This document shows, piece after piece, positions 1 to 64,000 of a stretch of DNA of 64,000 bases. Numbering within the stretch: position 1 is the stretch's first letter; each line of letters opens with the position of its first letter. This DNA comes from Sabulicella rubraurantiaca (lineage in GTDB: Bacteria; Pseudomonadota; Alphaproteobacteria; Acetobacterales; Acetobacteraceae): positions 124,001-188,000 of the forward strand of contig NZ_JAFEUU010000008.1 in assembly GCF_017355885.1 (NCBI RefSeq). Reading direction: 5' to 3'. A model generated the notes under the pieces. It searched no databases and was not told the DNA's origin. It saw only the letters and a program-made list of their open reading frames with translations. Both the position numbers and the translations under genes were made by a program.

Positions 1-797
1 CGTTCCAACGCGGAGAGCATATCAAAGGGCGCATACTGAATGTAGTCGATCTCGCCCCTGCGCATGGCAGAAACTGCAGTCGTGCCATCCGGCACAACGC
101 GGATGTCGAGCGCTTCGATCCGTACCACCTTCCCACCAGCCAAGTGATCGGCGGGCTCGTTCCGCGGCACATAGGCGGCATTCCGCCGCAGCAACATGCG
201 ATCGCCGGGGCGATGGTCCTCTCGCCGGAAGACGAAGGGGCCCGAACCGATGATCTCGGTGATCCGTTCCGTCCCCGGTGTCTGAGCAAGGCGCGCAGGC
301 ATCATGAACGGCCCGGGCGATGAGGTCGTGCCCAGGGTTTCGAGCACAAGACCAAAGGGCTGGCCCAGCGTCAGCACGAAGGTCTTTGTGTCGCGCGCCT
401 CCAACGACGCAGTGGCCCGGCCCAGCCGTCCGCCCAGCACGCTGCGTGTGAACCAGCGCCGAAGCGAGGCCACGATGTCCGTCGCCGCCACGTCTGTCCC
501 GTCATGCCACTTCAGGCCGTCCCGCAGCGTGAAGGTCCAAGTCAAGCCGTCATCGGAACGCGTCCAGCTGTCCACCATCTGCGGCTTGACCTCGCCCGCC
601 GCGTTCATTGCAAATAGCGTGTCAAAGACCATGTAGCCGAAGGTGCGCGTGATGTAGGCCGGCGTGAAATGCGGGTCGAGGGTGACGATCTCGGCTTCCA
701 ATACCGCGGTCACTGTCTGGGCCTGCGGCGATGCGGGGGCGAACCCCGCGAGCAGGCCTAGTGCCAGAAGCCATCGCTTGCGCAATGTTGTCGCCAT
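1..797 (-). CDS. ABC transporter substrate-binding protein, family 5 (peptide/nickel type), C-terminus cut by window edge
   Basis: I read this by translating the reverse strand; it runs off the left edge, so only the first 265 residues are present. It opens with a basic signal peptide (MATTLRKRWLLALGLLAG, cleavage near SPQAQT). The mature protein then begins with the family-5 signature: a tribute to a downhill listing of the ligand (TLDPHF), VFDTLF, and the diagnostic LRDGLKWHDG segment near residue 95. Family members are periplasmic receptors that deliver peptides or similar solutes to an ABC importer. No permease or ATPase gene is visible because the operon would continue outside the window. 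The first gene downstream on the other side is only transposon debris. Confidence 0.88.
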   Translation of the reverse strand, partial: MATTLRKRWLLALGLLAGFAPASPQAQTVTAVLEAEIVTLDPHFTPAYITRTFGYMVFDTLFAMNAAGEVKPQMVDSWTRSDDGLTWTFTLRDGLKWHDGTDVAATDIVASLRRWFTRSVLGGRLGRATASLEARDTKTFVLTLGQPFGLVLETLGTTSSPGPFMMPARLAQTPGTERITEIIGSGPFVFRREDHRPGDRMLLRRNAAYVPRNEPADHLAGGKVVRIEALDIRVVPDGTTAVSAMRRGEIDYIQYAPFDMLSALE

Positions 798-1029
798 ACC
801 GGGTTTCTCCGTCAGAACCGTCGTGGGCGCAGCCTCCTACCAGCAGCGGTAGCAACAATGTGGCTGCTTGTCGTAGAGTGCTCGCGTGGTGCCGGTCTGG
901 CCAGCCCGGTCTTTTGCCTTTTTCCCCGTCGGGACCGACCCGGAGCAACGTGACTTGGTCTCCCCCGCGGCTCGACTTTTGCCCGGTCCGCGATGCCTGA
1001 CCCTGGTTTTCTTTTTAGAGTCAGCCCGC

Positions 1030-1617
1030 CCCGCGGAATTGTGCAAGATCAACCCCGGCCGGCGCGAACCAGCCACCAGCCGCATATTTCGCGCCCACGG
1101 CATTGGCACGGTCCTTGTTGCCGAAGGGAAATTTCAGCGGCGTGGCATCGGACGGTCGCGGCCCGCCCCTGGCCGGTGAGCGGGACGCTGCCTTGGGCGC
1201 AGGCCGAGCAGACGTCTTGCCCGCCGATCACACGCCTTTCCCTCTCGCATTCCCTTCGGCGCCAAGCTGGCTTTTCGGGGCTGCTTCGGCAATTACTTTT
1301 CGATCCAAGCCCAGAGGGCGCGCGACGAGGAGCGGGCGTCATCCGGGATGGGCTCGCCAATCTCGCCTGATCTTCTCCGCAAAGCGCAGCTGCGCATCGG
1401 ACGGAGGTCGCGGCCCCTTCCCCTCCCTGGCGTTGCTTCCCGCTTCGGGGTGTGCTGATCCAGAAATGCGCGCGAGATTGCCGTCGTTCGCGTAGCCCCT
1501 TGAGAAGCAAGAGTCCCTTCGCCTTTGCCAAACGTCAGCGATACCCGTCATCGCTGGCGTGGGTGGGCTGGCCTTCTGCCCTACGGTGGGGAGCCCGGCG
1601 CCGCCTGGGCTGCACGT
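1030..1617 (-). pseudogene. Decayed second copy of the topoisomerase C-terminal tail
   Basis: This stretch aligns base by base with the 3' end of the intact topoisomerase gene (about 16865-17455). Shared words include the GCGCGAACCAGCC and CTTGTTGCCGAAGGGAA blocks, the serine/proline linker, and CATCGCTGGCGTGGG near the far end. Many substitutions and indels break every frame, so no continuous protein remains. The homology stops at the topoisomerase stop-codon side near 1030 and fades near 1617. It is a relic of a related mobilization block rather than a local duplication product still in use. Confidence 0.8.
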
Positions 1618-1805
1618 GAGGGGAGTGGGCGGCGTCACAGCAGACGCCGTCCGACCCGGTCAATGCTGCAGTTTGAGACCTGTTCCCCTCGTTGCAGGGA
1701 GTAGATCCTATGATGGATGCTTTAGGTGCGGCGCCACCGAAGCTGGGCGCTGGGGCCTTCTCGACTGGCGGCGGGCTTGAGCGTTGGCTTTTACGCTTTA
1801 GCCGG

Positions 1806-2120
1806 TCAGCAAAGCCTCACCCGTCCCTGTGGCGGGTCAGGGATCCAGCCATCTCGTCGGCTCGTCACCCTCTCCTGCTCAGGAAGCTCGCCGCGGTGCT
1901 CCCGCTGCTCCGGGATCAGACCTGTGCTCCCCGGCCCGCTCTCTGCGGTCTCCCTCTGGAAGCGCTGAGCCACGACCGCAGGCGGCTTCGACACTAGCCT
2001 CAGCGCCTGTTCCAGGATGGTGCGGTGTTCCTCCTCCGCCGACCGTCCATAGGCAGCCGCACGATCTTCAAGGCGCCTGACCATCTCCTCGCAGACGTCC
2101 CGCACCAGCAAATGAGCCAT
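1806..2120 (-). CDS. FitA-like ribbon-helix-helix antitoxin, orphan
   Basis: The N-terminal 42 residues match the FitA/VapB-type RHH consensus: MAHLLVRD, then VRRLEDRAA, then GRSAEEEHRTILEQAL. The start at 2120 is chosen because AGGGGATCAAG sits just upstream and the family begins exactly there. Family members bind DNA and neutralise a PIN-domain ribonuclease (FitB) encoded immediately downstream. Here no PIN gene follows. The C-terminal 60 residues (from about SKPPAVVAQ) do not look like the usual toxin-binding tail and may be read-through after a frameshift or deletion. Total length is 104 residues versus about 80 for the family. Likely an orphan or decaying antitoxin. Confidence 0.6.
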   Translation of the reverse strand: MAHLLVRDVCEEMVRRLEDRAAAYGRSAEEEHRTILEQALRLVSKPPAVVAQRFQRETAESGPGSTGLIPEQREHRGELPEQERVTSRRDGWIPDPPQGRVRLC

Positions 2121-2209
2121 CTTGATCCCCCTGAGGCCAGATGATGCCTCAGCTTCAAGGCTGGTGGATGCCGCGTGACGTCCATCCTTCTCCCAAGTTA
2201 CAAGAAAGC

Positions 2210-2262
2210 ATGGCCGCTCCTTCCCCTGCCCCGTCTTCCCGGACGAAACCTTATACCGAGCG
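2210..2262 (+). pseudogene. 5' fragment of the family found intact at 31540-32205
   Basis: The leader and first codons (ATGGCCGCTCCTTCCCC, then CCGTCTTCC and ACGAAACC) match the start of the intact gene at 31540. The upstream A-rich leader with AAGTTACAAG is also similar. Similarity ends within about 50 bases, shortly before the IS630 element, and the frame soon meets a stop. It is a truncated relic. Confidence 0.55.
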
Positions 2263-2369
2263 CCTGAAGGTCTGACTCGTGGGGCTTGAGCCGACACGGT
2301 TGGACGTGATTCATCGGCTGGCATGACATCTGGGGATCGATCATGCCGGCGCTGATGATTTGAGAAAAC

Positions 2370-3408
2370 GTGTCATCTGGCGAGTTGCGTCGACTGGCGA
2401 AGGTGGAGCGCGATCTGCGGGTGGCGCGACGCCTGCTGGCGATTGCGGCGGCCCTTGAGGGGCTGAGCCGGGAGGCGGCGGCGCGGATCGCGGGGATGGA
2501 CCGGCAGACGCTACGCGACTGGGTGATCCGCTATAACCGCGGCGGGCCAGCAGGGCTGTCGGACCATTGGGGCGATGGTCGCCCTTGCCGGCTGACGGAG
2601 GGCCAGCAGGCGACGCTGAAGGCCATCGTGCTGCAAGGGCCAGATCCCGAGGCGGACGGCGTCTCGACCTGGCGGCTGATCGACCTCTGCCGGATCGTGC
2701 AGGAGCGCTTCGGCGTGATCTACAGCGAGACCGGGATGGGCAAGCTGATGCACAGCCTCGGCTTGTCCTGGCAAACGCCATGACCGCAGCATGCCGAGAC
2801 CGACCGCGCCGCCCAGGAGCGGTTTAAAAAGGGGGCTTCGCGCAAGCCCTCGCCCAGGTCGCGGCCGACCACCCCGAGGCCGAGCGGATCGAGGTCTGGT
2901 TCCAGGACGAGGCCAGGGTAGGGCAGAAGGGGCGGATGGTCCGCCGCTGGTTCGGGCGCGGCATGCGGCCGCGGATGTTCAAGGACCAGCGCCCCCGCTC
3001 GGCCTACATCCTTGGCGCGGTCTGCCCGACCCGCGACACCGGCGCGGCGATCGTGCTGACCCATGTCTCGGTCGCAGCGATGAACCTGCTGCTCGAGGAT
3101 GTCGCTGCGCAGCTGCCGGCCGGCACCCATGCGGCGATGTTGATCGACAATGACGGTTGGCACATTGCCAACGACCTGCGCGTGCCGCAGAACATCAGCT
3201 TGGTCCACCTGCCACCCCCCTCGCCCGAGCTGAACGCCATGAAAAGGTCTGGCAGTACCTGCGGGACCGCTACCTATCGGGCCGGCTGTTCAGCGGCTCG
3301 CACGCCATCGTCGATGCCTGCTGCAAGGCTTGGGACAAGCTCATTGGCGAAACCGGCCGCATCCAGGCGCTGACCGATTTCGAGTGGGCTCAACAGGTCA
3401 GTCCATAG
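2370..3408 (+). pseudogene. IS630-family transposase, broken by one stop and two frameshifts
   Basis: Three consecutive pieces rebuild a single IS630 transposase. Residues 1-137 hold the helix-turn-helix (GMDRQTLRDWVIRYN, GGPAGL) and stop at an in-frame TGA at 2781 where an arginine codon is expected. The same frame then continues to a run of A5G5 near 2832, after which the next frame carries the catalytic core with VWFQDEARVG, LIDNDGWH and LPPPSPELN. A further one-base loss near 3240 (ELNAM for ELNPIE) moves the end (KVWQYLRDRYL to the stop at 3408) to the third frame. DDE residues remain readable but the gene cannot make one protein without recoding. Terminal inverted repeats were not identified. 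Confidence 0.85.
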
Positions 3409-3426
3409 TCAGCTTGGTATTAAGGC

Positions 3427-3560
3427 CCGTTAGCGTCTGAACTTGCCCAGAGCGGCGAGGCAGAGCATGCCAGCCAAGGATCGGGCAGTTTTCGCGTGGA
3501 GGGACACGGCGGCACGCCATTCCTTCAACTGTGTCCACGAGTTCTTCACGAGACGGCGGC
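3427..3560 (-). pseudogene. IS5-family transposase C-terminal relic
   Basis: The reverse strand reads LVKNSWTQLKEWRAAVSLH, then AKTARSLAGMLCLAAL. This is the C-terminal helix of IS5/IS427-type transposases (normal form: KEWRAVATRYEKTARSF...CLAA). A matching but better preserved relic lies at 6837-6978 in the opposite orientation. Both end beside the motif AAGGCCCGTTAGCGT (3422-3436, and as its complement with one mismatch at 6972-6986), probably the element's terminal repeat. Confidence 0.65.
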
Positions 3561-3661
3561 TGGGGTAAGCTTGATCGGAACAGGCGATCGACGCTGCCCA
3601 GCGCGTCGGTCGGCACCCACTCACCGCCCCGAAGCAAGCCCACCGGCACAACCGCCGAAGT

Positions 3662-4648
3662 TCAGAGGCCAGCGGGCCTTAGCCCTGCTGCCTGGGCGGC
3701 CTCGGCCCACTTCGTGTCCTCGGCCCGAAGCCGCACCGCGAACTCCGAGCCGGTGGACCCCACCGGCTCGGCGCCCACCTCGCGCAGCCGCCCTGCCACC
3801 GCTGGATCGCGTGTCGCCTCCATTGCCACTCGCTGAAGACGGTCCAGCACCTCCGACGGCAGGCCACTGGGTCCGGCGACGCCGTACCATGCCTCGACCT
3901 CAAAGCCGGGCACTGTCTCCGCCACCGTCGGGATGTCCGGCGCGGCTGCGATCCGCTGAGTTGAGGCGACCGCGATCGCCCGGGCACGGCCGGCACGGAC
4001 AGCCGGCAGCGCCGCGGCCGCAGCGCTGAAATAGAGTTGGACCCGGCCCGCCTCCAATCCCGCGATCACGGCGCTCGGGTTCGGATTGTGGTCGGGGCGG
4101 CATTCGCTGCCGAGCGCCCGGGTCAGCAGCACGAGCGACAGGTGCAGGAATGTGCCCTCGCCCAGTGTGGCGCACACGACGGGCCGGCTCCTCAGCACCT
4201 CCCCGAGTTCGCGGAGGTCCCGCGCCGGCAGGTCTGGACTGACCAGCACGAGCACCGGCGCCGTGGCGGTCAGGCTGATCGGCGTGAAGTCGGCCTGTGG
4301 GTCGAAGGGCAGGTTTCGCGCCACGTGGCGTGCAACCGGAAAGGACGGGGCGAGGAGCCCGATCGTGGAGCCGTCCGGGGCGGCCCGGGCCACCGCCTCG
4401 GCCATCGCGTTGCCCGATCCGCCGACGCGGTTCTCGACGACGACCGGGCGTCCAAGCCGAGGCGCCATGGCTGCCGCCAACAAGCGGGCGACGACATCCG
4501 AATTGCTGCCCTGAGCAAAGCCGACAAGCAGGCGCACCGGCTCGGGCGACGGTGAGGCACTTTGAGCGGACGCCGTTTCGTTGCAGGCCAAGCCCGCGAC
4601 CGTGATGGCAGCAAAGGAGACGGCGAACCGACGACCGAGATCCTTCAT
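3662..4648 (-). CDS. Bug/TctC-family tripartite tricarboxylate transporter receptor
   Basis: A 328-residue protein with a signal peptide ending near ETASAQS, then the family pattern VRLLVGFAQGSNSDVVARLL, GRPVVVENRVGG and AAPDGSTIGLL. It ends in the usual EDTKWAEAAQAAGL helix. Family members are periplasmic binding proteins for carboxylates and related small molecules, working with TctA/TctB membrane proteins that are absent here. The start at 4648 is preferred over an upstream ATG because GAGGAGG lies 5 bases before it. The gene stands alone between IS5 relics, so it is an orphan receptor, as is typical for the family. Glycine/serine replaces the more common PPGGxxD by QGSNSD near residue 43, which may alter ligand choice. 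Confidence 0.88.
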   Translation of the reverse strand: MKDLGRRFAVSFAAITVAGLACNETASAQSASPSPEPVRLLVGFAQGSNSDVVARLLAAAMAPRLGRPVVVENRVGGSGNAMAEAVARAAPDGSTIGLLAPSFPVARHVARNLPFDPQADFTPISLTATAPVLVLVSPDLPARDLRELGEVLRSRPVVCATLGEGTFLHLSLVLLTRALGSECRPDHNPNPSAVIAGLEAGRVQLYFSAAAAALPAVRAGRARAIAVASTQRIAAAPDIPTVAETVPGFEVEAWYGVAGPSGLPSEVLDRLQRVAMEATRDPAVAGRLREVGAEPVGSTGSEFAVRLRAEDTKWAEAAQAAGLRPAGL

Positions 4649-4741
4649 GGCATCCTCCTCACCGCCAGGAGCGCCGAAGGGCCGGCGGTCCGGCCCCTTC
4701 ACTTCGGAGCCGGTGCAGAAGCATTGTCAATGGAAACGTGA

Positions 4742-4768
4742 CGGCCGTATCCGAAAGCGATACGGCCG
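4742..4768. promoter_or_regulatory. Interrupted palindrome about 95 bp upstream of the Bug gene
   Basis: Perfect 10-base arms CGGCCGTATC and GATACGGCCG are separated by seven bases (CGAAAGC). The site lies where an operator for the minus-strand receptor gene at 4648 would be. It could instead be a hairpin belonging to the neighbouring IS5 debris. No regulator gene is adjacent. Confidence 0.4.
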
Positions 4769-4883
4769 CGCCTTGACCTGCGAGCGACAGGCTTCAATTA
4801 GAGGCTTCAAGATCGCCCAGCATTTGTCGGAAAGCCCCGGCTTGCCTTCGCGGAACAAGCGCAACGCCACGACGCGCCTCAGG
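4763..4883 (-). pseudogene. IS5-family transposase N-terminal relic
   Basis: The reverse strand encodes LFREGKPGLSDKCWAILKPL followed by IEACRSQVKARP. This resembles the N-terminus of IS5 transposases (LSDxQWALLEPLL). The frame is open only locally and there is no catalytic domain. Together with the C-terminal relic at 3427-3560, same strand, it may be the two ends of one element whose middle was replaced by the Bug gene, but this is inference. Confidence 0.45.
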
Positions 4884-5124
4884 TTCAGGCGCTAACGGAC
4901 CCTTCTGTAATCGGGTCGGTCAATGACCGGCGTGGTGGTCACGTCGCGGGTTCCTCGCTTCTGTTCGTGGTCGGCGTGGAGCCGCCACAGGCTACGGCCA
5001 GGCAGGCGGGGCAGACCAATCTAGTAAGCGGGTTCGGCGGATGCCGGCACCGGGTCCGTTGCGGTCTCGCCCTGCCGCGTCCCCACAACGGGACGTCGGA
5101 CGCTTGGGTCAGAGGTGAGGGCGA
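4884..5124. other. Non-coding 3' flank of the IS110 transposase; possible bridge-RNA region
   Basis: About 240 bases without an ORF lie downstream of the IS110 transposase. They contain short inverted repeats such as CGGTCA/TGACCG near 4918. IS110-family elements carry a structured guide (bridge) RNA in a non-coding end: upstream of the gene in the IS110 group, downstream in the IS1111 group. The 5' flank here (6157-6341) is the other candidate. Sequence alone does not decide which one. Confidence 0.35.
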
Positions 5125-6156
5125 CTACGCCACGGCCACCTCCTTGCCCCAGCGGAACTCGGTACCGTCGCGCCACAGGCTCAGCAGCACGACGGCGAGC
5201 TTACGAGCCACCGCCACCTTGGCGCGGCGCATGCCCGAACGCCTCGCGATCGCCATGCCCCACGCCTTGAGTGACGACCAGCGGCTTGTTCGGGTCAGCA
5301 AGACGTTCGCAGCCTCGTAGAGCGCCTGGCGCGCCAGACCATCGCCCTGCTTGCTGATGTGTCCCACACGATCAGTCTCGCCGGACTGGTAGCGCCTTGG
5401 CGTAAGGCCGAAGTGGGCGCCAATAACACGCGATCGGCTGAACCGGGCGGGGTCATCCACCGCCGAGCAGAAAGTGAGCGCGGTGACCGGGCCCACGCCA
5501 GGCACGGTCATGAGCCTGCGGCAGACCGCATCGTCGCGTGTGGCGCGGACAACCAGACCGTGCAGGCGCTCCCGCTCGGACAGCAGCACCTCGCGCACCC
5601 GCAGCAGGGGCTCGATCACGGCGGCCAGGCTCTCGCGCTCCGCTGCCAGCTCGCGGACACGGCTGGGAAAGGCGCGGTCACCGACGGGGCCGACCTTCAG
5701 GCCAAAGCCGCGCAGCAGGCCACGGACGCCGTTGTCGATGTCCCTCAGCTTGCCCACGAGCAGCTTGCGCGCAGTGAGCAGCGCCCGAAGCTCCTGGGAG
5801 AGTTCGGACTTCACATGCACGGCCCGGAACCAACCGGTCCGGACCATCTGGGCGATGGCACGCGCATCGGTCCGGTCGGTCTTGGTCGGCATGGCCTTCG
5901 TCGCCGCCCGCAGCTGCCGTGTCTCGAGCAAAACCACCGGCAACCCTGCGGCCTTGAGCCCGGCATGAAGCCACTGCGACATCGGCCCCGCCTCGAGGCC
6001 AACACGGGCGAACTCCAGCCCCGTGCCCGTCAGGGCCGCCGCCAGTTCATCCGGCTCGCTTTCGGCCTTCAGTTCGCGGAGCACGGCGCCAGAGCCGTCA
6101 ACGATGCAGATGCTGCTCGTCTCCAGTGAGACGTCGATCCCGGCATAGTGGGTCAT
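5125..6156 (-). CDS. IS110-family transposase (DEDD/Transposase_20)
   Basis: An intact 343-residue recombinase of normal family length. The N-terminal RuvC-like DEDD domain begins MTHYAGIDVSLETSSI, continues with GLEAGPMSQWL and has the conserved KTDRTDARAIAQMV near residue 93. The C-terminal Transposase_20 domain begins around LMTVPGVGPVTALTF and contains SRVIGAHFGLTPRRYQSG with the catalytic serine region in YQSGE and ISKQGDGLAR. These enzymes cut and rejoin DNA under guidance of an element-encoded RNA. It is the best preserved transposase of the first 7 kb and lies between two IS5 relics. Element ends could not be fixed because the family lacks long terminal repeats. Confidence 0.92.
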   Translation of the reverse strand: MTHYAGIDVSLETSSICIVDGSGAVLRELKAESEPDELAAALTGTGLEFARVGLEAGPMSQWLHAGLKAAGLPVVLLETRQLRAATKAMPTKTDRTDARAIAQMVRTGWFRAVHVKSELSQELRALLTARKLLVGKLRDIDNGVRGLLRGFGLKVGPVGDRAFPSRVRELAAERESLAAVIEPLLRVREVLLSERERLHGLVVRATRDDAVCRRLMTVPGVGPVTALTFCSAVDDPARFSRSRVIGAHFGLTPRRYQSGETDRVGHISKQGDGLARQALYEAANVLLTRTSRWSSLKAWGMAIARRSGMRRAKVAVARKLAVVLLSLWRDGTEFRWGKEVAVA

Positions 6157-6341
6157 CTCGGTGCCTCCCTTCGCTGCGGCCCACTTGGGGCCGCCTGGAA
6201 GAACAACCGGTCATGGCAGCTCGCGCCACCAGCCGACCCGATTACGGTATCTAGAACGGAGGGTGTCATTTTACTTGCGTGCGCATAATTTCCTTGCATA
6301 ACCTTCGATTGAGGGTCGCTTGCGGAGTCAGCGGGGTCATC

Positions 6342-6695
6342 ATGTTGAACCGCCTTCTGCTTGTTTTGCCGCTGCTGATCGCTTCGCCTGCGGCGGCGAG
6401 CCCGAGCGTCGCCTGCCCTCATGATCGTCCATGTATTTCCCGGATTTGGATCAACAGCGACGGCGAGCTGTGGGTGAACGTGATCCAGGCGGATTGGGAC
6501 GTCATCCAAGTGCGGTGGTCGCGTGAAGGCCGCGAAGGCGCACAGCAGGAATATGGCCCAGGGAACGGCAGGATCCGAGTGTTGTCAGGCACACGCTCCG
6601 GTGAGATGTACACGGTGGCCGTCCAGGGTTGCTCCCGGCGTGCATTGCAGCGCTCAGTGTGTTCGGGCTGGGAGTTCGCCAGGGCCCGTCGGTAG
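6342..6695 (+). CDS. Small secreted protein of unknown function
   Basis: A 117-residue protein with a clear signal peptide (MLNRLLLVLPLLIASPAAAS). The mature part has five cysteines (ACPHDRPC early, then GCSRR and VCSGW late) and a predicted all-beta middle (WINSDGELWVNVIQADWDV). I do not recognise the family. The ATG at 6342 is chosen because it begins the signal peptide; an upstream in-frame ATG at 6279 would add a non-hydrophobic leader. It sits alone between the IS110 element and an IS5 relic. Confidence 0.5.
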   Translation: MLNRLLLVLPLLIASPAAASPSVACPHDRPCISRIWINSDGELWVNVIQADWDVIQVRWSREGREGAQQEYGPGNGRIRVLSGTRSGEMYTVAVQGCSRRALQRSVCSGWEFARARR

Positions 6696-6836
6696 TGCAA
6701 AGGAGGCCCTTGGGACGGTGCTGACGGAACTAGCGGCCCGGACGCCAAGGCACCAGCATGTTGTCTCCGCAACGCAATCGCCGCGCTCACCTGCCGGTAC
6801 GTGGACACCACCTACACTTTCGTTAGCACCCGTGCC

Positions 6837-6978
6837 TCGTCACTCCAGCCGCCTCGTGCAAAACCTGTGGGCACGGGTCAAAGAGTGGCACGCCGTGGCC
6901 ATCCGCTCCGAGAAGACCGCACGATCTTTCCTCGGCGTGCTCTGCCTTGCAGCCACGCTCGACTGGCTCATACGCTAA
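6837..6978 (+). pseudogene. IS5-family transposase C-terminal relic
   Basis: Codons read LVQNLWARVKEWHAVAIRS, then EKTARSFLGVLCLAATLDWL and a stop at 6978. This is the C-terminus of an IS5/IS427-type transposase. Everything upstream of about 6837 is unrelated, so the gene is 5'-truncated. It is the inverted counterpart of the relic at 3427-3560, and the terminal motif ACGCTAACGGGC follows the stop. Confidence 0.7.
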
Positions 6979-7077
6979 CGGGCTTTAATGTAGTTGCCGT
7001 CGGTACATTTTTTGAGAAAGACTGGGCGCCACGTAAACCCTCTCCTGTGGGTTGCCTGCGACGTAGGAAGGTGCGCC

Positions 7078-8307
7078 TTGGCGGACGAACCGGATGTCGT
7101 GATCGTCGGCGCGGGGATAGCGGGGGGCGCCCTGGCCACGGTGCTCGCCCGCGGTGGCTTGGACGTGCTCGTGCTAGAACGAGCGCTGGTCCACCGCGAT
7201 CGGGTCCGAGGCGAGTTCCTGGCGCCTTGGGGCGTGGCAGAGGCGGGCAAGCTTGGTCTGCTTGATGTGCTGGCTCGCGCTGGCACCCATTACACTGTCC
7301 GCACCGTCCCCTATCGGGATGGTCTTGACCCTGAGGCAGCGAGGGCGCGTGCCACCGACCTCAGCGTGATGCTGCCAGGCATTGCTGGCGCGGTGACCGT
7401 AGGCCACCCGCGCCTATGCGAGGCGCTCGACGCCGCGGCCTGTGAGGCCGGGGCGACGCTGTTGCGCGGCGCGTCTGAACTCTCAGTAGAGGCTGGCGAG
7501 CGTCCGCGGGTCGGCTTTACCCATGATGGCCACCGGCGTGAGGTATCGCCCCGGCTGGTAGTCGGCGCCGACGGGCGCGGGTCGGCGGTGGCGCGCTATA
7601 TTGGCTTGAACGCTGAGACGGACCCGATCCACCACATCATGGCAGGGCTTCTGGTTGAGGGCGCGGAGGCGTGGCCGGAGGATGAGCAGACCTTTGGCGC
7701 CCATAGCGGAGCCACGCTCTACGTCTTCCCTCAGGGCGGCGGCCGAGTGCGGCTGTACGTCAACCACACCCTCGCCGAACGCAGGCGCTACGCCGGTCCC
7801 GACGCGGCGCGCAACTTCCTGGCTGCTTTCAACGTGCCATCGCTGCCGTTTGGCGAAGCCCTGGCGGCGGCACGCCCAATTGGGCCGTGCCATGGCTACC
7901 CGAACGCCGACAGCTGGATCGACGAGCCGGTCGCGCCGGGGGTGGTGCTGATTGGCGATGCGGCTGGGCACAACGACCCCACGATCGGTCAGGGGCTGAG
8001 CATTACACTGCGCGACGTGCGCCTTGTCTCCGAAGCCATGCTTGAGGGTAGGTTTTCGGCCAAGACCTTTAAACCTTATGTGGAAGAACGGCGCGAGCGC
8101 ATGCGACGCCTACGCTTCATCGGTCGGCTTTTCTCTACGCTCCACGCCGAGTTCACGGAGGAGGCGCACCAGCGGCGCCAGCGCGCTTGGCAGCGTACTG
8201 GTGCAAATCCCGCCATCGGACTGCCCATACTCGCGATTCTGAAGGGGCCTGACGCACTTCCGTCTCACGCCTTCGAGCAGGAGGCGTGGGATCGTCTGCT
8301 CGCCTAG
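7078..8307 (+). CDS. FAD-dependent monooxygenase (PHBH/UbiH fold)
   Basis: A 409-residue flavoprotein. The N-terminal dinucleotide site is VVIVGAGIAGGALATVL with the ribose-binding LER (near residue 34), followed by the conserved VVGADGRGSAVAR (DG motif). The late GVVLIGDAAGHNDPTIGQGL (GD motif) binds the FAD phosphate. Such enzymes hydroxylate aromatic or polyketide-like substrates using NAD(P)H and oxygen; the substrate is unknown here. I chose TTG 7078, seven bases after GGAAG, because it starts just before the Rossmann strand; an ATG at 6994 would add 28 residues encoded by IS5 debris. A GFA protein follows 35 bases later. Confidence 0.85.
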   Translation: MADEPDVVIVGAGIAGGALATVLARGGLDVLVLERALVHRDRVRGEFLAPWGVAEAGKLGLLDVLARAGTHYTVRTVPYRDGLDPEAARARATDLSVMLPGIAGAVTVGHPRLCEALDAAACEAGATLLRGASELSVEAGERPRVGFTHDGHRREVSPRLVVGADGRGSAVARYIGLNAETDPIHHIMAGLLVEGAEAWPEDEQTFGAHSGATLYVFPQGGGRVRLYVNHTLAERRRYAGPDAARNFLAAFNVPSLPFGEALAAARPIGPCHGYPNADSWIDEPVAPGVVLIGDAAGHNDPTIGQGLSITLRDVRLVSEAMLEGRFSAKTFKPYVEERRERMRRLRFIGRLFSTLHAEFTEEAHQRRQRAWQRTGANPAIGLPILAILKGPDALPSHAFEQEAWDRLLA

Positions 8308-8342
8308 GAGTGTCTTGGCGATCGATAGTGGAGGGCAAGCCT

Positions 8343-8747
8343 ATGCCGACCCGCACCGCCACCTGCGCCTGCGGCCAACTCCGGGTGATCTGCGAGGGCG
8401 AGCCGCCGCGCGTGGTGCTCTGTGACTGCACGCAGTGCCAGAAGCGCACCGGCAGCGTCTACGGCGTGTCGGCCTACTTCGAGCGGGGGCAGGTGAGGAC
8501 CGAAGGAGCCTATAAGCGGTTCCGGCGCTCCTCGGACGCCGGGCGGTACATGGAGACCGCCTTCTGCCAGGAGTGCGGCTCAACGGTGTTCTGGGAGTTG
8601 GAGATGGCCCCCGGCAGGATCGGAGTGGCGGCCGGGGCCTTCGCCGATCCGGACTTCCCGGCGCCCCACGTCGCGGTCTGGACCGAGAACAAGTACCGTT
8701 GGGTCCCGCTGCCCGACGGCGTCCCCACCCGTCCGAAGCAGACCTGA
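8343..8747 (+). CDS. GFA (CENP-V/GFA) domain protein
   Basis: A 134-residue zinc protein with the complete GFA cysteine set. CACG is near residue 8, CDCTQCQKRTG lies around residue 30, and CQECGS is near residue 80. The family is named for a glutathione-dependent formaldehyde-activating enzyme, although that activity is doubtful for most members; they are best described as small zinc-binding proteins of unknown substrate. The start at 8343 begins the fold directly and has GGAGGG upstream. It likely shares a transcript with the monooxygenase. Confidence 0.85.
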   Translation: MPTRTATCACGQLRVICEGEPPRVVLCDCTQCQKRTGSVYGVSAYFERGQVRTEGAYKRFRRSSDAGRYMETAFCQECGSTVFWELEMAPGRIGVAAGAFADPDFPAPHVAVWTENKYRWVPLPDGVPTRPKQT

Positions 8748-8777
8748 GGGACAGTGCCAAGAGCTAACAGGCCCTAG

Positions 8778-10032
8778 CACTACCTGGGCACTTTGAATTC
8801 AAGGGGTGTTGGGAAGCTGCGCTTGCAATGCGGACATCGAATAGGCGCGACGAGGTGGGCGAACAGCTGACAAAGGCTCGCGCGTCGCACGGCCGGCAGG
8901 CTGGGTGACGGCGGCGGGCCCAGACGACGAGGCGACATTTTTCCCCCGCTTCAGCCGGCGGTTCTGAGCCAGGAGCAGGTGCTGCAGAAAGGCGAAGGCC
9001 ATGCAGCTCATCAGCGCGTGTCGGTGCAGCCCCGTCCAGGAACGCCCCTCGAAGTGGCCCAGCCCCAGCTCCCCCTTGAGCTGCTGGTGCGCCTGCTCGC
9101 ACACCCAGCGCGCCTTGATGGTCGAGGCCAGCGCGCGCAGTGACGTGTCAGGTCCGAGATTGCTGAGGTGATACTTGCGCTCGCCTGAGGAGCGCCACTC
9201 GCCCACCAGCCAGACCTCCTCGCCCGGCAGGTGGCGGTTGTTGCCCCAGACCGCGCCATCGCCGACCCGGACACGCAGGGCCGCAAACCGAGCCGTCAGC
9301 GCGCCCTTTGTCCCCTGTCGCCAGGTGATCCGACGCCAGGACAGCCCGGCCAGGACCTTCTCCGCCTCTCGCGGCTCCTCATCGGGCACCGGACGTCGCT
9401 TGCGGCCCCGCCACTGCGGCGGCACCGCGACCTGCACGGCGGCGCCGTAGACCTTCTGCACCCGCAGGATGCCCACGGCCCAGAGCAGGCCGCGCTCCGA
9501 CAGCGCCTGGCGGAACGCCGCGCTCGCGCCATAGCCCGCATCGGCCAGCACGGCGCCAAAGCGCACCCCCGCGGCCAGGAGCCGGTCCAGCTCGGCCAGG
9601 GCGATCTCGCCCTTGCTGCGTGGCTGCATCTCCGTATCCGGCACGCCGGCCTGAGCGCAGCGGGCGGGATCGCCGGTCCATTCCTCCGGCAGGAACAGGC
9701 GCAAGGCCACCGGCACGGGCACCTCGCCCTGGGCCAGGGTGAGCGAGACCAGGGACTGGCAGTTGGCCTTCTTGCCCAGCTGCCCACAATACTGCCGGGC
9801 CACGCCCACCGACAGCGTGCCCTTCTTGGGCAGCGCGGTGTCGTCGATCACGAGAAAGGCGCCTGGCCCGCCCACCAGCCGATCGGCCTCGCGTGCCAGC
9901 ACCGTCCAGAGCGGGGCGTCGTCCCAAGCTGTGCTGGCGATGAAGTGCTGCAGCTGGTCATGGCCGCCTCCAGCCGAGGTCACACGCTGGAACTCGGATC
10001 GGCGCGCCAAGACTACAAGTGCCCAGGTAGTG
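8778..10032 (-). mobile_element. IS701-family insertion sequence with CTAG target duplications
   Basis: Terminal inverted repeats CACTACCTGGGCACTT (8778-8793) and its complement (10017-10032) are identical over 16 bases. Both ends are flanked by CTAG (8774-8777 and 10033-10036), the 4-bp YTAG duplication known for IS701. The element is 1255 bp, shorter than typical family members, because the start of the transposase gene is missing. Insertion separated the GFA gene side from the pseudogene at 10053. Confidence 0.9.
8799..10010 (-). CDS. IS701-family transposase, N-terminally shortened
   Basis: The DDE core is complete: FLVIDDTALPKKG (first Asp), VLADAGYG (second Asp) and EQAHQQLKGELGLGHFEGR (Glu). 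PEEWTGDP is another family hallmark. Within the element the frame begins only 22 bases from the terminal repeat. The usual N-terminal DNA-binding region of roughly 90 residues is therefore absent; the protein enters directly at the GHDQLQHFIASTAWDD segment. TTG 10010 is the first plausible start inside the element; the frame stays open past the IS end to 10190. I infer an internal deletion that probably abolishes transposition unless supplied in trans. Confidence 0.75.
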   Translation of the reverse strand: MARRSEFQRVTSAGGGHDQLQHFIASTAWDDAPLWTVLAREADRLVGGPGAFLVIDDTALPKKGTLSVGVARQYCGQLGKKANCQSLVSLTLAQGEVPVPVALRLFLPEEWTGDPARCAQAGVPDTEMQPRSKGEIALAELDRLLAAGVRFGAVLADAGYGASAAFRQALSERGLLWAVGILRVQKVYGAAVQVAVPPQWRGRKRRPVPDEEPREAEKVLAGLSWRRITWRQGTKGALTARFAALRVRVGDGAVWGNNRHLPGEEVWLVGEWRSSGERKYHLSNLGPDTSLRALASTIKARWVCEQAHQQLKGELGLGHFEGRSWTGLHRHALMSCMAFAFLQHLLLAQNRRLKRGKNVASSSGPAAVTQPAGRATREPLSAVRPPRRAYSMSALQAQLPNTP

Positions 10033-10052
10033 CTAGATCGCCCTCCGTCCTT

Positions 10053-10217
10053 ATCCGGAGACTGGCTGCGGCAATGTGCCCCGCTGCTGGCGAACGCCCG
10101 GCGCGACGCCCTCGCCCTCGCCCTCGCCAACGAAGACCTTGGCACGATGCTTGGTCGATACGATGCTGGGCTTTCTCCTTCAGCCGCCACCGGCTGCTCG
10201 AAGGCGACCGTAAGTAG
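10053..10217 (+). pseudogene. Fragment of the family found intact at 31540-32205
   Basis: The reading CAPLLANARRDALALALANE followed by DLGTM matches the segment CARLLANARRDAIALANEDL of the intact gene, and DNA similarity continues to about 10210 out of frame. A GCCCTC triplication distinguishes it. The 5' end is missing at the IS701 insertion and the 3' end is lost before the metallophosphoesterase gene. Confidence 0.7.
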
Positions 10218-10235
10218 GCGCGCTGGCGACGTGGC

Positions 10236-11042
10236 TTAGATCTCCACCACGAGATCTGGCCGGAAGGCAGGATTGGGGTCGAGCACCACATAGCCGCGCG
10301 GATTTGCGACGAGGCGCGTGCGGCCGATCCGGAAATCCTGGCTTTGATGGATGTGGCCGAAGACCCAGAGATCGGGCTGCAGCTCCTCGATGAAGCTGTC
10401 CAAGCGCGAGGCGTAAGCCACGATGAACGGGTCCGCGAGCCGATGCGGCGGCACGGCGCGCAGCGACGGCGCGTGGTGCGTCATGACCACCGTCTTGCCC
10501 GCGAAGGGCTCGGAGAGGCGCTCCCGAAGCCAGCGCACCGACTGATCGTGTAGCTGCGCCGCATCCCTGGGCCGGAAGCGCCGGTAGGCATCACCCGCGA
10601 CCCGGATCGCGTGGAAGTCGTTGATCCGGGCGCGGCGCCGGTCTCCGACGCAGATGTTGGCCAGCCGTCGCACCTCATCCAAGGCGGCCATCGGGTCCTC
10701 GTCGCCGGTGAGCGACAGGCGGAAGTCGGCCCACAGCGTGCAGCCAAGCACGCGCAGTTGGTCGCCCAGCCGGAACTCGTCGCGCTCCAGCACCATCATG
10801 CGCTTGGCCGGAGACAGCGCCTGCAGCTTCGGCACCATGGTGTCGATCTTGCCGCAATAGAACTCGTGGTTGCCGCACACCGCGACGACCGGACGGCCGA
10901 AGGCGGCCTCGGCATTGTCCCAGGGGCACAGACGCCCCTTGGTGAAGGTGTCGCCCGCGAGCAGCGTCACATCGGCCTTCACGGCCGGGGGCTCGAAGCC
11001 TCCGAACTCGCAATGAAGGTCGGACAGGACATGCAGACGCAT
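10236..11042 (-). CDS. Metallophosphoesterase (calcineurin-like)
   Basis: A 268-residue protein with the full dinuclear metal site: SDLHCEFG (D8, H10), LLAGDTF, AVCGNHEFYCG, VMTHHAPS and a terminal GHIHQSQDF. It has no signal peptide, so it is cytoplasmic. Family members hydrolyse phosphodiesters or nucleotides; the substrate cannot be named. The gene stands alone, transcribed toward the relic at 10053, with an A/T-rich promoter region at 11043-11130. Confidence 0.85.
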   Translation of the reverse strand: MRLHVLSDLHCEFGGFEPPAVKADVTLLAGDTFTKGRLCPWDNAEAAFGRPVVAVCGNHEFYCGKIDTMVPKLQALSPAKRMMVLERDEFRLGDQLRVLGCTLWADFRLSLTGDEDPMAALDEVRRLANICVGDRRRARINDFHAIRVAGDAYRRFRPRDAAQLHDQSVRWLRERLSEPFAGKTVVMTHHAPSLRAVPPHRLADPFIVAYASRLDSFIEELQPDLWVFGHIHQSQDFRIGRTRLVANPRGYVVLDPNPAFRPDLVVEI

Positions 11043-11156
11043 GACGGAACGGGTTCCTTGCTGGGCGGGGCGATGCTTGCTAAAACCGAAGAATCATAAG
11101 AAAAATCAAAGACTTAATTTCCATAAACCTGGATGCGGCTCAAGCTGGGCTGCTGG

Positions 11157-11468
11157 TCAGGCCCCATTTTGGACGATGCGGCCGCGTTGAAGATCGATCG
11201 CGAAGCGCGTCTCGGCTTTCGGCTCGACCGTTGGGATGTGGCTGCCGCGGCGCAGCGCGTCTTGGTCGGGTGCCAGAGTGATGACGGTGATCGTGTCCAC
11301 GAAGGTGTCCTCCACGCGCAGGTCGAGCAGGCGCAGCCGGCCGTGCATCGTGGCGATGAAGCCCATGTCGTCGAGACGCTCGGTGAGATCCTGTGCGGCC
11401 TTCACCGGATCGAGCGGCAGGCGCTTATTTTTCAAGAAAGCGTCAACGACCCACGGCGGAATGCACAT
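11157..11468 (-). CDS. Hypothetical protein, 103 aa
   Basis: A short cytoplasmic protein starting MCIPPWVVDAFLKNKR. It has a charged helical region (AAQDLTERLDDMGF) and ends ETRFAIDLQRGRIV. I do not recognise the family. The start at 11468 has GAGGTCCGAG upstream and is preferred to one 28 codons earlier. It lies between the metallophosphoesterase and the plus-strand gene at 11626, all separately transcribed. Confidence 0.5.
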   Translation of the reverse strand: MCIPPWVVDAFLKNKRLPLDPVKAAQDLTERLDDMGFIATMHGRLRLLDLRVEDTFVDTITVITLAPDQDALRRGSHIPTVEPKAETRFAIDLQRGRIVQNGA

Positions 11469-11625
11469 CTCGGACCTCACGAAAGGGTGAGAGAACAAAA
11501 CGGGCACAACGGGAAGGTTTCCGCAAGCCGTTTCGTGACGGCGCGCGACCATGCGCGGGAGGCGCTTGAAACCGTGGGGAGTTCTGTGTTCTTAATTTGT
11601 TCAATCCCGGCATCTTGGACACCGC

Positions 11626-11973
11626 ATGACCACCCTCACCCGCCACCGCTCGGTCGATGACCCTCGCTCCTCGGGCTACATCCGCCACTCGCGTATACGG
11701 CAGGCCGAGGAAGTGCTGGCTCTGATCGCGGAACGGGAAGCCGAGCTGGCGGGGCTGCGGCGGGATCTCTTTGGCCTGGACAGCGAAGACAAGGCGCTGA
11801 GCCTGCTGCTCATGCGCGTGGTGGAGGTCTTTGGCGAGCACGCGCCACGATGGTGGCTGACCCCAATCCATGACGCCGGCGGGCGCACCCCTCGCACCAT
11901 GGCCCTAGGTGGCGAGGCCGAGCTGGTATGGCGTCTGATCGGCTGCGAAGGACGCGAAGGCCGCGACACTTGA
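11626..11973 (+). CDS. Hypothetical protein, 115 aa, with a decayed second copy nearby
   Basis: An N-terminal coiled-coil-like helix (RIRQAEEVLALIAEREAELA) precedes a conserved-looking C-terminal half with VVEVFGEHAPRWWLTPIHDAGG and MALGGEAELVWRLIG. The tryptophan-rich segment followed by LGG recalls the end of MbcA/ParS-type antitoxins, but this is only suggestive and no toxin gene adjoins. A frameshifted copy of the C-terminal half lies at 15779-15961, showing the family travels with this region. Confidence 0.55.
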   Translation: MTTLTRHRSVDDPRSSGYIRHSRIRQAEEVLALIAEREAELAGLRRDLFGLDSEDKALSLLLMRVVEVFGEHAPRWWLTPIHDAGGRTPRTMALGGEAELVWRLIGCEGREGRDT

Positions 11974-12247
11974 ATGGCGGCGGTCCCTCGCCCCGTACCG
12001 AAGGGGCAACGGGTCCCTTCCCCATTCAATGATGGTCTGGCCGCGCCCCAGGTCCCTGGTGGGGCCTGGTTCGGCAGGCCCGTGCCGGGGGGCAGAACCC
12101 GACTCCACACTTCGGAGGCGAGTCGCGGTCTCACGACTGGGGGCGGCCTTTCCGAAGGTCCGGCGCCACTTATGCACAACTCTTGCCGATATCCCGTGGA
12201 CTCTGGTTCCGCACTTCCAGCCGAGCGGTTTTTCCGGGGGTTGGCCG

Positions 12248-12643
12248 TCAGGCCCGGTGTGTCCTGATACTTGAGATCGCGTTGATCAGGCGGCGTGGCT
12301 CAATCGGCTTCTGAAGAAACTCGATCGGCGCGACGGCCTCGGCACGGCGGCGCGTTGTCGGGTCGCCTGATCCCGAGGAAAAGATGACGGGCAGAGGGAT
12401 GCTCCGTCGGGCGATCTCCCCGGCCAATTCAATCCCGTCCATGCCGCCGGGTAGCTTGATGTCCAGCAATGCCACGTCGGGAGCAGTGTCGCTCTCCAGT
12501 ATTTTGAGAGCCTCGGCCGCGTTGGTCGCCGGGCCAAGCACTTGGTACCCGGCTTCCTCCAACAGCAGCACGATGTAATCGGCGATCAGGAACTCGTCCT
12601 CGACAACAAGCACGCGCAACGGCATTTCTTGGACGTCTTTCAT
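12248..12643 (-). CDS. Single-domain response regulator
   Basis: A 131-residue stand-alone receiver. Acidic residues are at 15-17 (VVEDEF), the phospho-acceptor is D61 (ALLDIKLPG), followed by the conserved serine/threonine region (IFSSGSG) and the lysine in LQKPIEP. It has no output domain, so it acts by protein contact. Its ATG overlaps the expected TGA of the upstream sensor kinase gene (ATGA), meaning the two are translationally coupled. Likely partner: the kinase at 12429-13652. Confidence 0.9.
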   Translation of the reverse strand: MKDVQEMPLRVLVVEDEFLIADYIVLLLEEAGYQVLGPATNAAEALKILESDTAPDVALLDIKLPGGMDGIELAGEIARRSIPLPVIFSSGSGDPTTRRRAEAVAPIEFLQKPIEPRRLINAISSIRTHRA

Positions 12644-13652
12644 GTCGGCACTTTGACCTGGCACCGTGTCCCCCCTGCTCGCCCGGTTCGCAGTCGACCG
12701 AGGCTCTGATCTGCCGCGCCAGGCGCCGGACCAGCTTGGTTCCGAGCCCCAGCGACGCTTTGTCGTGCGCGGTCGATGTTGATGCCACACCGGGTCCCAC
12801 GCCGTCATCGGCGATCTCAAGCAGGACGCCGCCTTCGTCTCGGATGCGCAGAGTGGCTTCGAGGCGCCCTTCCGCTCGGCCGACAAAGGCATGGCGGAGC
12901 GCATTCGTGATCAGCTCGTTGGCGATCAAGGCGAGGGGCACGGCTGTGTCAACGCGCAGTTCGATCTGGTCCATCTGCGCAGAAACCGCGATCGGGCGTG
13001 AATCAAGGGCCACGAGGTCATCAATGAGCTTGGAAAGATAGGTCTTGAAGTCGATCTTGCGCCAATCCCTTGCCCGGTAAAGCTGCTCCTGCAGCATGGC
13101 AAGCGACTGGACTCGTCCCGATAGGTCCTCGATTTTGGCGCGGGCGTCATCGTCTGCGATGGCGCGGGCCGTGAAGGTCATCAGGCTGATAACCAGCTGC
13201 AAGTTGTTGTGGAGGCGATGGTAGAGTTCCTGAGCCAGCAGGTCCCGGTTCTCCACATGCTCGCGCCGCTCGGCCATGCGCTGCGTCGCGGCACGGCAAG
13301 CAGCGGCCAGCCGCCTGAGCTGGCGCTCGGACTTGACGACATAGTCGTCGAAGCCGGCCTTGAGCGCGCGGACAGCCAGATCTTCATTCCCGGTTCCAGT
13401 GAACATCACCGCAGGGCAGTCTGGGTGGGTGGCACGGGTGGTGGTGAGGATCTCGAAGCCATCGGCCCAGCCCAGGCTGTAATCCGAGACCAGGAGGCCA
13501 GGCGGCGCCGCAGAAAGCGCCTGATTCAAAGTGGCCCGGTCAGGGATTTCTGTGATGTCTGCCTCGGTGCCGAATTCCTGGCGCAGGACGCGAGCCGCCA
13601 ATCCGCGGATATCCGGGTCGTCGTCGGCAAGGAGGATCCGCATCCTGGTCAA
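12429..13652 (-). CDS. Hybrid receiver-histidine kinase (HisKA_2 type), 3' end frameshifted
   Basis: An N-terminal receiver (D57 in LLVSDYSLG) is fused to a HisKA_2 dimerisation domain with the phospho-accepting histidine in QELYHRLHNNLQLV (H145). The ATPase domain follows, with N box NELITNALRHAF, G1 DDGVGP and LGLGTKLV. The natural C-terminus should read GGTRCQVKVPT and stop inside the ATG of the response regulator. A one-base shortage in the G-run at 12670-12675 instead sends the frame on to 12429 across the regulator gene, adding about 75 meaningless residues. The kinase core is intact either way. Such enzymes sit in light or general-stress signalling in alphaproteobacteria; the signal is unknown. 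Confidence 0.85.
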   Translation of the reverse strand: MTRMRILLADDDPDIRGLAARVLRQEFGTEADITEIPDRATLNQALSAAPPGLLVSDYSLGWADGFEILTTTRATHPDCPAVMFTGTGNEDLAVRALKAGFDDYVVKSERQLRRLAAACRAATQRMAERREHVENRDLLAQELYHRLHNNLQLVISLMTFTARAIADDDARAKIEDLSGRVQSLAMLQEQLYRARDWRKIDFKTYLSKLIDDLVALDSRPIAVSAQMDQIELRVDTAVPLALIANELITNALRHAFVGRAEGRLEATLRIRDEGGVLLEIADDGVGPGVASTSTAHDKASLGLGTKLVRRLARQIRASVDCEPGEQGGHGARSKCRHERRPRNAVARACCRGRVPDRRLHRAAVGGSRVPSAWPGDQRGRGSQNTGERHCSRRGIAGHQATRRHGRD

Positions 13653-13764
13653 CTCGCTGAGGCAAAGAAGGATTAGAGAAGGGCCGGACCCAAGAAGCCA
13701 GCGGGACGTGCGGCTTGCTACCTTCGAAGACTAGAGCACACAACCTGTCAGGATGGTGGAGTAG

Positions 13765-15204
13765 TTGAGTCTGGTGACCATCCCAAAAGAGCACCCTGGC
13801 CCCTCCCCTTCCAGCCTCGGCGGCGGGCACCGACTGCGGCTCACCGGTGGCGCGGTGGCCGCCCTATCGTCCGTTCTCCTGATTGTCACGGCGTTGCTGC
13901 TGAACCTCAACCTACTGCGGCTGCGAGAAGCACGCGGCTTGGTGCGGCTCACCAACGAGATCATGCGGACCTCGGCTGAGGTCAGGACCCAGGTCATCAA
14001 GGCCGAAACCGGCCAGCGCGGATTCCTGCTGACGGCGGAGGGACGCTATCTCGCTCCCTACGAGGAAGCAGCGGCCCGCATCGGTTCTGACCACGCCCGG
14101 TTGGTCGCGCTGGTCCTGGATCCTGAGCAGAAGCGGCGTGCCGTCGCGCTCGGAGCGCTCCTGGACGCCAAGCTGAATGAGCTTCGGCAAACACTTGCTC
14201 TCTACCGGTTGGACCGTGACGGCGCTTTGGCCCTGGTGCGCACCGACGAGGGACAGCGCCTGTCCGAGGAGATCCGGGCCCTTCTGGACGAGTTCGACAA
14301 TGCCGAGCGGCAGTTGCTCGAGGAGCGCACGGATGTGCAGGACGACCGGGCCGAAGCGCTGACGATCCTCGCCGGCACGACAGGGATGCTGTCGTTGATG
14401 AGTGCCCTTCTTGGAGTTGGGCTGATCCGAAAGCAGCGCCAGGAGGAGCAACTCCGCGAGGTCAATGCTGGGCTGGAGCGGCGTGTCACCGAACGTACGG
14501 CAAGCCTGGCCGAAGCCAACCAGGAGCTCGATGCCTTCGCGCACACCGTCTCGCACGATCTCCGCGCCCCCTTGCGGGCCATGCGCGGCTATGCCGCGGC
14601 GCTGGAAGAAGATTTCGGGGAGGCGATCGGGAAGGAAGGGCGCCAATACGTGGGGCGGATCCGCGCTGCTGCCGAGCGGATGGATTCGTTGGTGGAGGAC
14701 ATCCTGACCTATAGCCGTCTCGCGCGAGAAGACATCCGGACCGGGCGCGTCGAACTCGAAGGGGCGGTGGACGCGGTCCTTGAGGCCATGGCGCCTGCCG
14801 TCGCTGAGACGGGCGCTTTGGTCGAGGTGCGGCGTCCAATGCCGGCTGTCCGGGCTCAGGGTGCGATGGTGCGCCAGGCACTGCAGAACCTGATCGGCAA
14901 CGCGCTCAAGTTTACCCCGCCTGGAAAGGCGCCGGTTGTTCGGGTCCGCGCCGAAACGCGGGGCGAAGGGAGTCCGGTGCGTCTGTGGGTCGAGGACGAG
15001 GGGATCGGCGTCGCTGCGACGCATCAGGAGCGGATCTTTGCGCCCTTTGAGCGGCTGCACGGCCGCGAATCCTATCCGGGCACCGGGATCGGACTTGCGA
15101 TCGTCAGCCGGGTCACCGAACGACTTGGCGGCGCCTGCGGCGTTTTCTCCCGACCGGATGGCGGGAGCCGCTTCTGGATGGATCTGCCTGCTTGGAAGGA
15201 TTGA
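13765..15204 (+). CDS. CHASE3-domain sensor histidine kinase
   Basis: A 479-residue membrane kinase. A transmembrane helix (residues 27-50), a periplasmic CHASE3 domain (about 55-190, with AETGQRGFLLT) and a second membrane helix (about 200-220, ILAGTTGMLSLMSALLGVGL) lead to a coiled coil. HisKA follows with H in FAHTVSHDLRAPLRAM, then N box NLIGNALKF, G1 EDEGIGV, FAPFERL and G2 GTGIGLAI. Start candidates are TTG 13765 and GTG 13774; both follow GGTGGAG. The receiver gene at 15211 begins six bases after the stop, a common pairing. It is divergent from the HisKA_2 pair, so the four genes form a back-to-back signalling cluster. Confidence 0.92.
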   Translation: MSLVTIPKEHPGPSPSSLGGGHRLRLTGGAVAALSSVLLIVTALLLNLNLLRLREARGLVRLTNEIMRTSAEVRTQVIKAETGQRGFLLTAEGRYLAPYEEAAARIGSDHARLVALVLDPEQKRRAVALGALLDAKLNELRQTLALYRLDRDGALALVRTDEGQRLSEEIRALLDEFDNAERQLLEERTDVQDDRAEALTILAGTTGMLSLMSALLGVGLIRKQRQEEQLREVNAGLERRVTERTASLAEANQELDAFAHTVSHDLRAPLRAMRGYAAALEEDFGEAIGKEGRQYVGRIRAAAERMDSLVEDILTYSRLAREDIRTGRVELEGAVDAVLEAMAPAVAETGALVEVRRPMPAVRAQGAMVRQALQNLIGNALKFTPPGKAPVVRVRAETRGEGSPVRLWVEDEGIGVAATHQERIFAPFERLHGRESYPGTGIGLAIVSRVTERLGGACGVFSRPDGGSRFWMDLPAWKD

Positions 15205-15210
15205 TGGATC

Positions 15211-15657
15211 ATGGAGAAAGCCGCCGCTTCCCGCGACGACCGCCTCGTGCTCCTCGTGGAGGACGATCCTGACGACGTGATCCTGATGCGTCGGGCCCTG
15301 CGGAGGCTGCCTGCCCCGTTGCAGGTCGAGCATTTGGAGGATGGGGAGCGCGCCATCGCCCGGCTGGCCGATGAGCAGAAACCCGTGCCGGCCGTCGTGC
15401 TGCTGGATTTGAAGCTGCCGCGCCTGTCGGGCTTCGAGGTGCTGCGCTGGATGCGCGACCAGCCTCGGGCCAAGCGGGTGCCCGTGGTCGTGCTGACCTC
15501 TTCAGCCCTGAAGGACGACGTGGGCCGGGCCTACGATCTCGGGGCGAACTCATACCTGGTGAAGCCGGGCGCTCCCGAGGCCCTGGCCGCCATGATGGCG
15601 GATGTCGACCGGTATTGGCTGACGCTCAACGAGCGACCGCCTTTTGTGGCCAAGTGA
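15211..15657 (+). CDS. Rcp1-like single-domain response regulator
   Basis: A 148-residue receiver with VEDDPDDVILMRRAL at the start, phospho-acceptor D66 in VVLLDLKLPRLSG, VVLTSSA, and the lysine of NSYLVKPG. The DPDD motif and long beta4-alpha4 region are typical of regulators paired with CHASE3 or phytochrome kinases. It follows the kinase gene by six bases, so it is in the same operon and almost certainly its target. Confidence 0.92.
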   Translation: MEKAAASRDDRLVLLVEDDPDDVILMRRALRRLPAPLQVEHLEDGERAIARLADEQKPVPAVVLLDLKLPRLSGFEVLRWMRDQPRAKRVPVVVLTSSALKDDVGRAYDLGANSYLVKPGAPEALAAMMADVDRYWLTLNERPPFVAK

Positions 15658-15778
15658 GGCTTCCTCGGCCATTTTCGTTTTCAAACCTGCGACATCGGCC
15701 CTGCAATTCTCCGATACCGCGGAAGTTCTGACGGTGAACTTTGGGCGGGCGGTCGAACTGACGGCCTTGCGCAACGAT

Positions 15779-15961
15779 CGTTTTTGGTTTCGGCAGCGAG
15801 GACAAGGCACTGCGGTCCCTGCTCGTGCGGATCGTCGAGGTGTTCGGCGAGCATGCGCCGAAATGGTGGCTCACCCCGATCCATGACGCCGGTGGCCGCG
15901 CGCCATGGCGCTGGGTGGTGAGATCGAACGGGTCTGGGGGTTGATCGGCCGCGGCGGACGG
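15779..15961 (+). pseudogene. Frameshifted partial copy of the gene at 11626-11973
   Basis: Reading LVRIVEVFGEHAPKWWLTPI, then HDAGGRAP, then MALGGEIERVWGLIG in a shifted frame reproduces the C-terminal half of the 11626 protein with few changes. A deletion in the GGCCGCGCGCC segment near 15900 breaks the frame, and no start is present. The 5' end lies near 15779. The rest of 15658-16055 has no gene that I can support. Confidence 0.75.
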
Positions 15962-16055
15962 TGAAAGCCAGTCGGGGGTCGCTGCGATGGAGGCCCGCTC
16001 TTTGTGGTCGGATCCGCGTTAGGCTTCTGGCGTTCCGTGTGCTTTGTGAGGGCCG

Positions 16056-16826
16056 ATGCCGTCAGACTCCTTCGTGCCCATCAATCACAGCCGCTCTTGG
16101 CGGCCGGGCACCGTCCACGAGGGGGTCATCGAGATCGCCGCACGCATGGCCAAAAGCGACTTTAAAATCCCGGGCATGGCGTTCTACGCGACCTTGGCGA
16201 ATGAGGCAGAGGAAGCCGCCATCGAATTCGCCTCTGAGGCGATGGAGATGTTGAAGGGCGCGGAGCCAGATCACACTAACGCTCTCTCGAATCTCCGGCG
16301 CGCCCACCATCTTCATTATGCCTTCCCGGATGAACTCTGGATGGCGGCTGAGCAGTGCGAGAGCCCCATTGAGAACATCTTGGCGGCGTATCTCATCCTC
16401 GAAGGCACGGACGGCTACAACGACCTCGATTACAACCCATTCTGGGGGGCGCCCTCCTTCCCTGACCCAGCCTGGGGAACGATCTGGACCATTCAGCACC
16501 AGTTCCGCCGCATGCGTCCGGACTTCTTGTTCAAGGTCTGCCTGGAGGGCGAGAACCGCTTTCTCGCAGTCGAGTGTGATGGTCACGATGTCCATGACGG
16601 CACGAAGGAACAAGCCCGCCGAGACCGGAGCCGTGACTGGACCCTTCTCACCAGCGGCATCCCTGTGATCCGCTTCACGGAATTCGAGATCGTTCGCGAC
16701 CCTCAAGCTTGCGTCAAAGACATCATCTCGGTGCTCTCCGGGCTCTGCGAGGATTTGCTTGTGAAGGCTGGAAGGGTCGCTCCTCGAAGATCTGGTCTGC
16801 GCCGGGGTACGGAAGGCCTCAGCTGA
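16056..16826 (+). CDS. PD-(D/E)XK-like nuclease domain protein (DUF559/Vsr-type fold), probable
   Basis: A 256-residue protein. The second half carries an ordered restriction-nuclease-like pattern: ESPIENILAAYL, then FRRMRPDFLF (catalytic Asp), FLAVECDGHDVHDGTKEQAR (E-x-D core and H), RRDRSRDWTLLTSGIPVIRF and TEFEIVRDP. This order is that of DUF559/Vsr-like endonucleases. The N-terminal half is a helical region without recognised domain. The function is inferred to be DNA cleavage or repair; no methylase adjoins. It ends 30 bases before the convergent topoisomerase gene. Confidence 0.6.
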   Translation: MPSDSFVPINHSRSWRPGTVHEGVIEIAARMAKSDFKIPGMAFYATLANEAEEAAIEFASEAMEMLKGAEPDHTNALSNLRRAHHLHYAFPDELWMAAEQCESPIENILAAYLILEGTDGYNDLDYNPFWGAPSFPDPAWGTIWTIQHQFRRMRPDFLFKVCLEGENRFLAVECDGHDVHDGTKEQARRDRSRDWTLLTSGIPVIRFTEFEIVRDPQACVKDIISVLSGLCEDLLVKAGRVAPRRSGLRRGTEGLS

Positions 16827-16856
16827 CCGAAGCTGGACTGCGGGCGGAGAGCATTC

Positions 16857-19286
16857 TCAGAGCCACCCCGCCTCACGGAAGGCTGCAAGATCGGTCCCAG
16901 CGGGCGCGAACCAGCCTTCAGCCGTGTACTTCGCTCCCATGGCAATGGCTCGCTCCTTGTTGCCGAAGGGAATTTTGAGCGGCGTGGCGCCGGCCGGTGG
17001 CGGTGCGCCTTTCGCCGGAGTTCGAGACACTGCCTCGGGCGCAGGGCGAGCAGGTGCCATGCCGGCCGATCGCGCCGCCTTCCCCCTGCCCTTCGCTTCG
17101 CCCTTCGGCGCCGAGATGGCCTTGCCGCCTCTCTTTGGCATGTGCTTGTCGATCCAGGCAGAGAGCGCCTTCGAGGAAGCCCGAGCATCGTCCGGAATGG
17201 GCTTGCCGATCTCGCCGCTGATCTTTTCGGCAAAGCGCAGCTGCGCTTCGGACGGTGGGCGAGGCCCCTCCCCCTCCCCTGGCGCGGTGTCCCGCTTCGG
17301 CGCGTGCTGATCCAGGAAGGCGCGGACGAGATCGCCGTCCTTGCTGTAGCCCTTGGGCAGGGAGAGGCCCTTCTGCTGTGCTAGGCGCTCGGCAAAGCCC
17401 TTCATCGCTGGCGTGGGCGGCCGGGTCGTATCCCCCAGGGCGCCGGGCACCGCGCCGCCCTGGGCCGCATAGGCCTTCAGCCGATCAATCGCCTGCTGCG
17501 CGTCATCGCAGATCGACATGATCGCCCGGCCGAACTTCTCCCGGCCCGTGAGCACGTCATCCAGGCGCATCTCCCAGGTCGCCGTCACGCCGGGGTCCAC
17601 CAGCATCGGCTCCGCCTGAAGGAGCAGGCTGTAGAGCGCCAGGCCACGACCGGTGGGAACGACGTTCTTGCCCTTGGCCTCCAGGAACTGCTGCGCCTTG
17701 AGCCCCTTGATTACCTCGGCCCGGGTCGCGGGCGTGCCGATCCCCTTGGCCTCCTTCAGCCGCTCCCGCAGCGCCTCGTCCTCCACGAACTTCCACGCGT
17801 TCTGCATCGCCTCGATCAGCGTGCCTTCGGTGTAGCGCGGCGGGGGCTTGGTCTGCTTTTCGAGCAGCTTCGCATCCGAGAGGGTGGCCAGCTCGCCGTC
17901 GCGAAGGGGTGGAAGGGTCTGATCGGCGTCAGCATCGTCCTTCTCCCCCGCTTCCGTCTTCGCCACCTTCTCGTCCTCAGACGTGTCGTAAACCGCCTTC
18001 CAGCCTGGCGAGGTGGGGATGCCGCCCGAGGCGCGGAACTCGTGACCGTTCACATCCAGGGTCACCGTCGTCTGGCGATACAGGAAGTCGGGCATCAGTG
18101 CGGCGAGGTAGCTCCGCGCGACGATGTCGAACATTTTGGCCTCATCGGCCGAGAGCCGCGGCAGGATCTTGGGCAGGTCGCCGACGGTGTTCGCGTTCGG
18201 GATGATCGCGTGGTGCGACGCCCCTTCCAGGCCCTTGTCCCAGAAATGGCCGCTCTTGCCCTTTCGGACCGCGGGCGGGTTCGGGATCGCGATCCCGGCG
18301 AGCGGTGCGCCCGACGCGGTGAGCCCGGCCACCAAGCGCGGCACATCGGCGATGAGGCTTTCGGCCAAGTAGCGGGTCTCGGCGCGCGGGTAGGTGATGA
18401 TCTTGTGGGTGTCGTAGAGTGCCTGGGCCACATCCAGGGTCCGCTCGGCGGTCCATCCGAAACGGCTGGAACACAGCTTTTGCAGGCTGGGGAGGTCATG
18501 CAGCCGGGGTGGGCTCTGGCGCTTGTCCTCGACCTTGACCTTGAGCGGGCCTCGGAAGCCCTCGGCCTTTCGGACGATGGCTTCGGCCTCATCCTTCTTT
18601 TCCAGTCTCTGCTTGGGTGCGTGGCGCATGCGGAATGAGCCAGCGGCCACGCCAGCGTTCGCGACGATCTCGAAATACGTGACCGGCTTGAAGTTCCGGA
18701 TCTCCAACTCGCGCCGGCACACGAGCGACATGGTGGGCGTCTTCACCCGGCCGATGCCGATGGGGGACCCCGGCCGCGAGAGCAGCACCGACGCGGTGCG
18801 GGTCAACGAAAGGTTGAAGATCTGGTCGGCTTGCGCGCGAGCCAGCGCGGCATTGTAGAGGTTACCGTATTCGGTGTTGGGCTTGGCCCCGGCGAAAGCA
18901 TCGCGGATCGTCTTGGGGTCCTGGGCGGTGAACATCACCCGCATCACCTGCCCCCCATATCCGGCCCACTCGAGGATTTCCTGCCCGATCAGCTGCCCTT
19001 CCCGGTCACAGTCGGTGGCGATCCAGACGCGGGTTGCCTTCTTCAGGGCGGACTGGATGGCCTGGAGCTTCTGCCCCTTGTTGCCACCCTTTGCCGGCTT
19101 GAACCCATAGCGCCGCTCGGGCTTGAGCAGCACCGGGCTCCACTTTGCCCAGTCCGGATTGACGTCCTGGGGCTCCTCAAGGGTGAGGAGATGGCCCTCG
19201 GCCGGGAAGATCTGGCCGTACTTGCTGCCGACGGCCGCCTGAACGTCCTTCGCCTGGCTGGTCTTCTCGGTGATGACGATGTCCAT
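16857..19286 (-). CDS. Type IA DNA topoisomerase (TopB/TraE-like) with C-terminal DUF5710
   Basis: An 809-residue enzyme. The TOPRIM domain starts MDIVITEKTSQAKDVQAAVG and has the metal-binding DCDREGQLIG; the active tyrosine lies in HKIITYPRAETRYLAE. The late GIGTPATRAEVIKGL segment is also diagnostic. A low-complexity K/A/P-rich linker leads to a C-terminal KIPFGNKERAIAMGAKYTAE domain ending AFREAGWL, matching DUF5710, a module found on plasmid transfer proteins. The start at 19286 is fixed by the TOPRIM strand. It lies directly downstream of the relaxase, the usual place for a plasmid topoisomerase III that relaxes transferred DNA. Its 3' end exists as a second, decayed copy at 1030-1617. 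Confidence 0.92.
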   Translation of the reverse strand: MDIVITEKTSQAKDVQAAVGSKYGQIFPAEGHLLTLEEPQDVNPDWAKWSPVLLKPERRYGFKPAKGGNKGQKLQAIQSALKKATRVWIATDCDREGQLIGQEILEWAGYGGQVMRVMFTAQDPKTIRDAFAGAKPNTEYGNLYNAALARAQADQIFNLSLTRTASVLLSRPGSPIGIGRVKTPTMSLVCRRELEIRNFKPVTYFEIVANAGVAAGSFRMRHAPKQRLEKKDEAEAIVRKAEGFRGPLKVKVEDKRQSPPRLHDLPSLQKLCSSRFGWTAERTLDVAQALYDTHKIITYPRAETRYLAESLIADVPRLVAGLTASGAPLAGIAIPNPPAVRKGKSGHFWDKGLEGASHHAIIPNANTVGDLPKILPRLSADEAKMFDIVARSYLAALMPDFLYRQTTVTLDVNGHEFRASGGIPTSPGWKAVYDTSEDEKVAKTEAGEKDDADADQTLPPLRDGELATLSDAKLLEKQTKPPPRYTEGTLIEAMQNAWKFVEDEALRERLKEAKGIGTPATRAEVIKGLKAQQFLEAKGKNVVPTGRGLALYSLLLQAEPMLVDPGVTATWEMRLDDVLTGREKFGRAIMSICDDAQQAIDRLKAYAAQGGAVPGALGDTTRPPTPAMKGFAERLAQQKGLSLPKGYSKDGDLVRAFLDQHAPKRDTAPGEGEGPRPPSEAQLRFAEKISGEIGKPIPDDARASSKALSAWIDKHMPKRGGKAISAPKGEAKGRGKAARSAGMAPARPAPEAVSRTPAKGAPPPAGATPLKIPFGNKERAIAMGAKYTAEGWFAPAGTDLAAFREAGWL

Positions 19287-19400
19287 GGGCTCGGTGCGGA
19301 GGTGAGTGCGGCTGCATTCTAAATAAGCCCGACCCCGCCTCGCAGCAGGGTCGGGCCGAGGAAAGAAAGCGGCCGCCTCAGAACACGGCAAGCCATCTCG

Positions 19401-22400
19401 TCACCGCGCCGACCCAGACATTGTGTGGCGCTGCGTCGAGTTGTTCTGGACCGTCTTTTCTTCGGGCGCCTTGGCTGTCTGAATGGCTCGGCTCGCCTCG
19501 GAGGGCGGTTCTTGGCGCCACGAAGTGGTGCCGTCTTCGGCCAGCACCTGCCAGTGTATCCGGCCGTCTTCGCCCTGCACGCGCATCGTCCCGATATCCA
19601 ATTGGATTTCCACCCCGGCCTCGCTCTGTCGAACCATCTCGGGATCATCCTGGTCGAACTGCGTCTCCATGAGAGCAGGCAGCGGCCGGTGCTGATGCTT
19701 GAGTCGCTCAAGCTCCTCATCGGTGCGGTGGAAAGGCTTGTTGCCGTTCCGGCGCTCCAGCCTCGAAGGATTGAGGTTGATATCCAGAAAGAAAGGAATG
19801 CTTGCGACGTCAAGCGGTTCCGAGAAGTACGACGGTGTGCGGGTTCGCTCAAGCACCGTGGAGACGGCGGCCAGCCATGAGGGCATGTCGATGTCCTGGG
19901 CCAGCTCGCGACCGCGAACGCAGATCGCGGAGAGGTTGCCGAACTGCTCGTCTGTGAGCCCTTCCGACGAGACGCTCGCGCGCCGTGCCTCCACAACCGC
20001 GTCCACCAGCTGCTCGCTGGCACGGAGAACATGCTCAAAGCTTTCGGTGATCGGCTTCGGGTCAAAACCCTTTTGATCAAGAGATTGGACGAATTTCTTG
20101 GTGATCTCCTCCTCTGAGAGCCCCTTTTCCTTCCAGCGTGTCTCGTGCTCACGCAGGGTTCGGCCCTGCACATGGAGGGCCGACAACTGGGTGACCGAAG
20201 CTTCGAGTTCTCGGAGCGCAGGCGCGCACTTCTCCGCGATTAGGCGGTTCACTTCCATGATCGCCTTCTCATGCTTCGTGCGCTGCGATGCGTAATCGTC
20301 GGCGGGCTTCTGATGCGAGGCGGCCGCAGCATCCTTGGACGTCAACACCATGACCGGCGCAGCCTCGGTCTTGGGCGCCTCAATCGAGATCGCAGCAGGC
20401 GAAAAAGGTGCGATGGGAGGCCCGACTGGCGCAGTAGCAGAGGGAACCAATTCCGGCCGCGCCGCATCGGACAGCTCTGTCAGCACCGGGGTCATGGGCG
20501 GAGTTGCAGGCTGGGGCCGGCCGGCAGGGGCAGCCACGGGGAGGGGCGACTGCAGGATCGGACGAGCGTCAGCAACGGGCGTGAGAGTGGACGGCACCAC
20601 AGCCTTGATCGCGGGGTTTGCGGCGGCTCGCGATGCAGCCTTGGCTTGGAGCCGGGATTCCCTCGCTTTGAGGTCAGCATTCCGCTTGAGTATCCGCGCC
20701 GTAAACGGGTCGGTCTCTCGCACTTGCCGAGCCGCCCCAGTCGCATCGGCCCGGGGACTGGACAGCGCAGCCATGGGCGGCCGCTCGCCCAGGGGAGCAC
20801 CATCGCCGCGCCCCACGATTGAGATCTCTCCGAGCGGAGACTTGGCGGGGTCGTGGCGCACCTCCAGAGGGCGCAGAACGATGATGTCCTCATCGCGGGT
20901 CTGCGGCTTCACGGGCTCGACCTCGATGGGCTGCTCGGCAACGGCCGGAGCGGCCTTTGCCTTCACGTAAGGCATGAGCACAAAGCCAGGCGTTCGGGTT
21001 TCGTAGCCGCCCTCGACCGTGAGCCCCCGCTTGAGGGCCGCGCGGGTCAGTTCGAGATGGTCCTCACGACGGCCGCCTCGAATGTCGATCTTCAGGACCT
21101 TCGAAGTCATCCGCGTCCGAAAGGCCTCTACTGCGCGATCGCAATCCACCGGCCCCTCCCCTCGGACCAAGAGCCCCTCCGGGAGATGCGAGCCGAAATG
21201 CACGTTGCCCTTGCGAAGCTCTCCATCGCCCGAGGGCGGCTTAATGTTGGGGCTCGTGAGCAGGGGAAGCGAGCGTCGGTCGAGTGCCTCGATTGCCGCT
21301 TCGGCTGCCTGCTCGGTCGCCAGATCCTTCTTCTTCCGAGCCAGGCCGCGTTGCCGGCCGAGGATGCCGCGCTCCTTCGTATAGGCCTTTCGCGCCGCTG
21401 GGATGGCTTTCCGCCGTGCCTCGGCGAGGGACGGGAGCCGCATCTTCTTCATCGCTGTCAGCAGCGCGGGAGTATCCACCGGGTTCTTTGCATCCAACCC
21501 TGCCTCCTGGACGCGCTGCATATACGCGGTCAGGGAGTGGCACTTCCCTTCGCCATCCAGGCCCAGGACGTTCCCTCGTTCGTCCATTGCCAGTTGGAGC
21601 CCGTAGGCGGCGCAGCGCCCCTTGAAAAACAGGGGAATGAACTCCGCACCGCTCGACGCCTCGCTCCAGGCCCGGTGAAACGCCGCAGCGATCTTCTCGA
21701 CGTTGATCCCTTCCGCCTCGGCTTTGCGGGCAGGATCGTCCCGAAGCTGCCGAGGCGAGCAGTGTTTGGTCCAAGCCGCCATGAGGGTGTCGGGATCGTC
21801 CGACGGGTCTTGACCGGCATCGCGCAGCTGCCGCGCGGCTTCCTCGCGGATGCCTGCCGCGGTGGCGGCCGGGTCATAGGAGAGGGGCCGATCAAATTCG
21901 GTGCGGCCCTCAGCCAGCTCCCGCAATTCCCGCTCGTTCGCCTGGGCGTGATTTCCGAGCACATGCCGGTGCCCCAGGTAGTTCTCGATACACCGGGCCG
22001 CCAACTCGCCGCGCTGGCTGAACTTGTGCAGGCTGCGCCGGAGCCCGATGACCGGCTCATACCCCGGGACTTCGAGGTGCATGTGTTGAGGAAGGGCCGC
22101 GAGGCCTGTCTTCTGGCTGACGGGGCGATCCTTGTCGTGCAGCACGGCCTTGCGGGGAGAATCTTCCCAGCCGAGCACCTCCAAGGTGATGTCGATCACC
22201 TCGATCCAGTCACGAGCGCTGAGCGTCTTGCCTTCGCCTGGCGAAATCACGATCGAGAGCGCTCCCAAGCCTGTGCGTGCCCCCAATGCCTCGCCCTCGG
22301 CCAGGACGCGAACCGCGAATTCTCCAGCGGTGGGAGCCATGACCATCAACCCGTCCGGGTCCTCAAGCTGGTGGAACCCCTCCGACTTGGACTCGTGATC

Positions 22401-22460
22401 CAGGTACTCGGCGTGCTCGGCCAAGCAATCCTTCGCGACCTTGGTCTTGTCGATGATCAT
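19401..22460 (-). CDS. Large mobilization relaxase
   Basis: A 1019-residue protein whose first 180 residues show the relaxase pattern. A candidate catalytic tyrosine is in EHAEYLDHES (Y22). It is followed by LSIVISPGEGKTLSARDW, then VLHDKD and PQHMHLEVPG (the H-x-D...H-x-H metal motif), then LAARCIENYLGHRHVLGNH. The middle has helical charged regions, a long proline/alanine linker, and the C-terminal 150 residues are rich in acidic motifs with no catalytic domain that I recognise; no helicase or primase motif is visible. The ATG at 22460 overlaps the stop of the preceding RHH gene (ATGA). Relaxases nick oriT and pilot the strand during transfer. No type IV secretion genes are in the window, so this is a mobilization unit. 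Confidence 0.85.
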   Translation of the reverse strand: MIIDKTKVAKDCLAEHAEYLDHESKSEGFHQLEDPDGLMVMAPTAGEFAVRVLAEGEALGARTGLGALSIVISPGEGKTLSARDWIEVIDITLEVLGWEDSPRKAVLHDKDRPVSQKTGLAALPQHMHLEVPGYEPVIGLRRSLHKFSQRGELAARCIENYLGHRHVLGNHAQANERELRELAEGRTEFDRPLSYDPAATAAGIREEAARQLRDAGQDPSDDPDTLMAAWTKHCSPRQLRDDPARKAEAEGINVEKIAAAFHRAWSEASSGAEFIPLFFKGRCAAYGLQLAMDERGNVLGLDGEGKCHSLTAYMQRVQEAGLDAKNPVDTPALLTAMKKMRLPSLAEARRKAIPAARKAYTKERGILGRQRGLARKKKDLATEQAAEAAIEALDRRSLPLLTSPNIKPPSGDGELRKGNVHFGSHLPEGLLVRGEGPVDCDRAVEAFRTRMTSKVLKIDIRGGRREDHLELTRAALKRGLTVEGGYETRTPGFVLMPYVKAKAAPAVAEQPIEVEPVKPQTRDEDIIVLRPLEVRHDPAKSPLGEISIVGRGDGAPLGERPPMAALSSPRADATGAARQVRETDPFTARILKRNADLKARESRLQAKAASRAAANPAIKAVVPSTLTPVADARPILQSPLPVAAPAGRPQPATPPMTPVLTELSDAARPELVPSATAPVGPPIAPFSPAAISIEAPKTEAAPVMVLTSKDAAAASHQKPADDYASQRTKHEKAIMEVNRLIAEKCAPALRELEASVTQLSALHVQGRTLREHETRWKEKGLSEEEITKKFVQSLDQKGFDPKPITESFEHVLRASEQLVDAVVEARRASVSSEGLTDEQFGNLSAICVRGRELAQDIDMPSWLAAVSTVLERTRTPSYFSEPLDVASIPFFLDINLNPSRLERRNGNKPFHRTDEELERLKHQHRPLPALMETQFDQDDPEMVRQSEAGVEIQLDIGTMRVQGEDGRIHWQVLAEDGTTSWRQEPPSEASRAIQTAKAPEEKTVQNNSTQRHTMSGSAR

Positions 22461-23065
22461 AACGCGCCCTCCCCGACCCCGAGGATCTCGTCTGCCGCCG
22501 CGCGCAGCACATTCTCCGCCAATGCCAGTGTCGTCTCGACGCGTTCGCGGGTCTGCCCGGGGTTTCGGAGCTGCTTCATCTCGCGGAAGCAAAGCTGCAT
22601 GAGCGAGAGGTGGGCCGAAACCGCCCCCCGCAGGCCAATCGCATGCGATCCGGCATCTCCCTCGCGACGAACCCGATCCAGCGCTGCCCAGGCCCGATGG
22701 ATCACATCGACGCTCACGCAGGAAATCGTCTTGGCCCTGGACCAGGGAGCCGCGATGTGGATCACGCCCTCGGTCGCGTGCAGGAACATGACGACATCAC
22801 TCGGCTTGCAGAGCTGGTCCAGCATCGCGCCGCTGAGGGGGGCCGGCGGACCCTCGCTGGGTGGAAGCTCGGTCGGAGGAGGGGGAGAAGGCGAGCCGAT
22901 CGTGGCCTGACCCACCTCCACCGCATTCGCCATGAACTCGAGATACTTGCGAACGATGTCGGCAAGATCGACCCCGTCCGCCGTCGCCTGGACCTGCAGA
23001 CGCTGCTTCAATCCTTCCTCGACCCTGACGTCGATCTTGGCCTTCTTAGATCGGCTGCCTGACAT
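22457..23065 (-). CDS. Ribbon-helix-helix relaxosome accessory protein (MobC-like), probable
   Basis: A 202-residue protein. Residues 8-45 (KIDVRVEEGLKQRLQVQATA through VRKYLEFM) look like an RHH DNA-binding motif. A proline-rich linker (PSPPPPTELPPSEGPP) separates a helical C-terminal half. The gene is first in the minus-strand mobilization operon and overlaps the relaxase start by four bases, so the two are coupled. Known RHH accessory proteins bind oriT and help the relaxase open it. Its promoter must lie in the candidate oriT region immediately upstream. Confidence 0.65.
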   Translation of the reverse strand: MSGSRSKKAKIDVRVEEGLKQRLQVQATADGVDLADIVRKYLEFMANAVEVGQATIGSPSPPPPTELPPSEGPPAPLSGAMLDQLCKPSDVVMFLHATEGVIHIAAPWSRAKTISCVSVDVIHRAWAALDRVRREGDAGSHAIGLRGAVSAHLSLMQLCFREMKQLRNPGQTRERVETTLALAENVLRAAADEILGVGEGAL

Positions 23066-24035
23066 GATTCTCACCTCAACCTCGAAGCTTCGATCGGGGG
23101 CAAAGACGGGTGCCGCGGAAGGGCCGAGTGCATCGGGAAGAGGGGGAAGCCAGACGCTGGACTGCAAAGTGTCCGACGTTTCTGACGTGCTTGCCCCCTG
23201 TTCCTTCTCTCCAGCCAGCCCACCTCTCGGAAGTAGTGCGCGCCCTCACCGAAGAGAAATTTCGGGGTGAGAAACTTGGCGCCAGGCACCACCGACCAGG
23301 AGCAGCGGGAACCAAAACTGGGGTCTCGACCGGTCCGAAAGGACAGCTCGAAAGGATGCAGAGAGGGGGTCGGAGAGGGTCAGCGGGAGGGGTCGGAGGA
23401 GGTCCTCAGGAGGGGGAGGAAGGGGTCGTTTGGGATCTGGGAAGACGGCAGCGAGGGGGGTCGAAATTGCGTCTTGGACCTCCCCGCCACGCCCCAGCTG
23501 GGGGTGAAAAGAAGGCTCGTGAAGGTCGCGAGCACCCCCGCCGCCCTCCCTTCAAAAAAGCATCTTGGCCTGCCGACAGGCAGGTGCAGCGCCCCAGAAC
23601 GGGGCAAAATCGGCCGTTTGGACGATGCTGCGCTCGGGCCAACCCCACGCCCGCCACAGGCGCCAAAACCCGCAGGAAACCGCCGTTTTGGGCTCAGGAG
23701 CACCCCGCAAGGGCCATTCTTGGTGTGACTGTTGGGCTGTCTCTGCTGGCGTGTCTGGAGGACTGGGCACCGGGAAGCGGTCATGCCCTCACGCCACACG
23801 AATCGGCCTTATCAGAGGGGTGCTTGGCCGCCCTTCTGGATGACGTCGTAGCCTGGGCCCCTGGTCCTCCGATATCGGCTTCCTGAGAGAGAAAAGGCTG
23901 GAGGCAAGGAAGGAGACGGGGCTTTGGGCGCGAGCTTGAGAAGGGTCTGACCAGCGACGGATGTGTCACGGCGTGCGACGCCGCGCTGCCATGAAGCCCG
24001 CACTCTTCCTGGGAATTTCGGTACTGGCTTTTGGC

Positions 24036-24065
24036 TAATCGTCCGATCGTCCGTCCGTCCGTCGG
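24036..24065 (+). repeat. 30-bp direct repeat, copy 1
   Basis: Begins TAATCGTCCGATCGTCCG and ends CGTCGG. It matches copy 2 (24407-24436) at 26 of 30 positions and contains the internal palindrome CGATCG and a run of three GTCC units. Repeats of this size upstream of a ParA-like operon could be iterons or centromere boxes. Confidence 0.6.
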
Positions 24066-24406
24066 CACGCTCATCCGCCGGGCGATGCAGCAGCAAATCT
24101 TGGTGAAGGGCATCCGGTGCGTTTGTGCCCAGCGATGCGTGCTGTTGGTGGGGAGAGCATGCGGGTGGCGGCGAAGTATGTGCACATGGGCGCCTCCTTG
24201 TCGGATATGCCGGGGAGTGAAGTGCGAGCCGCTTGCTCCTTGTTTGAGGCGTGCTGGCTCTGGGGTGGCGATAGCGGCCACGAAAAAAACCACGTTGTGC
24301 TGGCGACCCTTTCCCGTGTGATGCGGCGTGCGAGCAAACAAAGAAGCGACGAGCGGCCAGGCTGAAACCCCGGCAAGTCAACGGTTCCAGCTTCTTCTTC
24401 TCAGCG

Positions 24407-24436
24407 TAATCGCCCGATCGTCAGTCCGCACGTCGG
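24407..24436 (+). repeat. 30-bp direct repeat, copy 2
   Basis: Begins TAATCGCCCGATCGTCAG and ends CGTCGG. It is the same orientation as copy 1, 371 bases away, and ends 100 bases before the gene at 24537. It could bind a regulator or partner of that operon. Confidence 0.6.
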
Positions 24437-24536
24437 CTGGTTCTGCGCCCCAACCGCCAGCAGATTTGTGATGCGACGTTTTGCTATCCATTTCCTCAAC
24501 AAGCTCTGCGTGGGCTGGGAATTGAGGATCAGGCAC

Positions 24537-25595
24537 ATGGCTGAGGAAGCTGCGCCGCTTATCATGCGAACGGCCGACCGTCGTGAATTCATCGAAGGCG
24601 CGCTTGATCGCGAAAAGCCCGAAGAGATCTCGACCTATTTCCGGCGGTACTGGCCGGACCAGGCTGGCGTCTGGTTGTCCGGCCTGGATTTGGTGCTTGG
24701 GCAAGCGGTGAACATCGCCCGTGAGCGCGACCCGGGCCGGGCTCTCATTGTCGGGAGCAAGACCGTTCTTTGGCTGACACCACTCATTGATGACATGCAG
24801 GCCGAAGATGTGTTGGCCGAGGAGGTCAACGCACTGATCACCGAACGCCAGCGAATGATCTACCACCAGCTCGGGGTGGAGGAAGAGCCGGGGATGAGCC
24901 TCGTCACCTATACGAAGGGGCGGAGCGAAGCGAACCGCGTCTTCAAGGGAAGGAAGACGCGCGCGAAGGCGTACAAGGCCAGCCCGTCGCTGATTTCCGA
25001 CATTCCGCTCTGCCCCGCTCGGGCACGGCAGGCTCTGCTCGATGCCATCCGGGGTGTTCGTGCGAAGGAAAGTCGGCAGCTCCGTGAAGCCAACGCCAAG
25101 CTGTCGTCGCGCTTCGACGTGGCCCTGGCGAGCCGCAACGTGAAGGCCGCTGCGGCTGATCGGCGCTCGGCGGGTGGTGGCGTTGGGGGTTCATCAGCTG
25201 CGCCGCATTCGACCTCTAACCATGAATTTGGGTCTGGAAATGGGACGACTATTTCCCTTTCGAGTGTCGAGCAATCTGAGAAGGGAAAGCGACCGGAGGC
25301 AGTGCCTTCGAAGGAAGAGGACCAGGACGATGGTGATGCCGAGACGCCGGTGATGCTCATCCAGGAAGGCGGGGTGCTGGGCAAGGGCATTTCTGGCGGA
25401 TTTCAGATGCCGAGTATCACCCGGCTCAGCAAGGAGCAGCGAGAGGAGGCCCGAAAGAATGAAGAGGAAGCAGACGAGCAAGCGAAAGCACGGCTGTCTG
25501 CTGCATCAGGGAGCACCGTGGAATGCGCTGATCCCGATTTGTCGCCACTGAAAGGAAAATCGCTTGTCCAGAAATCCTCCAACGCCAGCCCCTAA
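24537..25595 (+). CDS. Unknown protein, first gene of the plus-strand maintenance operon
   Basis: A 352-residue protein I do not recognise. The N-terminal 180 residues look globular and helical (TADRREFIEGALDREKPEEI, YFRRYWPDQAGVWLSG, LITERQRMIYHQLG). The C-terminal half is low-complexity and highly charged (KEEDQDDGDAETP, EQREEARKNEEEADEQ), suggesting an extended or coiled tail. The start at 24537 has GAGGATC upstream. Two 30-base direct repeats precede it, and it is followed by a truncated P-loop reading frame and the deviant Walker ATPase gene. Context suggests partition, replication control or transfer, without direct evidence. Confidence 0.6.
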   Translation: MAEEAAPLIMRTADRREFIEGALDREKPEEISTYFRRYWPDQAGVWLSGLDLVLGQAVNIARERDPGRALIVGSKTVLWLTPLIDDMQAEDVLAEEVNALITERQRMIYHQLGVEEEPGMSLVTYTKGRSEANRVFKGRKTRAKAYKASPSLISDIPLCPARARQALLDAIRGVRAKESRQLREANAKLSSRFDVALASRNVKAAAADRRSAGGGVGGSSAAPHSTSNHEFGSGNGTTISLSSVEQSEKGKRPEAVPSKEEDQDDGDAETPVMLIQEGGVLGKGISGGFQMPSITRLSKEQREEARKNEEEADEQAKARLSAASGSTVECADPDLSPLKGKSLVQKSSNASP

Positions 25596-25665
25596 GGCGG
25601 GCCAGATCATCATCTGCCTCGTACGACGGGGAGGAGCGGGAAAGTCAATTCTACCGAGCCGCTGA
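25564..25665 (+). pseudogene. Truncated P-loop fragment ahead of the ATPase gene
   Basis: A TTG-initiated 33-codon frame overlapping the end of the previous gene reads KAGQIIICLVRRGGAGKSIL and stops at 25663. It is a beta strand plus a Walker A loop of ParA type (RRGGAGKS) and nothing more. Its strand/loop spacing is the same as in the intact ATPase encoded 47 bases later (IVINRRGGGTKTT). It is probably the stub of a lost homologue. Confidence 0.55.
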
Positions 25666-25711
25666 ACAGCAGCCGGTGCACGTAACGCCAATCCATTGAA
25701 GGAGAAGTTCC

Positions 25712-26614
25712 ATGAAGCCTAACTCTTCAACGGCCCAAATCGTGACCAAGCCGAAGGTCGTCATCGTCATCAACCGCCGCGGCGGCGGAACCAAGACCAC
25801 GCTCTCCTGCGCCTTGATCGACGCCTTCCTGGAGGGGAAGATCGAGGTCGCTCTGGTCGAAGCCGAGCAGGACGAGCGTATCACCCCGCTCTACAAGGAT
25901 CGGATCGACTGTGCCTATCTGCCCTTCAATGCCGAGACCGATCGGCAGCTGCGGGCGGACGCGAAGATCCTGGCCCGGTTCTGGGACAAGGGCGCCTCGT
26001 TCATTGGCGACAGCGTTGAGGCCGGTAAGTCGGTGGTGATGGATACCGGCTCCAACTCCGACATCCGCTTCGCGGAGTGGCTAAAGGGGGGCGGCAAGGA
26101 CGAACTCAACGACCTCGATGCCGAGATCCATCTCGTCGTCCCGCTCTCGACGGACGGAGACACGATCAAGGGCGCAATGGCTTCGCTGAAGCTCGTCCTG
26201 CCGCACCTTCCGAATGCGAAGGTCACGCTCGCCCTTTCGGCCCCCGTCGAGCGACTGATGGTTCCCAACGATAACCCCGGCCTCGGGGAGCTGCTGCGGT
26301 CGTATTCGAAGCACGCGTCGCGCGCGGTCCGCTTTCCGATCGGAACGTCCTCTCTCATGTCGATGAAGGAGGTTCAGACGCGGCGCCATAAGGATGTCTC
26401 GCGCATGACCAAGGTGGAGTTCATCCAGGCGCTCGGCTTGGAGAACACCCGCGAGAATCGGCTCGAGGTTGGCCGGGAGATCGAGGAGTTCCGCGTGTGG
26501 TGGCAGGATGAAGTGGCGGCCGCTGGCGTGATCATCGGCACGGTCGAGGGCGAGAAGAATGGCTTCGCCCTGCTCCCTAAGAAGAAGCAGGAGCCCAAGG
26601 ACGCGGCGGCCTGA
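25712..26614 (+). CDS. ParA/StbB-like ATPase with deviant Walker A motif
   Basis: A 300-residue P-loop protein. The motif VVIVINRRGGGTKTTLSCAL near residues 16-35 stands where ParA/MinD proteins have KGGxGKTT: the signature lysine is arginine and the glycine before the catalytic lysine is threonine. Walker A' equivalents (VALVEAEQDE), a Walker B-like strand (SVVMDTGSN) and LVVPLSTDGD follow in ParA order. Such ATPases position plasmids or transfer proteins. RBS AAGGAGAAG precedes ATG 25712. It lies between two unknown genes in an operon next to the relaxase region, so a StbB-like stability or transfer role is the best inference; no ParB-like partner is recognisable. Confidence 0.7.
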   Translation: MKPNSSTAQIVTKPKVVIVINRRGGGTKTTLSCALIDAFLEGKIEVALVEAEQDERITPLYKDRIDCAYLPFNAETDRQLRADAKILARFWDKGASFIGDSVEAGKSVVMDTGSNSDIRFAEWLKGGGKDELNDLDAEIHLVVPLSTDGDTIKGAMASLKLVLPHLPNAKVTLALSAPVERLMVPNDNPGLGELLRSYSKHASRAVRFPIGTSSLMSMKEVQTRRHKDVSRMTKVEFIQALGLENTRENRLEVGREIEEFRVWWQDEVAAAGVIIGTVEGEKNGFALLPKKKQEPKDAAA

Positions 26615-26634
26615 GGTGAGAAGGAGTCGTGACG

Positions 26635-28185
26635 ATGTCGAGCGACCGAAAGAGTGTCAGCTCACCCCACGCTGCTCAACCGGCCCCCCGGCGGATTCCC
26701 GCCGGGGGCGCTGGCGTACCGGCGCCTCGGCGGGCCAAGGATGCTTTCCAGTGGGAGGAAGAGAGCAACGCGCTGTGGCGGGCTCATCGGGAGGAGTATC
26801 TGCGCGATAGCAACGATGAGGCCCTCGCCCTGGCCTCCATGCCGCTGGATGCGCGCAAGGATGCGTTTGAGAAGGTCAAGCGGAACCTCGCCCCTTTGGA
26901 CCGGGAGCGCGTCAAGTGGACGATTGACCGTCCTGAAGACGTTCCGATGTTGGATGATGGGGCGTTTCCGGAGCTGGACCGCACGTACTGCGAGAGTCTG
27001 CTAGGGGCGGTGCAGGATTCGGATGCGCGATTGGTCCTGCGGTTCCTGCTCGACCGGGACGAGGCAATCACAAGCCCTCCTGAGCACCTGATCAAAACAA
27101 TGGCGACGGCCAAGCCGGCCGGGGTGTGGTTTCCGCGGGCGGTTTTGGAAGGAAGCGAAGCGCGAGCCCTGATCGAATGCATTCGCGTGCACCGGCTTCT
27201 GGAGAACCGGCTCAAGTTCGCCCTGGAGGGCGAGGTTCTGGACCAATTGTCGCATTCGGATGCCTTGACGCTTTTGTGTGCACTGGCGCCGCCTCGGGAA
27301 AGCGGACATCCGGCAAGGGAGCCGAAGCTCCTTGGCGGCCTCTTGCGCCGCGTTGCGCCGTTTGAGGGTCTGCTGCATCGGTATTCCGAACCTTATCGGT
27401 TCGCACAGGCCCGGCCCAAGAAGTCTCTTCCGATGCAGATGCTCGCCTTCCTGCGCCACGTGCCGGCGAAGTTGGCTGTCCACGAGGACGTCCCTTCCGA
27501 AGAGCGGATGGAGATGGAGCAGGCTGATCTGAAGACGGAAGAACAGGAAATCCACGACGCGCTGTGCAAGGCGGATGCTGGTCCGGCGCCCGCCTTCCTG
27601 AGTGCATGGCTTCGCCACAGCCCTCGCCTGCATTTCACGCAAAGTGCGGATTGGCGGAAGCGGGTCGAATTCCGGGTGGCCCAGGCCTCACTGGCTGCGG
27701 AGATGACTGCGGCTGAGGCTGCGATCCTCGGGGTGGCCTGGGAAATTTTGGGTCTCACGACACCCGAAGGTCGCTTCCAGCTCGGCCCGGTCACCAAGTC
27801 TTGTGGCAAGAAGTGGTGGAAGGGGAGCGACGGCCCTGTCCTGCTCGGCAGCTATCTCGCGGCCGTTCGACAGTGGCACTACCAGGACCCGATCTGGGGC
27901 CCGGTGCTTCGAGAGATGCTGGAGGCTGCGGAGGCATCGCATAAAGGGTGGATGCGGCGGCTGACGGCGGTGCGGTCATTGCGACGCACGTTCGAGAAGA
28001 CGGTGGGACGTCAGTTCGACGACTATGAGGTGGCTTTGTCCCGGGCCTCCACCGTCTCCGAGACTCTGGGCACTCAGATGGCTTGGGGCGTGCGGCGGGT
28101 CGAAGCCCAGATTTCGCGCCTTGATGAGGAGACTGCGCTTTCAAACCAAAAGGAGGCGAAGGGTCCCGGCGCGCCTTGGGCCTAA
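26635..28185 (+). CDS. Unknown 516-aa protein of the ATPase operon
   Basis: A large, mainly helical cytoplasmic protein without a recognised motif. The first 40 residues are disordered (serine/proline/alanine rich). Later regions include DAFQWEEESNALWRAHREEY, LLGAVQDSDARLVLRFLLDR, FLSAWLRHSPRLHF and a C-terminal MRRLTAVRSLRRTFEKTVGR. ATG 26635 is eight bases after AAGGAG and is preferred to GTG 26629. It starts 20 bases after the ATPase gene, so they share a transcript and perhaps a complex. Nothing in it resembles RepA, ParB or a coupling protein. Confidence 0.65.
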   Translation: MSSDRKSVSSPHAAQPAPRRIPAGGAGVPAPRRAKDAFQWEEESNALWRAHREEYLRDSNDEALALASMPLDARKDAFEKVKRNLAPLDRERVKWTIDRPEDVPMLDDGAFPELDRTYCESLLGAVQDSDARLVLRFLLDRDEAITSPPEHLIKTMATAKPAGVWFPRAVLEGSEARALIECIRVHRLLENRLKFALEGEVLDQLSHSDALTLLCALAPPRESGHPAREPKLLGGLLRRVAPFEGLLHRYSEPYRFAQARPKKSLPMQMLAFLRHVPAKLAVHEDVPSEERMEMEQADLKTEEQEIHDALCKADAGPAPAFLSAWLRHSPRLHFTQSADWRKRVEFRVAQASLAAEMTAAEAAILGVAWEILGLTTPEGRFQLGPVTKSCGKKWWKGSDGPVLLGSYLAAVRQWHYQDPIWGPVLREMLEAAEASHKGWMRRLTAVRSLRRTFEKTVGRQFDDYEVALSRASTVSETLGTQMAWGVRRVEAQISRLDEETALSNQKEAKGPGAPWA

Positions 28186-28227
28186 ACCCAGGTTCGCCTT
28201 GCGGGAACCCCGACCCCTCCTTATGTA

Positions 28228-28257
28228 TTAGAGGGCTAAATGAACTTAGAGGTCTAA
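28228..28257. promoter_or_regulatory. Two-box operator in front of the RES toxin-antitoxin operon
   Basis: Two copies of the short palindrome TTAG-N4-CTAA lie at 28228-28239 (TTAGAGGGCTAA) and 28246-28257 (TTAGAGGTCTAA), 18 bases centre to centre. The second box overlaps the AGAGG ribosome-binding site of the antitoxin gene at 28262. The arrangement is that of an autoregulatory operator bound by the antitoxin or toxin-antitoxin complex; binding is inferred. Confidence 0.65.
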
Positions 28258-28261
28258 GAGC

Positions 28262-28972
28262 ATGGCCGAGTTGGGGCGCGAGGCGGGAGCCAAGAGCGGA
28301 AAGGCCCGATCGAAGGCAGACTCCCTCAAGGCGGGCGGGACCCGAAAGGCTGGGGTGCGGGACAAGGCGCCCGGTCGAGGCACCCCCCTTGCTCTCATCC
28401 GTCGCGGTGGCCCTGAGGGCGCAATCACGCAGCGTCTCAAGCCCGAATACTCCCGAGTGATCCAACAAGCTGTGGCGGCCGCCGAGAGGTTCGGCCCCGA
28501 GGCGGTCGAGCGCACGCTGGATCAGCTGCAGCAGATCCCACCCGAGGCCGGGATTTCCGACAACCTTCCTGCGAGTGTCACCGAGCGCTGGGCCGAGATC
28601 CGGAAGGACTGGCTGCGCCGCCACCGGTCCCTGACGGCCGCCGAGATCGCCGCCCTGGTCGGCAGCGAGACCGCCAACCCGTCAGCCCTGCTTAATGGCT
28701 GGGTCAGCGCGAAGCGCGTGTTCTTTGTCCAGGACGGGGCAAAGCGCCTGTATCCGGAATTCCAGCTCGGACCGTCCGGCCAGCCCAAAGAAGTCTTCCG
28801 CTCCCTGATCACGGCGCTCCAAGGCAAGCGCGACGGCTGGCACCTCGCCATCTGGCTCACCAAGCCGAATCCCGAGTTCGGGCACTGGCAGACGCCGCTT
28901 GAGATGCTGGACCGCGACCCGGAGGCGGTCGTCGCTGCGGCCAAGCGCGAGGCGCAGGAGGCGGTCCTCTAG
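28262..28972 (+). CDS. Antitoxin of a RES/Xre-type toxin-antitoxin pair
   Basis: A 236-residue protein. After a basic disordered N-terminus (residues 1-45) comes a helical domain. The C-terminal half has SLTAAEIAALVGSETANPSA (helix-turn-helix-like) and WHLAIWLTKPNPEFG, then QTPLEMLDRDPEAVVAAAKR, which resembles the MbcA/ParS-type toxin-binding region of RES-associated antitoxins. It is longer than most, because of the N-terminal extension. It ends five bases before the RES gene, and the pair shares the operator at 28228-28257. The family call rests mainly on the partner. Confidence 0.7.
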   Translation: MAELGREAGAKSGKARSKADSLKAGGTRKAGVRDKAPGRGTPLALIRRGGPEGAITQRLKPEYSRVIQQAVAAAERFGPEAVERTLDQLQQIPPEAGISDNLPASVTERWAEIRKDWLRRHRSLTAAEIAALVGSETANPSALLNGWVSAKRVFFVQDGAKRLYPEFQLGPSGQPKEVFRSLITALQGKRDGWHLAIWLTKPNPEFGHWQTPLEMLDRDPEAVVAAAKREAQEAVL

Positions 28973-28977
28973 CTGCC

Positions 28978-29619
28978 ATGCTGGTTCCCGATGCCCCTCC
29001 CTCGCCCTTGCCGAGGTTCGGCGAGCGCGTCCTGCCGGCCGGCACCCGTCTGTGGCGCCTGCACCGGTCCGCCTTCCGGGCCGGTGAGTTCAACCCCTGC
29101 CTGGGTGCCCCCAGCCGCTTCGCGCCGATCTGGGATCGAAAGGGGCGGTGCATTCCGACCCTCTACGCCGGCACGGGCCAGGTGGCGGCCGCCTTCGAGA
29201 CGGTGTTCCGGGACCTGCCGCCCCTGCCCGCCCTCCGTCAGGTCTTCCTGCGGGACCTCGCCGTGTTTTCGTTGAGCAAGTTGGTGACGACCCGCGACCT
29301 GAAGTTGGCGCCATTCTTCAACGGCACTCTTGCATTGATCGGCCAGGGGCGGGAGTCGATGATTGAGTGCCACGGTGCGGCGGCGTATCAGCGGACGGCG
29401 CGGTGGGCCGAGGCCGTGGCGCGGGACCTGCCCGAGTTTGATGGCGTCATCTGGACCTCTCGCCAGCACGACGAACAGCAAGCGGTTCTGCTTTTCCGTC
29501 CGCGCTTCCGGCCTCGCGATCTCGTGAGGCGTGCCACCTGGAGGCTCGACCGCGGCAAGGGCCGCGATTGGATCATCCGGCTGGCGGGCGACTACAGGGT
29601 GGACCTGATCCCCGACTGA
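28978..29619 (+). CDS. RES-domain toxin
   Basis: A 213-residue RES protein: LWRLHRSAFRAGEFNPCLG near residue 25 (conserved Arg), SRFAPIWD, IPTLYAGTGQVAAAFETVF (conserved Tyr and Glu) and DLPEFDGVIWTSRQ near residue 160. RES toxins of characterised pairs degrade NAD+. Length and motif order are normal, so it is probably active and held by the antitoxin immediately upstream. A GGGC-TTCG-GCCC mini-hairpin follows at 29625-29636. The pair fits plasmid or island maintenance beside the ATPase operon. Confidence 0.87.
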   Translation: MLVPDAPPSPLPRFGERVLPAGTRLWRLHRSAFRAGEFNPCLGAPSRFAPIWDRKGRCIPTLYAGTGQVAAAFETVFRDLPPLPALRQVFLRDLAVFSLSKLVTTRDLKLAPFFNGTLALIGQGRESMIECHGAAAYQRTARWAEAVARDLPEFDGVIWTSRQHDEQQAVLLFRPRFRPRDLVRRATWRLDRGKGRDWIIRLAGDYRVDLIPD

Positions 29620-29856
29620 CGCTTGGGCTTCGGCCCTGCCGTCCACTTCGGCAGGCGTCCTCCGGCGGTAGGTTTTCGGTGCGGCCCGCCTGCCCTGTTG
29701 CTGTCCTCACTGCAGGGAGGCGGTCCTCTGGCGAAAGGCCCCTCGAGCCGATCATGGCTTCGAGCAGGCTGTCCTGAAGGCCGGGCCAATCTTCTTCCGA
29801 TTTGGCAATGGCCCAGAGGTGAGCGGGGCAGCACCGGATGCGCCGCCCCGCTTCCG

Positions 29857-31206
29857 TTACGCGCTGGGAGCGCGGCGCCGGGCTCCCCACACGCCCAGCG
29901 AGGCGAGGAGCAAGAGGCTCAGCCCGGCCGGCGCCGGCACCGGCGCTGGCCCGTTCGGCAAGATGGGAGTCTGGCTGCCGTTAAACTGCCCGGCGCCGGT
30001 GAAGCTCAGACCGGTGATGAAGGCCTCAAACAGGCTGGAGTTGATGCCTGTCACGGTGAACTTCGACACGCCGCCGGCCGGGAAGAAATACTCCACCCCG
30101 CCCAGCACCGTCTCCAGGAAGCTCAGCCCGCCCCACATGAAGGAAAGCTGATAGGGAGAGGTCTGCTCATCGGGCAGCAGGACCGAGGCGAAGTTGGGGT
30201 CGCCCGCGCCGATCTCGTAGACGTAGCCTGTCGCGGGGATGGGATCGATATAATAGATCTGGCTTGGCTGGACCGGAAAGTCGAAGACCTTCGCGCCGTT
30301 CACCACAGCGGTCGGCAGGTAGACTTGCAGGTTGCCCGTGTTCGTCGTCGTGAAGTCAGCATAGACCCGCGACAGGGCATGAACGTTGGTATTGTTCAGG
30401 TTGGTGTTGCTGCCGTCGCGCGTCTGCAAGAGGCTGATCTCGATGGTCTTCTTGCTCGACGTGTTGATGTCATAGCCGGCCGGCACACTGCCCGGCGACA
30501 GCTGACTCAGGATTTGCTGCAGGCTGAGGGACGTCACCGTGGACGCTATGTTTCGAGAGAAGATCTGCCCATTTGGGTTGTTCGGATTGAGCAGTCCCTG
30601 GTCGTAGATGTTGACCCGGTAGCCATTCACGGTGGTGCCGGGCGGTGGCGCCCAGCTGAAGACGGAGTTGGTGCCCGTTCCGTTCACGGCGACGCTCTGC
30701 ACGAACGGCGTCTGGGTGGCACCTTGGGGAATGGCCGCGGTGGTTCGCGTCGTGGTGCCGGTTCCGTCGCTGAAGCTCAGCGACCAGCTGCCGCGCAATG
30801 CCGGATTGTCGAACACGAGGCGGTTGTACAGCGCCCCGATCGCGGGAGCGCCATTGTAGTTCAGATCCCGCGTGAAGGGGTTGCCGGTGCTCAGGTTGGT
30901 CGTGCTGCCCTGGGCAAAGCCACCGTTTGCAGGGAGGAGTTCGGTTCGGATCGTTTCTAGACTGCTGCTGGTTCCATTGGGCCCTGTGACGGACGTGACG
31001 GTGGCACCCACCCGGATGTACTGGCCGCTCGCGGCACTGATCGTATTCGTGCCGACATTGTAGAGCTGCTCGAAGGGGGAAATCACAGTGGGCGCTGCCT
31101 GCCCAGGACGAGGGGCCATGACAGCCGTGCTGCAAAGCAAAACGAAGAGTGCGGCAGACGACCAAGGTGGGCGCCCACTTTCGCGAAGCAGGGATTTGGA
31201 GGCCAT
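29857..31206 (-). CDS. Exported protein with PEP-CTERM-like (VPxPA) sorting tail
   Basis: A 449-residue secreted protein. The signal peptide spans residues 1-38 (AALFVLLCSTAVM to GQAAP). The mature body is rich in threonine, serine, asparagine and glycine with beta-strand character and no catalytic motif. The C-terminus has the tripartite sorting signal: PVPAPAGLSLLLLASLGVWG followed by ARRRA (motif, membrane helix, basic end). Such proteins are processed by an exosortase and linked to exopolysaccharide or the cell surface. No exosortase is in the window. The upstream region 31207-31539 holds no other gene that I can support, and 29640-29856 is also empty. Confidence 0.75.
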   Translation of the reverse strand: MASKSLLRESGRPPWSSAALFVLLCSTAVMAPRPGQAAPTVISPFEQLYNVGTNTISAASGQYIRVGATVTSVTGPNGTSSSLETIRTELLPANGGFAQGSTTNLSTGNPFTRDLNYNGAPAIGALYNRLVFDNPALRGSWSLSFSDGTGTTTRTTAAIPQGATQTPFVQSVAVNGTGTNSVFSWAPPPGTTVNGYRVNIYDQGLLNPNNPNGQIFSRNIASTVTSLSLQQILSQLSPGSVPAGYDINTSSKKTIEISLLQTRDGSNTNLNNTNVHALSRVYADFTTTNTGNLQVYLPTAVVNGAKVFDFPVQPSQIYYIDPIPATGYVYEIGAGDPNFASVLLPDEQTSPYQLSFMWGGLSFLETVLGGVEYFFPAGGVSKFTVTGINSSLFEAFITGLSFTGAGQFNGSQTPILPNGPAPVPAPAGLSLLLLASLGVWGARRRAPSA

Positions 31207-31539
31207 CGGGATCCTCTCGGAATCTCAAAACGTGGGCCCGGCGCGAAAAGCGAAGCAAATCGCATGCCAAACGATAAAAATATCCTAAATCAGCGCGCTG
31301 GCTTTTCGGGGCAATTGCCAAAAGTTCACTATGTCAAATTTGCCGACAATCACACATCGGCCGCCGCTCTCGTCACTTGGTGGTTGCCAACTGGCTTAGA
31401 CGCAAAATCAGGAAAAGCAGGCTCGATGAATCTCATAAAGCCAGAGATTGCAGAATCGCGGGGTGTTCCGTGGACGGGAGCCGCTGTCCACAGGACAAAT
31501 TGAGGTGACCTCCCTTACCTTTCAAAGTAACAAGGGCGC

Positions 31540-32205
31540 ATGGCTGCTCCCTCCCCTTCCCCGTCATCCAAGACGAAGCCCTGGGATCTGCACCCGGCGT
31601 TGAGCGAGGATCGGCTTCGGCTCTGTGCCCGGCTGCTGGCGAATGCGCGCCGCGATGCGATCGCCCTCGCCAACGAGGACCTAGGCGACGATGCCTGGTC
31701 TGTGGGCTGTCGGGCGTTTTCTTTCTCGCGCCACCGTCTCCAGCGCGTGGCGGAGCAGAAAACCTACCCGTGGCTAAGGGTGCTGGACGAGGGCATGGCA
31801 TTCACATTTCTCATCGGCACCGGGGCAGACGCCGTGCCCGTTCGTTTTTTTCGAGGCGATGCCGAGGCACCAACGGCTCGGACGCTTCGCCGGCTCGAGC
31901 AGGAATCCCAGCAGCTGACCCTGGCGCTCGGCGACCGGGCGGAAACCGGGCTGATGTTCCGCATGGCGGTTGAGACTGATACGAAAGGCCATGTCAGCCG
32001 GGTCGTGTTTCTCGCTTGCGAGGGCACAACGGATGAGCCGCGGCCCGTTTGCGCTTGGCCGGTGCCGCTGGAAATGCCGGAAATCGAGCGTGCCGGGCGG
32101 ATGGCGCAGCTGCGGCTGATCCCTGACGACGGCTATCAGGGGCCCCAGGTCAGTGAGGCCGCGTCCCGTGCGAAGGGCGGGCGGCGCAAGGCTATCCTGG
32201 GCTGA
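31540..32205 (+). CDS. Hypothetical protein, intact member of a family with two relics in this window
   Basis: A 221-residue cytoplasmic protein starting MAAPSPSPSSKTKPWDL. It includes a helical LLANARRDAIALANEDLG segment, a central FTFLIGTGADAVPVRFFRGD and RRLEQESQQLTLALGD, and a beta-rich end. I do not recognise the fold. Partial copies of its 5' region are found at 2210-2262 and 10053-10217, so the family is repeatedly associated with mobile DNA here. Confidence 0.6.
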   Translation: MAAPSPSPSSKTKPWDLHPALSEDRLRLCARLLANARRDAIALANEDLGDDAWSVGCRAFSFSRHRLQRVAEQKTYPWLRVLDEGMAFTFLIGTGADAVPVRFFRGDAEAPTARTLRRLEQESQQLTLALGDRAETGLMFRMAVETDTKGHVSRVVFLACEGTTDEPRPVCAWPVPLEMPEIERAGRMAQLRLIPDDGYQGPQVSEAASRAKGGRRKAILG

Positions 32206-32323
32206 GCCAGTTCCACGTCGCGCCCACGACGCCGTTCACCGAAGCATAGAATGCGCCGGCGCAGTCCCGCTTCGAGGGCACGCCGGCTTCGATGCTGTCA
32301 ACAAGTTTGAAGGACAACTCTCC

Positions 32324-33379
32324 CTAGCGGGACGCGTACTCCGCGAGCGGCTTCGCAATCCCGAGCCTCGTGGCAGCAGTCTGCAAATCCGCTGCCGTTT
32401 GCTCGGGCAAAGTGATCCCTTCGATGCTGAAGCGCGCCTCGTTCCGTGCCTCAATCTCTCCCGGGTAAAATACCTCCTCGAAACCTTCGGCCAGCGGCAC
32501 TGCCTTGGTCTCGGCCACCATGCGCTCCATGCGTTCGTTGAACGCCTCCAACGGCCCAAAAGCCGCGATGTTCAGCGCAAGCACCAGATGACCGCAGCGG
32601 CTGCGTTTGGCTGCTTGGTAGGGGCCGCTCACGTCGGCGAGGATACCGCTACCGGATAACACGCCGGACAGCACATCCATCATCATGGAGATGGCATAGC
32701 CCTTGTGCTCGGCCATAGGCAGGATCACGCCTTCGAGTGCGCGAACTGGGTCGGTTGTACGGCGGCCATCTCCATCGATGGCCCAATGGTCTGGGATGGG
32801 TTGGCCCTTTTGCCGTGCGAGGAAGATCTTGCCGCGAGCGACCACCGTATTTGCGATGTCGAGCATCATCGGCGCATGCCGCCCAGCCGGTGCAGCGATG
32901 GACCACGGATTGTTGCCCACGAGCTTGCGCCTTCCGCCCCAGGGCGCCATTGCTGGGCTGCCATTGGTTGTGAGCAGGCCAATACATCCTTGCTCCGCGG
33001 CCATGCGGGTGAAGTAGCCCAGGGCGCCATGGTGGTTCGAGTTGCGCACCGAGACTACGCCAACCCCGTGTGTCTGGGCGCGCCGGACCGCGTCCAGCAT
33101 GGCCGCTCGCGTGGTGACTTGGCCGATCGCATCATGCGCCTCCCACAGTGCGATGGCCCCTGCATCCACGATCGGCTCCGGCTTGGCACGCCCCCGCATC
33201 GCGCCACTTGCCAGTCGGTCCAGATACCATGCCGCGCGCAGCACTCCATGGGAGCTGTGACCCCACAGGTCAGCACGCACGAGCGTATCAGCAACGAGCG
33301 CCGCATCGTCCGGGGAGACGTCTGCCGCACCAAAAAGGTCTGCGACAAACTGACGCAACGCGCCTGCGTGGATATGCAT
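32324..33379 (-). CDS. Ldh-family (malate/L-lactate-type) NAD(P)-dependent dehydrogenase
   Basis: A 351-residue enzyme of the LDH2/MDH2 superfamily. Conserved pieces: ADLWGHSSHGVLR near residue 40, VSVRNSNHHGALGYFT near 110 (catalytic His), GNNPWSIAAPAG near 160, and the late GYAISMMMDVLSGVLSGSG. These enzymes oxidise 2-hydroxyacids such as malate, sulfolactate or ureidoglycolate; the substrate cannot be named. ATG 33379 is chosen because the family starts there; the earlier ATG adds 21 unrelated residues. It is divergent from the Bug/lactonase operon with 99 bases between starts, so shared regulation is likely. Confidence 0.87.
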   Translation of the reverse strand: MHIHAGALRQFVADLFGAADVSPDDAALVADTLVRADLWGHSSHGVLRAAWYLDRLASGAMRGRAKPEPIVDAGAIALWEAHDAIGQVTTRAAMLDAVRRAQTHGVGVVSVRNSNHHGALGYFTRMAAEQGCIGLLTTNGSPAMAPWGGRRKLVGNNPWSIAAPAGRHAPMMLDIANTVVARGKIFLARQKGQPIPDHWAIDGDGRRTTDPVRALEGVILPMAEHKGYAISMMMDVLSGVLSGSGILADVSGPYQAAKRSRCGHLVLALNIAAFGPLEAFNERMERMVAETKAVPLAEGFEEVFYPGEIEARNEARFSIEGITLPEQTAADLQTAATRLGIAKPLAEYASR

Positions 33380-33478
33380 GAAAGGGTAATCCTGATCCTG
33401 AGCCGAGCCCTCGACGCTACGGGCGAGTATGCTAAGCAACAAGCATAAGGCCGTAGAGCCGACTGGAGGATGTTGTCC

Positions 33479-34441
33479 ATGTTGCGACGCCGCGCCCTAT
33501 TTGCTGCACCTCTTGTGGCCGGGACCGCCGCTCAGGCGCAGGAACGACCGTTTCCCGATGGTCCCGTCCGCATCGTCTCGCCTTACGCGCCCGGTGGGGG
33601 CACCGACGTCACCTCGCGGCTTATTGCACCTGTGCTCAGCGAATTCCTTGGCCAGCCAGTGTTGGTGGAGAATCGCGGCGGAGCCGGTGGTGCCCTGGGT
33701 GCCGCCGAGGTGGCCCGCTCGGCTCCAGACGGGCGCACTCTCCTGGTGGACGCATTAGGTCATGTGGTGAACCCGCACCTTCTTCGCGATCTTGCCTTCG
33801 ACTACTCGGCTTTCGTGCCTGTCACGCAGATCACGCAGTTGGCACAGGTGCTCGTGACGCATCCCCGCACCCTGGCGAACGACTTGGCAGGGCTTGTGGC
33901 GCTCATCCGCTCCCGACCAGGCCAGCTCTCCTTTGGTTCTTCGGGCAACGCCACGGGCTCGCACCTGGCAAGCGTGCTGTTCTTGCGCGAGGCAGGGCTG
34001 GACATCCAGCACATTCCTTATCGCGGCGGCTCCGCTGCCATGCAGGACGTCCTCGCCGACAATGTCCTCTTCTCCTTCCCCACGGTGAATTCGGCGACGA
34101 GCCTTGTCCAGGACGGACGGCTGAAGGCGCTCGCTGTCGCGTCTGCCAACCGCGTGACGGCGCTGCCGAACGTGCCGACCTTCGTCGAGGCGGGCTTCCC
34201 AAGCGTGGTGGTGGATGAGTGGAACGGAATGTTCGCGCCGCCCGGCACGCCGCGCCACATCGTGGATCGCCTTCATGCTGGAGTGCGCCACGCGCTTGGC
34301 ACGTCGGCAGTAGCACGCCGCTTTGCGGCTATAGGCGCTATTACGGTAGGCAGCGATCCCGACCGCTTCGCGGCTTTCGTGCGCGAACGCCGCGACGTCT
34401 ATGGGCGCCTCGTCCGCGAGGCCAACATCACCATCGACTGA
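33479..34441 (+). CDS. Bug/TctC-family receptor, partner of the lactonase
   Basis: A 320-residue periplasmic binding protein: signal peptide MLRRRALFAAPLVAGTAAQA, then VRIVSPYAPGGGTDVTSRLI, GQPVLVENRGGAGG, ARSAPDGRTLLV and HIPYRGGSAAMQDVL, the last being the classic Bug ligand-loop segment. ATG 33479 lies nine bases after GGAGG, so it is preferred to the ATG at 33470. The SMP-30 gene begins 11 bases after its stop, so they are one operon, and the ligand is probably a sugar acid or lactone. TctA/TctB proteins are absent. Confidence 0.9.
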   Translation: MLRRRALFAAPLVAGTAAQAQERPFPDGPVRIVSPYAPGGGTDVTSRLIAPVLSEFLGQPVLVENRGGAGGALGAAEVARSAPDGRTLLVDALGHVVNPHLLRDLAFDYSAFVPVTQITQLAQVLVTHPRTLANDLAGLVALIRSRPGQLSFGSSGNATGSHLASVLFLREAGLDIQHIPYRGGSAAMQDVLADNVLFSFPTVNSATSLVQDGRLKALAVASANRVTALPNVPTFVEAGFPSVVVDEWNGMFAPPGTPRHIVDRLHAGVRHALGTSAVARRFAAIGAITVGSDPDRFAAFVRERRDVYGRLVREANITID

Positions 34442-34452
34442 CCGGAGACGCG

Positions 34453-35352
34453 ATGTTCGCCCCACCCCCCGAGCTGACACTCGACATCTGGACTGAGCTT
34501 CCCAGCGAATTTCATTCTGCCGGCCGCGAGTCGGACTGGTTCTTTGGCAAAGACCATAAGACCCATTCTTTTCTCGAAGGTCCGGCCTTCGACGGTGGGG
34601 GCAATCTGTGGGTTTCCGATATCCCCTTTGGCCGGCTGTTCCGTATCTCGCCGGAGGGCAGATGGACCTTGGCCGCCGAATATGACGGTGAGCCGAACGG
34701 CCTAGCTTTCGATACGGAGGGAAGGCTCTTCATCGCCGACCATCGACGCGGACTGATGGTGATGGAGCGGCCGTCCTCTGGCGAGGTAAGGCCGTTTCTT
34801 CCGCGCCTCAAGCGCGAGGGCTTCCGCGGGCTGAATGACCTGATCTTTGATCGCGCTGGCGACCTGTACTTCACGGACCAGGGCCAAAGCGGCCTGCAAG
34901 ATCCGAGTGGGCGACTGTACCGGCTGCGCCACGGCACTGGTCATGTGGATTGCGTGCTGGATCGAATTCCAAGCCCGAACGGCCTCGTTCTTTCGCCCGA
35001 TGAGCGCCACCTTCTGCTGGCCGTGACCCGCGCGAACCAAGTGTGGCGCTTGCCGCTCCATGCTGACGGAACGACAAGCAAGGTCGCGGCCTTCATCCAG
35101 CTTTCGGGCGGCTTTGCTGGCCCAGACGGTCTCGCCATGCACCGGGACGGCCGCCTGGCTGTGGCGCATTGCGGACTAGGGTCAGTGTGGCTGTTCAGCC
35201 GATTGGGTGAGCCGGTGCTGCGTCTGCGTGCGCCGCGCGGGCTCTCCACCACCAACCTGTGCTTCGGCGGACCGGAGGGCCGCACCTTGTATGTGACGGA
35301 AAGCGATACCGGCACCATTCTTCGGGCAGAGATTCCGGGTGAGACACTTTGA
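34453..35352 (+). CDS. SMP-30/gluconolactonase-like protein
   Basis: A 299-residue six-bladed beta-propeller. FLEGPAFDGGGNLWVSDIPF (metal-binding Glu in EGP), EPNGLAFDTEGRLFIADH, GLNDLIFDRAGDLYFTDQ, PNGLVLSPDERHLLL and GPDGLAMHRDGRLAVAH are successive blades with the conserved Asn and Asp ligands. Family enzymes hydrolyse sugar lactones with a divalent metal. ATG 34453 begins the fold; the frame is open further upstream but overlaps the Bug gene. Co-transcribed with the receptor, it supports uptake plus ring opening of a lactone. Confidence 0.9.
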   Translation: MFAPPPELTLDIWTELPSEFHSAGRESDWFFGKDHKTHSFLEGPAFDGGGNLWVSDIPFGRLFRISPEGRWTLAAEYDGEPNGLAFDTEGRLFIADHRRGLMVMERPSSGEVRPFLPRLKREGFRGLNDLIFDRAGDLYFTDQGQSGLQDPSGRLYRLRHGTGHVDCVLDRIPSPNGLVLSPDERHLLLAVTRANQVWRLPLHADGTTSKVAAFIQLSGGFAGPDGLAMHRDGRLAVAHCGLGSVWLFSRLGEPVLRLRAPRGLSTTNLCFGGPEGRTLYVTESDTGTILRAEIPGETL

Positions 35353-35444
35353 CATTCTGGCCGCCGCGGCAGATTGAGCCTTCCTCGGGGCTCTGGCCTT
35401 TGGCTGGCGGCGACCTGGTCGCCGAAGACGGGGCTCACGAAATG

Positions 35445-35468
35445 ATTTGCGCATCGGCCGATGCAAAT
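35445..35468. promoter_or_regulatory. Palindrome in the intergenic region after the lactonase gene
   Basis: GCATCGGCCGATGC (35451-35464) is a perfect 14-base palindrome. Flanking ATTTG and CAAAT extend it almost symmetrically, with one two-base interruption. It could be an operator or a relic of one; no gene starts within 400 bases on the plus strand except the Bug relic. Confidence 0.35.
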
Positions 35469-35593
35469 AGAATGGCTGCAGACCAACGAGGTTGAGTGGT
35501 CGGCCCAGCTGCGGCCTGTTCCGGTTGAGGCTTTGAGGACGTTTAGGCCGTAGCGCGTCCATCGTATGTGTAGCTGCGGCTAGGCTTCTTCGA

Positions 35594-35702
35594 GATGAGC
35601 ACGCGGGCCTCGGCCCGCGGCTCGGAACTACCCACCCGCGCGGTTCACCGCGCCTTCCTCCCTCTCGCCTCCCGACGCCCCCGGCCGGGGTGGGTCCACC
35701 CG
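35594..35702 (+). repeat. 109-bp three-hairpin repeat, copy 1
   Basis: This is nearly identical to 38191-38300 (same strand). It contains three successive inverted repeats: GCGGGCC/GGCCCGC, GCGCGG/CCGCGC and the CCCCGGCCGGGG palindrome. It ends directly at the truncated Bug relic. It encodes no protein and resembles a dispersed intergenic (REP-like) element. Confidence 0.75.
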
Positions 35703-35703
35703 C

Positions 35704-35858
35704 TGGTGGCGGCCGGTCGGCACCCCACCCGCGGTGATCGCGGCGTTGAACGACGCCTTCCGCAAGGTTCTGGAAGAGCCAGCCGTGCGGCAGCGCATCA
35801 TCGATATTGGCGCCGTTTCGGTAGGTGGCAGCCCGGCCGCCGCACCCTCAAATTGACA
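35704..35858 (+). pseudogene. C-terminal relic of another Bug/TctC receptor
   Basis: Starting right after the 109-bp repeat, one frame reads VGTPPAVIAALNDAFRKVLE, then EPAVRQRIIDIGAVSVGGSP and a stop. This is the standard C-terminal helix and strand of a Bug protein. Everything upstream is replaced by the repeat element, so the gene is 5'-truncated. Confidence 0.75.
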
Positions 35859-35918
35859 ATCGGGGCCGCGCCGCTTTGCTTATGACTGGCCCCGCGAGAG
35901 GGCGAGGAGGAAAACACC

Positions 35919-36893
35919 GTGAAGAAGCGCCAGATCCTGCGCGCTGCTGCCGGCCTTGGACTGCTGGCCGCCCCCGCCTATGCGCAAGCGCCTTTCCCCA
36001 GTTCCAGCATCCGCATGGTGGTGGCGTTCCCGCCAGGTGGAAACACGGACATTTTTGCGCGCCTGTTTGCCGAGCCTTTCGGGCGGGCGCTCGGCCAATC
36101 CGTTGTCGTCGACAATCGCGGCGGGGCGGGCGGTCTCATCGGCTCGGGCGAGGTGCATCGCGCCCGACCGGACGGGTACACGTTGATCTTTCAAAGCCCG
36201 ACGGCCGGGATCACCGGCCCACTCACACGTCGCGTGCCGCCCTTCGATCCCGTGACGGGGTTTTCGCACATCTCCATCCTCGGCATCACGCCGCTCGCCC
36301 TGGCGGTCAACCCACGGCTTGGCGTGAACAGCCTAGCCGAGTTGATTGCGATAATCCGCGCCCAGCCGGGCCGGCTCAGCTATGGCAGCTCGGGCATCGG
36401 CGGCGCCCCGCACCTCTCGACGGAGTTGCTGCGGATGCGGGCAGGCAACCTTGATGTGGTGCACGTGCCCTACCGAGGCTCCGGGCCGCTGACCCAGGAT
36501 CTTCTCTCCGGCACGATCTCCTTCGCGGTGGACGCCTTCACGACGCTGCTGCCCCAGCACCGCGAGGGGAAGCTCCGGATCATCTCCGTCTTCGGCGAGC
36601 AGCGCGCAGCGGTGGTGCCTGAGGTGCCGACCGCGCGCGAGAGTGGCTTCGACATCGTGACCCGCATCGCCAACTACCTAGCCGCCCCCCCCGGCACGCC
36701 GCCGGACCGGCTGGAGCGCCTGGCCGCTGCCGCTCGCGCTGCGATGTCCACGCCCGAGATTGCCCGCGCGCTGGAGGACATCGCCTTTGTGCCCGTGACG
36801 GATTCCACGCCCGAACGCGCGACGCGCTTCATCGCGGAGGAGGCGGCGCTCTGGGCCCCCGTCATCCGCGCCGCCAACATCGAGATCGAGTGA
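35919..36893 (+). CDS. Bug/TctC-family receptor, partner of the SDR
   Basis: A 324-residue receptor starting with GTG after GAGGAGG. Signal peptide MKKRQILRAAAGLGLLAAP ends at YAQA. Family blocks: IRMVVAFPPGGNTDIFARLF, GQSVVVDNRGGAGG, HRARPDGYTLIF, LSYGSSGIGGAPHLS and VHVPYRGSGPLTQDLL. All conserved ligand-site positions look normal. The SDR gene begins four bases after the stop, so the two form an operon. Confidence 0.92.
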   Translation: MKKRQILRAAAGLGLLAAPAYAQAPFPSSSIRMVVAFPPGGNTDIFARLFAEPFGRALGQSVVVDNRGGAGGLIGSGEVHRARPDGYTLIFQSPTAGITGPLTRRVPPFDPVTGFSHISILGITPLALAVNPRLGVNSLAELIAIIRAQPGRLSYGSSGIGGAPHLSTELLRMRAGNLDVVHVPYRGSGPLTQDLLSGTISFAVDAFTTLLPQHREGKLRIISVFGEQRAAVVPEVPTARESGFDIVTRIANYLAAPPGTPPDRLERLAAAARAAMSTPEIARALEDIAFVPVTDSTPERATRFIAEEAALWAPVIRAANIEIE

Positions 36894-36897
36894 GCGC

Positions 36898-37692
36898 ATG
36901 TTCAAGCTTACGGACAAGGTAGTCTTCCTGACCGGCTGCGGCTCGGTCGGCCCCGGCTGGGGCAATGGCAAGTCGATCGCGGTGCTCTTTGCGCGCCAAG
37001 GGGCGCGCATCTTCGGCGTGGACATCAATGAGGCGGCGGCGCGCGAGACGCAGGCGATCATCCAGGACGAGGGCGGCACCTGCGAGATCGCGACCGGCGA
37101 CGTCACGGATTCCACCGAGGTGGCGCGGCTGGTCGAGGCCTGCATGGCGCGCTTCGGCCGCATCGACGTGCTGGTGAACAATGTCGGCAAGTCCGAACCC
37201 GCTATCCCCGGTGAGATGGACGAGGCGCTGTGGGACAGCCAGCTCGCCGTCAACCTCAAGAGCGCTTTCCTCTGCTGCCACGCGGTGCTGCCGATCATGC
37301 AGAAGCAGGGAAAGGGAGCCGTGGTCAGCATCGCCTCGACGGCGGGCATTCGCTACACGGGCAAGCCCCAGGCGGCCTATTCGGCAGCCAAGGCGGGGCT
37401 GATCCATTTCAGCAAGACCACCGCCATTACCTATGCTCCGCGCGGTATCCGCATGAACTGCGTGCTGCCAGGCCTCATGTACACGCCGCTGGTGGCCAAG
37501 CTCGCCGAGCAATTTGCGGGCGGCGACCTGGAGGGGTTTGTGGCGAAGCGCAACGCCGCCGTTCCCATCGGCCAGATGGGCGAGGGATGGGACGTGGCCC
37601 ATGCCGCGCTGTTCCTTGCTTCTGACGAGGCGAAATACGTGACCGCAACGGAACTCGTCGTCGATGGTGGGTTGACGGCTTCCACCCGTTGA
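36898..37692 (+). CDS. Short-chain dehydrogenase/reductase
   Basis: A 264-residue SDR. The cofactor loop reads VVFLTGCGSVGPGWGNGKSI (an expanded TGxxxGxG with a two-part loop), followed by DVT near residue 64 and NNVG near 95. The catalytic set is SIASTAG (Ser), then YSAAKAG (Tyr, Lys), then the LPGLMYTP segment and DGGLTAS at the end. NAD(H) is the likelier cofactor because an acidic residue (GVDIN) follows the second strand. It is coupled to the upstream Bug gene and close to the lactonase and Ldh enzyme, so a sugar-acid oxidation pathway is the best inference. The perfect palindrome CCCGCTTCGAAGCGGG follows at 37713-37728. Confidence 0.92.
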   Translation: MFKLTDKVVFLTGCGSVGPGWGNGKSIAVLFARQGARIFGVDINEAAARETQAIIQDEGGTCEIATGDVTDSTEVARLVEACMARFGRIDVLVNNVGKSEPAIPGEMDEALWDSQLAVNLKSAFLCCHAVLPIMQKQGKGAVVSIASTAGIRYTGKPQAAYSAAKAGLIHFSKTTAITYAPRGIRMNCVLPGLMYTPLVAKLAEQFAGGDLEGFVAKRNAAVPIGQMGEGWDVAHAALFLASDEAKYVTATELVVDGGLTASTR

Positions 37693-37734
37693 TTGCGGCA
37701 CGCTGTCTAGAACCCGCTTCGAAGCGGGGGGCGA

Positions 37735-38030
37735 TTGGATCTGAGGCGAGGTGAGCGGCGGCGGTCTGCAGCGTTCGAGGGGTGTCTGACGTCCTTCAAG
37801 CGCGTCGCTGATGCCAACACGGTCTGCGCCGAACTCGTGGGCCCAAAGCCGGGCCAGCGCGGCTTCGCCGTGCAGCCTCGGCGCTGGGTGATTGAGCGAC
37901 CTTTGCCTGGACGGCGCGATGCCGTCGCCTCGCACGCGACCACGAAGCCACTCCCCAGCTCCGCCATCGCCTTCTTCGTGATTGCCGCAGCCACCGTCCT
38001 GCTCAGGCGCTTGGCAAGGACGTTACGAAG
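37735..38030 (+). pseudogene. IS5-family transposase relic
   Basis: The frame reads AFEGCLTSFKRVADANTVCA, then GFAVQPRRWVIERPL, then TTKPLPSSAIAFF and VLLRRLARTL. This matches the catalytic C-terminal part of IS5 transposases (LPRRWVVERTFAWL...RRLAR), with the segment after the glutamate shortened. There is no N-terminus. The remainder of 38031-38190 has no gene but shows similarity to 32216-32262. Confidence 0.6.
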
Positions 38031-38190
38031 CGGGCTTTCAGTCGCGCGTTGCACCCACGATGACGCCATTCACCGAGGCATGAAAAGCGCCTGGGCGCTC
38101 ACGCTCTTCCAGCGCCGCCGGCCAATCATTTACGGCTTCGGCCGTCACAGTCTCCGCTTCGGCCGCGCCTGTCGCAGGGCGTCACGACGG

Positions 38191-38300
38191 GATGAGCACG
38201 CGGGCCTCGGCCCGCGGCTCCAAAATACCCACCCGCGCGGTTCACCGCGCCTTCCGCCCTCTCGCCTCCCGACATCCCCCGGCCGGGGTGGGTCCACCCG
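38191..38300 (+). repeat. 109-bp three-hairpin repeat, copy 2
   Basis: Same strand and same three hairpins as 35594-35702, differing mainly at seven bases after the first hairpin and by one inserted base before the third. It lies about 250 bases upstream of the Bug gene at 38547. The interval 38301-38546 contains nothing else that I can support. Confidence 0.75.
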
Positions 38301-38546
38301 GCGGGTAGAGGTCGAGGCGAGCCATCAAATCAATCCTGGAAGAAAGCGCGGCGGCCGGAGCCGCCAGCGCCCTCAGGCGGGGTTCTACGCGGCTATTCTT
38401 CAGGTTTTGGTTGAAGCACTTGATGCAGATGCGGAACACGCCCAGGCAATCCGGCCAAACCTCTTGGCAAAATCAGCGCAACCATGGCCTGATCAAAGGA
38501 GACCGGCGTCGCCAGACACGCCGGAAATACTCAGGGAGGTTCATCC

Positions 38547-39524
38547 ATGTCACGGCTGACGCGCCGCTGTGCGCTTGCGACCCTTGGCGCCATGGGCAGC
38601 GCTTCCACGCTCTCCGTGCCCGCCCTAGGCCAGTCGCGTTTCCCTGATCGGCCAATTCGCCTCATTGTTCCATGGCCCCCTGGGGGTTCAACGGACGGCC
38701 AGATGCGCGCCATCGCGGAGGTCGCATCGCGGCATCTCGGCCAGCCAATCGTGATCGAAAACAAGCCTGGTGCGGCCGGCACGTTGGGCGCGCTTGCCCT
38801 GAAGGATGCAAGGCCCGACGGCTACACCTTGGCGCAGCTGCCGATCTCCGTCTTCCGCCTGCCGCACATGATGGACCGGCCCAACTTCGACCCGCTGAAG
38901 GACTTCACGTATGTCCTTCATGTCACAGGCTACTTGTTTGGTGTTGTCGTCCGTGCCGACAGACCTTGGCGGACCTGGCAGGACTTCCTCGCCTACGCCA
39001 AGGAGAATCCGGGCAAGGTGACCTACGGCAGTCCGGGCGTGGGCACCTCTCTTCACATCACGATGGAGCAGATCGCCCAGCAACTCGGGATCAACTGGAC
39101 GCATGTCCCATTCCGCGGCGGTTCCGAGAACATGCAGGCCACCCTCGCGGGGACGATTGATGCCACGGCCGACTCCACGGGCTGGGCGCCCCTGGTCGAG
39201 GCCGGCAGGCTGCGTCTCCTTGTGGTCTGGAGCGCCGAGCGTTCGAAGCGCTTTCCCGAGATTCCCACGCTCCGCGAGACGGGCACCGACATCGTCTCCG
39301 CCTCTCCCTACGGCTTTGCCGGGCCGGCTGGAATGGATAGGGGAGTGGTCGAGATCTTGCACGATGCCTTCCACAAGGCGCTCTTTGACCCCACTCATCT
39401 GCAGGTCATGGAGCGCTTCGATATGGCGCCATGGTATCTGAACAGCGCCGACTACACCGCTTTCGCCGAGCGCCTCTACCGAGACGAAGGCGAAATGGTC
39501 CGCCGCCTCAACCTGCGCGTCTGA
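38547..39524 (+). CDS. Bug/TctC-family receptor
   Basis: A 325-residue receptor with signal peptide MSRLTRRCALATLGAMGSAS ending near ALGQ. Blocks: IRLIVPWPPGGSTDGQMRAI, GQPIVIENKPGAAG, KDARPDGYTLAQL, VTYGSPGVGTSLHITMEQI and HVPFRGGSENMQATL. The PWPPGGSTD loop and ENKPGA segment are canonical. RBS GGGAGG precedes the start. It is a single-gene unit ended by a strong terminator at 39541, with no transporter membrane genes. Confidence 0.92.
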   Translation: MSRLTRRCALATLGAMGSASTLSVPALGQSRFPDRPIRLIVPWPPGGSTDGQMRAIAEVASRHLGQPIVIENKPGAAGTLGALALKDARPDGYTLAQLPISVFRLPHMMDRPNFDPLKDFTYVLHVTGYLFGVVVRADRPWRTWQDFLAYAKENPGKVTYGSPGVGTSLHITMEQIAQQLGINWTHVPFRGGSENMQATLAGTIDATADSTGWAPLVEAGRLRLLVVWSAERSKRFPEIPTLRETGTDIVSASPYGFAGPAGMDRGVVEILHDAFHKALFDPTHLQVMERFDMAPWYLNSADYTAFAERLYRDEGEMVRRLNLRV

Positions 39525-39540
39525 CTAAAGAAAAGAATCG

Positions 39541-39581
39541 GGCGACGGGGAGGGGGAAAAGCCAATCCCCTCCCCGTCGCC
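39541..39581. terminator. Bidirectional rho-independent terminator
   Basis: Perfect 15-base arms (GGCGACGGGGAGGGG and its complement) enclose an 11-base loop. AT-rich tracts flank both sides (ATGAAAAAC to the right, AAAAGAAT to the left). It separates the convergent Bug gene and the minus-strand gene at 39608. Confidence 0.85.
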
Positions 39582-39607
39582 GATGAAAAACAAGAGGGCA
39601 GAGAGGC

Positions 39608-40147
39608 TTAGCGCAAAGCTTGCGGCCCGGGCGCTCGGGTGTCGCGCGTGATCACGAAGAGGGCGATGTGCATGCGCGAGCGCCGCAGAGTCTCCACGAG
39701 CCATTCATTCGACCCCGCGAGGATCGTGCAGTTCGTCGCCGACGTGTGCGGATCCAGCGCATGGGCGGGAATGCCGTGCGCGGCCGAGGCGCGGGACGCG
39801 ATCTGCGTGTGACCAGGCTGGACGCAAAGCACGGGCGCCGGTGTGGGCATGTTCGGCACGGCGCGTCGCATCAGCACCAGGATGTCCGTGGGCCAGGGCC
39901 CGGCATCGCGGGGTGCGGACTGACGGGCGGGTCGGGGCTGGGATGGCTGGGCCTGGGGGCGCGGCTGGGTGGCCGAAGGTGCGCCCTGTGTTCGGCTCTC
40001 CGCGCGCGGCGCGGTTTGCGGTGCCGGGGCTGCGGGCTCGCTGCGGCGGGCGGGAGCCATCTCGAACTCATCGAGACGAAGGGCTTGGGCTTGGGCCGAG
40101 GTCGAGACGGCAGGGGCAGCCAGCCCGGCGAGCAAGAGATGACGCAT
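39608..40147 (-). CDS. Secreted proline/alanine-rich protein of unknown function
   Basis: A 179-residue exported protein: signal peptide MRHLLLAGLAAPAVSTSAQA, then a 60-residue low-complexity P/A/Q/R region. A compact C-terminal part follows with two cysteines (VLCVQPGHTQ, ATNCTILAG). I do not recognise a family. The second small exported gene (40177) begins just upstream on the same strand, 29 bases away, so the pair probably share a transcript ending at the 39541 hairpin. Confidence 0.55.
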   Translation of the reverse strand: MRHLLLAGLAAPAVSTSAQAQALRLDEFEMAPARRSEPAAPAPQTAPRAESRTQGAPSATQPRPQAQPSQPRPARQSAPRDAGPWPTDILVLMRRAVPNMPTPAPVLCVQPGHTQIASRASAAHGIPAHALDPHTSATNCTILAGSNEWLVETLRRSRMHIALFVITRDTRAPGPQALR

Positions 40148-40176
40148 GCAGTTCGCTCCTGGTGGAATGAGAGGGG

Positions 40177-40590
40177 TCAGCGCGGCAGGCGGACGAGGCT
40201 GGAAAAGCCCTCGCCTTCGCTCCAGCCGGTGATGGCGCGCGGGATGGGCGGCTCGGAGGGTGGCAAGCTGGGGCGCTGGCTGGACGGCAGCCGGGCCTGA
40301 TGCCGCGCGAGCGGGGCCACGACGGCCGGATCAGCGGGAATCGGCGGGGGCGGCTTCCAGCGCTCGCCGCCCGACCGGCCTGCCTCGCCCGTGGAAAGGC
40401 CAGAGGTGGTGCCGCCCCGCGCGCTGCGGCCGGAGCCGCCGGAGAACACGCCCAGTCCCCCTGTGTCCGCACCGGTGGCAGGAGAGCGCTGCGCAGGCGC
40501 GGAGGGGCCTGCGATCCAGGGATAGGGTTGAGCCGCCAGGGGCGATGAAAGCACGGCCAGGGCGGCCGCCAGCAGCAAGGGGCGAGGCAT
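40177..40590 (-). CDS. Secreted proline-rich protein of unknown function
   Basis: A 137-residue exported protein with signal peptide MPRPLLLAAALAVLSSPLAA, a glycine/serine-rich stretch (GGLGVFSGGSGRSARGG) and a proline-rich end. There is no domain. The ATG at 40590 is selected because it begins the signal peptide; GAGACC precedes it. It probably forms an operon with the gene at 39608. It may be an envelope or appendage component, but nothing proves it. Confidence 0.5.
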   Translation of the reverse strand: MPRPLLLAAALAVLSSPLAAQPYPWIAGPSAPAQRSPATGADTGGLGVFSGGSGRSARGGTTSGLSTGEAGRSGGERWKPPPPIPADPAVVAPLARHQARLPSSQRPSLPPSEPPIPRAITGWSEGEGFSSLVRLPR

Positions 40591-40720
40591 CAAGGTCTCC
40601 GTTCGGAGGCCGAAGTGTTCCCGCCTGACTGTTGCGCTAGACCAAGCCGTCAGTCCGCCGTGAACCTCTCTCGGGGCTGTGGGTGGCAAGACGTCTGGCC
40701 TTTCGGGCAAGGCATCGGCT

Positions 40721-41008
40721 TCACAGCAGCTGCTCCCAGTCCCGCCGTCCTTGGAGGACGCGCACGATCAGAACCCCTTCCCTGTCGATCAGATAGACAA
40801 TGAGATGTGACTGGTAGGGGTGCAGGCGAACTGACGGGTCGAGTTCGCGCCGCTCACGAGCCATACGCGGGTTCGCAGCGATCAGTTCGAAGGCAGCGAT
40901 CAGACCTGCATGGTAGCGCTCGGCCTGCGTCAGCCCGAATTCTTGGTACCCGCGAACATAGACGGCGATGATGTCATCATCTGCCTGAAGCGTCGTTCTA
41001 TACGCCAT
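40721..41008 (-). CDS. parE: ParE/RelE-superfamily toxin
   Basis: A 95-residue toxin. MAYRTTLQADDDIIAVYVRG starts the RelE fold, with IAANPRMARERRELDPSVRL and HPYQSHLIVYLIDREGVLIV in the middle, and VLQGRRDWEQLL at the end, all standard for ParE. Its ATG overlaps the end of the antitoxin gene by 11 bases, so translation is coupled. ParE toxins inhibit gyrase; that activity is assumed from the family. Confidence 0.87.
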   Translation of the reverse strand: MAYRTTLQADDDIIAVYVRGYQEFGLTQAERYHAGLIAAFELIAANPRMARERRELDPSVRLHPYQSHLIVYLIDREGVLIVRVLQGRRDWEQLL

Positions 41009-41258
41009 GATCCCGCGAGGCTTTGGTGGCTTGGTCTCGCGCCGCTTCCAAGATCTCGGATGCAGACCGAGGGCTGACGCCGCTGTTGATGCCCTCCGTG
41101 ACCAGCGCCTGCAATTCGGCCAGGTGGTCCGCCCGCTCCTGGTCCCGGCGGATCAAATCGCGCACGTAATCGCTCGCGTTGCTGTAGCGCCCCGTTCTGG
41201 CCTGTGCCTCGACCCAATCCTTCATCGCATCGGGCAGAGAAACATTCATCGTCGCCAT
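40998..41258 (-). CDS. parD: ParD-family antitoxin
   Basis: An 86-residue RHH antitoxin: MATMNVSLPDAMKDWVEAQA and SNASDYVRDLIRRDQERADH are textbook ParD, with a C-terminal toxin-binding tail (GVSPRSASEILEAARDQ). GGAGGCTGCC precedes the start. It should repress its own promoter together with ParE. The pair is complete and probably functional. Confidence 0.9.
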   Translation of the reverse strand: MATMNVSLPDAMKDWVEAQARTGRYSNASDYVRDLIRRDQERADHLAELQALVTEGINSGVSPRSASEILEAARDQATKASRDHGV

Positions 41259-41351
41259 GGCAGCCTCCGTCCGCTTTCATGGCAAAGATTGGCAAAATTT
41301 GTCAAAGGTCAAGTTTCCCCTGGTGCCCTCCCAGGGAGCCCATGAAGCCTC

Positions 41352-41648
41352 TCAACAGGGCTTCAGAACGATGAGCTTTTGGGCGGGGCGGGTAATACCG
41401 GTATAAAGCCAGCGCTTGAACTGCTCGCGGTCCGTCACTTGGCCGAAGCGATTGCGCTCACCAGGCGGGTCGAGCACGAGCCCCACCGAGCCGAAGCCAG
41501 AACCTTGGGCCTTGTGCACCGTGGCGGCGTAGCCCCAGCTGACTTCGATGGCGCCCAGCGCCACGGCCACGCGGGCGTCACGGCGGAGAAGCTCGGCCGA
41601 AATCGCCTTCTTCTCGGCCAGAGCCTCGTCCTCGAGGATACGCCGGGT
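41352..41648 (-). pseudogene. C-terminal relic of a RecD/TraA-like helicase
   Basis: The frame reads RILEDEALAEKKAISAELLR, then IEVSWGYAATVHKAQGSGF, GSVGLVLDPPG and FKRWLYTGITRPAQKLIVL before a stop. TVHKAQGS and YTGITRP are motifs V and VI of the UvrD/RecD helicase C-domain. The region 5' of 41648 is occupied by the SRAP gene in another frame, so the helicase is truncated. The junction indicates a recombination inside both genes. Confidence 0.75.
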
Positions 41649-42280
41649 GTGCGGTTCCCCTTCGACACGATCATCATCTCCGCGTCCGGCAGCGGCCGCT
41701 GCAGCGCCTTGGCCTCTTCCCAGGGCGCTTCCAGCCAAGTCTCCATCTCCTCCGGCTTGCTCAACAACACCGGCATGGCCTTGGGATGGATGGAGCCAAC
41801 GACGTCGTTCGCGTCACAGGTCAGAAAGCCATAAAGCTCGTGCTCGCCCTCAACAGGGCTCGACTTCGGCCCGCGCGTGCCAGTCCAGGTCGTCCAGATC
41901 CCGGCAAAGGAGAAGGGCGGCCTGTCTTCCGACAAGGCGAACCAGACAGGCGTCTTCTTGGGCTTGGTGTCCTCCCACTCGGCGAACGAGGTCATCGGCA
42001 CCAGGCAGCGGTGAGCGGGCCCAAGCCAGCGGCGCCAGTGCGGGCTGCCGGTGTTGCGGATGTTGGTCACGGGGTGGCCACCATATTGCTGGGGGCCGGG
42101 CATGCCCCAACGCATCATCGTCATCTCGCGATCGCCGCCCTCCAGCCGTCGCACCACGGGCGCCATGGAGTCCGGGTAGATGGACGGCAGCGACGGTAGG
42201 TTTCCGGTGCGGTCGCGGCTCACCCGCATCAGCTCGACCAGCGCCCGCTGATTGCTGCTCATGCTGTAGAGATTGCACAC
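41435..42280 (-). CDS. SRAP (HMCES/YedK-type) protein with a chimeric C-terminus
   Basis: The catalytic start MCNLYSMSSNQ exposes Cys2 after methionine removal, and family blocks follow: RRWLGPAHRCLVPMTSFAEW (with the active Glu), PPFSFAGIWTTW, YGFLTCDAND and HPKAMPVLLSKPEE. SRAP proteins bind abasic sites in single-stranded DNA and form a thiazolidine link. The domain is complete to about residue 208 (EMMIVSKGNR), but the natural end is missing: the frame runs on into the helicase relic for about 70 arginine-rich residues. The small basic gene at 42293 lies just upstream in the same operon. Confidence 0.85.
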   Translation of the reverse strand: MCNLYSMSSNQRALVELMRVSRDRTGNLPSLPSIYPDSMAPVVRRLEGGDREMTMMRWGMPGPQQYGGHPVTNIRNTGSPHWRRWLGPAHRCLVPMTSFAEWEDTKPKKTPVWFALSEDRPPFSFAGIWTTWTGTRGPKSSPVEGEHELYGFLTCDANDVVGSIHPKAMPVLLSKPEEMETWLEAPWEEAKALQRPLPDAEMMIVSKGNRTPGVSSRTRLWPRRRRFRPSFSAVTPAWPWRWAPSKSAGATPPRCTRPKVLASARWGSCSTRLVSAIASAK

Positions 42281-42292
42281 CCCCCTGCCCTC

Positions 42293-42469
42293 TCAGCCCC
42301 GCTTCTTTGGCCGCTTTCTGCCCGTTGCCGGCTTGCCGCTCTTGGCCGCGGCGGAGATCTGGCGCTTGGCCTGCGCCGTCATGATGCCCCGAGCCGCACC
42401 CGCCCAGGCATTGGCGGCGCTCAGGGCCAAGCTGAGAAAGGGGTTCTTTTTGGTCCAGGGCTTCGCCAT
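42293..42469 (-). CDS. Small basic protein upstream of SRAP (58 aa)
   Basis: The reverse strand encodes a 58-residue protein beginning MAKPWTKKNPFLSLALSAAN and ending in a lysine/arginine-rich tail (GRKRPKKRG). The MAKPWTKKNPF opening is shared by small conserved proteins I have seen in proteobacteria, often without function. It ends 12 bases before the SRAP start, so the two are co-transcribed; the basic tail suggests nucleic-acid contact, which is inference. Confidence 0.6.
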   Translation of the reverse strand: MAKPWTKKNPFLSLALSAANAWAGAARGIMTAQAKRQISAAAKSGKPATGRKRPKKRG

Positions 42470-42581
42470 GCGTCCCTAAGCAACCCCCAGGGCCGCCAGT
42501 TTCCCCGATGGCTGATCTGCGCCGCAGGCTCCTCGCCCCAGCTTCCAGGGGAATACCTCCTCCTTCTGGCAAAGATTCGCA

Positions 42582-42597
42582 TTCCGGCGCATCGGAA
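42582..42597. promoter_or_regulatory. MerR-type operator candidate
   Basis: The inverted repeat TTCCG-N6-CGGAA lies 56 bases upstream of the MerR-family gene at 42653, inside the divergent space shared with the small gene at 42469. Flanking bases extend the dyad toward CCTTCC, the half-site preferred by CueR-like regulators. Binding is inferred. Confidence 0.45.
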
Positions 42598-42652
42598 GGT
42601 CTGTCTCGTGCGTTTCGGAAAGAAGATGGAACTGAGCAATGAGGGCAGAAGG

Positions 42653-43030
42653 ATGAACATCAAAGAGGCGTCAGAGCGCAGCGGCGTGTCCGCGAAGATG
42701 ATCCGCCACTACGAGATGATCGGCCTACTCCGTGCCGAGCGGCGCCCGAACAATTATCGCACCTACACGTCAAGGGAGATTTCGGTGCTGCGCTTCATCC
42801 GGCACGCCCGGGACTTGAACTTTCCGCTTGCCGAGGTGAAGCGGCTCTTGGGTCTCTGGCAGGACGACCAAAAGGCGGCTGAGGAAGTGCGGACTGTCGC
42901 CATGGAGCAGGTCGAGGTTCTGGAGGAGAAGGCGCAGTCGATGCGAGCCATGGCGAAGGCGCTGCGCGATCTGGCCGAGACGATCGCATCCCAGGAAAAG
43001 CCCGACGTGCCACGCTTCGAGGTGGCCTAA
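42653..43030 (+). CDS. CueR/HmrR-like MerR-family regulator lacking the metal cysteines
   Basis: A 125-residue regulator: MNIKEASERSGVSAKMIRHY, EMIGLLRAERRPNNYRTY (winged HTH) and FIRHARDLNFPLAEVKRLLG, then a long dimerisation helix. These match CueR/HmrR closely. The C-terminal metal loop, normally C-x7-C, is replaced by TIASQEKPDVPRFEVA; the protein has no cysteine at all, so it cannot sense copper in the known way. ATG 42653 follows AGAAGG. No copper exporter adjoins. It may sense another signal or none. Confidence 0.85.
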   Translation: MNIKEASERSGVSAKMIRHYEMIGLLRAERRPNNYRTYTSREISVLRFIRHARDLNFPLAEVKRLLGLWQDDQKAAEEVRTVAMEQVEVLEEKAQSMRAMAKALRDLAETIASQEKPDVPRFEVA

Positions 43031-43272
43031 CTCGACATCTCAAGCATCGGCCTAGCGACCTCAACCAGTCTGCCGCTTGTTTGCCGTGGATCAAAGCGGT
43101 CCCGTTAAGTAGCTGCAGCTAAGTGCGGGACGAGATTCTCCTGCGTCGTCGTTCCGGGTGCAAGCGACAGCGCCCGTAGCGCATGGACGACAGGGGCACG
43201 CAGTGTGCAGCTTTGCGTTGGGCCCGAAGCCGATGTCAGCGAGGTGTCCTGACCGTGCACTCCGAGACGAGA

Positions 43273-43305
43273 AGGTCCGGGCTGGCTCCGCACCAGCCCG
43301 GACCT
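43273..43305 (-). terminator. Hairpin terminator after the small exported gene
   Basis: Perfect 13-base arms AGGTCCGGGCTGG and CCAGCCCGGACCT with a seven-base loop lie 12 bases beyond the stop of the minus-strand gene at 43317. On that strand a TTCTCGTCT tract follows. The rest of 43031-43272 contains no gene. Confidence 0.75.
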
Positions 43306-43316
43306 GATTGGGCGGC

Positions 43317-43727
43317 TCACCGGCTGGCAAGACGCCGCTGAAGGCCGCGCTGCTGGAGAAGGCTGCCATCACCGTTCATCGTGACCAGGGCGCTGGGCCG
43401 CGTGCCCGAAGGCACCCACACCACCTCGGCGCGGCCGTCGCCGGAGGTGAAGACATGGGCGACCATGCCGGTCTGGCCCCGCTGCTCGTATTGCGGCTCC
43501 AGGTAGGTGAAGGAGCGGTTCTCCTCCTCGAAGCGGGCGATGAGGTTGCCGCCGCCAACGGCGTTGCTGGGCGCGGCCGAACCGTAGTCGATGCTCGAGT
43601 CTTCGGCTCCATGGTTCATGCAGGGGCAGGATTGCGCGACGGCCGTACCGGTGCCGAGAAGCGCCGCGATGGCGGCAGACCGGGCAAGGGCCAGCGGCAA
43701 GGCATAGATCAGGGAATAGGCGTTCAT
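43317..43727 (-). CDS. Small secreted protein divergent from the first TPR regulator
   Basis: A 136-residue exported protein; the signal peptide covers residues 1-33 (ALPLALARSAAIAALLGTGT to AVAQ). The mature part has two close cysteines (SCPCMNHG) and a beta-rich body ending SALVTMNGDGSLLQQ. I do not recognise the family. GGGAGGCTC precedes the ATG at 43727. It is divergent from the winged-helix/TPR regulator at 43939 with 211 bases between, so that regulator may control it. Confidence 0.55.
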   Translation of the reverse strand: MNAYSLIYALPLALARSAAIAALLGTGTAVAQSCPCMNHGAEDSSIDYGSAAPSNAVGGGNLIARFEEENRSFTYLEPQYEQRGQTGMVAHVFTSGDGRAEVVWVPSGTRPSALVTMNGDGSLLQQRGLQRRLASR

Positions 43728-43938
43728 TTGAGCCTCCCTTGCGAAGCTGGCCGGTGCATCCGGACTATCCGAATGCTTCATTCAAGCCATTCCGCGTCGG
43801 AGACCCACAAATGCCTCGTTGCCCCCGGCTAAATCCTGATTGGGAGGTGCAAATCTTGCGCTGAAGGCATGGAATTTTGATGCAAGCCCTTCTCGCCTCC
43901 GCTAAGGCTCGCGGGGACGATGTCCGGGAGAGCCGGCC

Positions 43939-45534
43939 ATGGGGGAGAGTCATCCTTCCATCGTTTTCCGCTTTGCAGGTTTCATCCTCAATCCGAGCCG
44001 AGCGGTCCTGCGCAGTGGCGATGGCAGCGAGATCTCTTTGCGGCCGAAGACCTTCGACGTGCTGCGGCACCTCCTTGCGAACGCGGGTCGGCTGGTCACG
44101 CGTGAGGAACTCCTCGCCGCCGTCTGGCCTGGGCTCTTTGTCGCCGATGAGAGCGTCACGGGCTGCGTCGCCGAAATCCGCCGCGCCCTCCGTGACGACG
44201 GGCGGCTGCTCCGCACCCTGCCGAAACGCGGCTACCTGCTCGAAGCCGAGGTGATACAGGAGGAAGCAGGCTCCCCTCCTTCTGAAGCGACTGAGAAGCC
44301 AACTTCTCTTGGTGGCCGAACTCTGGGTGAAGCTTCCTATCACCCGCCCCTCCCAGCGGATCATCCTTCGCTCGTTGTCCTGCCCTTCGCCAATCTGAGC
44401 GGCGACCCTGACCAGGAGTACTTCTCCGACGGCATGACCGAGGAACTGATCAACCAACTCTCACGCGCGCGCTGGTTCTACGTCATCGCGCGCAATTCGA
44501 GCTTCACCTACAAGGGCCGCGCGGTAGACCCTCGTCAGGTTGGGCGCGATCTCGGCATTCAGTATGTGCTCGAAGGCAGCGTGCGCCGTGCGGCGGGCCG
44601 GGTGCGCATTTCCTGCCAGCTCATTGATGCCCAGACCGGCCACCAGCTTTGGGCCGAGCGGTTCGAGGGCACCTTGGACGACATCTTCGATCTGCAGGAT
44701 CGGGTTGCCGAAGCCGTCGCAGGCGCCATCGAGCCGAGCCTGCAGCATGCGGAGATCCAGCGCGCACGGGCCAAGCCGACCGGCAGCCTGAACGCCTACG
44801 ATCTGCTGCTCCAGGCCATGCATTGCCATCGGACCATGACGAGGGAGGGCGACGACCAAGCACTGTGCCTGCTCCGCGCGGCCATTGAGCTGGACCCCGA
44901 GTTTGCCTTGGGTAAGGCGCAACTGGCCTACACGACGATCTTCCTGGCGGCTCACAACAGGGGCAACGAAGCAATCCTGGAGGAAGGCGTCCGATGCGCT
45001 CGCGAGGCATTGGCGAGCAGTCGGGATGATCCCCTCGTTCTCGCCTTCGCAGCTTTAGCCCTCGCTTTCCACGTTGCGGACTATCCAACTGCACGCGCGG
45101 CCGCCGCGCGGGCCCAGGCGATGAGCCCCAACTCCGTCCAAATCGCCGTCTGCGCCGGATGGGTCTATGCTTTGAACAGCGAACCAGAACTCGCGCTCCA
45201 GGCCTTCCAGCGCGCGCAAAGGCTTAGTCCGCTTGATCCTGCTGTCGAGTACGTTTACGTGGGCCTCTCGTCGGTTCACGTCGCGCTTGGAGACTATGCG
45301 AGTGCGCTCGAATGGGCGGAACGCGCCGTGCAGATCGCACCAAACTACGCGCCGGGGCACCGCTACCTGATCATCGCGAGTTGGTTGCTGGGCCGTGAGG
45401 ATGCCGCCCGGGCTGCGGCAACACGGATGCTGGCGCTCTTCCCGAACGCCCGCGCGCAAATGCGTCGCTATCGGGACGATAGCTTCCGCCAGAAGATCGT
45501 TGGCGCACTAATAGCCGCAGGAATTCCAGAGTAG
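43939..45534 (+). CDS. Winged-helix/TolB-like/TPR regulator (CadC-like), copy 1
   Basis: A 531-residue protein. An OmpR-type winged helix fills residues 8-105 (LRPKTFDVLRHLLANAGRLV, WPGLFVADESVTGCVAEIRR, LPKRGYLLEAEV). A TolB N-like domain follows from about 140 (SLVVLPFANLSGDPDQEYFS through YVLEGSVRRAAGRVRI), then TPR repeats to the end. There is no membrane helix, so it is a cytoplasmic cyclase-like regulator lacking a cyclase domain. It has a paralogue at 48099 sharing both coding and leader sequence (GGGAGAGCCGGCC before the ATG). Divergent from a small exported gene. The signal is unknown. Confidence 0.88.
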   Translation: MGESHPSIVFRFAGFILNPSRAVLRSGDGSEISLRPKTFDVLRHLLANAGRLVTREELLAAVWPGLFVADESVTGCVAEIRRALRDDGRLLRTLPKRGYLLEAEVIQEEAGSPPSEATEKPTSLGGRTLGEASYHPPLPADHPSLVVLPFANLSGDPDQEYFSDGMTEELINQLSRARWFYVIARNSSFTYKGRAVDPRQVGRDLGIQYVLEGSVRRAAGRVRISCQLIDAQTGHQLWAERFEGTLDDIFDLQDRVAEAVAGAIEPSLQHAEIQRARAKPTGSLNAYDLLLQAMHCHRTMTREGDDQALCLLRAAIELDPEFALGKAQLAYTTIFLAAHNRGNEAILEEGVRCAREALASSRDDPLVLAFAALALAFHVADYPTARAAAARAQAMSPNSVQIAVCAGWVYALNSEPELALQAFQRAQRLSPLDPAVEYVYVGLSSVHVALGDYASALEWAERAVQIAPNYAPGHRYLIIASWLLGREDAARAAATRMLALFPNARAQMRRYRDDSFRQKIVGALIAAGIPE

Positions 45535-45710
45535 CGCGTCATAACGCGAACTGCTGCAGGGCCGTTACAGGAGATCTGCGCAACCTCACAACAGCGGAAG
45601 CTTGAATGCCGGTCACAGGCTCTGCTGGCCGTGTTTTCCTATCCTTCGTGCCATGAAAGACACGGGCATCGAGGCTCAGCCGTGAGTGGGCCGCCAACGG
45701 AACAGCCAGC

Positions 45711-47543
45711 TCATTGTGCGCGGCAGACTTGCATCAGTCTCGTGAGGTTGTTCAGGACCGGACGGCAGGACGCGCGGTCGAAACCGATCCCCAGGACGCG
45801 CAGCACGTGGACGTCCAGGCTTGGCCCGTCGTCGGCGACGTCAGGGCTCTCCACAAGCACGAAGACAGGCCCAGTGTGCTCCCGGATCATTCGCTCCGTC
45901 TCGTCCGCCATGCGGTGCCCCTTCATGGAGAGGGCCTCGCCCACGTCCCAGGCGGCTCCCCCGCCCACGGTCCACCTCGTCGCTCCCACGAAACGGATCT
46001 CGCGACCAGCCAGGAAAGGAGCAGCAAAGGATACGTACATCCCGGCCGCCACCACCAGCGAGCCCTCGGGAAGCTCAACGCGGGTAACCCCCACCGCCCT
46101 CGAGCTACGCGGCGCCCACTGCGGGTCAAAGCTCTCGCGAGAATGATCAGGGTATTCGGTGACCAGGGCACATACGCCGAGGACGGCGCCCATGCAAAGC
46201 GCGGCTCCTCGACGCCACAGCGCGCTCATCAGGTCTCTCTCTACCCGCCTTCGGCCATTCGGGGCTGCGAGCATCAGGGCACGGCCTGCCGCCCAAACCG
46301 GGACGCCGAGCAGCGCTTCGACCGGCAGAGCGTAGCGAAGGATCGAGAAGGTGCTGAGCCACGCCACGTAGGCGACGAGAAGGAAGCCCATCACCGCGTG
46401 CGCCGCACGCGTGGCCGCGTCCGGGACGGCGCCCGCGCAAGCGTCTTCTGTCGCACCGCCGCCAGTGAGGCCACCTCTGGATCGCAATCGGCGCCAGGCT
46501 TCACCTCCGGTGGCCAGCAGCAGGGCGGCGAGACCAACCGCGAAGCGCGGGTCGGCCATGGGCGGCTCGATGACCAGCCCTTCCGTGCGGTGCGCCCAGA
46601 GCACGGGATAAAGCAGCGCTTCCGTCAGCGTGCGGGGAAGGAAGCCAAGGTCACTCGGGTTCTCGGGCAGGAACCATGGCGAGCGGAAGACGTTGTTGAA
46701 GAACGGTCCAAAGGGATTGCCGAACCGTTCCCAAAGGAACCATCCCCAGAGACCGTAGACTAACGCGAAGCCGAGCACACCGCCCGCCGCGAGCAGCGCA
46801 ACGGCGCGAGCGCGCGCCTGCGGCGCGGCCAGGATGGCAGCGATCACCAAGGCGGGCGGGTAGATGACCGCAGTCAGCTTCAGCCCAATCGCGCCGCCGC
46901 CGAGGGCGCCTGCAAGCAGCCGCAGCCTCTCGGCACGGCGGCCTTCCCCGGCGTCGTCAGCACTCGCCGCGAGCAGCAGCGCCAGCAGAGCACCGACAAC
47001 GACGCATGCCACCTGGACGTCGTTTTGGGTCGCGCCCACCTCGGGCAGCGTCGCCGCTCCGGTCAGCCCAAAGAGCGCGACCAGGAGGCTGGCCCCCGTC
47101 GCACGGCGGGCTGCCCCGTGGCAGGCGACGTTGGTGACCGCGAGCACCAGGAAAGCGAGCAGCCCAAGATAGCCGGCCTGCAGCATGGTGACGGCCCTGG
47201 GCCAGCCATTCAGCGGGCTCGTGGTCAGGAGATAGAATGGCAGGTCGAGGAGTGGGTGGAGAAAGCTATGCATCCCCGCCGGCGCGAGGTCGATGTTCCA
47301 CCGCCCCTCCAGAAGAGCCCAAGCATTGTGATAGTGGTAGTTGCGCAGGTCGGGATTGACGTCGCGCCCGAGAGCAAGAGCAGTTATTGCCGCCGCGGCC
47401 CAGCAGGCAATGAATACACCCCATCCCATCCGCACGCCGGGCTCGTGCTTTCGGCACGCAAAGGTTGCAGATGCAAGCTCAGTAAGCCCTGGCTTGTGGA
47501 GGATGACTTCCCTCTCGGGCGTTTCCAGAAGCTGCTTTGCCAT
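45711..47543 (-). CDS. Multi-spanning membrane protein, GT-C glycosyltransferase-like
   Basis: A 610-residue integral membrane protein with about ten hydrophobic segments. An early periplasmic loop contains NPDLRNYHYHNAWALLEGRW, where acidic and aromatic residues sit as in GT-C enzymes that use polyprenyl-phosphate sugars. Later loops have GWFLWERFGNPFGPFFNNVF and a long soluble C-terminus. The DUF2029/ArnT relationship is inferred from topology, not proven. GGGAGACACGAC precedes ATG 47543. It lies between the two paralogous regulators and is convergent with the first. Confidence 0.6.
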   Translation of the reverse strand: MAKQLLETPEREVILHKPGLTELASATFACRKHEPGVRMGWGVFIACWAAAAITALALGRDVNPDLRNYHYHNAWALLEGRWNIDLAPAGMHSFLHPLLDLPFYLLTTSPLNGWPRAVTMLQAGYLGLLAFLVLAVTNVACHGAARRATGASLLVALFGLTGAATLPEVGATQNDVQVACVVVGALLALLLAASADDAGEGRRAERLRLLAGALGGGAIGLKLTAVIYPPALVIAAILAAPQARARAVALLAAGGVLGFALVYGLWGWFLWERFGNPFGPFFNNVFRSPWFLPENPSDLGFLPRTLTEALLYPVLWAHRTEGLVIEPPMADPRFAVGLAALLLATGGEAWRRLRSRGGLTGGGATEDACAGAVPDAATRAAHAVMGFLLVAYVAWLSTFSILRYALPVEALLGVPVWAAGRALMLAAPNGRRRVERDLMSALWRRGAALCMGAVLGVCALVTEYPDHSRESFDPQWAPRSSRAVGVTRVELPEGSLVVAAGMYVSFAAPFLAGREIRFVGATRWTVGGGAAWDVGEALSMKGHRMADETERMIREHTGPVFVLVESPDVADDGPSLDVHVLRVLGIGFDRASCRPVLNNLTRLMQVCRAQ

Positions 47544-47630
47544 GTCGTGTCTCCCGAGATCTGGCCACTGTTCTCAAAGCACCTGCCTTAGGGCGAGCTT
47601 TCCCTAAGCTGCGTAGAAGACGCCCGGCTC

Positions 47631-47888
47631 TCAGAAAGGGAGCATCCCCCGCACGATATCTCTTTGCATGAGCAGATCGCCGGCATATCGATGAGCGTCT
47701 GGCCGCAACCCTATGTCGGCGAGCATCCGGTCGCTCACATGGGCGAGTTCGTCCCGCTCCCCTGGCAGCTTGAATGCTTGAAGCCACGCAGTCAGGCGGA
47801 CGTAGAGCCTTGCCGAGCGGTTTCCCTGCCGGCTGGCTGGCCTGGCGAGCGGGATTTGAAAGGCGGAGATCGGGGCTGAGTAGGACAT
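47631..47888 (-). CDS. DUF1127 small protein
   Basis: An 85-residue protein whose second half is the DUF1127 pattern: TAWLQAFKLPGERDELAHVS, then DRMLADIGL, which in the family reads LxxLsDrxLxDIGL. Small alphaproteobacterial DUF1127 proteins bind RNA or act in phosphate and carbon metabolism. GGGAGGCTTACG precedes ATG 47888. It is divergent from the second TPR regulator, in the same geometry as the exported gene beside the first one. Confidence 0.75.
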   Translation of the reverse strand: MSYSAPISAFQIPLARPASRQGNRSARLYVRLTAWLQAFKLPGERDELAHVSDRMLADIGLRPDAHRYAGDLLMQRDIVRGMLPF

Positions 47889-48098
47889 CGTAAGCCTCCC
47901 TGCTGGCTCGGCCGGCCTCCCAGACCATCCGGGCACTGCCGCCAAGCCGTTCTGCATCGGTGGCCCGAGGGTGCCTTGGCGGCCCGAAACTCGTCCTGGA
48001 AAGGAGGTGGAAGTCTCGTAGAAACGAGGTGGAATCTTGCTGCGCCCCCTTCCCTCCTGCGCCTAGGCTTCCCGGGGAGATATCCACGGGAGCCGGCC

Positions 48099-49703
48099 AT
48101 GGATGAAGCGAAGAGCGCTGCCGCCTTCCGCTTCGCGGGCTTCACCCTCGACCCGCGGCGCGGGGCGCTGATCGACGGTTCCGGCGGGGAGGTCGCCCTG
48201 CGGCCGAAAACCTTCGGCGTGCTGCGGCACCTTCTTGCGAACGCAGGTCGACTGGTCACGCGCGAGGAGCTGCTCGCCGCAGTCTGGCCGGGGATTTTTG
48301 TGGCCGATGAAAGCGTCACAGGCTGCGTCGCCGAGATCCGTCGGGCGCTCGGCGACGACGGGCGACTGCTCCGCACCATGCCGAAGCGAGGGTACCTGCT
48401 CGAGGCCGAGGTGACGCAGGCTACCGGCGACGCATCAGAAACCAAGGACGCGGAGAAGGCCCCGTCCTTTGACCGCCAAGCGTCGGGTGAGGCCACGCCA
48501 CATCCCCTCGTCCCGCCAGCCCGCGCCTCCCTTGTCGTCCTGCCCTTCGCCAACCTGAGCGGTGATCCCGAGCAGGACTACTTCGCCGATGGCATCACGG
48601 AGGAGTTGACGACGGCACTGAGCCGGGTCCGTTGGTTCTTCGTCATCGCCCGGAACTCCGCCTTCACCTACAAAGGGCGTGCTGTGGATGTGCGCCAGGT
48701 CGGTCGGGAGCTTGGCGTTCGCTATGTGCTTGAGGGCAGCGTCCGCAAGGCTGGCGAGCGCGTCCGCATCACAGCCCAACTCACCGAAACTGAGACGGGG
48801 CACCATGTCTGGGCGGACCGCTTTGAGGGCACATTCGGCGACATTTTCGCCCTCCAGGACCAAGTGGCCGAGGCTGTGGCAGGTGCGGTCGAGCCGAGCC
48901 TTCAGGCCGCCGAGATCGTGCGCGCCTCCGCCAAGCCGACCGAGAGCCTCGACGCCTACGACCTTTACTTGCGTGCGCTCAGCCGGATCTACCGCATGAC
49001 GCGCGAAGACAGCGATGCAGCGCTTACCCTGTTCCGCCAAGCGGTCGAACTTGACCCGGATTTCGCGCGGGCAAGAGCCAACAGCGCCGCGTACCGGGTG
49101 GTTCGGAAAACGCAGGGTTGGTCTGAACCTAAGGAATGGGCGGAAGGCGCAGCCTGGGCGAGAGCGGTTCTAAGATTTGACCAGGACGACCCGGGTGTCC
49201 TTCGGTGCGCAGCCCTCGCAGTCGCCCATCTCGCTCGGGACTATGCGGCCGGCGTCGCGGCGGCCGAGCGGGCCATCGCGCTGAACAGCGGCTCGGCCCA
49301 GGTCCTGCTAAGCTGCGCGTGGGTCTTCATCTATGCGTGCCAGCCCGAGAGGGCGATCCCGCTTTTCGAGCGCGCCATACGTCTCAGCCCGCACGACCCC
49401 GAGGAAGCCTTTATGCTTTCTGGCATTGCGTTGGCCTATCTCGTCACAGGTGACTTCGAGGCCGCTGTTCAATGGGCCGATCGCTCGGTGAGTCACGCAC
49501 CGAATTGGCTATCAGGACGTCGTACGTTGATTGGCGCGCTCATGCTGTCCGGCCGGGAGGTAAAGGCTCACGAGGCCGCAGCGGCTTTGAAAAATGTCGC
49601 GCCGCAAGATCGCAGCCTCGAGGCAGTAATTCCTCCTCTCCGGAATAAGGATATCCGCGACCGCTACATCGCGGCCTTGAGAGCGGCTGGCGTACCAGGC
49701 TGA
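48099..49703 (+). CDS. Winged-helix/TolB-like/TPR regulator (CadC-like), copy 2
   Basis: A 534-residue paralogue of the 43939 protein, with winged helix (LRPKTFGVLRHLLANAGRLV, WPGIFVADESVTGCVAEIRR), TolB-like part (VLPFANLSGDPEQDYFADGI) and TPR repeats ending IRDRYIAALRAAG. Winged helix and TolB-like parts are strongly conserved between copies, TPR parts much less, which suggests the sensing part has diverged. ATG 48099 starts the conserved block and has the same GGGAGCCGGCC leader. It is divergent from the DUF1127 gene. Confidence 0.88.
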   Translation: MDEAKSAAAFRFAGFTLDPRRGALIDGSGGEVALRPKTFGVLRHLLANAGRLVTREELLAAVWPGIFVADESVTGCVAEIRRALGDDGRLLRTMPKRGYLLEAEVTQATGDASETKDAEKAPSFDRQASGEATPHPLVPPARASLVVLPFANLSGDPEQDYFADGITEELTTALSRVRWFFVIARNSAFTYKGRAVDVRQVGRELGVRYVLEGSVRKAGERVRITAQLTETETGHHVWADRFEGTFGDIFALQDQVAEAVAGAVEPSLQAAEIVRASAKPTESLDAYDLYLRALSRIYRMTREDSDAALTLFRQAVELDPDFARARANSAAYRVVRKTQGWSEPKEWAEGAAWARAVLRFDQDDPGVLRCAALAVAHLARDYAAGVAAAERAIALNSGSAQVLLSCAWVFIYACQPERAIPLFERAIRLSPHDPEEAFMLSGIALAYLVTGDFEAAVQWADRSVSHAPNWLSGRRTLIGALMLSGREVKAHEAAAALKNVAPQDRSLEAVIPPLRNKDIRDRYIAALRAAGVPG

Positions 49704-50144
49704 GAGTGCCATGCGGGCCGGAGGCTTGCAGCCGCTCTCAAAGCGTCCGCCGCGAAGGCGCTAGGCGCTTCTCCATCTCGAAATCTAATCCTTTCAAGCG
49801 CGGCCGACTGACCTCAGCCACACCTCCGCCTGACACCCGGCCTGGCGCGCGGATACGCGCACCAGCACTGAGGAGGCGCGACCATTCACGCGCCAAGCCT
49901 GCACCCGACGGAAGCGCCAAGGGCGAAGGGGAAAGGCATCCATCAGGATGCCGGCCTTCGCGGCCTCGCTCGCACCGGCAGCAGGCCTCTCGGCGGACAC
50001 GATCAGTGGCGTGGCACGGCTCCTTTGTTCGCTAAATGTTCCCTCTAGCCTCCCTCTGCGTCAAGCCGATTCCGGCGGGCTGCCCGACCCGGTTCTTTCG
50101 AGGAGGAGCAACCCGCTTCTCCAATCCCGGAAAAGGACAAGACC
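49704..50144. other. Gene-free stretch
   Basis: No coding frame that I can support. It ends with AGGAGGAGC and a CCGGAAAAGGA leader ahead of the gene at 50145. Confidence 0.4.
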
Positions 50145-50672
50145 GTGCCTTGGACGAATTACAGCCTCGCGCCGGGCCAGCCGGTGAATGCCGCCTTTCT
50201 TCGCTCGAAGCTCTGTCACCTTGCGCATGGCAAGCGCTACACGGTCGTGGCCGACGCCCTCACCGAAGTTGGCTACTACGCCGCGGTCGCTGAGCGCGAC
50301 CTCAAGACCGGCACCAGCCGGATCTTCGCCACCACCGCTCGCTTCTTCCGCCACGCGGCCGCGCTGAGCGTCGAATGGCAGACGGAGTTCAACGAACCGC
50401 AGCTGCGCGAATGCCCGGAGGCTGTCTTCAACGCCCTCACGCCGCTCGCGGCGCACCAGGCCAAGGCGCGGCAATGGCGCGACGTGGTGAGGCAGCGCAT
50501 CGAGGCCTCCCGCCCGGTCTGGCCGGACTGGCTGAAGCCGCAGCCCAGCAAGAAGCACGACCACCGGCAAGGCTGGCTCTTCGCCAGAAAGGCTGACGCG
50601 GCCCCCAGGCGGGGGCCTCGGGCCTCGCTTCACAAAATCGTTGCGGAGGCATCAAACGTAACGATACGGTAG
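50145..50672 (+). CDS. Hypothetical protein, 175 aa
   Basis: A cytoplasmic protein opening MPWTNYSLAPGQPVNAAFLR. It has a helical middle (FFRHAAALSVEWQTEFNEPQ) and a tryptophan-containing motif WPDWLKPQPSKKHDHRQ before a basic tail. I do not recognise the family. GGAAAAGGA precedes the ATG. Codon use matches neighbours and the frame is free of competing reading frames, so it is likely real. Confidence 0.5.
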   Translation: MPWTNYSLAPGQPVNAAFLRSKLCHLAHGKRYTVVADALTEVGYYAAVAERDLKTGTSRIFATTARFFRHAAALSVEWQTEFNEPQLRECPEAVFNALTPLAAHQAKARQWRDVVRQRIEASRPVWPDWLKPQPSKKHDHRQGWLFARKADAAPRRGPRASLHKIVAEASNVTIR

Positions 50673-50718
50673 TGTCAACGCGCTTGCGGCGGGGGCACAT
50701 CGTGACCAACGAGCTGGC

Positions 50719-51261
50719 TTGCGAGGAAGAGACGAAGAACTGTGTGAGGCGGCCCGCCAGGCGGGACGCGCTTCAGACGGTCTGTCTCCGGTAATCCATC
50801 GCAGAGCGGTGCTGGGATTCCAGGCCAGCCTCCTCCCATGCGCAGTGACGGTCTGGCTTTCCCCTAGAATGTCATCTGCTCAGGCCGGGATATTTCTCCT
50901 CGCAATCGATGTGTCGCCTGAGGTCGCGGCCGGAGCGGTTGTGGTCGACGTCCGAAGCTCGACGGAGAGGCATCGCGACGGTGCGCCGCGCATGCGGCAC
51001 CACTGGATCCCGCTCGGCGCGGAGCGATGGTCGGGAGCCGCGACGCCGCCGGAGCGCCAAGATTTTCTGCGACGAGTTTCAGGCACCTTCGGTCCAGCTG
51101 GAAGCGCGCCTCGCCTCATCGTCCTCTGCTCCATCGGCGTGAGGTCGGCATCCGCGGTGCATCTTCTCGCTGCATCCGGCTACGACGCGGAAAGTCCGCA
51201 GGATGGTTGGCTCGGCAATGAGACAGGCCCCGGCCTGCGTGCCATCGAGCCACGTGGCTGA
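50719..51261 (+). CDS. Exported rhodanese-like protein
   Basis: A 180-residue protein with an N-terminal hydrophobic export region containing twin arginines (HRRAVLGFQASLLP). The rhodanese fold follows: AGAVVVDVRSSTERHRDGAP, HHWIPLGAERW and the active-site loop LIVLCSIGVRSASAVHLL with the catalytic cysteine, then SPQDGWLGNETGPGL. The start is uncertain; the signal region may begin nearer 50793. A lipoprotein gene begins 35 bases downstream, so the pair may be an operon for periplasmic sulfur or redox chemistry. Confidence 0.7.
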   Translation: MRGRDEELCEAARQAGRASDGLSPVIHRRAVLGFQASLLPCAVTVWLSPRMSSAQAGIFLLAIDVSPEVAAGAVVVDVRSSTERHRDGAPRMRHHWIPLGAERWSGAATPPERQDFLRRVSGTFGPAGSAPRLIVLCSIGVRSASAVHLLAASGYDAESPQDGWLGNETGPGLRAIEPRG

Positions 51262-51296
51262 GTGTCCGGGATGACAGAACAAACGAGAAGGACTCC

Positions 51297-51956
51297 ATGG
51301 AGAACACACGCAGCGAGATCGTGCCGATGATCGCCCGTCACGCCCTTCCCCTTGCTCTCCTGCTCTCTGCATGCGCGGCGGAAGATCGCGGCGCTCCAAC
51401 CGCAGGCAGCGGCCAACCCGTGGATATCCGAGCCGCCGCCGCTGCGTGCGGCCGCACGATCCCGGCCGCAGGGACCTACCTGTACCGGACCTCCTCGGAG
51501 GGCGACGTCCAGGAGGAACGCTCTGCTGAAAACCCGCTGATGCGGAGGAGGTCTGACGGCTTTACGCGCGTAGACCCATGCGGACGGGTGATCGAGCGAA
51601 CCGGCCAGAATGCCGTCCGCTTCTCGCCACACAACGGACAGTTGCCCGGCGTGCCGATGACCCTTGGCCATCGGTGGACACAGGACTATTCGTCTCAAAG
51701 CCAAAGAGACCCGCATCAACGCCGCAAGACATGCAATGTGGCTGCTGCCGAGGATGTTACCGTGCCAGCGGGCACATTCCCCAGCTGGCGTGTCGAGTGC
51801 ATCAACCAGCGGCTCGGCGTGATGCACCCGATCAACGAGGTAGTCTCGTTTCGGCAGGGAGATCTTATTCTTCTTCGGTACGATGGTTCGTCCATAGGCG
51901 GAATTCGAAACACCATTGAGTTGCTCGCGCTCCCTGGAAACGCAGGAGGCCGTTAG
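51297..51956 (+). CDS. Lipoprotein of unknown function
   Basis: A 219-residue protein with a lipobox LALLLSACAAE (Cys 26) after a short hydrophobic stretch. The mature part has four further cysteines (AACGRT, DPCGR, KTCNV, VECINQ), which could form disulfides. It ends without a known domain. RBS AGAAGGA precedes ATG 51297. A 12-base perfect hairpin follows at 52011. Confidence 0.65.
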   Translation: MENTRSEIVPMIARHALPLALLLSACAAEDRGAPTAGSGQPVDIRAAAAACGRTIPAAGTYLYRTSSEGDVQEERSAENPLMRRRSDGFTRVDPCGRVIERTGQNAVRFSPHNGQLPGVPMTLGHRWTQDYSSQSQRDPHQRRKTCNVAAAEDVTVPAGTFPSWRVECINQRLGVMHPINEVVSFRQGDLILLRYDGSSIGGIRNTIELLALPGNAGGR

Positions 51957-52010
51957 CCGCCCGGCGCCCGCGTCAGCACAGTTGCAGGTGGGCATATCAA
52001 AACGAGAGAC

Positions 52011-52044
52011 ATGAGCCGAGATCACTCTCAGCATCTCGGCTCAT
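52011..52044. terminator. Hairpin after the lipoprotein gene
   Basis: Perfect 12-base arms ATGAGCCGAGAT and ATCTCGGCTCAT enclose a ten-base loop. No U-tract follows on the plus strand. It is either a weak terminator or a structural element. Confidence 0.5.
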
Positions 52045-52098
52045 AGCGATCCGTGGCAGGCGCATCCTCGTGGCTATCCCTGCTCTCTTCCCTCCGAG

Positions 52099-52287
52099 GT
52101 GCCAAGCCTCTCCCATCCCGGAAAGGGGCGCATATCGGAGGATTTCTCCAAGTCGGACATCGGTGCCGAGTTTCTCTGGGTCCTCCTAGGATCCGGACGC
52201 TTATTCGTGGCCATCGCCAATCCCAGCGAGGAGCTTCCGCTGATCGGGGTGCGGCGGAACGGTCACGCGGTTCAAGTCCTCGACTAG
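52099..52287 (+). CDS. Possible small protein, 62 aa
   Basis: A short frame reading ISEDFSKSDIGAEFLWVLLG, then SGRLFVAIANPSEELPLIGV and VQVLD. It has a folded-looking hydrophobic pattern but weak start context. Unknown family. It may be a relic, since the following 52288-52731 contains no gene. Confidence 0.3.
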   Translation: MPSLSHPGKGRISEDFSKSDIGAEFLWVLLGSGRLFVAIANPSEELPLIGVRRNGHAVQVLD

Positions 52288-52731
52288 CCCTCGGAGGAAG
52301 TGCAGCTCGTCACCATGGAAGTGAACGGCAGGTCCATCCGCCACAAGCGCGACCTGGACGACGCCTGTTGTTGCGTTGACGCTTCTGCGGACATCCCGTC
52401 CGCTCCAACGCGAGGGTGATTGTTACGACATCACGACGAGGCCCGGAAAGATGCTTGGGCCTTGAGCACCCGGATCTTGCGAATGGCGTCTCGCGCCTCT
52501 GTTTTCCACAAGCCGCGAGCAAAAGAAAATCACACCATAATTTCTCTCCTGCGCTTGAGCGCACTATCTCCCCTCCGTGAAGCCTGATCCACACCCCATC
52601 GCTCGCGCCGCGCGGCCGCAAGCTCGAGCCTTACTGCCACCCCGAAGCCATTGAGGCGGCTGTGGGCGGTGGCGGAGGGCCGTCCGTCATCGGCTGAACA
52701 GCCACCCATCCTTCTCGAAAGGAATTTTTCC

Positions 52732-53055
52732 ATGTCAAACAGCAATTCGAATACGACCAGCGCGCCGTCGGCTGCCTCGGGGACGCCGTCAGGACCAACT
52801 GCACCACCGCTCGGCCCACGGCTGAACAGCACAGGCGACGTCAAAATGGTATGGTCCTGCGAAGACTGCTTCTTCTTTGATCGAAGCACACCAATCCCTG
52901 CTTCATCCAAGGACAATGATGTGGACAAGGCATTCCACGCTATTGCGGGTTTCTGCCGACGCGGGTCGCCGGGCGTGGGTACCTATCCGATCCGTCGTGC
53001 CATTTGGCCGCTCGTCGCAAAGAGCGATTTCTGCGCCGCAGGTGTGGAGAAGTGA
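52732..53055 (+). CDS. Small cysteine-motif protein, 107 aa
   Basis: A low-complexity serine/threonine/asparagine N-terminus (residues 1-38) is followed by MVWSCEDCFFFDRS, GFCRRGSPG and SDFCAAG. This gives a C-x2-C ... C ... C pattern suited to one zinc ion or an iron-sulfur site. Family unknown. CGAAAGGA precedes ATG 52732. Nearby non-coding DNA has strong inverted repeats. Confidence 0.5.
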   Translation: MSNSNSNTTSAPSAASGTPSGPTAPPLGPRLNSTGDVKMVWSCEDCFFFDRSTPIPASSKDNDVDKAFHAIAGFCRRGSPGVGTYPIRRAIWPLVAKSDFCAAGVEK

Positions 53056-53930
53056 CTCCTGCAGAGGCGGCCACGAGCGGAAGGTGATCGGGCTGTATTC
53101 TCTGGGAGGAGAGCCCTTCACCTTCTTTGAAACCGGCGAACCCTTGGTCTTGGCCCTGAGCGTGCCCGCGTGTTCGATCTTGACGGGGCTGCGGCGCGCT
53201 CATTACCGGACCCTGAAGCGCACGGGGTGGAGGTCCGGCGGCAGAGCTTCGCCCTGGGCGTCAGGTGGAAGACAGGTCTCGGCACTCAGCCGATCAAGAG
53301 AGCGAGCAACGCTCGGCGGGTTACACCGTGCCATATGCACACCCTCCACGTCTCTTCCGATGAAAGGTGCGTGCATCACGCACCTCCCGCCCCTGCCGGC
53401 CCAGATCGTCTGCGGCAGTGTATGCGCCGCGCCCGAGGCGCCTTGTCGCCCAGTCCCGCAGTGAAGCAAGATCGCTCCGGCACCGGCGATCGCCCCTGGG
53501 CCGCGCGATCAGACTTGAGCCTCGCTCGGTCAGCCTGCTTCCGGCTTCCCTGGAAGCCGCAGCGTGGTGTTCTGATGGTTATCGGCCAGTGCCCCGCGTG
53601 CGTGGGCCAAGTCCTCCATCACAATGCTGTGAGAGGCGCGAGGCAGAGCTTCTGACATCAGCTGGAAGGCATGGGTTGCACAGCGGCCGCTTCTGCAGGA
53701 TCTGCGCAGCCGGATGCCGTGTGCGAGGATCATAACCAGCAAAGTCGCCACAACTGACTTGAGATCTACCGGCCATCGCACGGCTTCGTCACGAGCCGCA
53801 TCGACTAGCTAGCTACGGGGTGCATCCCTCCGTCGGATCAGCGGCAGCAAAGGAGCCCGCCTCCACGCCACGCACTTCAAAAGGTGAACAGGCCCTGAGT
53901 GGCCTTTTCGCCACGTCGTGAATTAAGCCG
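53056..53930. other. Gene-poor stretch
   Basis: No frame here shows domain, start context or conserved composition. Overlapping frames on both strands are arginine-rich shadows. Confidence 0.4.
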
Positions 53931-53938
53931 GACAAAGA

Positions 53939-53970
53939 AAGGGCGGAGATGGTCAGCCATCTCCGCCCTT
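53939..53970 (+). terminator. Strong rho-independent terminator without an obvious gene
   Basis: Perfect 14-base arms AAGGGCGGAGATGG and CCATCTCCGCCCTT with a TCAG loop are followed by CTTGTTTT. The gene it ends is not recognisable; an unannotated RNA or a decayed gene upstream is possible. Confidence 0.7.
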
Positions 53971-54264
53971 CTTGTTTTGGCTGGCCCATAACTGAGCCTA
54001 AAAAAGTATTGGCAGCTACGACAACTTCTTGCCGCTGATCGCCAGTAGCTTTTTCTTTTTGTTGGCCCAGTAGTAGGGCCTCGGAACCGTGGCTCTTTCG
54101 CGCGAGGCACACTCAAGGCACCCGAGCGAAGTTCACCCTCTTGCCTTACAAGAGTAATAAGGGAGATGTTGTTAGAGCACAAGGGGGGTTTCGGTCGAGT
54201 TTCGTTGTTCCGTTGGCACAATTGCCGCAACGGTCTCCCGATTCACAGCCTTCTTGGTCAATGT

Positions 54265-54347
54265 AGAGGGAATGGTACCGGCTCAGTGTTGGATTCTGAT
54301 GCCTCGTCCGTCCCGAGAAGCCCCCGGTCTGCAAATCCATTCCCTCT
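54265..54347. repeat. Inverted repeat with 61-base spacer
   Basis: AGAGGGAATGG (54265-54275) and its exact complement CCATTCCCTCT (54337-54347) form a long stem. It lies in the gene-free space 53971-54845, which holds no other feature than the hairpin at 54631. Confidence 0.5.
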
Positions 54348-54630
54348 CCTGCCCCATGCCGAGTGGGACGACTTGAGGTGCCAACTAGAGCCATTCACCG
54401 ACACTTGGGCGGAGCGATAGGCACCCGAGCAAATGGCAAGCCCAAGTAGCGTCGTTGCGCTCGGGATCCGCCGTTAGGGGTCGCCTCGGAGACCATTAAA
54501 GTTACTTAGATGTAATCCACCAACCTTGATAACTTGGTACAGTGTAAAGGGCACGCAGAGGCGCAGCTATGTCCCTGGGCTTATAGGGCTTCAGGAACGT
54601 TGCTCGCATCTTCGTTGCCAGGAAGCGGTA

Positions 54631-54657
54631 ACCAAGCCTCCGGATGACCGGCTTGGT
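54631..54657. repeat. Hairpin in the HUH-gene upstream region
   Basis: Perfect arms ACCAAGCC and GGCTTGGT enclose 11 bases. With the other palindromes it makes this a candidate origin or regulatory region. Confidence 0.45.
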
Positions 54658-54845
54658 ACCCCCCATCCGTCTCAGGGGTGCTTCCCCCCCACGTCCCTGT
54701 TCGGGTGAGGCGTTGGTCCCATGATCTGCTCAGGGGAGAAATCCCTGCGCTGAAATGAGGAGGTGTGGGTACGTCCCATCGCCCTCCTGATCGAAGGCGT
54801 CACATCTGAGCAACAACCATCCAGAAATTGGCCCCCTGGGGCCCG

Positions 54846-55145
54846 ATGGAGACTGGGATCGTGAATCACGATCAAACGCGTATTCGACTGCCTGTGCCGC
54901 CGCGCACGGGCCACATAAAGTGCATTGCGGCCCGCATCCGCCTCGCCAGGACTTCGGACATGAAGTTCGTGCACATGGCGCTCGGCAACTCCGCCAGCCA
55001 GCGCGAAGGCAAGCACCACACCAAAACAGGACACTCCACCTTCTTTCCGTCGGAAGGGCTGGACCTCTGGATCGCTGGGCTACCGGGCATGGCTCCAACT
55101 TCCGCCACCGGGACATGCACGTTTCGGCTGGGCAAGCGGTCGTAG
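54846..55145 (+). CDS. Possible small protein ahead of the HUH gene
   Basis: A 99-residue frame from METGIVNHDQTRIR to FRLGKRS. Composition is balanced (MALGNSASQREGKHH, STFFPSEGLDLWIAGLPG) and it ends nine bases before the HUH gene start. It overlaps a 17-base palindrome at its own beginning, which may instead mean that this DNA is regulatory. Low confidence. Confidence 0.3.
   Translation: METGIVNHDQTRIRLPVPPRTGHIKCIAARIRLARTSDMKFVHMALGNSASQREGKHHTKTGHSTFFPSEGLDLWIAGLPGMAPTSATGTCTFRLGKRS
54857..54873. promoter_or_regulatory. 17-bp palindrome upstream of the HUH gene
   Basis: GATCGTGA and TCACGATC are exact complements around a single A. It is about 280 bases before the HUH-like gene, a position suited to an operator or a replication-initiator site. 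Confidence 0.45.
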
Positions 55146-55153
55146 ACGTGCCC

Positions 55154-57052
55154 ATGTCCACAGAAGACATCAAAGGCGGCTGCGAAGCCGTCGATCCGCA
55201 CATCGCCTCCTCTGCCCAGCCGGCCGATCGCTCGGCTTACACGGATGTTGTAAAGGGTGGGCTCGCTGGCGAGCGGCCTCGCTTGGGTAGCTGTGATCCC
55301 AGCGAAGACCCGGCAGCGTCGCCGCTCCCCGCAAGCACCGCTAAACGTGCACGGTCAAAATCGGTCAAGAGGCGGGTGGGAACCATCTCCAAGGCGATGA
55401 TGGTCCACGACCGAACCCTGCGGGCGATAAAGAACTGGAGAAGCTGGAGTGAGAACCGGCATCGGCCGCATGTGCCCAAAGAGGCTATCACGGATCTTCT
55501 CCAAGGCACCCTAGCAGGGATGGAAAAGGCCCGTCAGAACAAGGAGGCGAAATCCACCGCTAGCGCAAGCCGGACATCCTCCGGCCCCGCGCGCAAGCTT
55601 GGCCCAGAGGACGCCGCTCAATGCATCTGGAGCGACGCTCGGGAGCAGGCCGCGAAGCACCGCGCGAAGGCCGACGCCGCCCTGGCTCCGGGCGGGCTCG
55701 TGGCCGTCGTCGCCCATATCCACCTGCCGGCTGCGGTCCGCAGCGATGTTGGCAACGAGGCAGCGGCCACCGCCCATCTCCTTCGCCAAATCTACAAGAG
55801 TGTCCGAGCGACGCTAGCCCACAAGCATGCGGGGCCTTGCTGGGAGATTGGCGTCGTTGAGCCGAGCCGGGACGGACGGGCCCACGGCCATCTCGTCGTC
55901 ATCGTGCCGGCTGAAGAAGAAGCCACGGCGGAGGACGTCATCAGGCGGGAAACGGAGCGCGCCTGCTCCGGCCGCACGACAAAGGCCTCAGAGGCCATCG
56001 TGCACTTCACCCCACAGCAGAATCTCATCGGCGCGCGCTACGCCGACTCTGGGATTCACGTGGTGGACTACCTGTTGAAAGTGCATATGGGCGGGCCCGA
56101 CAAGCCGGAGGAGATTTTCAAGCTCGACCGTGTCACACCTATCGTCCGGCGTGCCTGGGGAAAGCATTTCAACGTCGGCTTGACCGTGTGCGTAGTTACC
56201 CGAACAAAGAAGGCCGCCGCACTCCAGCAGACCCAGGTGGCGGAAGGAAGCGCGCCGCCTATTCTAAATTCCGGGGCGCATCTCGCGGCGGATGCAGGGC
56301 AAGCGCCGATGGAGAACAAGACCCCGCCTGCGCGCAAGAAACCCTCACCGCAGTCCTCCGGCGGGCAAAAGGACATCGAGGCTCCGGTCGCGGGCGTGAC
56401 TGTCACAGGGTGCGGCGTCTCGATGGGACATGTCACACGCGATGACGACGGAAGCATCGTACTTACAACAAACGACCACCCCAGACTTCAGAGTGGTGCC
56501 GGCTCTGCGGTGGGAGGACAGTTGGCTGCATCACAGGCTGGCAGGCCGCGCCAGCCCGCCATGACGGCGGCCCAACGCAAGCGGAAGAGCCGCGAGAAAC
56601 TCGAGGAGCAGGGCCTCAAGGAAGCGACTGTCCTAATCCGCGAAGAGCATGAGGCTGAGTTTCGGAAGGCCGCGCATCTCTCAAGGCAAAACATGCCTCC
56701 ATGGATGCCTCCGCTTTGCCCCGAGGCGGGAAGCGACCTGTCCCCGATCTTGGATCAATGGCCGCATGCGGCATGGACCGGAATCACTGGAAGCCGAATG
56801 CCTGAGCCGGCCGCGCGGCGGCGCGTCTCTCCACGAACCATCGGAGCGACAAGGCTGTCTCGGTCCGGCCAAGGTCTTACCCGAGCCGCAGCCCCAGTCC
56901 GCGCAACCCGCGCCTGGAGCGAGAACAGCGATGGGTCACTTCATAGCGTCGAGGTTCTGGCGACATTGCTCGAGACGTTACAAGAGGCCCATCAGATGAG
57001 CGCGGTCGCTCTCATGTACGCGAGGGAGATGCTCAGCCGCCGACAGCCATAG
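55154..57052 (+). CDS. Candidate HUH-superfamily endonuclease / replication initiator
   Basis: A 632-residue protein. The central part has the order expected of HUH enzymes: a beta strand with VAVVAHIHLPAA (about residue 183), then WEIGVVEPSRDGRAHGHLVV with H-x-H at 244-246, then GIHVVDYLLKVHM with Y306 and K309 spaced Y-x-x-K. HUH enzymes nick single-stranded DNA through that tyrosine for rolling-circle replication, transfer or transposition. The C-terminal part contains MTAAQRKRKSREKLEEQGL (about 470), a basic DNA-binding-like helix. The N-terminal 150 residues are unstructured. The start at 55154 is preferred to 54920, which would add an arginine-rich shadow. Identification rests on motif order only. 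Confidence 0.5.
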   Translation: MSTEDIKGGCEAVDPHIASSAQPADRSAYTDVVKGGLAGERPRLGSCDPSEDPAASPLPASTAKRARSKSVKRRVGTISKAMMVHDRTLRAIKNWRSWSENRHRPHVPKEAITDLLQGTLAGMEKARQNKEAKSTASASRTSSGPARKLGPEDAAQCIWSDAREQAAKHRAKADAALAPGGLVAVVAHIHLPAAVRSDVGNEAAATAHLLRQIYKSVRATLAHKHAGPCWEIGVVEPSRDGRAHGHLVVIVPAEEEATAEDVIRRETERACSGRTTKASEAIVHFTPQQNLIGARYADSGIHVVDYLLKVHMGGPDKPEEIFKLDRVTPIVRRAWGKHFNVGLTVCVVTRTKKAAALQQTQVAEGSAPPILNSGAHLAADAGQAPMENKTPPARKKPSPQSSGGQKDIEAPVAGVTVTGCGVSMGHVTRDDDGSIVLTTNDHPRLQSGAGSAVGGQLAASQAGRPRQPAMTAAQRKRKSREKLEEQGLKEATVLIREEHEAEFRKAAHLSRQNMPPWMPPLCPEAGSDLSPILDQWPHAAWTGITGSRMPEPAARRRVSPRTIGATRLSRSGQGLTRAAAPVRATRAWSENSDGSLHSVEVLATLLETLQEAHQMSAVALMYAREMLSRRQP

Positions 57053-58080
57053 CGTTCCCCTCTAGCAAGAGCGGGATACAGCGTGAGCTGCGGTTCGGCG
57101 CCGTCGCCAAAGGAGCCGCACAGGCAGCTCACGCAAAGATGTGCCGATCAGCACAGTGCACGAGGGTGACGAGTGGGTATCGAGGAAGCAGTGCGATGGC
57201 AGCAGGACGCTAACTTGCTGCTTCACAATGCGCCCGAGACTGTATCCTGGGGGAACGCACGCTCTGAGTCTGCTGCGGGCCAGCCGTCATGTCGTGGTCT
57301 GGGAAGAACCACAGTGGGCGTGGACTTGACCAGCCTTCGCCCTGGTCGCGGATATGTGAGTTTTTGTTCGTGTTCAGCTTGATTGGCAAAGGCTGATGTC
57401 GGGGTACTGGCCTCCGGGACAGACCAGCATCGGCCAGGAGGACGACGAGCGAAGCAGCACGGAAACAGACTCGCTGCAGGTAGCATGTGCAGGACCGGCA
57501 AGCCGGCGGCGCCTGGCTCGTGACGTCAAGGCGCTTGAGAAAGAGGAGCTTCACCAGCAGCTGGCCTATGTTCACCGCCGCATCGGAAGCGCAGGCTCGC
57601 CTCTGCTTCGTCCTGAGCCGCCTGCTCCACCTCAGAGTCCCAAGGCTCCCACACAGCTTCGCATGGGACGCGAATTTCGCTCAATTCACTGGAATGGCGC
57701 CCAACGGTGGGATCGCGCGATGAGGAAGTCCTCTTTGGCCGTGCCGTTGTTGCCTTCGCGAGCCCAGACGCCAAGCGCCCGCTGTCCATCCACGCAAACC
57801 CAGCTGGTACCTGTTGGGGAGGGTGCGCAGCTTGGCGCGGGTCACGTCCTCGCGGCCCAAACTGCCTGATCACGCAGAGATTCATGACCCTTTTTGCCGC
57901 ATCATTGTCTGGTCATTTCCACCAAACGCTACATGATCGTGCTGTCGGGATGCAGCGCCACGACCAGATGAGGTCAGACGCGGCACATTATTTCTGCTGC
58001 CCACTTTGTTTGGCTCTCCACGCACCACATGATGCGGGCTGGAGAAGTGCTGCTCAACTTCCATCGCAGAAGGCAGAACC
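57053..58080. other. Gene-free stretch after the HUH gene
   Basis: Only short, compositionally odd frames on both strands. I see no domain, RBS or repeat worth naming. Confidence 0.4.
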
Positions 58081-58614
58081 ATGGCGAGAGTACTCTTGTC
58101 GAGGCCGCAGTCATCGACGCACGGCACGACAAGCCGGCTCTTCACCGAGGCACAGCTGGTGATGGCGGCGCCGCAGCTCACTCATCCACGGGATAGTCTG
58201 GACAGAAGCTGGCAACCCGGAACGCAAATGGCCGCCCCTCCGCTCTCGGAGAAAGGGGCGCAACTGGAGATCGCTGTGATGAATGTCGTCACTTTACTTG
58301 TCGCCCCTCCCAAGGCCGGGGGCATTTCCGGCCCGCTCAGAGGGCTGGCTTCCAGCAAGACGGACGCAGCCATTCTGCGCGTGCTGACGCCGGCCATTCC
58401 GAAGACCTTCTTCGAGGCCGACGACAAGGGGTACGGCAACGCCGACGCCGACGCCGACGCCGTCGCACGCACCGCGAAGGATCACATCCGGATCCAACCG
58501 GACGGAGGCAATCCCGGCGCGGAAGTTCAGGAGGCCGAGTGCACGACCTCTTCCAGACTTACGAATGGTCGTTCCCAGCATGACGACAGCAACTTGCCGC
58601 CGGGTGGCGTCTGA
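58081..58614 (+). CDS. Doubtful 177-aa reading frame
   Basis: It contains VMNVVTLLVAPPKAGGISGP and ILRVLTPAIPKTFFEADDKG, which look protein-like, and an ADADADA stretch from a GCCGAC tandem repeat at 58441-58465. Start context is poor and an antisense frame is equally open. It may be a relic. Confidence 0.25.
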   Translation: MARVLLSRPQSSTHGTTSRLFTEAQLVMAAPQLTHPRDSLDRSWQPGTQMAAPPLSEKGAQLEIAVMNVVTLLVAPPKAGGISGPLRGLASSKTDAAILRVLTPAIPKTFFEADDKGYGNADADADAVARTAKDHIRIQPDGGNPGAEVQEAECTTSSRLTNGRSQHDDSNLPPGGV

Positions 58615-58730
58615 CACCCGGGCCGGCACTCACAAGCCAAGTCTTACTTTCAGAGCAGACCGCCTGTCCTCCTCCAGAAAGGGGAGAACTGAGGCAGACA
58701 AGTCCATCCCCTCACGAAAGGCAATGCTTC

Positions 58731-59171
58731 ATGTCTTGCATCACTCCAAGCGACACGTTTCAAAATCTTCTGCACATCCTGGCCAAGGAGCATGGAATTT
58801 CCCTGCCTGACGATATCAGCGCGAGCCTTCTCGCGCGGGCCCTGGGCCAGCCCGCTGCCGTACCCGATGCGCGGCAGTACATAATCAAGCGCGACGGACT
58901 TCCTCCGCTGCGCTTCGTAGGCTGGCAAGAAGCCTACGTGATCTCCGATTGGGTCGGAAACCGGCTCACGTGCCTCGGCCTCTACAAGACCAGGGGCGGC
59001 AAGTTCGTCTGCGAGCGAGACGTGACAGACGTGAGCTTTGGGCAAGAGGAGTTTCTTGAAGCCAAAGCCTGCTCCACGTTGGCAGAGGTCGGCGAGTTCT
59101 TTGGACATGGCGATCTCGCCAAGCAGCTCTACGAGGAGGCCTCCCTGACGATCGCGGAAGACGTCGACTGA
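58731..59171 (+). CDS. Hypothetical protein, 146 aa
   Basis: A soluble protein starting MSCITPSDTFQNLLHILAKE. The body has a beta-rich middle (YVISDWVGNRLTCLGLYKTR) and a helical acidic end (FFGHGDLAKQLYEEASLTIA). It has clear RBS AAAGG and a terminator directly after. Unknown family, but expression signals on both sides make it the most convincing gene between 57 and 60 kb. Confidence 0.6.
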   Translation: MSCITPSDTFQNLLHILAKEHGISLPDDISASLLARALGQPAAVPDARQYIIKRDGLPPLRFVGWQEAYVISDWVGNRLTCLGLYKTRGGKFVCERDVTDVSFGQEEFLEAKACSTLAEVGEFFGHGDLAKQLYEEASLTIAEDVD

Positions 59172-59176
59172 TACGA

Positions 59177-59204
59177 GGTCCGGCCGAGATGGCCGGGCCT
59201 TTTC
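59177..59204 (+). terminator. Rho-independent terminator
   Basis: GGTCCGGCC pairs with GGCCGGGCC (one G-U pair) around GAGAT and is followed by TTTT. It lies five bases after the stop of the gene at 58731. Confidence 0.8.
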
Positions 59205-59290
59205 CCTTGACAAGCTGACCCGGAGACGGCGCTCAGCGGTCGCGCCAGGAGAACGCCAGGCTTTCCCGGCACCGTGTCATCAACGGGCCT

Positions 59291-59509
59291 TCAAGCCATC
59301 GCCAGGAAGGTTGTAGGTCCAGAGGCCGCCACCCGTACTGCAACGGTCGGTCGATGCTTTTGCAGGACAGCGGAGGCGGCAAAGAGCGCCGCGCCAGCCT
59401 GCTCGCGCGTGTCGAAGAGCAGAATCGAGGCCGAGCGATTGGGGTCTTCCGTGGAGCGCAGCCAGGATGCGCCGCGGAAGCCCGCTAGTTTCGCAACTAC
59501 TTCCGCCAT
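59291..59509 (-). CDS. Short ABM-like (antibiotic biosynthesis monooxygenase fold) fragment
   Basis: A 72-residue frame reading MAEVVAKLAGFRGASWLRST, then SASILLFDTREQAGAALFAA and TVAVRVAASGPTTFL. This is the second half of a dimeric alpha/beta-barrel (ABM) protein; the usual first strand and helix are missing because a stop lies four codons before the ATG. Probably a truncated gene. The stretch 59510-60327 contains nothing else that I can support. Confidence 0.4.
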   Translation of the reverse strand: MAEVVAKLAGFRGASWLRSTEDPNRSASILLFDTREQAGAALFAASAVLQKHRPTVAVRVAASGPTTFLAMA

Positions 59510-60327
59510 TGCCCCCGTACCTCAGGGCCGTCTCAGTCGGGTTGTTGTCGGCCTTGCGCACCATGCAGAAGTGAGAATCACTCCGGTCGCCGCTCTGCGA
59601 GGATGCGATGCTGTGATGTCCAACCTCACCATCGAAGCGCTCGGTCGGCTCCCCTAAATCCGAGAGGTTGGTTAGGCGGCCGGTCCGCCCGGCCTTGCTT
59701 ACGCGATGCGTCTCGGCGCCGCGCTGGCAAGGCCAGCAACTTCGTCTGAGGCTCGACCATGAACGTCACCGATGCTTCAGGTGCAACTCGGCTTGGATGG
59801 TACCCTGAGCCAAGCCACCCTAAGCCGCGAGAAGGCGCGTAGCGGATACCATTTGGCCGATCTGAGCTTCCTGACATTTACTGAGGCCCAGGAGCAACCA
59901 CGCCTGCCACATACAGGCGGGCTTTCACAGCTCGGGCACGTCGCGGAACGCGGATGGGGCGCTCGTTTCTGGCCTGTGGAATACAAACACGAAGGAAAGG
60001 CCTTTGCACCGCACGACGGCGACCGGAGACAGCCGCTCCTCCTACATTTAGACAACGAGCACCGCAGCCATAACATCGGGCTCGCGCTCGAGCATGCGCA
60101 GTGCCGCAGCCAGCGTGGCCACGGGCCCAGCGGCCCCGGTCCCGGCTAGCCCAGCAGTCCTCCCGGTAAGCGCCGAGCGAGCACGGACGTCAGGCCCTGC
60201 TTTGTCTCGCTTCACACGGGACCAGACGCCGCAGCACCTGAACCATCTTCGCTAAAGTGGAGCACAGTCGGCCGCGATATCCCGACCCAAGCGGAACAGC
60301 CACCTCGGTGAGGTCGGGCAGAAGCGA

Positions 60328-60376
60328 CCCTGCCCATCGCCGCACTTGTCTGTCCGATGTGCTGCGATGGGCAGGG
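60328..60376 (-). terminator. Large stem-loop downstream of the bacteriocin-like genes
   Basis: Perfect 13-base arms CCCTGCCCATCGC and GCGATGGGCAGGG enclose a 23-base loop, in which CGCAC/GTGC can extend the stem. It is 21 bases beyond the stop of the 60398 gene. There is no strong U-tract, so it may also protect the transcript. Confidence 0.6.
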
Positions 60377-60397
60377 ATGAAGGAGTGGATGGCTGAG

Positions 60398-60688
60398 TCA
60401 GGAAGCGACCGCTCCGACAGCGGTTCCAACGAGAGCGCCTGAGGCCGTCAGTCCCGCCGTGGTGACAGCGCCGGCAGTGACGATGGTGCCCATGGTGACG
60501 CCCTCTGCGAAGACCGCCGCCGCTGCGGTGCCCAGAAGAGGGGCGGCCGCTCCGGCGGTGGCGATGGTGAGCGCCACTCCGGCCACGAGCCCGACGCCCG
60601 CGCCGATCCAGGTTGCGGCACCGATGCCACCGGCCACGTCATCCAGTTGGTCGTCGGACAGGGCGAGGGCGGCGTGGGTCTGCGTCAT
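60398..60688 (-). CDS. Double-glycine leader bacteriocin-like peptide A
   Basis: A 96-residue precursor. The 21-residue leader ends LSDDQLDDVAGG, the acidic, double-glycine recognition site of C39-peptidase/ABC exporters. The mature 75 residues are almost wholly Ala, Gly, Val, Thr, Leu and Ile (IGAATWIGAGVGLVAGVALT and AGAAAPLLGTAAAAVF), with no cysteine, typical of unmodified membrane-active peptides. RBS CAGGAGACACG lies upstream. Its partner gene precedes it by 67 bases on the same strand. No exporter or immunity gene is recognisable nearby, so the cassette is incomplete or the exporter is elsewhere. Confidence 0.78.
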   Translation of the reverse strand: MTQTHAALALSDDQLDDVAGGIGAATWIGAGVGLVAGVALTIATAGAAAPLLGTAAAAVFAEGVTMGTIVTAGAVTTAGLTASGALVGTAVGAVAS

Positions 60689-60755
60689 GGTCGTGTCTCC
60701 TGCGAAGAGGTCTGGAAGACGGGTTCAGGTAAGCGGGGAGAGTGAGAGAGGTGGC

Positions 60756-61040
60756 TCAGCCGATCGAGGAGCCGATCCGCTGACCCACGACGCCGGCGGC
60801 ACCGCCCAGCACGCCACCCGCCACAGCGCTCGCGACCGTCGCGCCACCGACGGCACCCTCGGCGGCGATGCCGGCCAACACAGCACCCGCGGCCAGACCA
60901 CCCGTCGCAGCGGTCACCACGCCACCGACGATGATGCCACCCACCAAGCCCAAGACGCCGCCCAGGCTCATGCCGCCCGCCACGTCATCCAGCTGGTCGT
61001 CGGAGAGGGCAGCGGCAGCGGGGAAAGAGGTGTGGGTCAT
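60756..61040 (-). CDS. Double-glycine leader bacteriocin-like peptide B
   Basis: A 94-residue precursor whose leader ends in the identical 12 residues LSDDQLDDVAGG. The mature 71 residues are glycine-zipper-like (MSLGGVLGLVGGIIVGGVVT, GGLAAGAVLAGI, GGVLGGAAGVVGQRIG), also without cysteine. ATG 61040 is chosen because it begins the leader; AAGGACC precedes it. Two related precursors in tandem are the hallmark of two-peptide (class IIb-like) bacteriocins; that the two act together is inference. The promoter must lie in 61041-61245, shared with the divergent resolvase gene. Confidence 0.78.
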   Translation of the reverse strand: MTHTSFPAAAALSDDQLDDVAGGMSLGGVLGLVGGIIVGGVVTAATGGLAAGAVLAGIAAEGAVGGATVASAVAGGVLGGAAGVVGQRIGSSIG

Positions 61041-61195
61041 GGTCTGGGTCCTTGGCTCTCGGTGGGTCCCGTCCTGCGGGAGTGAGGCCATCCTACCGGG
61101 GTCGCGCCATCGCTGAAGTCGATTGGACCGAAGCGAGCGATAGGCGGCGACGATGATCAGGTTGACTAGCGCTATGAAGGCGCGGCCGAGGGGGC

Positions 61196-61265
61196 GCCCG
61201 AAAACACTAGTTTTCGGGCAGAATCACTGCTGTTAGTTTTCCGGGATGTCGCGCTGCCCGAAAAC
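61196..61265. repeat. Hairpin repeats at the start of the resolvase gene (res-site candidate)
   Basis: GCCCGAAAAC (61196-61205) and its complement GTTTTCGGGC (61210-61219) form a perfect hairpin with loop ACTA. A degenerate GTTTTCCGGG lies at 61235-61244 and a third exact GCCCGAAAAC at 61256-61265, inside the resolvase start region. Repeated inverted boxes beside a serine resolvase gene suggest its recombination/operator site. Confidence 0.6.
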
Positions 61266-61944
61266 CCCTGCTCGAAAAGCCGCGTGCAAATCTGCCACCT
61301 CGGTGGTGGTGTCTCCTCCCCTCTTCGATCTGCCGGAGGGGCCGCGGGTCATCGGCTACGCGCGGGTGTCGACGGTCGACCAAGGCATCGAGCCGCAAAC
61401 GGTCGCGCTGGCCAATGCCGGCGTGTCCGAGATCTTCTCTGATGTCGGGATCAGCGGCTCCGTCATGCACCGGCCTGGCCTCGAGGCGGCCCTTGCCGCC
61501 CTGCACCCAGGAGACACGCTGGTCGTGGCGCGCCTGGATCGGCTCGGCAGCTCGACGGTCGGCATGCTCCAGCTGCTGCACGCGCTGGCATCGCGCGACG
61601 TGCGCTTCCGGAGCTTGGCCGAGGGCTTCGACACCACCACGCCGGCGGGCCGGGCCATGCTGCAGGTCGTCGCCGTCTTCGCGGAACTCGAGCGGAGCAC
61701 CATCCGCGAGCGCGTGGTTGCTGGCCTCGATGCCGCCCGGAAGAACGGCAAGCTGCTGGGGCGCCGGCCGTACCACGCCCGCGAGCTGCTGACAGCAGGT
61801 CGAAGCCAAGCTGAGGTCGCGCGAATTCTTGGTGTCGGGCGATCTACGATCCAGCGCCTGCAGCCCCCGACCGGCGAGGACGACTTTGCCAGGAAATTCC
61901 TGGCGCTGAAGGGAACGCTCCCTCGAGGATCGCTCACGGATTGA
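61246..61944 (+). CDS. Serine resolvase/invertase (Tn3-resolvase type)
   Basis: A 232-residue recombinase: RVIGYARVSTVDQGIEPQ contains the nucleophilic serine, followed by GDTLVVARLDRLGSSTVGML and FDTTTPAGRAMLQVVAVFAE. A C-terminal helix-turn-helix ends it (LLTAGRSQAEVARILGVGRS). The N-terminal 35 residues before VIGYARVST are longer than usual; initiation may occur further in, which would leave the third hairpin box at 61256-61265 outside the gene. It could resolve cointegrates of a lost Tn3-type element or stabilise the replicon. Confidence 0.9.
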   Translation: MSRCPKTPARKAACKSATSVVVSPPLFDLPEGPRVIGYARVSTVDQGIEPQTVALANAGVSEIFSDVGISGSVMHRPGLEAALAALHPGDTLVVARLDRLGSSTVGMLQLLHALASRDVRFRSLAEGFDTTTPAGRAMLQVVAVFAELERSTIRERVVAGLDAARKNGKLLGRRPYHARELLTAGRSQAEVARILGVGRSTIQRLQPPTGEDDFARKFLALKGTLPRGSLTD

Positions 61945-62142
61945 GCCGGTCGCTCCGAGGGCCGGCCGCCGGAAGACCTCGATGTCCTTGCGGCGATCGA
62001 TCAGCGCAACAAGGACTGACAGATGGCGAGCAGCATTCCGCCAAGGGCTGGCTGGGGCCAGCAAATGCACAGACTATTCGCATCACTGCTCGTGTGATTG
62101 ATTTCGACCGTGAGGGCGAAGCGAAGCACTACATTCCGCAGC

Positions 62143-62865
62143 ATGGCTTTGGCGGTCTTGGCCACATGGACCGCCACCGATGGGCGACCGGCACGAGCCG
62201 ACGAGGCCGCGGATTGCTGGAGGAGCTTCTTCGCGGAGACCGGTGCGGAGGAGCGGTTGGCGGACGAGATCGTACGCTTCCGCTTCGTCGGTTACTCCTT
62301 GCGCATTCCCACCGCCTATCTACGCGGCGGCGCCACGCCCCGGCCAGAACTCGGCATCAGCGACGCCGTACGGCTGTTCGCCTCGGCCCCTCACTTGATG
62401 CCACTGACGCCGGCCCAATCCGAAGCCTTCTTCCGGCCCGGTTCACAAGGCGTGTGGGTCACAATGGAGGGTCACCCGCAGATCTTGCATGGACAGGCGC
62501 TGCTTGACGCCATGACGCGGTTCAACGGCCACGAGAACCGCGACGGCGAGCGAGACGCCAACGGCTTCCTGGTTTACCGGGCGAAAATCCCGGCTGCGGC
62601 CGCCACCTGGGCCGAGATATACGTCTGGCCCGGCGACCCCGAGCGGATCTTTCATTGCAGCGACAGCCTGCCTCCAGTCCGCTTTCCGCATTGCGCCGCG
62701 GAACGCTGGATCGGCGGAACGCTGCGCCTTTCGATGCGCTTCCCCAAGACGCTCGTTCCCCACTACCTCGCCCTGGAGGCGTCGCTCGAAAGCGCCATGT
62801 CTTGCGCGCTTGATGGCAGCGATCTACTGGGGCGCGCCTGGCCGCCGCGAACGCTGACGCCGTGA
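62143..62865 (+). CDS. Exported hypothetical protein
   Basis: A 240-residue protein with a signal peptide (MALAVLATWTATDGRPARA, then DE). Conserved-looking segments are DEIVRFRFVGYSLRIPTAYL, SEAFFRPGSQGVWVTMEGH and PAAAATWAEIYVWPG; three cysteines occur late (HCSD, HCAAE, SCALD). Unknown family. The frame is open from TTG 62098, but ATG 62143 begins the export signal. It follows the resolvase on the same strand after 198 bases that contain no gene. Confidence 0.5.
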   Translation: MALAVLATWTATDGRPARADEAADCWRSFFAETGAEERLADEIVRFRFVGYSLRIPTAYLRGGATPRPELGISDAVRLFASAPHLMPLTPAQSEAFFRPGSQGVWVTMEGHPQILHGQALLDAMTRFNGHENRDGERDANGFLVYRAKIPAAAATWAEIYVWPGDPERIFHCSDSLPPVRFPHCAAERWIGGTLRLSMRFPKTLVPHYLALEASLESAMSCALDGSDLLGRAWPPRTLTP

Positions 62866-63112
62866 TGACAAGGAAGATCTGTTGGCGCTGAGCCAGTCGA
62901 GCGCGGCGGTGCGGCAGAGCAAACCGAGGCAGGAGTTGGCGGTCTTCTCCTACAGCATTTTTCGGTTAGACGCGTTCACTATCGCGAGCAGGTGTTTTCC
63001 AAGGGTCCGCCCGCTGCAGCTCTTGGGCAGTGAGCCGCGAGCACTAAGCCCGTGCAGCTCGAAACTGCTCTAGCCCTGCTCACGCGCTCTCCTGCACCGG
63101 CTGCCGACGGCG

Positions 63113-63625
63113 CTAACGGACCCGCCGGGTATAGCCATCAAACTCGATCGTCACCCTTTGGTTCTGCGGGTTCTGTGGCCCTCCTTCTGGGCGATCGAGC
63201 GTCACTAGAGGGTTCCTCGATCCCTCGCCGACGACGCGGATGTGCTCCCGTGGGATGCCAGCCCGCTCCAGCATCGCGGCAACCACCAGCGCCCTCTGAA
63301 GCGAGAGGACCCGGTTCTCTTCGTCGCTCGCCAGATCGGTCGCGTAGCCGACCACCCAGAAGGGGAGCATGACGGGCTCCGTCGGAACCCGCGGAGGTGA
63401 TCCCTGCTGCAGCTCGGCCATATTGGCCCGCCTTTCGCCACGACGATAACCATCCCAGGTCTCCGCAAAGGCCGCGACCATGCCGGCGCAGCGTTCCGTT
63501 GAATTGATCTCGGTGCTGCCGGTCAGGAAAAAGCAAACATAGGTTGTGATGATGGCGTCGGACGGCTTTGCGATCCAGCACGACAAGGCCAGAACGGCGG
63601 AGCAGAGCAAGGCGGATCGGCGCAT
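63113..63625 (-). CDS. Exported OmpA-like C-terminal domain protein
   Basis: A 170-residue protein with signal peptide MRRSALLCSAVLALSCWIA. A linker with AETWDGYRRGERRANMAELQ leads to an OmpA-like fold: PFWVVGYATDLASDEENRVL, SLQRALVVAAMLERAGI and IRVVGEGSRNPLV before NQRVTIEFDG. The N-x2-L-S-x2-R-A set that binds peptidoglycan diaminopimelate is kept (EENRVLSLQRA). So it should anchor to the cell wall. Starts at 63637 or 63625 are both possible. The flank 63626-63904 holds no other gene. Confidence 0.7.
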   Translation of the reverse strand: MRRSALLCSAVLALSCWIAKPSDAIITTYVCFFLTGSTEINSTERCAGMVAAFAETWDGYRRGERRANMAELQQGSPPRVPTEPVMLPFWVVGYATDLASDEENRVLSLQRALVVAAMLERAGIPREHIRVVGEGSRNPLVTLDRPEGGPQNPQNQRVTIEFDGYTRRVR

Positions 63626-63904
63626 GGGGAAGAGCATAAGCTGCGCTCGAAAGCAGTCAAAATATCTGCGCTGCAGCGGCCGCTGCCTCCGGACGGCATG
63701 TTGCTGTTCTTGAACCCGTGTAACTCGAAAAAGGCCTAGTGGGCGGCGACGGCCACTCCTTGAGCTGAGCCCATGGCCGCCCGGCCAAGCCGAGGTGGCC
63801 CATTGCGCCGATCTACCAGCGCAACAAGGACTGATGGATCGGGCACGTTTGAAGTCCACGGCGGCGATCACCACCTTTCTTCAACTCATGCTCGAAGCAC
63901 AGCC

Positions 63905-64000
63905 GTGCGGACGTCCATCACCGTCGATGAAGATCTGCTGGCACAGGCTCGGCAAGCGACGGGCCTCTCGTCGGCCGAAGCCCTCGTCGAGGAAGGCCTC
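63905..64000 (+). CDS. VapB-like antitoxin, 3' end cut by window edge
   Basis: A GTG-started frame reads RTSITVDEDLLAQARQATGL followed by SSAEALVEEGL at the right edge. This is the N-terminal ribbon-helix-helix of the type II VapB family (RTTLTIDDDLLAEAK...TG). A PIN toxin gene would be expected just beyond the window. Confidence 0.6.
   Translation, partial: MRTSITVDEDLLAQARQATGLSSAEALVEEGL

Follow-up and report, generated by a model that had tools for sequence, protein, structure and literature searches.

The window (the whole 64,000-nucleotide stretch analysed here) is part of contig C63 of the Sabulicella rubraurantiaca genome, referred to as G000; a second genome of the same genus is referred to as G002. 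It contains two small genes encoding double-glycine precursors, tentatively referred to as precursors A and B, together with a serine recombinase gene and several non-coding features (Table 1). The two genes lie in tandem on the same strand, with B 67 bp upstream of A, and the ORFs, their core lengths, the exact identity of the last 12 leader residues and the absence of Cys from both cores all agree with the original prediction; 32 of the 36 bases encoding the shared leader end are identical. The cores had also been called different, and they are distinct, but they are nonetheless related: the precursors are 43-44% identical, their glycine zippers stand in the same register, and a search with A finds B at E 1.4e-4 while a search with B finds A at E 1.8e-4.

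Table 1. Features at the precursor locus (positions in the window)
Feature	Position	Strand	Description
Stem-loop, 13 bp, perfect	60328-60340 with 60364-60376	minus	Downstream of A; no T-run
Precursor A gene	60398..60688	minus	96 aa: leader of 21 ending LSDDQLDDVAGG, core of 75 rich in Ala/Gly/Thr/Val
Precursor B gene	60756..61040	minus	94 aa: leader of 23 ending LSDDQLDDVAGG, core of 71 rich in Gly/Val/Ala, tail VVGQRIGSSIG
Conserved upstream element	61078..61149	minus	CTATCG ... CAATCGnCTTCAGCGATG ... CTGGCCTCAC; common to 8 loci in two genomes
Palindrome, 24 bp	61196..61219		GCCCGAAAACACTAGTTTTCGGGC; 155 bp before B, 26 bp before the recombinase gene
Serine recombinase gene (resolvase/invertase type)	61246..61944	plus	PF00239, 141.7 bits; divergent from the pair

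Both genes are overlapped by long antisense ORFs, as is usual at such GC content, which gives some room to the reading that A and B are no more than chance ORFs of a high-GC sequence. We give this reading almost no credence, as the motif LSDxQLDxx[AS]GG has two occurrences in the window and none in 40 mononucleotide shuffles, homologues are present in two genomes, and codon position 3 is the most frequent site of substitution in all 36 comparisons among A and B genes. The original prediction had been staked on the frames being translated, and dN/dS (Nei-Gojobori) was used as the test of this. Values were 0.06-0.42 among six copies of A and 0.16-0.66 among seven copies of B, below 1 in 15 of 15 and 21 of 21 pairs respectively; the five highest B values (0.59-0.66) every one involve the copy on contig C31, and the window pair compared with its syntenic G002 counterpart gives 0.18 (A) and 0.50 (B). 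The sets exclude the truncated C14 gene, the partial C34 gene and the first C5 gene, which has another core, and two G002 copies of B entered the comparison minus their first codon. By these measures the frames of A and B behave as real genes, with purifying selection in both.

Neither precursor has a significant match in Pfam or NCBIfam. Against PF10439 (Bacteriocin_IIc, gathering cut-off 27.1), B scores 10.8 bits (E 0.51) and A gives no match, and no Nif11 or nitrile-hydratase leader domain was matched in either up to E = 1. Single-sequence structure predictions of the window peptides give helices at low confidence (pLDDT 62 and 69). What the precursors share instead is seen when the 13 of them are compared. 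Their leaders are 19-26 aa long, with Leu at position -7 in all 13, Val, Ile or Leu at -4 in 11 (Ala in the other 2), and Leu at -12 in 11 (Phe in one, Met in one); both window leaders carry Val-4, Leu-7 and Leu-12, which are of the type recognised at -4, -7 and -12 by the LahT protease (PMC6363468). Gly stands at core positions 8, 12 and 16 (GxxxGxxxG) in 13 of 13, A and B included, and core residues 1-28 are free of Pro and charged residues in every one. Glycine-zipper words exceed composition shuffles modestly (P 0.006 for A, 0.019 for B), while plain GxxxGxxxG counts are not significant against the same kind of shuffle (P 0.06 and 0.10). The tail of B is polar and A is without a short polar tail of the Cdz kind; the C31 copy of B has a Cys at its C-terminus.

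A precursor-family alignment search gave 12 matches in G000 and 4 in G002, so that the homologues with conserved leaders on which the original prediction depended do exist. Precursors are present in 2 of the 21 genus genomes and 2 of the 299 family genomes, with none among the 299 outside these two genus members. Across 385 genomes of the class, the search found only G000 and one weak match (G362, a Nif11-leader peptide, E 2.7e-4). A scan of genomic contigs with the precursors, in which records close to the window's genome were possibly left out, gave no match, and neither did plasmids searched with A. Four pairs are complete, all in the order B then A and 67-79 bp apart, and on contig C18 of G002 the window pair has a syntenic counterpart, again with the recombinase gene next to it. 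G000 also has lone B or B-like genes at C63:198307 and on C58, C31 and C14 (truncated), as well as, on C5, an A gene preceded by a leader that has a different core; as several copies are lone B or B-like genes, the pair is not always kept. Contigs C36, C9 and C24 of G000 each end in exactly 127 bp identical to the start of C62, an overlap that takes in some of an upstream element and the opening codons of B, while near-identical A genes stand at the beginnings of C61, which starts shortly ahead of its copy, and of C34, which starts within its copy. The precursor family thus breaks the G000 assembly, in which about three copies of the C62-type pair appear to have collapsed. Further short double-glycine peptides with different cores adjoin B-type or A-type genes on C31 (L016, about 5060-5440) and C5 (L013, 1470-1667), with the leaders LSDQSPDEVIGG, LTDEVLDHVSGG and LSDGHLDDVSGG.

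A 72-bp element upstream of B recurs at 8 loci, six in G000 and two in G002, and is presumed to be the promoter/operator of the B-A pair. The element model is purely sequence-based and was built on these 8 loci, and hence recovers them. Its next three G000 matches (C36, C9 and C24; E 0.002), which are outside the model, lie upstream of further B copies; the best match in the other 19 genus genomes has E 0.029, and 17 of the 21 genomes have weak matches listed, with E no higher than 1. The stem-loop reported 3' of the second gene is real, and the 110 bases after A fold with a z of -4.8 against mononucleotide shuffles. We considered it as a terminator, a role that is unsupported because it has no T-run and the folds after eight other examined copies differ (z -0.4 to -2.3).

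As originally noted, there is no exporter beside the window pair, and the full-genome check for a C39-peptidase ABC exporter proposed at that time gave a positive answer: the single match to PF03412 (C39) in the whole genome lies on contig C62. There, a B-A pair (C62:97-405 and 485-757) is directly upstream of an NHLP-type export trio consisting of an HlyD gene (TIGR03794, 233.5 bits against a cut-off of 156.2), a C39-ABC gene with the PF03412 match (TIGR03796, 966.6 against 853.3) and a second ABC gene (TIGR03797, 788.8 against 709.4). The C39 domain matches 6mpz, a double-glycine-motif protease domain that we take to be that of LahT, at 155 bits, with Cys, His and Asp in place. These three residues were compared as the catalytic triad of LahT (PMC6363468). 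The same five-gene module (B, A, HlyD and the two ABC genes) is found on contig C4 of G002, with 87% DNA identity over 7,120 bp that comprise part of the upstream element and all five genes; the shared block stops where the second ABC gene does, and on its 5' side it can be followed only as far as contig C62 reaches, to 96 bp before B. Of the 21 genus genomes, two exceed the TIGR03796 cut-off, and these are the two that have precursors, a co-occurrence that is weak evidence by itself since the two may simply be close relatives. Family scans and the comparison of the two genomes found no modification enzyme in the shared module. The gap between A and HlyD has a conserved GC-rich hairpin with three to four T after it (L010, G000 C62, 758-905; L038, G002, 8977-9148), a feature that might be expected if an attenuator separated the precursors from the exporter. 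Just past the exporter module on C62, outside the block shared with G002, is a DUF6734 gene (L010, 7538-8422; 158.9 bits). We infer with good support that the window peptides are exported, the pair probably being a satellite served in trans by the exporter encoded on C62.

The recombinase gene beside the window pair has its counterpart beside the syntenic G002 pair, with 67% identity over 237 residues. The 24-bp palindrome is presumed to be the crossover site of this neighbouring enzyme, and we infer that the recombinase acts on it. At the syntenic G002 locus (L039, 10242-12628), two copies of the site, their starts 2,363 bp apart, surround a 2.4-kb segment that holds a winged-helix/TPR regulator gene (PF00486-TPR) absent from the window. 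Window DNA left of the site aligns left of the first G002 copy and window DNA right of it aligns right of the second copy, so that, as read from this alignment, the site marks the exact insertion or excision of the segment. With at most three mismatches, the site occurs in 2 of the 21 genus genomes, once in G000 and six times in G002, and the reversed control gave none; the C5 pair has a more degenerate version upstream. Elsewhere on C18 of G002, L087 has a second pair, the sites lying at 3768 and 7825, together with a recombinase homologue at 7875-8612 that is 64% identical to that of the window and, outside the left site at 1634-3217, a regulator 76% identical to that of L039.

An immunity gene was likewise said to be missing beside the window pair, and comparison of ORFs with the syntenic G002 locus bears this out: 8 of the 110 ORFs around the window pair match that locus, all 8 coincide with the two precursor genes, the DNA before them or the recombinase gene, and the comparison revealed no conserved third gene. 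ORF comparison around three satellite loci found no immunity gene, nor is there one in the A-HlyD gap of the exporter module or in the rest of that module as compared between G000 and G002, which ends at the last ABC gene; a gene upstream of the C62 pair could be missed, because the contig end cuts off the DNA there. Conserved ORFs do lie 1.4-3.3 kb from the lone C63 B gene (L012 compared with L038); one is a phage integrase (53 bits), and five others were scanned without a Pfam match. The integrase gene lies at L012 2139-3245, and the same DNA (L038 9956-10588) is found just upstream of the G002 exporter pair. In class IIb bacteriocins, the immunity gene is generally co-transcribed (PMC2806384), while the paper describing the Cdz system reports greater difficulty in identifying such genes in other genomes (PMC5380434). 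As no conserved immunity gene was found here, we do not claim membership in either class.

Among the closest described counterparts is the Cdz system of Caulobacter crescentus, also an alphaproteobacterium, in which two small hydrophobic glycine-zipper proteins are encoded by adjacent genes and exported by a type I system (PMC5380434); with this two-protein bacteriocin on record, the earlier remark that such peptides are little described in high-GC alphaproteobacteria needs qualifying. The features by which Cdz-like proteins were sought are a length of 60-151 residues, a leader ending in G[G/A/S], a zipper uninterrupted by Pro or charge, a polar tail, and type I genes within 10 kb (PMC5380434). 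Both A and B have the size, leader end and uninterrupted zipper, only B has the polar tail, and type I genes lie within 10 kb of the C62 and G002-C4 paralogues but not of the window pair. Cdz differs in having one ABC protein, an adaptor and the immunity protein CdzI (PMC5380434), whereas two ABC proteins, many dispersed copies and no immunity gene were found here, and the likeness described here is one of features. The class IIb bacteriocins of lactic acid bacteria similarly have adjacent genes, double-glycine leaders, GxxxG motifs and no sign of modification (PMC2806384). A and B share the leader type, the motif and the lack of any sign of modification, and lie on one strand at the spacing given above, presumably co-transcribed; they differ in their Gram-negative host, in the lack of a significant family match and in having no conserved third gene that could be the cognate, co-transcribed immunity gene. 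Their cores are also larger than those of class IIb bacteriocins.

The export trio itself (TIGR03794/TIGR03796/TIGR03797) was defined by Haft et al. (2010) together with long-leader precursors, whose leaders end on average at 83 (NHLP) and 70 (N11P) (PMC2887384). The present system resembles it in the side-by-side arrangement of three genes all over curated cut-offs and in having double-glycine precursors both beside and far from the exporter, both of which situations are noted there (PMC2887384), and differs in its much shorter leaders, with no Nif11 or nitrile-hydratase domain matched in A or B, and in the absence of a modification enzyme from the shared module. In Azospirillum, three loci (L081, L082 and L084) contain HlyD relatives 32-33% identical to that of the C62 module, and the leaders of Nif11-leader precursors there end in a similar way (e.g., LSDEQLDGVAGG), some of these precursors having short glycine-rich hydrophobic cores, but their leaders are long and their cores have 15-56 residues; in a PF07862 (Nif11) scan with a cut-off of 23.8, two precursors of L075, apparently a stretch of the L081 contig, scored 35.1 and 22.7 bits. 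Compared with these long-leader precursors, the window type has the look of a relative with a short leader. In L079, from a MAG of the Acetobacteraceae whose exporter stretches are 77% identical to those of C62, the 3.1 kb upstream of the exporter show no precursor pair, and motif scans found no short-leader precursor upstream of HlyD in L080, L083 and L085. On a Pseudoroseomonas cervicalis plasmid (NZ_CP115854.1; L086, 6336-6683), a 112-aa ORF directly before an NHLP exporter, with a leader-like part ending ELSADQLDHIAAG, is a possible long-leader precursor from the same bacterial family as the window genome. In cyanobacterial clusters, 150 of 290 precursors were unclassified ('other') (PMC3140520), so that similar exporters there may have short-leader substrates. 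A survey of Acetobacteraceae (PMC8776678) uses neither 'bacteriocin' nor 'NHLP' in its main text, and no two-peptide system in Roseococcus appears in the titles or abstract openings among the matches listed.

By all these comparisons, A and B belong to a real family of two-peptide glycine-zipper precursors that is conserved at the protein level and linked to an exporter. We favour, with reasonable though not strong confidence, the reading that they form a secreted, unmodified glycine-zipper two-peptide bacteriocin resembling CdzC/D, with the window pair as a satellite. Of its parts, export as double-glycine substrates is very likely and joint action of A and B is probable, while an antibacterial role is only slightly favoured. 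The two-component bacteriocin originally proposed is thus upheld as regards the tandem arrangement of double-glycine precursors, the existence of homologues whose leaders are conserved and the presence of a C39 exporter in the genome, and has to be given up as a stand-alone locus: the window pair is one of several dispersed copies, and the exporter lies beside a paralogous pair on another contig. In the favoured reading, the B-A pair would be transcribed from the shared upstream element, and the single C39 NHLP-type exporter next to the C62 pair would bind the window leaders via Val-4, Leu-7 and Leu-12 and cut the precursors after GlyGly. Release of the cores would also involve HlyD, the other ABC protein and, presumably, a channel in the outer membrane; the cores may then pair or aggregate through their GxxxGxxxG helices and permeabilise the membrane of competitors, as class IIb bacteriocins or the Caulobacter Cdz proteins do.

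A bacteriocin in the strict Cdz or class IIb sense, with its immunity protein encoded elsewhere or by a neighbour too diverged to recognise, is a tentative alternative. It would account for the two peptides, double-glycine leaders, zippers and type I export, and could draw on both the cut-off DNA upstream of the C62 pair and the difficulty with immunity genes acknowledged for Cdz; a co-transcribed immunity gene would be expected, though, and the stretch from B to the last exporter gene has none; the G002 exporter pair is preceded by DNA that in G000 reads as the phage-integrase gene, and the exporter is an NHLP trio. The lack of a conserved immunity gene, in the module and around the window pair, would also be accounted for if the exported peptides are not toxic, in which case none is needed, and serve instead at the surface or in the matrix (as amyloid-like glycine-zipper fibres, in adhesion or biofilm) or as peptide signals. 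The sharing of one upstream element by many copies is in line with such a role, as are the glycine zippers, which are common in amyloids, and the aggregation of CdzC on the producer (PMC5380434). We still consider a non-toxin role unlikely, because the patchy spread over the family is more what one would expect of an accessory weapon than of a structural protein and because there are two distinct paired types. Hydrophobic cores of 71-75 residues are, moreover, large for signals.

A pair with no exporter nearby, in a genome where other copies are truncated (C14) or have changed cores (the first C5 gene), might also be a decaying relic of amplification that is out of use. With both window frames and the upstream element intact, and dN/dS against the syntenic pair at the values given above, this is improbable.

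Returning to the bacteriocin reading that we favour, the system may, more speculatively and with little likelihood as a whole, be a dispersed weapon set without dedicated immunity genes, in which one exporter serves many two-peptide cassettes that spread and diversify with one upstream element, some of them beside a serine recombinase whose 24-bp site would let segments, such as the regulator gene, enter and leave. Self-protection would then come from surface tethering, choice of target or a shared factor. The pair and its paralogues represent a short-leader, apparently unmodified two-peptide type tied to an NHLP trio, a trio that was defined on long-leader precursors. With one exporter, several precursor loci and two related genomes, they offer a small natural system for export in trans and for the apparent lack of immunity genes.
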